Part shown: positions 1 to 26,214 of the stretch, piece after piece
How positions within the stretch are numbered: the stretch's first letter is position 1
Layout: every line of letters starts with the position of its first letter
Source of the DNA: a virus
DNA: 26,214 bases
IMG/VR virus record: IMGVR_UViG_3300030106_006507
Location: 1 to 26,214 of that record
Reading direction: 5' to 3' (one strand)
Position numbers and translations under genes: made by a program
Notes under the pieces: model-generated
The model's database searches: none
What the model was told of the DNA's origin: nothing
Seen by the model: only the letters and a program-made list of their open reading frames with translations

Positions 1-304
1 GGATCTTTGTAAATGTCACTTGTCCGGTGGCCTGTAACTTTTTGTATCTATCTGTGATTATATCTGGATCAAACCCTGCCAACCAACAAATTTTAACGAA
101 TACCGAATCAGGATACATAAACCAATTATGAGCATCGATCTTATAATAAGTTTCAGTCTTAGATGGATTAGGATTTAAGGCGTCTTCAAAAGCTTGTACA
201 ATGATAGCTTGAAACAAACGCTGCTCACATGGCCTATTTTCTTGTATCAATACTGAGGTAATATTAGTGCCCAAACTTTTTAACAAGTGTGGAGAGTAAC
301 TCAC
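1..304 (-). CDS. Conserved phage hypothetical protein, 3' part outside window
   Basis: The minus strand stays open from about position 338 to the left edge, so this gene continues out of the window. The visible part contains short stretches such as QENRPCEQRLFQAIIVQAFEDA, quoted in pieces: QENRPCEQ, then LFQAIIVQAFEDA, later KIDAHNWF and CWLAGFDPD. The pattern looks like a small helical protein met in marine podo- and myophages; I know no function for it. The start is uncertain: the GTG at 304 has only a weak purine stretch (GGGAA) upstream, TTG codons lie at 274 and 250, and the only in-frame ATG is far inside. With the GTG start it overlaps the end of the next upstream gene by 41 bases, in keeping with the packing of the rest of the region. 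Confidence 0.6.
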   Translation of the reverse strand, partial: MSYSPHLLKSLGTNITSVLIQENRPCEQRLFQAIIVQAFEDALNPNPSKTETYYKIDAHNWFMYPDSVFVKICWLAGFDPDIITDRYKKLQATGQVTFTKI

Positions 305-473
305 GGTAATGTTCCCGAATCTGTTTAGGAGAATCGATATCTAACACCCAAAGATAATCATCATAGCATTCATTTATTAACGTGCATTTGTCCTGGCCAG
401 GAAGTTCTGCACAGTGTTCAATCGTACTATTTCTTATCTCAGTAAGGCCTTTTTTAGAATAATTCATCTGCAT
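264..473 (-). CDS. Hypothetical protein, about 69 residues
   Basis: A short minus-strand frame encoding a mostly charged helical protein with three cysteines and the segment YDDYLWVLDIDS in the middle. I do not recognise a family. The frame could also begin at GTG 479 or ATG 467; none of the three has a convincing Shine-Dalgarno sequence, because the space directly upstream is taken up by a 10-bp inverted repeat. It lies between two other small minus-strand genes of the early-type region and overlaps the next one. Confidence 0.5.
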   Translation of the reverse strand: MQMNYSKKGLTEIRNSTIEHCAELPGQDKCTLINECYDDYLWVLDIDSPKQIREHYRELLSTLVKKFGH

Positions 474-474
474 A

Positions 475-518
475 ACCACGGTGTGGGAAAAGATATGGAT
501 GTGGAATTACACCGTGGT
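475..518. repeat. Perfect 10-bp inverted repeat before a start codon
   Basis: ACCACGGTGT at 475-484 is the exact reverse complement of ACACCGTGGT at 509-518, with a 24-base spacer. It fills the gap between two minus-strand genes and ends two bases before the ATG at 473. It could be an operator with spaced half-sites or an RNA hairpin covering the ribosome entry site. Confidence 0.55.
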
Positions 519-524
519 CAAGCA

Positions 525-767
525 TTATTTTACCAGTTTTAAACCTTTTTCTTTCGCAATAAGTTTTCTACCGGACTTCCATTGATTCTCGACTATCTCA
601 AGAAATAGAAGACTAAAATTTCCTAAACCAAAGTCATTTCCACAATACAACTGAAACATTACAGAAGTAAGCTCATCATAAGTTTTCTTGTTTGGGCATA
701 CCATAACAAGCTTATTTAAAGCTTCTTTCAAATGCTCTTCACTGCTTTTTCTCACAGTTTTCGCCAC
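525..767 (-). CDS. Hypothetical protein, 80 residues
   Basis: A minus-strand gene of unknown function. It starts at GTG 767, supported by a good Shine-Dalgarno sequence (AAGGAGA) five bases upstream. The N-terminus is lysine-rich (KTVRKSSEEHLKEALNKL), followed by a hydrophobic helix-forming segment (FSLLFLEIVENQW) and a basic tail. No known domain is seen. It is the first gene after the 239-base gap, so its promoter should lie in 780-1006. No strong sigma-70 match was found there. Confidence 0.6.
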   Translation of the reverse strand: MAKTVRKSSEEHLKEALNKLVMVCPNKKTYDELTSVMFQLYCGNDFGLGNFSLLFLEIVENQWKSGRKLIAKEKGLKLVK

Positions 768-883
768 TAAATCTCCTTATTAAGTTAAATTAGTATGCTC
801 GTTGTTCGCTGAAAATAAGGTGTTTTATGAGCCCCACCTTTTCATTTTAGGCTTAGGAATACGTATGTTCGTTATTATGACAT

Positions 884-903
884 CTGTTGCAAAATTGCAA
901 CAG
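884..903. promoter_or_regulatory. 20-bp palindrome, operator or hairpin
   Basis: CTGTTGCAAAATTGCAACAG has two exact 9-base arms around a central AA. As RNA it forms an 8-bp stem with an AAAT loop, followed on the plus strand by TTTAATTTTT, which resembles an intrinsic terminator. As DNA it looks like a repressor operator; a ribbon-helix-helix-like gene lies just beyond at 1007-1222. A shorter dyad with the same half-site (TTGCA/TGCAA) occurs at 12275-12287. Confidence 0.5.
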
Positions 904-937
904 TTTAATTTTTAAAAAATGCGGGCATTAAGTCAGT

Positions 938-963
938 AAGGAGGTAATGTTATGAATAAATAA
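938..963 (+). other. Strong ribosome site with a three-codon frame (MNK)
   Basis: AAGGAGGT at 938-945 is a near-perfect Shine-Dalgarno sequence and stands six bases before ATG at 952, but the frame ends after three codons with TAA at 961-963. The GC-rich hairpin begins five bases later. Such a minimal frame could act in a leader or attenuator RNA, or the site could simply bind ribosomes. It may also be chance. Confidence 0.3.
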
Positions 964-967
964 TTAA

Positions 968-992
968 TGGGGGCCAGTCTCCCGCGCCCCCA
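968..992 (-). terminator. GC-rich hairpin behind the 1007-2277 operon
   Basis: TGGGGGC (968-974) pairs with GCCCCCA (986-992) around an 11-base loop. Read on the minus strand it comes 15 bases after the stop codon of the 1007-1222 gene and is followed by TTAATTATTTATT, so it fits an intrinsic terminator for the leftward operon. The surrounding 969-1006 is about 79% G+C by my count, in sharp contrast to its neighbours. Confidence 0.5.
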
Positions 993-1006
993 CTCAGCCT
1001 GCAGGC

Positions 1007-1222
1007 TTATTTACCGTTCAAGAGTTTCTTTCCTTGAGATAGTAAATTCTCTTTCATATTCTGATAGCTCTTGCCTTCTTTTCTTGCTATCTTTTTAATC
1101 TCTTCGTCAACTAGTTTAGCAATCATGCTACCTGGTCTTCTAAAACCATTTTTTCCCATTGCTCTAATGATGCAATATGAATCAATATCAACTGCACAAC
1201 TTTTCCATTTACTTATATCCAT
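1007..1222 (-). CDS. Probable ribbon-helix-helix type regulator, 71 residues
   Basis: The middle of this small protein reads like an Arc/CopG ribbon-helix-helix domain: a short strand (CAVDIDSYCIIRAMG, residues 9-23), then FRRPGSMIAKLVDEEIKKIA (27-46), where a turn with R-x-PG is followed by an amphipathic helix. Such proteins bind DNA as dimers and often repress their own operon. The tail is lysine-rich. The ATG at 1222 has a clear Shine-Dalgarno sequence (AAAGGAG). The gene overlaps the end of the gene before it by 10 bases and is last in its operon, followed by a GC-rich hairpin. Nearby palindromes (884-903, 996-1007) are natural candidates for its operator. The assignment rests on pattern only. 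Confidence 0.5.
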   Translation of the reverse strand: MDISKWKSCAVDIDSYCIIRAMGKNGFRRPGSMIAKLVDEEIKKIARKEGKSYQNMKENLLSQGKKLLNGK

Positions 1223-1515
1223 GGTTCTCCTTTAATTATTTTTTCTTTCTCTTTTTTTGTAAAACCAATAACATTTATTCTTTTGCATTTGGCATTTAGA
1301 TTTTCAATTTTTTGAACTATTTTCATGATTTTATCTATGGGTCTTTTCTTAAATTTAGTCATCCACAACCAATTCCAAAAAGATTGAAATCTATTATTCC
1401 ATTTTTTATTTTCATAATTTTCTACTTTACTAATTTCATATTCTAATTTTAGAATATTTTGAGATGATTCACTTAAAGCTTTAAATATTCTGTATGATTT
1501 TCTATTATTTCTCAT
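1213..1515 (-). CDS. Hypothetical basic coiled-coil protein, 100 residues
   Basis: A lysine- and asparagine-rich protein with a predicted coiled-coil N-terminal half (residues about 14-40), a tryptophan-rich centre (SFWNWLWMTKF, 45-55) and a second helical, basic half. I know no family for it. The Shine-Dalgarno sequence (GGAG) overlaps the stop codon of the small membrane-protein gene upstream, and the end overlaps the next gene by 10 bases, so translation is probably coupled in both directions. Confidence 0.6.
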   Translation of the reverse strand: MRNNRKSYRIFKALSESSQNILKLEYEISKVENYENKKWNNRFQSFWNWLWMTKFKKRPIDKIMKIVQKIENLNAKCKRINVIGFTKKEKEKIIKGEPWI

Positions 1516-1522
1516 AGTTCTC

Positions 1523-1630
1523 CTAAAAAAATATTAAATATGATAAACCACCAAATATAAGTAATAATATTTTAGGTGGTAACAGTAATAATAAAGCTAT
1601 TAATATTATTTCAATTAGGTGTCTGTGCAT
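1523..1630 (-). CDS. Single-span membrane mini-protein, 35 residues
   Basis: A short frame beginning MHRHLIEIILIALLLLL and ending SYLIFF. Nearly all of it is leucine, isoleucine or phenylalanine, with PPK in the middle, so it is one long or two short membrane segments. It begins inside the 3' end of the gene before it (20-base overlap), and its TAG stop merges with the Shine-Dalgarno sequence of the gene after it, which fits a real operon member. The ribosome site is weak (AGGATGAAAGAG). The role is unknown; phage proteins of this kind are often small lysis or membrane effectors, which is only a possibility here. Confidence 0.5.
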   Translation of the reverse strand: MHRHLIEIILIALLLLLPPKILLLIFGGLSYLIFF

Positions 1631-1883
1631 CTCTTTCATCCTTTTTACGTTCAATCTCGTCCCACAACAGACTTGTTGCTATCTCCGAGTTAATTAAATA
1701 AATTGGCATGTCTGTAAAATTAATAGAACAAGAAGTTAGTTTTGTCATCTGATCTTGAAAGTGTTGATCTGAATATTCTATCTCATTGCCATTCGCTGAC
1801 GTAATTTGAGTTTCAGATAGTATTTGATCAACCTCTTTTATCCATGTTCTCCAACACTCTGATGCAGACTTAATTCCTTTCAT
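1611..1883 (-). CDS. Hypothetical protein, 90 residues
   Basis: A minus-strand operon gene of unknown function, with an acidic, mostly helical product and no membrane segment. Tryptophans occur near the N-terminus (CWRTWIKEVDQIL) and the C-terminal third is charged (WDEIERKKDERDAQ). The ATG at 1883 lies inside the end of the gene before it (14-base overlap). Confidence 0.6.
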   Translation of the reverse strand: MKGIKSASECWRTWIKEVDQILSETQITSANGNEIEYSDQHFQDQMTKLTSCSINFTDMPIYLINSEIATSLLWDEIERKKDERDAQTPN

Positions 1884-2277
1884 ATATTCTCCAAGTATTA
1901 AAACAACTTATCATCTTGTCTAATGCTTCATGAAATTTTATTGATGCATTAAGATTATCTTTACAATCAAATTCTCTGTAAAGTGCATTGTTTACGTGTA
2001 ATGAAAGTTTATTTGCATCTTCATCAAAAGTAAAAACAAATTTTCTTACTCTAGATTCATCCATGTCTTTATCTTTAATTTCCCACTCAGGTTTTAGAAC
2101 TAATGGTTCAGCTGTTTGTGCTAAGCCAGAAGTTGCTTTTAATGTTTCAAGAAGTGGATCAGTTGTTATTGTATACATAGAGGCATTTCCTGTGGATGCA
2201 TTTGCCGCTATCTTTGAATGTGCAGTTCCGGTTGTTGTCGCCGTCGCCACACCTTGTATCTTTTGATCTTTAGTCAT
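1870..2277 (-). CDS. Hypothetical protein, 135 residues, first gene of operon
   Basis: The frame is open further upstream, but the likely start is ATG 2277, preceded by AAAGAGGATAAC and giving an N-terminus MTKDQKIQGVATATTTGT. The N-terminal third is rich in Thr, Ala and Ser and probably flexible. From about residue 55 a more ordered part follows (PEWEIKDKDMDESRV, then KFVFTFDEDANKLSLHVNNA) that suggests a small beta-strand unit, and a helical end (FHEALDKMISCFNTW). The family is not recognised. It is the first gene of the leftward 2277-1007 operon, behind a promoter with a TTGCAT -35 element. Confidence 0.65.
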   Translation of the reverse strand: MTKDQKIQGVATATTTGTAHSKIAANASTGNASMYTITTDPLLETLKATSGLAQTAEPLVLKPEWEIKDKDMDESRVRKFVFTFDEDANKLSLHVNNALYREFDCKDNLNASIKFHEALDKMISCFNTWRIYERN

Positions 2278-2303
2278 GTTATCCTCTTTGTTAATTAATC
2301 TCG

Positions 2304-2331
2304 AATATATAATTTTTAATGGGATATGCAA
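2304..2331 (-). promoter_or_regulatory. Promoter for the leftward 2277-1007 operon
   Basis: On the minus strand TTGCAT (2331-2326), a 16-base spacer and TATATT (2309-2304) precede the gene starting at 2277. The -35 hexamer is identical to those before the genes at 2862 and 12312. Confidence 0.5.
2308..2313 (+). promoter_or_regulatory. -10 element for the gene at 2342
   Basis: A perfect TATAAT on the plus strand, about 30 bases before the start at 2342. No good -35 element is seen. It overlaps the divergent minus-strand promoter, so the two directions may compete. Confidence 0.45.
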
Positions 2332-2341
2332 GGATAATTTT

Positions 2342-2554
2342 ATGAAAATTTTACTAACTCTTGTAATTTGTAGTTTCACTACTGGTGATTGTATTGCCCC
2401 ACATACTGTAAATAAATCATTTAAGGATATGCACGATTGTTTAATGAATGGCTATCAAATGGCACAAGAAAAAACTAAAGAAATAGGTAGAGAAGAAGTA
2501 AATAAACACGGCATTTATGTTAAATTTTACTGTAAATCTGTCGAAGAAATTTAA
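2342..2554 (+). CDS. Small secreted cysteine-containing protein, 70 residues
   Basis: The start at 2342 has a Shine-Dalgarno sequence (AAGGAT) and gives a signal-peptide-like N-terminus (MKILLTLVICSFTTG). The mature part holds CIAPHTV, then MHDCLMNGY, a charged helix and KFYCKSVEEI. I recall similar small exported proteins with a central aromatic/acidic-Cys-(L/M) motif from many marine phages, with no known function. The gene at 2555-2773 on the other strand shares the plan of signal peptide, H-[DE]-C-L-x-x-G motif and late cysteine. The two cysteines of the mature part could form a disulfide in the periplasm. It is a single-gene unit behind a TATAAT. Confidence 0.7.
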   Translation: MKILLTLVICSFTTGDCIAPHTVNKSFKDMHDCLMNGYQMAQEKTKEIGREEVNKHGIYVKFYCKSVEEI

Positions 2555-2773
2555 TTATTCACAAATATGGCCTTGAATAGTTCCCCTACCATCATTTAGA
2601 TACCAACCATTTTTACTAGCATTTTCAAATTCTTTATAAGTGGATATAGCCTCTCTATGATCATCACCAAATAGTAAACATTCGTGTACTTCCATAGGTC
2701 GTGTTAATTCATATTTCTCTTGAATTAAAGTTCCATCAAATAATAATATTAATATAATCAAAGTTTTTGCCAT
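2555..2773 (-). CDS. Small secreted protein, 72 residues, relative of 2342-2554
   Basis: The N-terminus MAKTLIILILLFDGTLI resembles an uncleaved or cleavable signal segment. Then comes VHECLLFGDDHREAI, which matches the MHDCLMNGY motif of the facing gene, and a final HICE. The two genes end on adjacent bases (2554 and 2555) in opposite directions. A minus-strand promoter with an extended -10 (TGGTATAGT) lies just upstream and predicts a very short leader. The function is unknown; export to the inner membrane or periplasm is inferred from the N-terminus. Confidence 0.65.
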   Translation of the reverse strand: MAKTLIILILLFDGTLIQEKYELTRPMEVHECLLFGDDHREAISTYKEFENASKNGWYLNDGRGTIQGHICE

Positions 2774-2787
2774 TTTTGCCCCAAAGC

Positions 2788-2817
2788 ACTATACCATTTT
2801 TTTGCCTTAATCTACAA
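2788..2817 (-). promoter_or_regulatory. Promoter for the gene at 2773-2555
   Basis: TTGTAG (2817-2812), an 18-base spacer and TATAGT (2793-2788), with TGG before the -10 making it an extended -10. The expected transcript start is about 2782, only some 9 bases before the ATG at 2773. Confidence 0.55.
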
Positions 2818-2826
2818 CATAGGGTG

Positions 2827-2856
2827 TTGCATTAATATCACATTTTGCTATATAAT
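2827..2856 (+). promoter_or_regulatory. Promoter giving a leaderless mRNA for the gene at 2862
   Basis: TTGCAT (2827-2832), an 18-base spacer and TATAAT (2851-2856). The start codon begins six bases after the -10, just where transcription should start, and no Shine-Dalgarno sequence exists, so the mRNA is probably leaderless. Confidence 0.65.
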
Positions 2857-2861
2857 ACCTT

Positions 2862-3125
2862 ATGAAGCTTTATCGCATCCAAGCACGATATAAAAAAATG
2901 TATTTTAATGGGACGCTTGAGGCATCAGATGATAAGGCTGCTCTTGACACGTTTACGAATGGCGTTGAATCAGGAGAAATAAAAGGCATTGAGGAGTCTT
3001 TCTATGACGCTTCAAGACCTTTAATAACATTCGAGGAGATTGATAGAAATGTCATTACAACAACTGGTGTCAAAGAAACTTCAGTTGGAGTCCAAATGGG
3101 CGACACAAGCGTTGGGACAGGGTAG
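2862..3125 (+). CDS. Hypothetical protein, 87 residues
   Basis: First gene of the rightward 2862-4409 set. The first 65 residues look like one small alpha/beta unit: YRIQARYKKMYFNGTLEA, which resembles two strands, then a helix with DDKAALDTF and a strand near ITFEEIDR. The last 20 residues are low-complexity Thr/Gly/Val. I do not recognise the family. It begins without a ribosome site directly at the predicted transcript start. Its last 77 bases overlap the next gene in another frame. Confidence 0.65.
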   Translation: MKLYRIQARYKKMYFNGTLEASDDKAALDTFTNGVESGEIKGIEESFYDASRPLITFEEIDRNVITTTGVKETSVGVQMGDTSVGTG

Positions 3126-3237
3126 AGTTACAACAGATATGAAGTGGATTGACATTCAAATTAAAGACCTAAAAAAGAAAATCAACGAGAAAAGTGTTGA
3201 TGATGCAAGAAAAGGTCTGTTAGATATCGCTAGTTAA
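3049..3237 (+). CDS. Small helical protein, 62 residues
   Basis: The ATG at 3049 has GAGGAG ten bases upstream; the frame is also open to a TTG at 3040. The product begins MSLQQLVSKKLQLESKWA, goes through a short GQGRVTTD turn and returns with IDIQIKDLKKKINEK, so it is probably a helical hairpin. The shape vaguely recalls small gpW-like joining proteins, but the sequence match is too weak for a call. The 77-base overlap with the gene before it is longer than usual for this genome, so the true start could be later. Confidence 0.55.
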   Translation: MSLQQLVSKKLQLESKWATQALGQGRVTTDMKWIDIQIKDLKKKINEKSVDDARKGLLDIAS

Positions 3238-3257
3238 TACTGGCTTTTAAAAAAAAT

Positions 3258-3266
3258 TGATATAAA
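3258..3266 (+). promoter_or_regulatory. Possible extended -10 element for the gene at 3280
   Basis: TGATATAAA matches an extended -10 (TGnTATAAA) and predicts a start near 3273, seven bases before the ATG. No -35 element or Shine-Dalgarno sequence is seen. Confidence 0.3.
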
Positions 3267-3279
3267 TTGTAGGCTATCT

Positions 3280-3780
3280 ATGTCTCCAAAATATTTTTTA
3301 TGGACAGTCACAGACTTTGTCAAAATTCACAAAAAAAGTTTAATAGAAAAAATTAAAGAGGATAACAGAGGCATAAAGCGTGATAACATTTCATGCACTG
3401 ACTATCAAAATAGAAATCAACCTGGTTTAGCTCCTTATCAAGTTTACATGAGAAATCATATACTTCATGAATTTTTACAACATTTTAATAAATATTTTCA
3501 ATCAAAAACTTGTCAACTACATGACATTTGGTATCAAATTTTTAAAAAAGGTGACTTTCACCAAAGACTTACAAATCCAGAAGCTCAATTCACAAATATT
3601 TTTTACGTACAACTTCCAGAAAAAGTAACAACTAAAACAGATTTATATGATATTGATGCTAAAGAGGGAGATATTGTTACATTTCCTGCGTATGTTCCAC
3701 ACACCTCACCTTTAAATAAAAGCAATGAAGAAAAAATTATTATTTGTTTTAAAACAAGCATTGACATGGGAATACAATGA
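3280..3780 (+). CDS. 2OG-Fe(II) oxygenase-like protein with altered metal site
   Basis: The C-terminal half follows the double-stranded beta-helix fold of phage 2-oxoglutarate/Fe(II) oxygenases: IWYQIFKKGDFH (83-94), FTNIFYVQLP (104-113), KEGDIVTFPAYVPHTSP (128-144) and a strand KIIICFKTS (152-160). The distal histidine H141 is present. Aligning DFHQRLTN with DFNPVHWH of the next gene puts L97 and N99 where that protein has the H-x-H that should bind iron. The protein may therefore have lost iron binding, or may use another ligand such as H94. The N-terminal 80 residues are unassigned. The stop overlaps the ATG of the next oxygenase (ATGA), so the two are probably translated together and might form a pair. 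Confidence 0.65.
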   Translation: MSPKYFLWTVTDFVKIHKKSLIEKIKEDNRGIKRDNISCTDYQNRNQPGLAPYQVYMRNHILHEFLQHFNKYFQSKTCQLHDIWYQIFKKGDFHQRLTNPEAQFTNIFYVQLPEKVTTKTDLYDIDAKEGDIVTFPAYVPHTSPLNKSNEEKIIICFKTSIDMGIQ

Positions 3781-4409
3781 TACAAAAAATATTAACACTA
3801 GGTGCAAAAGTAATGACATCTTATATTCCTGACAATATAATAAAAGAATTAAATGATTATGTTGATGAGGTTATTTTAAACAAAAATTTGTTAAAGGAAT
3901 TAGACCACGGGTCTAAATTAGCTGGGGACATTACGCAAGAAATAGAACTGCCAACAGAATTTTTAGAAAAATCAAAATGGCCTGAATATATTGGTGATAG
4001 GACTGCAGAATACATTAGAGATGGTATGGGTGCTAAAATGAATAAATTTCATCTTATATCAACTTGGGTGGTTAGATCTTTTAACAATGACTTTAACCCT
4101 GTCCATTGGCATGGTGGTCATGTGTCCGGTGTTGGGTTTTTAAAAGTACCTAGCACACAAAAATATACTGATGCTAAAGGTAATGATAAAGGCAGGCTTG
4201 AATTAATAACTGGACAAAGACATTTTATGAGTCAATCTACTTGTAAAATTAGTCCTAAAGTAGGTGGTTTAGTAATATTTCCTAATTGGATGATGCATAC
4301 TGCATATCCCTCATCAAGTAATGAAGAAAGAAGGACAATATCTTTTAATGCACAAGTTGATAACACAATTTATGATGTTTATGCAAATACTCATCCAGCT
4401 AAATTTTAA
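3777..4409 (+). CDS. 2OG-Fe(II) oxygenase family protein, 210 residues
   Basis: Iron- and 2-oxoglutarate-dependent oxygenases hydroxylate proteins, sugars or small molecules using O2. Here the typical phage pattern is complete: FNPVHWHGGHVSGVGFLKVP (107-125) with the H110-x-H112 pair, then the strand GRLELITGQ, then VGGLVIFPNWMMHTAYP (162-178) with the distal H174, and ERRTISFNA (184-192) with an arginine that could hold 2-oxoglutarate. The length of 210 residues is normal for the group. The substrate is unknown. The ATGA overlap with 3280-3780 implies coupled translation. It is the last gene of the rightward set, and no clear terminator follows. Confidence 0.8.
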   Translation: MIQKILTLGAKVMTSYIPDNIIKELNDYVDEVILNKNLLKELDHGSKLAGDITQEIELPTEFLEKSKWPEYIGDRTAEYIRDGMGAKMNKFHLISTWVVRSFNNDFNPVHWHGGHVSGVGFLKVPSTQKYTDAKGNDKGRLELITGQRHFMSQSTCKISPKVGGLVIFPNWMMHTAYPSSSNEERRTISFNAQVDNTIYDVYANTHPAKF

Positions 4410-4521
4410 AATAAAAAATCTCAAAATGATAAAAAAGCATTCAGTGTCGCATCCAGATTAAAACCCCTGCAACAAGTGATCGTCTACTATTCAATAAAAT
4501 AAAAAATCAAAAAAACGCTCG

Positions 4522-4530
4522 TGGTATAAT
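4522..4530 (+). promoter_or_regulatory. Extended -10 promoter for the 48-residue gene
   Basis: TGGTATAAT is a full extended -10 element. The start would be near 4537, giving a leader of about 20 bases with AAGGAG in front of ATG 4557. No -35 match is seen; the A-rich stretch upstream may act as an UP-like element. The rest of the 4410-4556 gap is A-rich with no other structure noted. Confidence 0.65.
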
Positions 4531-4556
4531 AGGGTAAAAATAAAAAAGGAGAGCAA

Positions 4557-4703
4557 ATGTTTTATTGGAATCAAAAACGTTTAAAAGAACTTAAGGAGAA
4601 AGGTTATAAAATAAAATTTTATAATTACGATCCTAGGTTTAAAGACCAGACGATCGAAGAGATTGAAGATCTAGGTCAGGAAGACAAAGAGGACATTCAG
4701 TAG
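4557..4703 (+). CDS. Small charged protein, 48 residues
   Basis: A short gene with a strong expression signal set: extended -10 at 4522-4530, Shine-Dalgarno AAGGAG at 4546-4551 and ATG at 4557. The product starts MFYWNQKRLKELKEKGYKIK, continues with an aromatic FYNYDPRF and ends in a very acidic tail (EEIEDLGQEDKEDIQ). A basic front and acidic tail of this size are typical of early phage proteins that bind host proteins, but no family is recognised. Its last 65 bases lie antisense to the end of the zinc-motif gene at 4639-4848. Confidence 0.65.
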   Translation: MFYWNQKRLKELKEKGYKIKFYNYDPRFKDQTIEEIEDLGQEDKEDIQ

Positions 4704-4848
4704 TTACTTTATGAGTTTCAGCAAGATCATACCAGGTTTCTATTAACCTGGTACCTTTGCATCTTGGACAATTATTCTTTGGCGTTTCCCCAGCTTGATC
4801 CAAGTGCAACATCTGTTTTAAATGGAACTTTGAGTCCTTCAATTGCAT
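4639..4848 (-). CDS. DnaJ-like zinc-motif protein, 69 residues
   Basis: The protein has C27-PR-C30-KG and C52-PL-C55, the spacing of a zinc ribbon with the CxxCxG signature of the DnaJ central domain. These four cysteines should bind one zinc ion. The ATG at 4848 has AAGGAG seven bases upstream, although this lies inside the polymerase gene, which it overlaps by 77 bases. It is the last gene of the leftward replication operon, and its 3' end runs antisense to the 48-residue gene. HMO-2011-type phages carry a partial DnaJ domain within PolA, so a separate piece right behind PolA is suggestive. Its role may be to aid the polymerase or DNA binding; this is inference. Confidence 0.6.
   Translation of the reverse strand: MQLKDSKFHLKQMLHLDQAGETPKNNCPRCKGTRLIETWYDLAETHKVTTECPLCLPDLDLQSLRSSGL
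4730..4753 (+). terminator. 9-bp hairpin behind the 48-residue gene
   Basis: TACCAGGTT (4730-4738) pairs exactly with AACCTGGTA (4745-4753) around the loop TCTATT. It starts 27 bases after the stop at 4703, a fitting place for a terminator of the plus-strand transcript, but the T-tract is poor (CCTTTGC). It also lies within the coding part of the zinc-motif gene on the other strand. Confidence 0.35.
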
Positions 4849-6646
4849 TTTCCATCTCCTTTTTAATTCCTATTATATCATTCTCTTCATTAATTGAAAA
4901 GCATAGTTCATCATGTATTTGTAAAATGGGTTGAAACCCTTTTTTATAACAATTAATCATAGCTTGTTTCGTTTGATCAGCAGCTGATCCTTGTATTAAT
5001 CTATTTAACGCCTTATATGTGTATGCTCTTCTTATATTATTACCGTAAACTGCCTTAGCCTCTTCATACTTCATAGCTTTATTCATACCAAACGTAGCAG
5101 GCTCCCACATATCAAACCTACATTTTCTACCTTTCACAGTTCTTATAAAACCAAATTTTGAAGCAGAGTTCATTACTGATTCTGCTAATCTTTTTACAAA
5201 TGGAACTTTATTATGATATTTACTTAATAAATTTTCTGCTGCATCCTTAGATATACCTAACTCTCTCGCTAATTTTGCTTTACCCATTCCATAAAATAAA
5301 CCAAGATTAATTGTCTTTGCATTTGTTCTTGAGATACCAGCCATATCAGCAACTATTTGATGAAAATCAGCTTCATCACTTTCATAAGCTTTTATAAACT
5401 CATCAGCACCTGTAAATGATCCATCAATATCCACGGAGGCAGCGTAATGAGCTACTAATCTTGGTTCTTGTTGTGAGTAATCAAAGCTACCCCATTGTCT
5501 GCCCTCTTCAGGTAAAAATAAACTTCTTATTTTATTTCCATATTCTTTGTTTCTTGCTGGTATTTGTTGAAGATTTGGATTAGAATAGCTTAAACGTCCT
5601 GATACAGTCCCACCTTGGTCTGATCTCAGTTGATTAATCTCTGAGTGTATTCTGCCTTTGTGTACGTATCTTTGTATGGAGTCTATGAATGTTGAATGGA
5701 ATTTATTTATTTCTCTTGCTTCTCGTATTAACTGCGCTACTGGGTTATCACAGTTTACTAACCAGTTTTGGGTAAAGCTTGGTTCTCCGGTTTTCGGTGT
5801 CCGTGGGTAATCCACACCTATTCTATCAAATGCCTGAGCTACAGATCTAGCAGCCCAAATATCAATATCAAATGTGGTTTCATCTTTTATTTTTTTTAAT
5901 ACCTCACCTTCTTTACGTTTAAATTCTTTTTTAAGAGCATGCGCCTTTTCTTCATTGACACGTATACCTCGTCTTCTCATATCAATTAAAATAGGCTGCA
6001 GCTCCATTTCAAGGTCCCACACATCATGTAAACTTTGTTTATTTATCTCTTGTTTTAAATATTTCCAAAGTTTTAAAGTTAATCCTGCATCTTGTTCAGC
6101 GTAAAAACCAACATAACCTGCAGGTAATCTCCATAAATCTTGTTTAGCATCAATACCCCACTCTTTAGCTTTTTCATTTAAAAAAGTTTCATTTTTTATT
6201 TCACCTAAATAATCTTTAGCACAAGCATTTAAAGCAAAACTGTATCTATTTTCGTCAACTATAGCAGCAGCTATCATAGTGTCTACAATCTTACCACGAA
6301 TCTCAAAGCCATTAACTAAAAGCCAACCTACATCATAAGACGCATTATGAAAAACTTTAGTAGCAGGGGTTCGTAATACATTCTGCATCCAAGCTGTAGT
6401 TATACCAAGATCCATATTTCCCCCAGCATCATGTGCTATCGGAAAATACCATTGTTTATCAAACGCAGCTACAGCAAATCCTACAATGTGTCCATTAAAG
6501 GTTGCCCAGCCTGAGCCCTTTGTTTTTAAATCTGGATCTTTGGTTTCTAAGTCAATCGCTATTTCTGTAGCTTGTGATAAATCAGGATACTCACTAGGGC
6601 AAACCCAATCACTATCGTTATAAATAAAATTTAATTGATGTGTCAT
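4772..6646 (-). CDS. polA: Family A DNA polymerase with 3'-5' exonuclease, 624 residues
   Basis: The replicative polymerase of the phage. The N-terminal proofreading exonuclease has IDLET (D32, E34), FHNASYD (D105) and YAEQD (Y182, D186). The polymerase has TVSGRLS (347-353), motif A SFDYSQQEPRL (387-397, catalytic D389), motif B R440-TNAKTINLGLFYG with K444 and Y452, and motif C IHDE (577-580). There is no 5'-3' exonuclease domain. At the place of E. coli Phe762 (four residues after the motif B lysine) stands Leu448, the variant common in marine phage PolA and linked in the literature to slower, more faithful synthesis and a less virulent life style. The ATG overlaps the stop of a 30-residue membrane-protein gene (ATGA), so translation is coupled. 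Confidence 0.97.
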   Translation of the reverse strand: MTHQLNFIYNDSDWVCPSEYPDLSQATEIAIDLETKDPDLKTKGSGWATFNGHIVGFAVAAFDKQWYFPIAHDAGGNMDLGITTAWMQNVLRTPATKVFHNASYDVGWLLVNGFEIRGKIVDTMIAAAIVDENRYSFALNACAKDYLGEIKNETFLNEKAKEWGIDAKQDLWRLPAGYVGFYAEQDAGLTLKLWKYLKQEINKQSLHDVWDLEMELQPILIDMRRRGIRVNEEKAHALKKEFKRKEGEVLKKIKDETTFDIDIWAARSVAQAFDRIGVDYPRTPKTGEPSFTQNWLVNCDNPVAQLIREAREINKFHSTFIDSIQRYVHKGRIHSEINQLRSDQGGTVSGRLSYSNPNLQQIPARNKEYGNKIRSLFLPEEGRQWGSFDYSQQEPRLVAHYAASVDIDGSFTGADEFIKAYESDEADFHQIVADMAGISRTNAKTINLGLFYGMGKAKLARELGISKDAAENLLSKYHNKVPFVKRLAESVMNSASKFGFIRTVKGRKCRFDMWEPATFGMNKAMKYEEAKAVYGNNIRRAYTYKALNRLIQGSAADQTKQAMINCYKKGFQPILQIHDELCFSINEENDIIGIKKEMENAIEGLKVPFKTDVALGSSWGNAKE

Positions 6647-6735
6647 TTATTAATTACGTAAAATCCTATTGTGCATATTATTACAATCATAATGATACTA
6701 ACTAACAACATTCCTAATCCATAAATTATAGTCAT
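6643..6735 (-). CDS. Membrane mini-protein coupled to PolA, 30 residues
   Basis: A frame of 30 codons reading MTIIYGLGMLLVSIIMIV at its start and FYVINK at its end: one membrane helix with a short lysine end. Its TGA overlaps the ATG of the polymerase gene, and it fills the only space between PolA and the CxxC mini-protein, which makes it a believable operon member. No Shine-Dalgarno sequence is visible (an A-run precedes the ATG), so it may be translated by reinitiation. The function is unknown. Confidence 0.5.
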   Translation of the reverse strand: MTIIYGLGMLLVSIIMIVIICTIGFYVINK

Positions 6736-6741
6736 TTTTTT

Positions 6742-6921
6742 TTAGTGAAGTGTTTTATTATAGTTAATGGATTTATACTTATATCGTCTTTTAGTGGAAC
6801 GCAGGACATAGGAAAGAATATTATTATTAAACATATAACAATAAGCACAATAAATTTTTTCTTTTTCAACTATAACTCCATTTCTTTCGCATTCACAGCA
6901 TTTATTTACTTTTTTTTGCAT
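6742..6921 (-). CDS. Zinc-ribbon-like mini-protein, 59 residues
   Basis: The reading starts MQKKVNKCCECERNG, with C8-x2-C11, and continues to IYCAYCYM with C25-x2-C28. A C-x2-C-x13-C-x2-C arrangement suits a small zinc ribbon. The C-terminal half is basic and rich in Tyr and Asn (KRRYKYKSINYNK), which could bind nucleic acid. It starts within the end of the DUF3310 gene (20-base overlap) and ends six bases before the next gene. It is short and was found by reading the gap. The zinc role is inferred from cysteine spacing. Confidence 0.6.
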   Translation of the reverse strand: MQKKVNKCCECERNGVIVEKEKIYCAYCYMFNNNILSYVLRSTKRRYKYKSINYNKTLH

Positions 6922-7150
6922 CTTTTAATTTTAATATTTCTAACTGACAATAGTGAATTACTTTTTCTAAATCTTGTATCCCGTTTTTCTGCTTGTACCT
7001 GCACACGTATTTTATGACGTTCCCTTGAAAAAACGTGAGTTCATTTTTTGAAATAAACTCAAATGGTTGTATGACCATATCTTTATAATGAGATCCCCCA
7101 ATTTGTTTTGTTTGAGGAAAAGCTTTTGAAAATAAATCTTTATGTGTCAT
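6902..7150 (-). CDS. DUF3310 family protein, 82 residues
   Basis: The sequence carries the hallmark of DUF3310, a small phage family: IGGSHYKDMVIQPFEFI (17-33), then FFQGNVIKYVCRY (40-52) and KNGIQDLEKVIHYCQLEI (55-72). The molecular function is unknown, but members usually lie in phage DNA replication or nucleotide regions, as here between the helicase and PolA genes. The ATG overlaps the stop of the oxygenase gene before it (ATGA). Confidence 0.85.
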   Translation of the reverse strand: MTHKDLFSKAFPQTKQIGGSHYKDMVIQPFEFISKNELTFFQGNVIKYVCRYKQKNGIQDLEKVIHYCQLEILKLKDAKKSK

Positions 7151-7749
7151 ACTCTTTTCTCACCCTCTCTAAATTTTGGATACGAAAACCAACCTGTAAA
7201 AATCATTTTTTCATGCTCATTTGTTATTTGACCTCTATGAGTGTGTGTCCATTCTGCTGGCCAGATAATTGTCAAACCTTTTTTTGCTGGTATTAATAAT
7301 TCTTGATAATAAAACTCCGTGCCTGCATTTGGCACATCGTTTAAAAATGTCATAAATACAAACACTCTTCTAGATCCGCTTTCGCTGACACCATTTCTTT
7401 CTGCATGCCATTTTTTAAAACCAGCTCCAGGTTTATAAAATTGAAAGTTTGGTGGCTCAACTAATTGAACTTTACCAGCGTTACTAGCTTCAAAATATTG
7501 ACCTAAATATTCGTCAAATGATTTTTGTAAGCATTCGTAATAATTTTTAAATGGGTGATCAAATCTAACTGGAACTGTACAATCTAATGATTCTTTAAAA
7601 TCTTTATCTATGCCTCTACTAATTCTACCTTCACTCCATAAATGTTTATTTTTTAAAAAATATTCTACTAAATCATCAACAATTTTATGGTCATACATCC
7701 ATCCCATAATAAAATCAGTAATTTTTAAATTATCTGTATATCTTTCCAT
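7147..7749 (-). CDS. 2OG-Fe(II) oxygenase, prolyl-hydroxylase-like, 200 residues
   Basis: A dioxygenase of the prolyl-4-hydroxylase type known from cyanophages. The core runs from FQFYKPGAGFKKWHAERNG (102-120), where H115-x-E117 would hold iron, through RRVFVFMTFLNDVPNAGTEFYY (127-148, quoted in part as VFMTFLNDVPNAGTEF), to KKGLTIIWPAEWTHTHRG (156-173), where H169 or H171 is the distal ligand, and a lysine near 181 that may bind 2-oxoglutarate. The substrate is unknown. It sits inside the replication operon: it overlaps the helicase gene by 20 bases and DUF3310 by 4, so it is expressed with the DNA machinery rather than with the other oxygenases. Confidence 0.85.
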   Translation of the reverse strand: MERYTDNLKITDFIMGWMYDHKIVDDLVEYFLKNKHLWSEGRISRGIDKDFKESLDCTVPVRFDHPFKNYYECLQKSFDEYLGQYFEASNAGKVQLVEPPNFQFYKPGAGFKKWHAERNGVSESGSRRVFVFMTFLNDVPNAGTEFYYQELLIPAKKGLTIIWPAEWTHTHRGQITNEHEKMIFTGWFSYPKFREGEKRV

Positions 7750-9352
7750 AATTTGCTAAATATAAATTATAATACTTCCCTAATGGAAAGTGGTATTGGT
7801 GATATGTTCCTAATAAATGTAATGTATTTTTACACCTCGTGACTCCAGTATACCAAACTCTTAATTCTTTTACTTTCTCTTTTGAATTTTTTTTATCAAA
7901 ATGAGAAGGAAAGTTACATTTGCTTGCTATAACAACGTTATCTGCTTCACCACCTTTTACTTGATGTATTGTATCTATTGTTATTTTAGGTGGTTTGTTT
8001 AAATCAACCCCTTGTTGTATTAATTTGGCAAAGTATTTTTTATCTTTTTCTTTAAACTTTCTCTTAAATACTTGTTCCCAGGGTGCTTTTTCATCACGCA
8101 TACCACATCTTAAATGTAATTCATCAAATGTAAAGACTTGATTTGGGTGAGCAAAGGACCACTTTTTACTATCCTGTGACCGGTATCCGTGGTCTATGTT
8201 TAGTAAATACTCATACATGGTGCAAGCTTCCTCACGGTTTATGCTGCCACCGTCAACTATTTTTTCCCAATATTGTATGGCTAGGTATTGATTTGTTTCA
8301 AATGATTTATTACCCTTTACATCTTGATAATATAAGGACAAATTTTTAGCCTCTTCTTGCAACTCTCTCTTTACATCATTAATTCTAGCCAGGACCATCC
8401 AATCACCTTCAATATTCCAAGGAACTTTTTTTAAACCATTCCATCTATAAACAAAACCCTCTTTCTGATTAGAATAAAATTCTTTACGAACCCTGTGTTC
8501 ACCCATAGATAATAATAAACACTTTGAAAAAAAGTGAACATTTTTATTTAGTCTTACAGATTTTTTTAAAACTAAAGATTTACCAGGAAAGTTTTGAAAT
8601 AAAGTAACATCTGCTCCATTCCATTCATAAATAGCTTGATCATCATCCCCTGCAATGTACACCCTTTCTACATGTTTTGCTATTTTTACAACCATGTCCC
8701 ACTGTAAAGGTGTAAGGTCTTGTGCCTCATCTACCATTAAAACTTTAAAAGGAATCACTAATCCATCAGTTATGTATCTTTGCACCATATCTGTAAAGTC
8801 TAGCCTATCGGGTGTTAGTTGTCCGTTTTCTAATTCCATTGTTTTAAATTGTTCGTATCCTGCTATAATTGATTTATACTGTTGTAACCTAACAGCTTTT
8901 CTTGATTGCTGTTTATATAACCACTCAGGGTCAACTTTCATGTTTCTTGCTCTATCATATATTTGTAAAGACCAATTATTGTAAACTTTCTGATCATCCC
9001 AAGTATCTTTGTATTTTAACTTAACCGTTCCGTATTGAGTATGGAACATAAGCAAATCTGCTTTTGGATCTAAAACTGGAATTTCAGCAAACTGTTGTCG
9101 TGCTAAACTATGTAAGGTTCTAAAATATTTAAAATCATCTTCATCATATTCTTTAAATTTTTTTCTTACTCTTGCAACACACTCATCAACTGCTTTGTTG
9201 GTAAATGATATATAACAGATTTCATCAGGAGATAAACCCTGTTTAAGATACCTCTGGACTCTTTTGAGTAGGTTTTCAGTCTTCCCAGTTCCTGGAGGTC
9301 CAAATATTTTAATTGTCTTCCCACGCAGCTTTTGTTTTAACGAATTTGACAT
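7730..9352 (-). CDS. Superfamily 1 (UvrD/Rep-like) DNA helicase, 540 residues
   Basis: An ATP-driven 3'-5' type DNA helicase by family. Counting from ATG 9352: Walker A GPPGTGKT (18-25), motif Ia near YISFTNKAVDE (47-57), Walker B MVDEAQDLTPLQ (206-217), motif III GDDDQAIYEWNGA (235-247), motif V around TIHQVKGGEADNVV, and motif VI WYTGVTRCKNTLHLL close to the C-terminus. The frame is open to a TTG at 9391, but ATG 9352 puts the Walker A at the usual distance from the start. It overlaps the primase gene by 44 bases. No DnaB or T7-type helicase is visible, so this is the candidate for the replication fork. Confidence 0.92.
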   Translation of the reverse strand: MSNSLKQKLRGKTIKIFGPPGTGKTENLLKRVQRYLKQGLSPDEICYISFTNKAVDECVARVRKKFKEYDEDDFKYFRTLHSLARQQFAEIPVLDPKADLLMFHTQYGTVKLKYKDTWDDQKVYNNWSLQIYDRARNMKVDPEWLYKQQSRKAVRLQQYKSIIAGYEQFKTMELENGQLTPDRLDFTDMVQRYITDGLVIPFKVLMVDEAQDLTPLQWDMVVKIAKHVERVYIAGDDDQAIYEWNGADVTLFQNFPGKSLVLKKSVRLNKNVHFFSKCLLLSMGEHRVRKEFYSNQKEGFVYRWNGLKKVPWNIEGDWMVLARINDVKRELQEEAKNLSLYYQDVKGNKSFETNQYLAIQYWEKIVDGGSINREEACTMYEYLLNIDHGYRSQDSKKWSFAHPNQVFTFDELHLRCGMRDEKAPWEQVFKRKFKEKDKKYFAKLIQQGVDLNKPPKITIDTIHQVKGGEADNVVIASKCNFPSHFDKKNSKEKVKELRVWYTGVTRCKNTLHLLGTYHQYHFPLGKYYNLYLANYGKIYR

Positions 9353-10880
9353 CTTTATTTTTGTGCTCTGTTTGTTTTGGTAAAGACACAACCCAGTGTC
9401 TACTACTAATATTTTGAAACTTTTTTTTAGGTTGCGCCCCTCCTTGTTCTAAAAACTTTGTGCATTCTTTTTCATTCCAATTGTAACCCATTTTTTTTAT
9501 AAATGATCTAAAAGTTTCTAATTTAAATCTCATTTCTGTTGCATCCTTCCAAATGTTTCCATTATCTATTTGATCAAAATCAGTAGTATCCTCAACATCT
9601 TCTAAAAACCTAGACAATCTTGAATTAAATACATCCATACCTTCTTCTTTACTATCAAAACCTTCCATATCTTGCTTATTAGACATGAGTTCTTCTAACC
9701 AGTCCCTGTATGGATCAGGATCTCTTTTAGTTGGTTTAAGTGATCTCCACACAATGTCATAATTTAATAACTGTTCACCTAATAATTGTTGTTGATATAA
9801 TTGTTTTGTGGATAATCTAATAGATTTACCCTGTATTGGTAAAATCCAATATGGCTCAGGATAAGAGTTTACTTTTATAAGTTTACCAACCTCAGGTAAA
9901 GCCTCGTTGGCACCGATGCCAAGTTTTCTTTTAATACACTCTGATGATACACAGTGCATTCTTGCAATTGATGTTTTACATTTATAAGCATAGTCCTTAT
10001 TTTCTACTCCTTTGAATATAGCTTGTAATTCTTTAGGATGTAATTTTTCTGCACAAACTTTGGGCATCATTTCTCTAGTCCATTCTTCGTACATTATTGG
10101 ATCTGGATTAATTTTTTTAGCCAGGACTGCAACATTAAACATAGCATCATTACGACCCTCACCCTTTTGTACCTTGTTTTTCATAAAATTAATTACACAT
10201 GGTGGGTAATCTTTTGTTTCATCATCTTGAAAAACTTTTATTTTTTTAAATTCTTTTGGGTTAACTCTAAATTGTTTTACAAATTCATATAAGTTTTCTA
10301 ATTTTATAGAGTTACCATCATTATCCATTGCAACCCTAGTTGTCATTTCTGCTTTTTGATATGGTAAATTTACAAAGTTACCTTTTCTCTTATCATCCCA
10401 ATCTTCTGGTGTAAGATCTACTTCATCTTGTGCTGGAAAAATATCTGTTGTGGTATCGTTGATACCTAAATCTGATGCTATCTCTATAAGTTTTCTTCTC
10501 ATTGATGATGCTTCAACCACACCATCAATATGTAAAATTAAATGTAGCCCATTTGATTTTGATCTATATGGAACTAATGGGTATCTTCTTTGTCGAAGTG
10601 TCTTAATAACTTCCTTATGCTGGATATTATAACGATCAACATCGATGACACCCCAACTACATGTATTATCATTTCTAATGGGAACACTCCCATAATATGC
10701 CTCTCCAATTAAATGTTGCTTCCAATGATCCTTAGTCATTGGAGAGGGTTCTAACCAATGTTTAAATTCTGCCTTTCCCTTAGAGTTTCTCTTGCCCGTG
10801 GGTTTGGACACACCAAAATATGTATTTGAGCCCTGGAAGAGTTCTATAAACTCTTCCAAGGTTTTGTCAAGTAGGACCAT
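9309..10880 (-). CDS. Archaeo-eukaryotic type primase (AEP), 523 residues
   Basis: A primase of the archaeo-eukaryotic superfamily, which makes primers and in some members also extends DNA. The metal-binding pair is in WGVIDVDRY (76-84; D80 and D82), the nucleotide-binding motif is YRSKSNGLHLIL (105-116; H113), a likely third acidic residue is D146 in TTDIFPAQDE, and GNFVNLPY (167-174) is typical of the family. A PriCT-like part follows (YPPCVINFM, GEGRNDAMFNVAVLA), with cysteines C228, C301, C310 and C315 that could bind zinc. The C-terminal 200 residues show no helicase motif, so the helicase is the separate next gene. The start at 10880 lies three bases after the gene before it. Confidence 0.85.
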   Translation of the reverse strand: MVLLDKTLEEFIELFQGSNTYFGVSKPTGKRNSKGKAEFKHWLEPSPMTKDHWKQHLIGEAYYGSVPIRNDNTCSWGVIDVDRYNIQHKEVIKTLRQRRYPLVPYRSKSNGLHLILHIDGVVEASSMRRKLIEIASDLGINDTTTDIFPAQDEVDLTPEDWDDKRKGNFVNLPYQKAEMTTRVAMDNDGNSIKLENLYEFVKQFRVNPKEFKKIKVFQDDETKDYPPCVINFMKNKVQKGEGRNDAMFNVAVLAKKINPDPIMYEEWTREMMPKVCAEKLHPKELQAIFKGVENKDYAYKCKTSIARMHCVSSECIKRKLGIGANEALPEVGKLIKVNSYPEPYWILPIQGKSIRLSTKQLYQQQLLGEQLLNYDIVWRSLKPTKRDPDPYRDWLEELMSNKQDMEGFDSKEEGMDVFNSRLSRFLEDVEDTTDFDQIDNGNIWKDATEMRFKLETFRSFIKKMGYNWNEKECTKFLEQGGAQPKKKFQNISSRHWVVSLPKQTEHKNKDVKFVKTKAAWEDN

Positions 10881-10883
10881 AAA

Positions 10884-11696
10884 CTAGAATGGAGTTTTAG
10901 GTGCCTGTTCTTCTTTTTGATGATTTACTCTTACAGCTCCCTTCTTACAACTTTCATAAAAGTCATAAGCTCCCTTAAGTACTTCCTCATTCTTAATTGG
11001 GCCACTGTGTTCAATCTCCCAACCAAACCAAGAACCTTTATTGTTTTTTTCTAAAACAGTTTTCATAAGGTATTCTTGAGTAAATGATGCGGGTCTAAAA
11101 TGACCTTTACCATCTGCTTTTGGTTGTCTTAAAGACATCATCATAGAATTCCACTTTTTAGACTTCTTTCTTTGAGTAGACTTCATTGTGATGAGCGCGG
11201 TTGATGTTTTACCAGTTTCAATAATCAAGACGTAATGTGAAGCAGTCTCTTCAACATAGTTTCCGTTTTCAAGTCTGTCTTTTCCATCATCACCTCTTGT
11301 TGTTTGACTCATAATATCTGAGTCTGCTGGATAGACATTTACTGGTGCTGAAGCACCTTTATCTCTATCTTGCCACTCAATGTATTCGAGTTTGTAGTAA
11401 CATGGTACTACACGGATGCCCTTAGCACCATCATATAGTTCATCTGTTACTGTGTTAAATATCATACCAGCTTTAGCTTCTGCTATGAATTGACTATCAC
11501 CTTGCGTTACTTGTGGTGATAGTTGTCCTAATACCTTAAGAAATGGTAATGCTAAACTTTTTGCATCAACATTCTCGAAGCCTACGTCTCCAAACTTCTC
11601 GATATTAAGAGTAGTTATTGCACCGGTCTTTTTTATATCTACGTCAGTGCCTGTTGCTTGTCCGTCTTTGAACTTTATATTGTTCTTTATTGACAT
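10884..11696 (-). CDS. Possible single-stranded DNA-binding protein, 270 residues
   Basis: Placed directly before the primase gene, where marine podoviruses often encode their ssDNA-binding protein. The sequence is beta-rich with many polar residues, and it ends in EEQAPKTPF, a weak echo of the acidic P-F tail through which such proteins bind partners. The central part has FLKVLGQLSPQV, GIRVVPCYYKLEYIEW and a basic KSTQRKKSKKW. No motif proves the role, so the call rests on position and general character. It is two bases from the gene before it and three from the gene after it. Confidence 0.45.
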   Translation of the reverse strand: MSIKNNIKFKDGQATGTDVDIKKTGAITTLNIEKFGDVGFENVDAKSLALPFLKVLGQLSPQVTQGDSQFIAEAKAGMIFNTVTDELYDGAKGIRVVPCYYKLEYIEWQDRDKGASAPVNVYPADSDIMSQTTRGDDGKDRLENGNYVEETASHYVLIIETGKTSTALITMKSTQRKKSKKWNSMMMSLRQPKADGKGHFRPASFTQEYLMKTVLEKNNKGSWFGWEIEHSGPIKNEEVLKGAYDFYESCKKGAVRVNHQKEEQAPKTPF

Positions 11697-11698
11697 TA

Positions 11699-12241
11699 TT
11701 ACTCCTTCGTTGTTATTTTTGTTTTATTAGCAATGTAAACCCCAAACAAATCAAAAGGTAATTTTTTACCACCTTCTACTTGCTCTCTTACAAAAGCTTT
11801 GAGTGTCATAGGCTCTACTTTTTGTTTTTTAACATAAGTAAAATTATTTTCCTCACATACTTTTATTAGTTCAGCTACTTGATTGTCCTGTCCTCTGCTG
11901 AAAGATGTAGTAATTGTATTTTTTATTAAATCTTCAAAATTATTACTACGCAACCAACCAAACGCCTCTTCAACTCTAGACTCAGGAATTTTTGCAGAAT
12001 AAAAAGGTTTTACTTCAACCTCCGTGCCGTCTTTCGTTTTTAATTTTGAAACACCAGCTTCCTGCATCATTTCAGGAATAACTCTCTCTTCCATGTCTCT
12101 TACTTCAAACTTTAATCGAGCTAGTTCTTCTTCTTTATCTTTGAGTTTTTTTTGGAGTTCTTTGAGTTTTTGACATTTGTCTGAAATTGATTTTACATTT
12201 TCTTGACTAATGTCAATGGATGACATTTTTTCAATATCCAT
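11699..12241 (-). CDS. Conserved phage protein with N-terminal coiled coil, 180 residues
   Basis: First gene of the leftward replication operon. The frame is open to 12280, but ATG 12241 has AGGAGG directly upstream and gives MDIEKMSSIDISQENV. A long charged coiled coil (about residues 20-60, with KLKELQKKLKDKEEEL) precedes VIPEMMQEAGVSKLKTKDG, then EVKPFYSAKI, and a conserved-looking end with LKAFVREQVEGGKKLP and FGVYIANKTKI. I have seen similar proteins in the replication regions of many marine phages, without an established function. Its length and helical front are compatible with a DNA-end or replication accessory protein, but that is a guess. Confidence 0.65.
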   Translation of the reverse strand: MDIEKMSSIDISQENVKSISDKCQKLKELQKKLKDKEEELARLKFEVRDMEERVIPEMMQEAGVSKLKTKDGTEVEVKPFYSAKIPESRVEEAFGWLRSNNFEDLIKNTITTSFSRGQDNQVAELIKVCEENNFTYVKKQKVEPMTLKAFVREQVEGGKKLPFDLFGVYIANKTKITTKE

Positions 12242-12274
12242 ATTTTCCTCCTGCACACCTCTTAAATTATCTTC

Positions 12275-12303
12275 TTGCATTTTGCAAACGAAAAAAATAT
12301 AAA
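12275..12303 (+). promoter_or_regulatory. Promoter for the SNF2 helicase gene, near-leaderless
   Basis: TTGCAT (12275-12280), a 17-base spacer and TATAAA (12298-12303). The start of transcription should be at 12309-12310, two or three bases before ATG 12312, and there is no Shine-Dalgarno sequence. The -35 element is part of the dyad TTGCA-TTT-TGCAA (12275-12287), so a repressor could bind there. Confidence 0.55.
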
Positions 12304-12311
12304 TATTACGG

Positions 12312-13739
12312 ATGTGGAAATACCCGTATAAGACTAAACCTTATGACCATCAGAGAGTTGCATTAAATAGTTCAGCTAATGAAAATCAATGGGCTTACTT
12401 TATGGAAATGGGCACAGGTAAAACAAAAGTTACAATAGACAACTTTGCTTACCTTTATTTAAAAAATAAAATTAATTCAGTTTTAATTATTGCACCTAAA
12501 TCTGTTTATACTATATGGGAAAATGAAATAGAAACTCATATTCCAAATGATATTAAATATAAAATATTTAAATGGAATATAGATAAACCAAAAGATTATG
12601 CAAGTTTAAATAAAACAAAAGACTTTAGAATCTTTCTAATTAACGTTGAGGCTTTATCAACTAAAAGGGGATTGGATGCATGTGCAGATTATCTATCTAA
12701 AAATACATTAAATTTTGTAGTATTGGATGAATCAACCACCATAAAAAATAGATCAGCAAAAAGAACAAAAAACATTTTAAGATTAAGATCATTGTCCCAT
12801 ATAAGGCGTATATTAACAGGATCACCAATAACAAAATCTCCATTAGATTTATATACACAATGCCAGTTTTTAAGTCCAGAATTATTAGGTTTTACAAGTT
12901 ATTTAACGTTTAGAAATAGATATGCAGAGATGGCTGATTTACCTGTGGGCTCTGGAAGATTTATACAAATACCTAAATACTATAAAAGATTAGATGAATT
13001 AGAAGATAAATTGAAAGGTTTTTCAACAAGAATTAGAAAAGATCAATGTTTAGATCTAAAACCTAAAATAAGACAGAGAAGATATATTGAACTTGAGGGT
13101 AAGAATAAGGCTTTATATAATAGATTGCGTGAACATGCTTTGGCAATAGTAGAAGATAGTACAATATCATTTTCAAATAAATTAACAGAAATAATTAAAT
13201 TACATCAAGTTTGTAATGGTTTTACTAAAGATGATGATGGTAAAATATTACAACTTCATGACCAAAAGATAGATGCCTTGAAGGAAATATTAGATGAAAC
13301 TGATGGTAAGGTAATTATTTGGGCTAATTACCTTTGGAACATACATCAGATAAAACATGAACTTATGGTTAAATATGGTGAAAGATCTACTGTGTGTATA
13401 TTTGGTGAAGTATCTGTGGAAGATAGAAGACAGGCAGTTAAAAGAATACAAGAGGATCCAGAAACTAGATTTTTAGTTGCTAATCCAACCACAGGTGGTT
13501 TTGGTCTTACTCTTACAGCTTGCAATACTGTAATTTATTATTCTAATAATTATAACCTTGAAGTTCGTATGCAATCAGAAGATAGGGCGCATAGGCTTGG
13601 GCAAAAGGGATCTGTAGTTTATGTCGATATTGTGGCAAAAAATACATTAGATGAGGCCATAATGAAGTCTTTAATTAATAAAGGTAAAATAGCAGCAAAA
13701 ACATTAGGTGAAGAAGAGCTTAAAAGCTGGTTATTGTAG
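12312..13739 (+). CDS. SNF2-type superfamily 2 helicase/ATPase, 475 residues
   Basis: An ATP-dependent DNA translocase of the SNF2 family. RecA domain 1 has the Walker A MEMGTGKTK (31-39), LIIAPKSVY (58-66), the Walker B variant DEST (139-142) and LTGSPITKSP (168-177). Domain 2 has KVIIWANY, then FLVANPTTGGFGLTLTACN and the arginine-finger motif VI QSEDRAHRLGQ, followed by VDIVAKNTLDEAI. The 475-residue length means the conserved core only, without targeting domains. It is the only plus-strand gene between 4703 and the right edge, with its own promoter. Its end overlaps the end of the nuclease gene on the other strand by 9 bases. Fork remodelling or recombination are likely roles. Confidence 0.93.
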   Translation: MWKYPYKTKPYDHQRVALNSSANENQWAYFMEMGTGKTKVTIDNFAYLYLKNKINSVLIIAPKSVYTIWENEIETHIPNDIKYKIFKWNIDKPKDYASLNKTKDFRIFLINVEALSTKRGLDACADYLSKNTLNFVVLDESTTIKNRSAKRTKNILRLRSLSHIRRILTGSPITKSPLDLYTQCQFLSPELLGFTSYLTFRNRYAEMADLPVGSGRFIQIPKYYKRLDELEDKLKGFSTRIRKDQCLDLKPKIRQRRYIELEGKNKALYNRLREHALAIVEDSTISFSNKLTEIIKLHQVCNGFTKDDDGKILQLHDQKIDALKEILDETDGKVIIWANYLWNIHQIKHELMVKYGERSTVCIFGEVSVEDRRQAVKRIQEDPETRFLVANPTTGGFGLTLTACNTVIYYSNNYNLEVRMQSEDRAHRLGQKGSVVYVDIVAKNTLDEAIMKSLINKGKIAAKTLGEEELKSWLL

Positions 13740-14387
13740 TTTATGAAATCTTTCTAACCTGTCTAAAAATTTACCCCCGTAGTCTTGCAAATCAGCCTCT
13801 GAGAGACGAAATTCCTGATATTGGAGGTCTCGGGTGCATATTGCTATTACCCCCTGCTCTATGGGCCCGTAATTCGTTGTATGGGCTAAATAATAGGCTC
13901 CTAGCTGTAATTTATAGTCCTCTACCCATTCTTCTCTTTTTGGCCTATTTGCTTGCTTCCAATCCACAATACTAGGTTTTCCATAAGCTATGGCTGTTAA
14001 ATCGCATGTGCCTGCAAACTTGTTTTTATATTCTAAACTAACCTCATTACCCCAAACCTCATCAATCTTAATATTGTCCAAAATGGTCTTTGCCATCATT
14101 CTTGGTCTACTGCCCTCCTCCATGTCATTATAATATCCTTGACCGTTCAAAGCATATTCTAAAACTTGATGCATCTCTGTTCCAACAGTAGAAGCTTTTT
14201 TCATAATTTTGTTAGCTTCCTCATTACCAACTCTTCTTCGCCAATCATTTAATTGAGTCATGTCTTTTGTTGCAGAAAGTATTGTTGTAACACTAGGCAC
14301 TTTAATATTATCAACAAGATATTTTCTACCGTCTGTATCTTGAAATCTATTATAATGTTTGTATGGATATTTTTTGAGAATTTTCAT
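13731..14387 (-). CDS. PD-(D/E)XK nuclease, RecB/Cas4-like, 218 residues
   Basis: A metal-dependent nuclease of the RecB/Cas4 type. The signature is present in order: GTEMHQVLEYAL (69-80, H73), FAGTCDL (124-130, D129), VDWKQA (141-146, D142 and K144) and DYKLQLGAYYLAH (157-169, Q161 and Y165). An N-terminal SVTTILSATKD is typical of phage members. No Cas4-like four-cysteine cluster is seen. It is the last gene of the long virion operon. The start codon lies inside a 22-bp perfect palindrome and has no Shine-Dalgarno sequence. Possible jobs are DNA-end processing with the SNF2 protein or host DNA breakdown. Confidence 0.85.
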   Translation of the reverse strand: MKILKKYPYKHYNRFQDTDGRKYLVDNIKVPSVTTILSATKDMTQLNDWRRRVGNEEANKIMKKASTVGTEMHQVLEYALNGQGYYNDMEEGSRPRMMAKTILDNIKIDEVWGNEVSLEYKNKFAGTCDLTAIAYGKPSIVDWKQANRPKREEWVEDYKLQLGAYYLAHTTNYGPIEQGVIAICTRDLQYQEFRLSEADLQDYGGKFLDRLERFHKLQ

Positions 14388-14406
14388 GTAGTATTAATAC
14401 TACATG
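14385..14406. promoter_or_regulatory. Perfect 22-bp palindrome at a start/stop junction
   Basis: CATGTAGTATT (14385-14395) is followed at once by its reverse complement AATACTACATG (14396-14406). It includes the start codon of the nuclease gene and the stop codon of the gene before it. No T-run follows on either strand, so it is more likely an operator or an RNA structure over the ribosome entry site than a terminator. Confidence 0.65.
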
Positions 14407-14576
14407 TGATTAGAAAGTACAGCTAAAAGGATTGCACCCATTGCACATATAATAAATTTTTCCATTCTAGCTATTCTTGCTTCCATTCTATCTATTCTTT
14501 CGAATGTTTGTTTTTGCATGTATCTGCAAATTCTTTCGTGATGTTCTATTTTTTGTAATGCTGATTTTTTAACCAC
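14400..14576 (-). CDS. XhlA/holin-like small membrane protein, 58 residues
   Basis: The start is GTG 14576, with AAGGAG five bases upstream. The protein has a charged amphipathic helix (ICRYMQKQTFERIDRMEARI) and one C-terminal membrane helix (FIICAMGAILLAVL). This layout is that of XhlA-type and related phage lysis proteins, which help the lysin reach the cell wall. No endolysin gene is seen next to it, so the role is uncertain; it could also be a membrane anchor. It overlaps the large virion gene before it by 8 bases, and its stop lies in the 22-bp palindrome. Confidence 0.5.
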   Translation of the reverse strand: MVKKSALQKIEHHERICRYMQKQTFERIDRMEARIARMEKFIICAMGAILLAVLSNHM

Positions 14577-17500
14577 GTGTTCTCCTTTGTGCAATCAATT
14601 GACTTAAATTGTCATCAGGAAATAAACCTGCAACTTGTTGTTGTGTCACTTGTCCGGTATTCGGTGGTGTGGGTGCTTGAGCTTGTGGTTGTTGAACTGG
14701 GTTTTCTAATTCAAGATCTTCTGTTATCAAACCTCTTTCATCACCTTCAATCTCTTTTTCTTGTTCTTCTGTGTCAGCTTCGTTTATTGTTGCTTGTCTT
14801 AAAAACGCAACTGCATCGTTATCTACATCAACGTTACCAGATGTTCCTGAATAATCTTGAGCAAACATTGTTTCAAAGTTTTCTTTAGGTATTGTGTTTT
14901 CATCATAAATTGGATCTGGAACTTTACTATCTAATTGTAATAATCTATCTGTAATCTCCTCAGGAGTTACATCTTGTGCTCTTACTCTTGGCACATCACT
15001 ATCGTTTTCATGTAAATAATTCATCACTCTTGCAAATGCTTCTCGTTTTTGTGTTAAACCTAATCTACCAATCACACCTGGTGACTGTCTTATATTTGCT
15101 ATGGTTTGTATGTCTCTACCTTTAAAATATCTTCTACCTATACCCAAAATACCAGGTACACCATCTCCTAATTTTTTACCCATTAATGTTGCAACCTGCT
15201 CTTCAGGATTAAGAGCATCATTCCAAGCTCTCATTGCAACTGGATCAGTAAGTATTTGACCCGCTCTTCTTGCTAATAAAATAAATAAAGCAGGTGCGAA
15301 AGGGTTGACTGCTGCAGATCCTCCTAATACTAATGTTCCTGTTAATGAGTTTAGACCACCTAATTGAAATCTTCTTTGCATAAACGTAGATGTATCTGCA
15401 ATTGGTGTATCTGATATAGCTTTCATATATGTAACAAATCTCTCAAACTGTTGAGCATTTTTTCTACCACCTAAAATTGTTTCAAATTTTTTTACAGCAA
15501 CATCATCGGTAATGTCATCAATACCAAGATTTTTTAAAAAAGTGTTAATTTTAAAACCAGATGTGTCCCTTGGACTAAATCTTATTTTTGTAGCATCAAA
15601 TATACCATCTCCTCTTTTTACTTTTTCAATACTAAAATCTAAAACTTCTTCTGTTCCAACTCGTTTCTTAACCATGGACTCCATAACATCTACCGTCCCA
15701 TTGACTCCAGCTTTAACGGTAGCTTCATTCATAATTTCATTTAACATTTTTTGACCAGCGGGAGATGCAGATGACTCAAAACTTTTGATAAATGAATTCC
15801 ACATCCATCTTGCTTTTGCCGCGTTGTATAAGGCCTCTCCTCCACCTTTTGTTATTCCAATCTGTGCACCTGTTTTTTTAGAAACAATTCTATCTGCACC
15901 AATTAATTGTCTAAATTGTTTTATTGCTGTGCTATCTCCATGTGTAAATACATCTTGTGCTAAGTCATTAAAAAATCTTTGAGCTTTTCTTTTTTCAAGA
16001 CCAGTTATTCCTGCTAAAGCTTTATTGGTAAATTTTGTAGAATCATATTTTCTAAATACATTTGTTATACCTGCACGTTGATAAAAATTCATTAAAGTTG
16101 CAAAGACATCATTAGCTCTGTATAATTGATCTTTTAATTGTTCAGATTGTTTTAATACAAAGTTTAAATCTGCATCAGCTGCTGCTTTACCAGATGTTTT
16201 AATTAAGTTTTCATAACCTTCTTTAAATACAGCATCTTTCATAAAAGTTTCTTTAGTAATATTTGCGCCAAACATATTTAAATCAGCTTCTAAAGCCTCT
16301 CTTATTTCCCATAATGTGGGTCTTATATTTTGATAAGTTGTTTCATCTATTGCTCTATTGAGCATTGTCATTACTCCTTTGTATTCCTTAGGAGTAATAA
16401 ATTCATTAATACCATTTACATACCTAAAAAAATTTGCAAGTGGATCGCCCGTACGCTGGAGTTTTTCAATATCTTTTACAGGTAATGCTCCTAATGCGTC
16501 TGATGCAAGATTTTTAAGTTGTGGAAATTGTGCTTGTAGACCTTCAGTAAATTTTGCAGCAACTTCTTTTACTTTTTTAGTAGGAATGACTGTCGGGTTT
16601 CTAATTGACTCAGCTAAAGATTCAAAACCTCTGTAAGATGAATTAATTAAAGCAGAGTTTGCTTTAAAAGCTTCATCAGCTTGTTTAAAAACAGTCGCTG
16701 ATAACAAACTTGTTTTCATTAGTGGTCCATAATTTAAAACGCTATTATTTAAATATTCTCTGCCAGCTTTTTGTTCTGCACCTTGTAAAGCTTCTCTACC
16801 TATACCTCCAATGAATGGAAATATACCAATAACCTTAAAAAAACTTTTAGATATACCACCTAATAAACCTACGTTTTCTCTCGCCGTCATAACTAATGGC
16901 AGCGGTAATCCTCTCTCAGATGCTATAGAAACTAATTCTTTTGAGTCTGGAGATTTTGCTCCAATCGATAACCTTGCAAGTTTACCAAACCCTTTAATAA
17001 AAAAGGGTGTTAATGTTGCAGCTCCAGCGTTCCATGCTAATGCAGTAAAGGTTGCATCCATCGCATTAGATAAAATATTAGTATTTACTTCTCTTGGTGT
17101 TTGATCTTTTAAATCTTCTTGTATTGCATTCATAGCGTATACACCTGCTGTTTCATTTAACATGTCGAATGTGACAGATCCTGCTCCAGCTCCAGCAGAG
17201 CCGCCTAAAACAGACAATATTTCTGTTTTGCCTAATGGACTATTTAATACTCTACCCACTGTTGGATCAGCAGCTCTAGCTAAAACTTTCAATGCACCTC
17301 CAAATAATTTAAATCTACCTGGTAATGTATTCGTTAAGTTGTCAGCCATATTTTTAAATTTATTTGTTCTAGCAAATAAACCTGTATATTTATTACCTGG
17401 TATTTTGGACTTTGCTTCACTAAATATTTTTTTTCTTCGTGTTACATATGGAGTGATACTTCCAATCAAATCACCTGCTAAAATGGCTTCACTTCTTCCC

Positions 17501-17739
17501 TCTAATTTACTTTGCTCTTGTTGTAATCTAACTCCTATCGGATTTTCTTGTGCAGCTTTAAGAGTTTGTATATCTCTTGTAGCTCCTTTTCTTTGTTGAA
17601 TAATCACATCTGTTTTAGGTCCCTTAATAAAACCTTGATCTATTGCGTTATCTATTAAGTTTCTCTGTCTTTGATTTAACTTACTTGGATCTAAAGTTTT
17701 ATTTTGAATTGCAGTTTCTATTTCTTGTAAAGTAGCCAT
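14569..17739 (-). CDS. Large internal virion protein, 1056 residues
   Basis: A very long protein in the place where podoviruses encode the internal core or ejection proteins that enter the host ahead of the DNA. It has several glycine- and alanine-rich hydrophobic stretches that could enter membranes (SVLGGSAGAGAGSVTF near 175, VIGIFPFIGGIG near 315, and TLVLGGSAAVNPFAPALFI in the C-terminal third) separated by long helical parts. The C-terminus is Pro/Gln-rich and ends with AGLFPDDNLSQLIAQRRTRG, an end pattern I recall from internal proteins of marine phages. No lytic transglycosylase motif was recognised. The start shares one base with the stop of the gene before it (TAATG). Confidence 0.7.
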   Translation of the reverse strand: MATLQEIETAIQNKTLDPSKLNQRQRNLIDNAIDQGFIKGPKTDVIIQQRKGATRDIQTLKAAQENPIGVRLQQEQSKLEGRSEAILAGDLIGSITPYVTRRKKIFSEAKSKIPGNKYTGLFARTNKFKNMADNLTNTLPGRFKLFGGALKVLARAADPTVGRVLNSPLGKTEILSVLGGSAGAGAGSVTFDMLNETAGVYAMNAIQEDLKDQTPREVNTNILSNAMDATFTALAWNAGAATLTPFFIKGFGKLARLSIGAKSPDSKELVSIASERGLPLPLVMTARENVGLLGGISKSFFKVIGIFPFIGGIGREALQGAEQKAGREYLNNSVLNYGPLMKTSLLSATVFKQADEAFKANSALINSSYRGFESLAESIRNPTVIPTKKVKEVAAKFTEGLQAQFPQLKNLASDALGALPVKDIEKLQRTGDPLANFFRYVNGINEFITPKEYKGVMTMLNRAIDETTYQNIRPTLWEIREALEADLNMFGANITKETFMKDAVFKEGYENLIKTSGKAAADADLNFVLKQSEQLKDQLYRANDVFATLMNFYQRAGITNVFRKYDSTKFTNKALAGITGLEKRKAQRFFNDLAQDVFTHGDSTAIKQFRQLIGADRIVSKKTGAQIGITKGGGEALYNAAKARWMWNSFIKSFESSASPAGQKMLNEIMNEATVKAGVNGTVDVMESMVKKRVGTEEVLDFSIEKVKRGDGIFDATKIRFSPRDTSGFKINTFLKNLGIDDITDDVAVKKFETILGGRKNAQQFERFVTYMKAISDTPIADTSTFMQRRFQLGGLNSLTGTLVLGGSAAVNPFAPALFILLARRAGQILTDPVAMRAWNDALNPEEQVATLMGKKLGDGVPGILGIGRRYFKGRDIQTIANIRQSPGVIGRLGLTQKREAFARVMNYLHENDSDVPRVRAQDVTPEEITDRLLQLDSKVPDPIYDENTIPKENFETMFAQDYSGTSGNVDVDNDAVAFLRQATINEADTEEQEKEIEGDERGLITEDLELENPVQQPQAQAPTPPNTGQVTQQQVAGLFPDDNLSQLIAQRRTRG

Positions 17740-19952
17740 TATAATTGTATATCTCCTAACCCTTCTTCTATTTCTTCTTTACTCAAATCTTCTGCTAAAC
17801 CCTGTATTTCTTTTGCAGTCTCAAAAGGAACATATAAACCTAAATCTCTTAAGGCTTTAATAGTGCTTTCTAGTCCACCTCCTTCTCTAAACAATAATTC
17901 TTGTCTTCTAATATCTGCTTCTATTTGTGAGGCAATTGCTGAAATTGAATCTTTTACATCTTTTGATGATCTTCTAAATGAAATAATGTTTACAATTTCT
18001 CTAGCTGCATTAATATCTCTTTGTGTCAATCTATCTTGATCCTTAAACGTATTAGCAAGAGCGTATATTAATGTAACTTCTTGCACAGCAAGTCTTTCTT
18101 GTTCTGCTCCTGTAAGTCCAGAAAATTTTCTTACTTTTCCTCTTGCTTGAGTTAATAATTTATTTTTATTTATTGATTGTATTAATTTTGATTTTTCTGG
18201 TGCTGTTAATGTATCGTCTTCTCGTATTTTTTTTGCTTCATCGTTAAACAATCTGTCAACTAGTCCTTCAATTTGTCCTGTTTCTAGATTTGCAAAATCA
18301 TCTTGTAATACTCTACCACCCGTTAATTCTCTAATTACACCAGTAAATCTTTTTAAAATTAAATCTCCTTTTAGTGCAGCACCGGCTTTTGGTGTTCTAC
18401 CTTCAGCGTCCTCTTGATTTAAAGTTTTTAAAATATCTCTTGCAACTGCTAAAGCTGAATATTTATTACCTAGAGTATCTTGAATATCATATAATCTTTT
18501 ATCTAAAGTTGATTGCTCTTTAAAATTTTCAAAATTACCAACAACTTGACCACCTATAACAACTGGACCTCTACCTATTGGGTCAAAAATTTCTCTGCCT
18601 GTATTTGGATCTAATCCACCAAATGTAGCTGCTGTTCCATCTTCTAATAAAACACCATTGTAATTTCTTATTTTTCCATCTACGCCTCTGACTTGTATTA
18701 CTCCATATTTTTCTGGACCAGATCTTTGAGCTGCTTTATTTAAAAATGACATGTGTTCTAAAGCTGCCTCTAAAGAAGCTTCTCTTCTTCTAGCTCTTAA
18801 CTCACCTTCTTTTAATTTTACAGTAACCAAGTTGTTTACTGCAGGGCCAAGTGCTTGACCAAATACTTCTAGAGCACCACCAATACCACTTCTAGTGGTT
18901 GTACCAGTTAATAATCCAGACGCTAAATTAGATAGAAATACTAATTTTGCTTGTGAACTTTGACCTTTATTTAATTCATCAAAATATTGTCTTGCCAATT
19001 TAATATTTTGATTAAATATTGTGTCGTCAGACGCACCACCAGTTTGAATTAGGTTCGCTGTAGATTTATTAATTTCTTGATCAGCAGCCTGTTGAATTTT
19101 AGTTTTTGGTTGTTTTACCTCAGGTTGTTTAGGTTGTTCTGCGACTGCCACTTTAGCTTGATCTCTTGGCTCACCAGGTAAAGTTGGACTTATTGTGTCG
19201 TCTTGTATTTTGTTTAAATCAGCTTCTCCTGCACCTGCATACTTTTCCTGAGCTAACTCATCACCTTGATTTCGTAAAGATGCAAGACTTTTTTCTACTT
19301 GTTTTCTTCTTGGAGATTTTTTAAATCCTTGTTCATCAGCTTTTGCAATTTCTGCCAACGTTATACCCTTCGTTTCTCCTCTTTTTGCTTTTCTTCTACC
19401 GGTTGCGCCAGGTTCTGGTCTGTCAAATAACCCTAATGGTTTACCTAAATCAGGGGACAATGCTGACATAGTTGTTCCAATTGGTTTTTGCTGAATGTAA
19501 TCTTTTGCACCTAAGGCTGCTCTACCAGCTAAAGTTGTAAGACCAGCAACTCTTCCTATTGGTGTTGCGGAAATTAAACCAGCTAAACCATAATCAATGA
19601 TAGGTGCTAAGGCACTCTCATCAGAGAGACCTAATTTTCTTCTACCTGCACCTATTATTGGAGCCAACCCTTCCATACCTATTAAACCTGCTGTGCCTGC
19701 TCCAGGCACAAATCTAGTTACTTTAGGATTAAAAAATTGACCTGGTCTTTGTATAAAAGATCTAAGATCACCAATTGCTCTTCTTGCAATATTAGGTCTT
19801 AAGGCAGGAACAGGTGTTCTTGGATTAATTTGTGGGTTAGGATTATTTATTGGTTGACCAACCATCACTCCTGTTTGTGCATGTAAAGGTTTTAAATAAC
19901 CTTTTTTCAAAGCTGCTTTTCTAAATAATGGTCTATTTAATACTTTGTTCAT
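17739..19952 (-). CDS. Internal virion protein, 737 residues
   Basis: A large structural-type protein. The basic, proline-rich N-terminus (about residues 1-75) leads to glycine-rich hydrophobic stretches (FVPGAGTAGLIGMEGLAPII, 82-101, and YGLAGLISATPIGRVAG), then a low-complexity charged linker rich in Lys, Pro and Gln (about 200-290), then a helical part containing SGIGGALEVFGQALGP. Such a plan fits an ejected core protein, with flexible and membrane-active parts. No enzyme motif is seen. It lies between the 290- and 1056-residue proteins, and its stop overlaps the start of the latter by one base. Confidence 0.65.
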   Translation of the reverse strand: MNKVLNRPLFRKAALKKGYLKPLHAQTGVMVGQPINNPNPQINPRTPVPALRPNIARRAIGDLRSFIQRPGQFFNPKVTRFVPGAGTAGLIGMEGLAPIIGAGRRKLGLSDESALAPIIDYGLAGLISATPIGRVAGLTTLAGRAALGAKDYIQQKPIGTTMSALSPDLGKPLGLFDRPEPGATGRRKAKRGETKGITLAEIAKADEQGFKKSPRRKQVEKSLASLRNQGDELAQEKYAGAGEADLNKIQDDTISPTLPGEPRDQAKVAVAEQPKQPEVKQPKTKIQQAADQEINKSTANLIQTGGASDDTIFNQNIKLARQYFDELNKGQSSQAKLVFLSNLASGLLTGTTTRSGIGGALEVFGQALGPAVNNLVTVKLKEGELRARRREASLEAALEHMSFLNKAAQRSGPEKYGVIQVRGVDGKIRNYNGVLLEDGTAATFGGLDPNTGREIFDPIGRGPVVIGGQVVGNFENFKEQSTLDKRLYDIQDTLGNKYSALAVARDILKTLNQEDAEGRTPKAGAALKGDLILKRFTGVIRELTGGRVLQDDFANLETGQIEGLVDRLFNDEAKKIREDDTLTAPEKSKLIQSINKNKLLTQARGKVRKFSGLTGAEQERLAVQEVTLIYALANTFKDQDRLTQRDINAAREIVNIISFRRSSKDVKDSISAIASQIEADIRRQELLFREGGGLESTIKALRDLGLYVPFETAKEIQGLAEDLSKEEIEEGLGDIQL

Positions 19953-19960
19953 AGTGCATC

Positions 19961-20833
19961 CTAACTACCTTGTATACCTTGGAAAGCTGTAAATGCACCT
20001 AAACCAGTTCCAACGGCTTGTGCTAAAGGACTTGGTTGTGGAGCTGTAACAGCAGTTATACCTGATTGTGATTTTGGTCCAGCAGCATAAATATTAGACA
20101 AAAATTCAGCTCTTTGAAATGGTTCAAAAGATTGTTGTAACTGAGTTTGTCTTTGAGCATCTAATGCTTGTTGAGCTAATTGTCTTTGTAATCCACCAGC
20201 TCCTAATAATTGATTGATGTCCTGTGCTGCCATCGCTTGTTGCTGTTGGCCAGCTCCTAACAATTGTTGTCCAGCACTTAAACCAACACGTTGTTGATCT
20301 TGTGCAGCGGCAAGAGCTGTATCAAATCCTCTAGCTCTAGATTTACCTATCTCCTCTAAGGCCCTTGCTTGTAACTCTGCTTGAGCAACACCCTCTCTAC
20401 CACCACCAAATGCACCTGCCCGAATAGCTTGCTGTCCTAATCTATTTTGTGCAATTTGTGCTTGTCTTATTATTTCATCAGTTACAAAATCTTGAAAGGG
20501 GTTAAAATATTGCTGTATTTGTTGTTGACCAATAGGTGTAGCAGCCCCCAACAATTGACCTATACCTGCAGTCGTAGTTTGTCCACCAACTCCAGTTGTT
20601 CCGGCAGCCGTTAACCCTTGTTGTTCTAAAGCTCCAAAAGGTGCAACTTGAATCTCTGGTATTGCAACAGGTTTTTGTGCAACCTGTCTTGCAAGATCCA
20701 TTAATTCTATTTTTCTTTCCTCTATACCAGGAGCTTCTCTTACAAAAGATGTTGTCGTTGTTGGAGCTCCACCCCCACCTGAGGGTGCAGAGGGCCTTGA
20801 TCCACCGCCTAAAATATTACTAACAAAACTCAT
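19961..20833 (-). CDS. Gln/Ala/Gly-rich virion protein, 290 residues
   Basis: A low-complexity protein with more than one glutamine in ten residues across its middle. After a glycine-rich N-terminus (GGGSRPSAPSGGGG), it shows YFNPFQDFVTDEIIRQAQ and then IRAGAFGGGREGVAQAEL, a pattern common to a family of phage structural proteins with 'NPY/F ... GAFGG.R' motifs found next to internal core genes. The rest is long alanine/glutamine helices. It probably forms part of the internal core or the ejection apparatus. The ATG overlaps the stop of the GNAT-like gene before it (ATGA). Confidence 0.65.
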   Translation of the reverse strand: MSFVSNILGGGSRPSAPSGGGGAPTTTTSFVREAPGIEERKIELMDLARQVAQKPVAIPEIQVAPFGALEQQGLTAAGTTGVGGQTTTAGIGQLLGAATPIGQQQIQQYFNPFQDFVTDEIIRQAQIAQNRLGQQAIRAGAFGGGREGVAQAELQARALEEIGKSRARGFDTALAAAQDQQRVGLSAGQQLLGAGQQQQAMAAQDINQLLGAGGLQRQLAQQALDAQRQTQLQQSFEPFQRAEFLSNIYAAGPKSQSGITAVTAPQPSPLAQAVGTGLGAFTAFQGIQGS

Positions 20834-21291
20834 TTAATATCCTTTACTAATTGTACATGTTTTTTTTCCCAACCCCATTTTTTAGAAATTCTCTCCCAAC
20901 CTGGTCTAGCCCAAACACAAATTCTTTTGCAATCATTTTGTTTTGCAAAATTTGTTAGGTGGTCAATTAAATTATCTTCCCATATATCTCTACGTGTGCC
21001 AGTGCAAATTACTATTTCAAATTGATTATAGTTTGGCATCACACCAATTCTTGTAACTGATATACCAAATACTTTATTTTGTTCATGTTCGTCATTTCCA
21101 AACATAATAAATAATTGCATTTGATCTGTTAAAAGTAATTCATAAAAATGTTTTGAATCTGCATACTGCCCTGAATATTGCAAAGCTTCTTTGATCATAA
21201 ACTCAGCCAACGGCCAATATTTAGAAACATCTTTTGGCAGGACTGGTACTATGCTTACTTTTGGTTTAATTAATCGAGCTGTTTTTGCCAT
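20830..21291 (-). CDS. GNAT-like acetyltransferase-fold protein, 153 residues
   Basis: Start ATG 21291 with AAGG upstream (the frame is open to GTG 21297). The pattern is of the short GNAT-like proteins found beside virion genes in many podoviruses: a helix with YWPLAEFMIKEALQY, strands around QLFIMFGND and KVFGISVTRIG, EIVICTGTRRDIWEDNLIDH, and a final KRICVWARPGWERISKKWGW. The usual acetyl-CoA loop (R/Q-x-x-G-x-G/A) is not evident, so it may be a structural use of the fold rather than an active enzyme. It overlaps the genes on both sides (26 and 4 bases). Confidence 0.6.
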   Translation of the reverse strand: MAKTARLIKPKVSIVPVLPKDVSKYWPLAEFMIKEALQYSGQYADSKHFYELLLTDQMQLFIMFGNDEHEQNKVFGISVTRIGVMPNYNQFEIVICTGTRRDIWEDNLIDHLTNFAKQNDCKRICVWARPGWERISKKWGWEKKHVQLVKDIK

Positions 21292-22363
21292 TTGCACCTT
21301 CTATTAAATCAAAGATTCTTTTGAATCTTCTTTGTTGTTCATAGAAGTATTGGGCACCTTTTTCTCTCATATCTCTCATACTGTTGGGATTACCACCAGC
21401 TAGGATTCCAGCACCTAATACTCCATCTGCTCTTGTTACAAACTCACCGTCTGCTAATTGAGCTAACATTGTATCCTCGTCTTTGTCTCCTTTACCTGAT
21501 CCGTCTTCAACGTAACCAGAAGCTCTAACGTAATTGTTAGAATCATTTTCATCATGACTTACTTTTGATGGTAAATAATTTATACCACCTGTGTTAAATT
21601 TTTTTATTTCTGCTAATCCACCTTCTTTCAATGTTGTTTTCTCAACAGCATAAGGACCCATCATAAAATCTCCTTGATTTGCTGGATCAGCTTCTGGAAT
21701 GTAAATATCATCAAACACTTTTTCTTGTCCAGTTGCAGGGTCAATATATCTAAACCCTCCTCTTTGTTCTCTAAGTCTAGCCACACCTACATTGTAAGTT
21801 GGTGTATAAATATCTTGTGGTTTTCTATCAAATGCCCCGCCTAAAAAAGTACCTATCGCTAAGGCTGCTCCAGCCTTAGATGGACTTAATTCAAACTCCT
21901 CTGTAAATTTACCGTCTTCAAATCTTTTTCTCATTAATAATTTTTGTAAAATATTTCTATTATCATCAGACTTACCTGATCCACTTCCAACGTTAACACC
22001 TCCTCTTGCTAAAATATCTTTAATAGTTTCTTGCGCTATACCTGTATCTCCAGTCTCTGCAAGTATTTGAGGATTAACTGCTTGTAATACGTTAGTGGGC
22101 TGTCCTTTAAAAAATTGTGGAATTATATTAGAAACTCCTGGTACCGATGTAAAAGTTGTAAATTTATCTGCTGCTGCCTGAAACCCAGGAATGTTTATAG
22201 CTGATCCACCAGATAGTAAACCCTTACCACCGTAATAGCCTGCAGTGGCTCCTGTTATTCCACCTAATATTCTGTTCAAGCCAGTAGCACCTGCCTCCTT
22301 ATTTCTTTTGTACCCTTGATAACCACCAAGAGCAGCCAAAGCATAAGGTAAGAAATTCAACAT
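21266..22363 (-). CDS. Virion-associated protein, 365 residues
   Basis: The N-terminus is hydrophobic and glycine-rich (MLNFLPYALAALGGYQGYKR, then GLNRILGGITGATAGYYGGK), which suggests membrane contact. The C-terminal part has DEDTMLAQLADGEFVTRADG and then an arginine-rich YEQQRRFKRIF. I recall a 'D-x-(I/M)-x-A-x-L-x-x-GE-(F/Y)-V' pattern from tail or internal proteins of marine phages. The likely role is in the internal core or tail, first of this protein group to be transcribed. The Shine-Dalgarno sequence is AAAGGAG with a rather long spacing; a 12-bp palindrome TTTAGATCTAAA (22379-22390) lies just upstream. Confidence 0.6.
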   Translation of the reverse strand: MLNFLPYALAALGGYQGYKRNKEAGATGLNRILGGITGATAGYYGGKGLLSGGSAINIPGFQAAADKFTTFTSVPGVSNIIPQFFKGQPTNVLQAVNPQILAETGDTGIAQETIKDILARGGVNVGSGSGKSDDNRNILQKLLMRKRFEDGKFTEEFELSPSKAGAALAIGTFLGGAFDRKPQDIYTPTYNVGVARLREQRGGFRYIDPATGQEKVFDDIYIPEADPANQGDFMMGPYAVEKTTLKEGGLAEIKKFNTGGINYLPSKVSHDENDSNNYVRASGYVEDGSGKGDKDEDTMLAQLADGEFVTRADGVLGAGILAGGNPNSMRDMREKGAQYFYEQQRRFKRIFDLIEGANGKNSSIN

Positions 22364-22407
22364 TATAAATATACTCCTTTTAGATCTAAATTAGAAATAT
22401 TACCATT

Positions 22408-23238
22408 TTACTTACCCAATATCAACTCATCCCGAAAAGTACCTGCATACTGATGTTCACCTACATGGCAGATCTCATCATTAACATAAGCATAACATTT
22501 GCCACCTATGTCTTTCCATAATTTACAAAAGGCAAAGTCTTCACCAAGATAAGTTTTTTGCACTGGGTCGTGTAAAGTATCAAAGAAATTCCACATATTT
22601 GGCTTAGTCACCATTTCACCGTTAATAACTGTTTTTTGCACTATACTTTTATCTGGATAAGCTTTTATTAATTTATCAAAAACTGACCTCTTTATTAACA
22701 TACAGCCTGTGGGGCTATGAGTTACTTCTATAATACCATTTTTTACTTTAATATTTTTATCATCAGGAACTCGCATCGGATAAGAATTCATAGATTGAGA
22801 TAATTGTTTACTAGATTTAATTTTACCTTGTTTAATTTCTTCAAAAGCTTTATCCCACAAGAATGTTTTTAAAGGGTAAGGTATAGATATAATATCTTTA
22901 TCAGCTTCTAATAAATTAAATATAGAAGTAGGTCTAACGGCTATATCAGAGTCAATGAATAAAAGATGTGTACAATCAGAACTTAAAAAATTTGCTACAC
23001 ACAAATTACGACCTTGAGTTACTAACGATGATTTCATTAATTCAAATTTAATAGCCGTCTTTTTTAAAGAGCATAATCTTGATAATTCCAACAATGATTG
23101 CACGTAATGTAATGTAACATCTGAGTGCACAGGTGTTGCAACAAATAGACTAAAAGGTGACTCCCCTTGTTTTCTTAAAATCATTAATGGTTTTACTGCA
23201 TCTTCAAAAGGCACTCTGTCTTCTATTCTATCTGGCAC
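22408..23238 (-). CDS. Glycosyltransferase, GT-A-like, 276 residues
   Basis: Start GTG 23238 with AAGGAG upstream. The protein carries FSLFVATPVH (29-38), SLVTQGRNLCVANFL (70-84) and the metal/sugar-nucleotide motif HLLFIDSDI (91-99) with D-x-D, then HSPTGCMLIKRSVFDKL, as in GT-A glycosyltransferases that move sugar from a nucleotide donor. The sugar and acceptor are unknown. It overlaps a second, differently folded glycosyltransferase gene by 11 bases, so the two probably act in one pathway, perhaps on a virion protein or a host surface glycan. Confidence 0.78.
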   Translation of the reverse strand: MPDRIEDRVPFEDAVKPLMILRKQGESPFSLFVATPVHSDVTLHYVQSLLELSRLCSLKKTAIKFELMKSSLVTQGRNLCVANFLSSDCTHLLFIDSDIAVRPTSIFNLLEADKDIISIPYPLKTFLWDKAFEEIKQGKIKSSKQLSQSMNSYPMRVPDDKNIKVKNGIIEVTHSPTGCMLIKRSVFDKLIKAYPDKSIVQKTVINGEMVTKPNMWNFFDTLHDPVQKTYLGEDFAFCKLWKDIGGKCYAYVNDEICHVGEHQYAGTFRDELILGK

Positions 23239-24154
23239 GTAAAGCTCCTTCTAAAAAGTTTTTCCATTCTTGACCTTTCTTTTCCCAATTATAAAATCTT
23301 TGAAAATATCTTTGTTGATCGTTAAGTAAATTTTGTATTTGCTGTTCATGTAAATACGAAGATGCTGCATCTATTGCATGGGCAAATTGAATTGCCATGT
23401 CTTTTAGGTCATTTGAATAATTTACATATATAGGCCACTCTGCACACGTCTCATATAATGCACCAAAGTTAGTTACTATACAATGTAAACCTGCAGACAA
23501 AGCTTCTAATGCTGATATGCAAAATGTTTCTTCAAAAATACTAGGGTATACAAATAAATGATAGTCTTGCATTTTATTTAATATTTCTTCATTAGGCACA
23601 TAACCAATGTAATTAACATTAGGTAGTTTTTTTGCTAGTTCATAAAGTGCTGTAAAATGATCATCATTATTTTTAGAAAATTCAGATCCATAAACATCAC
23701 AGGATGAGTAAACATCTAAAGTTACATTAGGATTCTTTACTAACTGCATAGCTCCTAATAACACGTTTAACCCTCTCCAAGGTGTGCATTGATGAATAAT
23801 TCTTATCGGATCACCTTTTTTATAAATTCTTCTTTGAGGAAAAGAGCTACAACCATTTTTAATAACCATGGATCTCTTTGAAGGTATATTAAAAAAATAT
23901 CTAAATTTTTCGTAGTTCCAATGACTGTTAAACACATACCAATCATAATCATTATGTCTTCTTTGATCACCAAAGAATTCCTGTAGATTACCTTGATCGT
24001 AAGAATTTTTTTGCCATAACAAATTAATTTTATTGTTACTCAAAGGGACCTTACCTGGTATGGATGTGCATATTTGAAATTGATCTAATAATTCTTTGGG
24101 GCAGTGCTTTTGTAAAAGCTCCATTTGTATTTCTGTCCCACCTCTTGCTTCCAT
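23228..24154 (-). CDS. Glycosyltransferase family 4 type (GT-B), 308 residues
   Basis: GT-B glycosyltransferase with EARGGTEIQMELL at the N-terminus, IKNGCSSFP at the domain joint, RIIHQCTPWRGLNVLLGAM in the donor domain and YPSIFEETFCISALEALSAG with the E-x7-E motif that holds the nucleotide sugar. At 308 residues it is shorter than free-standing members, with a reduced acceptor domain. The codons before ATG 24154 read Ser-Ile-Lys-Asn in frame, and a stop lies a few codons further up; a 22-codon frame that overlaps the gene before it ends five bases from this start. Either that is a leader gene or the N-terminus has been split by a frameshift. Confidence 0.85.
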   Translation of the reverse strand: MEARGGTEIQMELLQKHCPKELLDQFQICTSIPGKVPLSNNKINLLWQKNSYDQGNLQEFFGDQRRHNDYDWYVFNSHWNYEKFRYFFNIPSKRSMVIKNGCSSFPQRRIYKKGDPIRIIHQCTPWRGLNVLLGAMQLVKNPNVTLDVYSSCDVYGSEFSKNNDDHFTALYELAKKLPNVNYIGYVPNEEILNKMQDYHLFVYPSIFEETFCISALEALSAGLHCIVTNFGALYETCAEWPIYVNYSNDLKDMAIQFAHAIDAASSYLHEQQIQNLLNDQQRYFQRFYNWEKKGQEWKNFLEGALRAR

Positions 24155-24158
24155 ATTT

Positions 24159-24227
24159 TTAATGCTGATGTAAATTTATTGCTGATTGTTCCTTTAACAA
24201 AGGTGTCAAAAAAATATCACGTCTCAT
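24159..24227 (-). CDS. Possible 22-residue coupled peptide or split N-terminus
   Basis: A frame of 22 codons starting MRRDIFLTPLLKEQ. Its ATG overlaps the stop of the gene before it (ATGA), and its stop comes five bases before the glycosyltransferase start. Skipping one base near its end would join it to the next gene and read LHQHKNMEARGGTE. I cannot tell a real peptide from a broken N-terminus or chance. Confidence 0.3.
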   Translation of the reverse strand: MRRDIFLTPLLKEQSAINLHQH

Positions 24228-24424
24228 TCTTTTGTTTTTCCAGCTAATGTCAATCTTGTAACTGTAATTTCTAAATCTTGCCTAAAATCCTCTGCAGTAG
24301 TATCAGTGTTTGGATCTGCTACATCAGCGTCAAAAGCAGCTTTATTTTCATAAATTTTTCCAGTTCTTTTATGCTTGATTATTTCTTTAGCTTCAGCTGG
24401 TATTGTTTTAATCTCTGTCATCAT
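24224..24424 (-). CDS. Conserved small phage protein, 66 residues
   Basis: Start at ATG 24424 or 24421; GGGGTA precedes. The body reads IIKHKRTGKIYENKAAFDAD, then VADPNTDTTAEDFRQD and EITVTRLTL. This resembles small proteins in the virion operons of marine phages with 'TGK.Y ... DV.DP.TDT ...' patterns, without a known function. It overlaps the oxygenase gene before it by 17 bases. Confidence 0.65.
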   Translation of the reverse strand: MMTEIKTIPAEAKEIIKHKRTGKIYENKAAFDADVADPNTDTTAEDFRQDLEITVTRLTLAGKTKE

Positions 24425-24932
24425 TACCCCAAGGTTTTGCTTCAATCATATTAAAGGCAATAGCATATTTTGGACCTTCCTGCAAGAAACCTGTTCCATG
24501 AATTAAAGGTGCGGACCAGACAGCTATGGTGCCTACTTTTGGATAAATTTCTAAATTCAAATCAGGAAATTTTAAAGGAGTGCTGCTTTCACTTAAATAC
24601 AAAATACCACTTACACTGGCTGGCATATGATCATGAAAAGTGGTATTTTGACCTTTTTCTAACTTAATACCCCAAGCCTCATTTAAAAACCCAGAGGGTA
24701 TAGCATACGGTAATCCTTCTAAATTATTTTTTAAAACATTTATAAATTCTTGATCTTTAATAAAAAGTTTCCAACTTGTCATTCCACCCTTTACGTTAGT
24801 TCTTGCAGATAGATCATTTACATTTTTATCAATTTTTTCTTTAAAATAATTTAAGTTAATATTTTCTGCAACACATTCATAAAGAAAAATAGGAATGGGT
24901 ACTTTTTTTTCAATTATCTTTACAACTTTCAT
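24408..24932 (-). CDS. 2OG-Fe(II) oxygenase family protein, 174 residues
   Basis: The C-terminal half has the phage dioxygenase pattern: NTTFHDHMPASVSGILYLSE (96-115) with H100-D-H102 as the iron pair, YPKVGTIAVWSAPLIHGTGF (130-149) with the distal H145, and KYAIAFNM (155-162), where K155 may hold 2-oxoglutarate. The N-terminal half (1-85) is a typical short helical cap. The substrate is unknown. It stands in the virion operon, between the basic 42-residue protein and the two glycosyltransferases, which suggests hydroxylation of a virion protein or a sugar. The ATG overlaps the stop of the gene before it (ATGA). Confidence 0.75.
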   Translation of the reverse strand: MKVVKIIEKKVPIPIFLYECVAENINLNYFKEKIDKNVNDLSARTNVKGGMTSWKLFIKDQEFINVLKNNLEGLPYAIPSGFLNEAWGIKLEKGQNTTFHDHMPASVSGILYLSESSTPLKFPDLNLEIYPKVGTIAVWSAPLIHGTGFLQEGPKYAIAFNMIEAKPWGNDDRD

Positions 24933-25057
24933 CTTCCCTGACCCCTATATTTTTTTTTATTATGACTTTTATTTGGTTTTTTTGCATGACGACCAGGTCT
25001 TTTTCTTCTTGTACGTTTATGATAGGTGTTAACACCAAACTTAGGAGCTTTACCCAT
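24929..25057 (-). CDS. Extremely basic mini-protein, 42 residues
   Basis: The product begins MGKAPKFGVNTYHKRTRRKR, continues PGRHAKKPNK and ends KKYRGQGR. It has 17 Lys or Arg plus three His in 42 residues and no acidic residue, so it must bind nucleic acid or another anionic partner. I recall very similar 'KRPG.HAK ... Y.GQGR' mini-proteins in marine phage genomes, often left unannotated and without known function. Its start overlaps the gene before it by 8 bases and its TGA overlaps the ATG of the oxygenase (ATGA). Being in the virion operon, it could be a packaged DNA-binding protein. Confidence 0.75.
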   Translation of the reverse strand: MGKAPKFGVNTYHKRTRRKRPGRHAKKPNKSHNKKKYRGQGR

Positions 25058-25391
25058 TTTCTTGTGATCTATCTAAAAGGGCATATGAAACCATGCCTTG
25101 TATCTCATTAGCAGTGCCAGCTGTCATCTTTAAAATATCGCTAGCTTCTAACACCAAAGTTTTTTCAATTATATTTTCAGTTGCTGCCCCGGTTACAGGC
25201 TGATTAAATATTCTAAAGGTAGCTCCTGCAGATGTATCTGTAAATTGCACATTTAAGTTAACTGCACCACTAGATCCATTATTAATTTGTATTTGTTTTA
25301 TTAAAATTGTTGCGTCTGATGGGCATGTTAAAACAGAAATAGTGTCAGTTGTAGTTAAATTTATACCTTGATTTTTGTATTGTATAGTCAT
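25050..25391 (-). CDS. Beta-rich virion protein, 113 residues
   Basis: Start ATG 25391 (the frame opens at TTG 25403). The sequence alternates like a small beta sandwich: INLTTTDTISVLTCPSDATI, LIKQIQINNGSSG, VNLNVQFTDTSAG, then KTLVLEASDILKMTAGTAN and a final strand MVSYALLD. This pattern is typical of small decoration, neck or tail proteins in phage structural operons. No precise match is claimed. The start overlaps the stop of the 54-residue gene before it (ATGA). Confidence 0.65.
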   Translation of the reverse strand: MTIQYKNQGINLTTTDTISVLTCPSDATILIKQIQINNGSSGAVNLNVQFTDTSAGATFRIFNQPVTGAATENIIEKTLVLEASDILKMTAGTANEIQGMVSYALLDRSQENG

Positions 25392-25552
25392 GTAATAAAC
25401 CAATTAAAACTATCTTGTTCGTTTTTTATATCTTTTTGAAATGAAAAGTTCAATTGATTTTTTAAAGTATCAATAGCTTCTATTATTTGTCTTTGATTAG
25501 AAACTTCATAATCTTGTTTTGGTTCTGGAATGTAAGCTGTAATTTTTGCCAT
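25388..25552 (-). CDS. Small hypothetical protein, 54 residues
   Basis: The frame reads MAKITAYIPEPKQDYEVSNQ, then a helix RQIIEAIDTLKNQLNF and an end SFNWFIT. It starts on the last base of the stop codon of the gene before it (TAATG) and ends inside the ATG of the next (ATGA), so it exactly fills the space. A short extended head followed by a helix suits a small virion or chaperone-like part. No family is known to me. Confidence 0.7.
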   Translation of the reverse strand: MAKITAYIPEPKQDYEVSNQRQIIEAIDTLKNQLNFSFQKDIKNEQDSFNWFIT

Positions 25553-26214
25553 TATCTCATACCATCAGGTTGTACGTCTGCTCTAAATGTTCCATATCTC
25601 CAAGACTGATCAGTAGACGTGTTTTCAACTTTTAAGCTAGCAAATCTAGCTCTAGCCCTTGTATCTACTTTTTGAGTAGCACTAGTGATTGTAAATGGTC
25701 CTAATGGTGACGAGGCCTCGTCATCAACAGGAAAGTTTTTTAATAAAATTGATATTTTAGCGTCACCTGTAATGGCTTTAAAATCAGGTATGAATCTTCT
25801 CATGGACATAAAAAATTCACCGTCAGCCCCTGATACATTTAAATCAAAATCACCACTTTGAATAAAAGCATTTATAGCAGTTTTATTACCAGACGCATCC
25901 ACTTGGTTTGTTCCTATTTCATGGGCATAATATGTCGTGGCACCATTAATATTTGTGCCACCTACAATAGTTGGAAATGTTGGTGTTGCTGTATCATTAA
26001 ATTCTGTTGCGTATGGGTTATCAAATAAAGTTGCGTCATACCAAGTTGTTCTTGCTAATGAGCCAGTGGTCCACGTCTGCTCATCATAATTATAACTTAC
26101 AACCCTATCAATTTTCGTAGATCCATTTTTAGGATAAAACCAATTTATTTCAGAAAATAAATTATTTACACCTGCTGAAACTATCTCACCAGAGTTATAA
26201 TTTATTCCTAGACT
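25552..26214 (-). CDS. Virion structural protein, possibly DNA-stabilisation type; 5' part outside window
   Basis: The reading frame stays open to the right edge (220 codons plus stop visible), so only the C-terminal part is seen. It contains INWFYPKNGSTKIDRVVSYN, then TGSLARTTWYD, TYYAHEIGTNQVDASGN, MSMRRFIPDFKAITGD, VDTRARARFASLKVEN and the end SWRYGTFRADVQPDGMR. The pattern with 'FYP ... YNY ... W..G...RT', 'HE.G' and 'WR.GT.R.D..PDG.R' is one I recall from marine podovirus structural proteins often annotated as packaged-DNA stabilisation (P22 gp10-like) or tail proteins. A beta-propeller-like fold is plausible. The exact role is inferred. Confidence 0.65.
   Translation of the reverse strand, partial: SLGINYNSGEIVSAGVNNLFSEINWFYPKNGSTKIDRVVSYNYDEQTWTTGSLARTTWYDATLFDNPYATEFNDTATPTFPTIVGGTNINGATTYYAHEIGTNQVDASGNKTAINAFIQSGDFDLNVSGADGEFFMSMRRFIPDFKAITGDAKISILLKNFPVDDEASSPLGPFTITSATQKVDTRARARFASLKVENTSTDQSWRYGTFRADVQPDGMR

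Follow-up and report, generated by a model that had tools for sequence, protein, structure and literature searches.

Two oxygenase-type genes in a variable slot

Marine phages carry many 2-oxoglutarate (2OG)-oxygenase genes of unknown purpose, and HTVC023P-type pelagiphages have eight distinct kinds of 2OG-Fe(II) oxygenase gene (PMC9599517). In the viral DNA analysed here (the window, the whole stretch of 26,214 nucleotides), two genes related to this class, designated P1 and P2, lie in tandem at the following locus:

2862..3125, + strand: gene for a conserved 87-aa protein, one border of the variable slot
3280..3780, + strand: P1, 166-aa oxygenase-fold protein with L97-T98-N99 instead of HxH; H141 kept; F88 and K158
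3568..3576, + strand: L97-T98-N99 codons CTT ACA AAT; CAT/CAC ACx CAC (H-T-H) in relatives
3700..3702, + strand: codon CAC of the distal histidine H141; TAC (Tyr) in contigs L001 and L004
3777..3780, + strand: ATGA, 4-bp overlap of P1 stop and P2 start
3777..4409, + strand: P2, 210-aa PF13759 oxygenase with intact H110-W-H112, H174, R185 and N191
4772..6646, - strand: family A DNA polymerase, the other border of the variable slot

The DNA polymerase shares 60.6% identity with its counterpart in Pelagibacter phage HTVC023P, and on this basis the phage carrying the window is classed as an HTVC023P-like pelagiphage, a SAR11-type marine phage. A near DNA match to the window was absent from the phage records. 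Both P1 (34.4 bits) and P2 (63.8 bits) match PF13759 (2OG-FeII_Oxy_5) above its curated cut-off of 27 bits, and both match phrog_81. The intact P1 of the related contig L003 scored 51.2 bits against PF13759. All three proteins stayed below the TIGR02466 NCBIfam cut-off of 62.5 bits (P1, 38.7; L003 P1, 51.3; P2, 35.2 bits). A recent duplication of P1 and P2 was ruled out by BLASTP, which gave a match of 38 residues only (39% identity); the two are distant relatives. Two more oxygenase-like genes occur in the window (7147-7749 and 24408-24932, both on the - strand), one with the motif WHAE (H-x-E) and one with HDH, which makes a total of four within the 26-kb fragment.

A reading of the sequence alone had noticed that P1 has leucine-threonine-asparagine (LTN) where P2 has H-W-H, and this was borne out. 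Both open reading frames (ORFs) are present; the P1 stretch reads G91-D-F-H94-Q-R-L97-T98-N99-P100 and that of P2 D105-F-N-P-V-H110-W-H112, and in HMMER alignments LTN falls exactly onto the H-I-H of PDB chains 2rg4 and 3bvc. The iron motif H-x-H/D/E...H is found in P2 (H110, H112, H174), whereas P1 has L-x-N...H in the window and L-x-N...Y in L001 and L004. A family set of 136 related ORFs in the fetched loci was gathered by jackhmmer. At position 97, 132 of these have H, and the window, L001 and L004 have L; the one that is left, a remote member and probably misaligned, has S. At position 99, 133 carry H, D or E, and N is confined to the same three. Within the P1 subfamily (n = 42), H97 and H99 are present in all but these three. 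The distal histidine, likewise described as kept, is indeed found in the window as H141 and throughout the subfamily wherever covered, except that L001 and L004 have Tyr. Among the 37 outgroup sequences of the subfamily H97, H99 and H141 stand at 100% where covered, and the cultured phages Mosig EXVC030M, S-SSM6b and S-RIM8, read by eye, also have H-x-H and a distal His. Judged from these alignments, LTN lies far outside ordinary family variation, and of the iron site expected in P1 the HxH half is gone, whereas HWH...H174 is retained in P2. As the residues of the family motif are gone, we infer that normal catalysis by P1 is lost; a PF13759 match above cut-off does not prove that a viral auxiliary gene encodes an active enzyme.

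Alleles of P1 and the third oxygenase gene

The nearest relatives of the window P1 are of two sorts. In L002 and L003, P1 is 85% identical to that of the window and retains H97-T-H99 and H141. In L001 and L004 it is about 97% identical and has LTN plus H141Y, so that all three inferred iron ligands are gone by alignment. The codon changes are CAT/CAC to CTT at position 97 and CAC to AAT at position 99. At 20 columns that are at least 90% conserved in the 37 outgroup sequences, the window clade and its sister disagree at four (Y88F, H97L, H99N and N158K), all changed on the window side and none on the sister side. Columns 88 and 158 are invariant Y and N in the P1 subfamily outside the window clade. 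N158K alone was not used as a sign of gene death, since K at 158 also occurs in the group of the 155-aa gene described below. The window P1 keeps K152, H94, T105-N106 and E129-G130, and its reading frame is intact in every contig covering it, the three LTN contigs included. Absence of the change from relatives had been named as a finding that would count against the active/inactive pair, and this applies in part. L002 and L003 do have H97-T-H99, yet LTN is real, being common to three contigs, which also makes an assembly error unlikely as its source. Recombination of one half of the gene was discounted, as dS is similar in both halves of P1 (about 0.7 vs 0.8-0.9). Taken at the level of these comparisons, LTN is a lineage-specific loss, and intact, partly stripped (LTN+His) and fully stripped (LTN+Tyr) alleles of P1 exist. 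Searches for further alleles with the window protein, the alignment and a DNA pattern each brought up all or some of the same four viral contigs, and a search of the genome collection yielded no relative.

In L002 and L003, P1 and P2 are separated by a gene for a 155-aa oxygenase. Its product shows the HTD...H...R pattern of 2OG oxygenases and matches PF13640 weakly (20.4 bits, below cut-off); the gene was not found anywhere else in the window. In L003 (3612-4076) its start codon and that of P2 are exactly 464 bp apart, and it fills this interval; AATG stands at both ends of this present/absent segment. The P1 stop in L003 is TAA, the same place in L001 and the window is CAA, and one codon more leads to the TGA of ATGA. 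Outgroup P1 proteins terminate close to the L003 stop position; this tips the balance slightly towards a deletion in the window lineage as the origin of the difference. The ATGA junction, which had been taken to couple P1 and P2, is thus present as a 4-bp overlap, but it exists in the window because the 155-aa gene is absent, and L002 and L003 have the third gene there instead. The window region directly downstream of P2 (4411-4637) is missing from L001 and L004.

The slot between the 87-aa gene and the DNA polymerase has a variable oxygenase content: L010 has a gene of the 155-aa type only, and L046, L061 and L034 have a P1-type gene only. Elsewhere P1-type genes often adjoin an oxygenase gene, yet they are often found without one, which argues against any general need of P1 for a partner. 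Several other contigs have oxygenase genes in a row, up to the five in L123 (2792-5663). These five consecutive oxygenase-like ORFs nearly all overlap or lie within 2 bp of each other, and each has an H-x-H/D...H motif.

Predicted fold and selection on P1

An AlphaFold2 model of P1, built with 40 aligned sequences and containing no metal, showed a double-stranded beta-helix (DSBH) with a mean pLDDT of 91 and a pTM of 0.89. Its best PDB matches were 3bvc (Z 17.4, rmsd 2.7, 158 residues) and 2rg4 (Z 16.4, rmsd 3.1, 158 residues), uncharacterised proteins of marine Rhodobacterales, and prolyl hydroxylases and PiuC ranked lower. These two are the closest solved folds to P1 and their alignment spans the motif, but unlike P1 they have H-I-H and a distal His. 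Foldseek and VIA-align returned known 2OG-oxygenase folds only. The P1 fold is therefore predicted to survive the ligand loss, in agreement with the earlier view that the fold pattern is kept. The model of P2 was of moderate quality (pLDDT 77).

Between the window and L001, P1 differs by five nonsynonymous and five synonymous changes, giving a dN/dS of 0.225 within the ligand-less clade, and the comparison of L001 with L004 adds one synonymous change (clade total, 5 nonsynonymous to 6 synonymous). The same window-to-L001 comparison gave 3 nonsynonymous to 7 synonymous changes for P2 and 2 to 20 for the DNA polymerase outside one replaced patch. In the polymerase (4772-6646), 33 of the 55 coding differences from L001 cluster at about aligned codons 360-420, a pattern that would fit the replacement of a short patch by recombination. 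Five or fewer nonsynonymous changes among 11 have a probability under neutrality of 0.005-0.08 across the mutation models tried, and of 0.06-0.10 at a transition bias of 6-15; transitions make up 22 of the 25 differences over 2.1 kb. These 11 changes lean, though not clearly, towards constraint on P1 after the ligand loss. Between the clades, dN/dS of P1 is about 0.10, being about 0.05 for residues 1-96 and 0.15-0.20 for residues 97-165 at similar dS, a difference that may predate the loss. The loss itself may be recent, in which case the open frame is weak evidence of retention.

Possible fates of P1

The ancestor of P1 would have been a normal member of the PF13759/phrog_81 group of Fe(II)/2-oxoglutarate oxygenases in the variable cargo slot of a pelagiphage. 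P1 resembles the phage oxygenases of this group, among them those of HTVC023P-type pelagiphages (PMC9599517), in its fold, in H94, T105, N106, E129, G130 and K152 and in its role as pelagiphage cargo; the HxH and N158 that they possess are lost in the window clade, and the distal His is lost in L001 and L004. In the window's lineage the expected iron site has gone in at least two steps, H97L, H99N, Y88F and N158K coming before H141Y, which is confined to L001 and L004. The product is probably still made and folded and is presumably non-catalytic, because the frame is open and both the predicted fold and most of the conserved columns outside the metal site have survived. Such a protein could serve as a scaffold, or it could bind its former target, or 2OG with the retained K152, and leave it unoxidised. 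That P1 is a retained, folded, non-catalytic DSBH protein after stepwise loss of its iron site is our leading reading, about evenly poised between right and wrong, and early decay comes a close second.

Early decay would mean that P1 became useless in this lineage, perhaps along with the loss of the third gene, and is now drifting with a frame that is open since the event is recent. We consider this a serious though somewhat less probable account. The succession of lost invariant residues (Y88, H97, H99 and N158, then H141 in L001 and L004) fits it, as do the ready gain and loss of genes in the slot and the ratio of 5 nonsynonymous to 5 synonymous changes in P1, against 3 to 7 in P2 and 2 to 20 in the polymerase. 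It sits less easily with three contigs devoid of stops and frameshifts, with a within-clade dN/dS of 0.225 and not 1, and with the retained conserved columns outside the metal site. Another idea, that the open frame serves chiefly as a leader for the translation of P2, draws on the 4-bp overlap, through which ribosomes ending P1 can begin P2; a leader would not preserve amino acid sequence, yet most of those same columns are kept, and we regard it as the least probable of the alternatives.

The sequence-only reading had proposed an active/inactive pair, with P1 regulating or completing its partner P2. The descriptive half of that proposal stands, in that P1 has an oxygenase fold lacking HxH and P2 has HWH...H174; an established pair is not supported. 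Binding of an inactive P1 to P2 would be in keeping with the overlapping genes, the intact iron site of P2, the frequent adjacency of other P1-type genes to an oxygenase gene, and the precedent of OGFOD1, whose metal-less C-terminal DSBH domain lies beside a catalytic one (PMC4396695). Like the C-terminal domain of OGFOD1/Tpa1, P1 is an oxygenase fold that lacks the expected metal site and stands beside a catalytic one, but OGFOD1/Tpa1 is one fused eukaryotic chain; P1 has a phage gene of its own, and its close relatives have the site intact. An inactive partner beside an active one is not what the relatives share: in L002 and L003 P1 looks active and another oxygenase gene parts it from P2, and P1-type genes also occur with no adjacent oxygenase. 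Since the P1-P2 junction is present only where the third gene is absent, P1 would not be an ancestral obligate partner of P2, and we consider the partner reading unlikely. Similarly unlikely, in our estimate, is that P1 remains an iron enzyme whose site is reduced or has been rebuilt, from H141 and H94 or from E101 gained beside N99. Laboratory variants of AspH that have one His ligand are still substantially active and retain their Fe(II) affinity (PMC10947486), H94 is conserved and G101E arose in the same clade; against this, N158 and Y88, invariant elsewhere, have changed as well, and L001 and L004 lack H141 too with the frame still open. By analogy with AspH, the window P1 with its H141 might have residual single-His activity, and H94, invariant in the subfamily, might help to bind metal. 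P1 shares with these variants and with human AspHD1 (PMC10947486) a number of protein iron ligands below the usual; the AspH variants are laboratory mutants, whereas P1 is natural and has one allele that lacks all three positions.

P1 looks like a natural enzyme death in progress and not a conserved active/inactive pair. A search of one paper library for phage 2-oxoglutarate pseudoenzymes found no paper. The further step, that selection keeps this former auxiliary 2OG oxygenase of a phage for a non-catalytic role in infection while all three kinds of allele circulate in marine phages, is put forward tentatively, as rather doubtful; if true, the protein might bind a target, bind 2OG or control an oxygenase encoded nearby. 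The intact, LTN+His and LTN+Tyr alleles, otherwise 85-97% identical, form a ready series for separating an enzymatic from a binding role for the phage.
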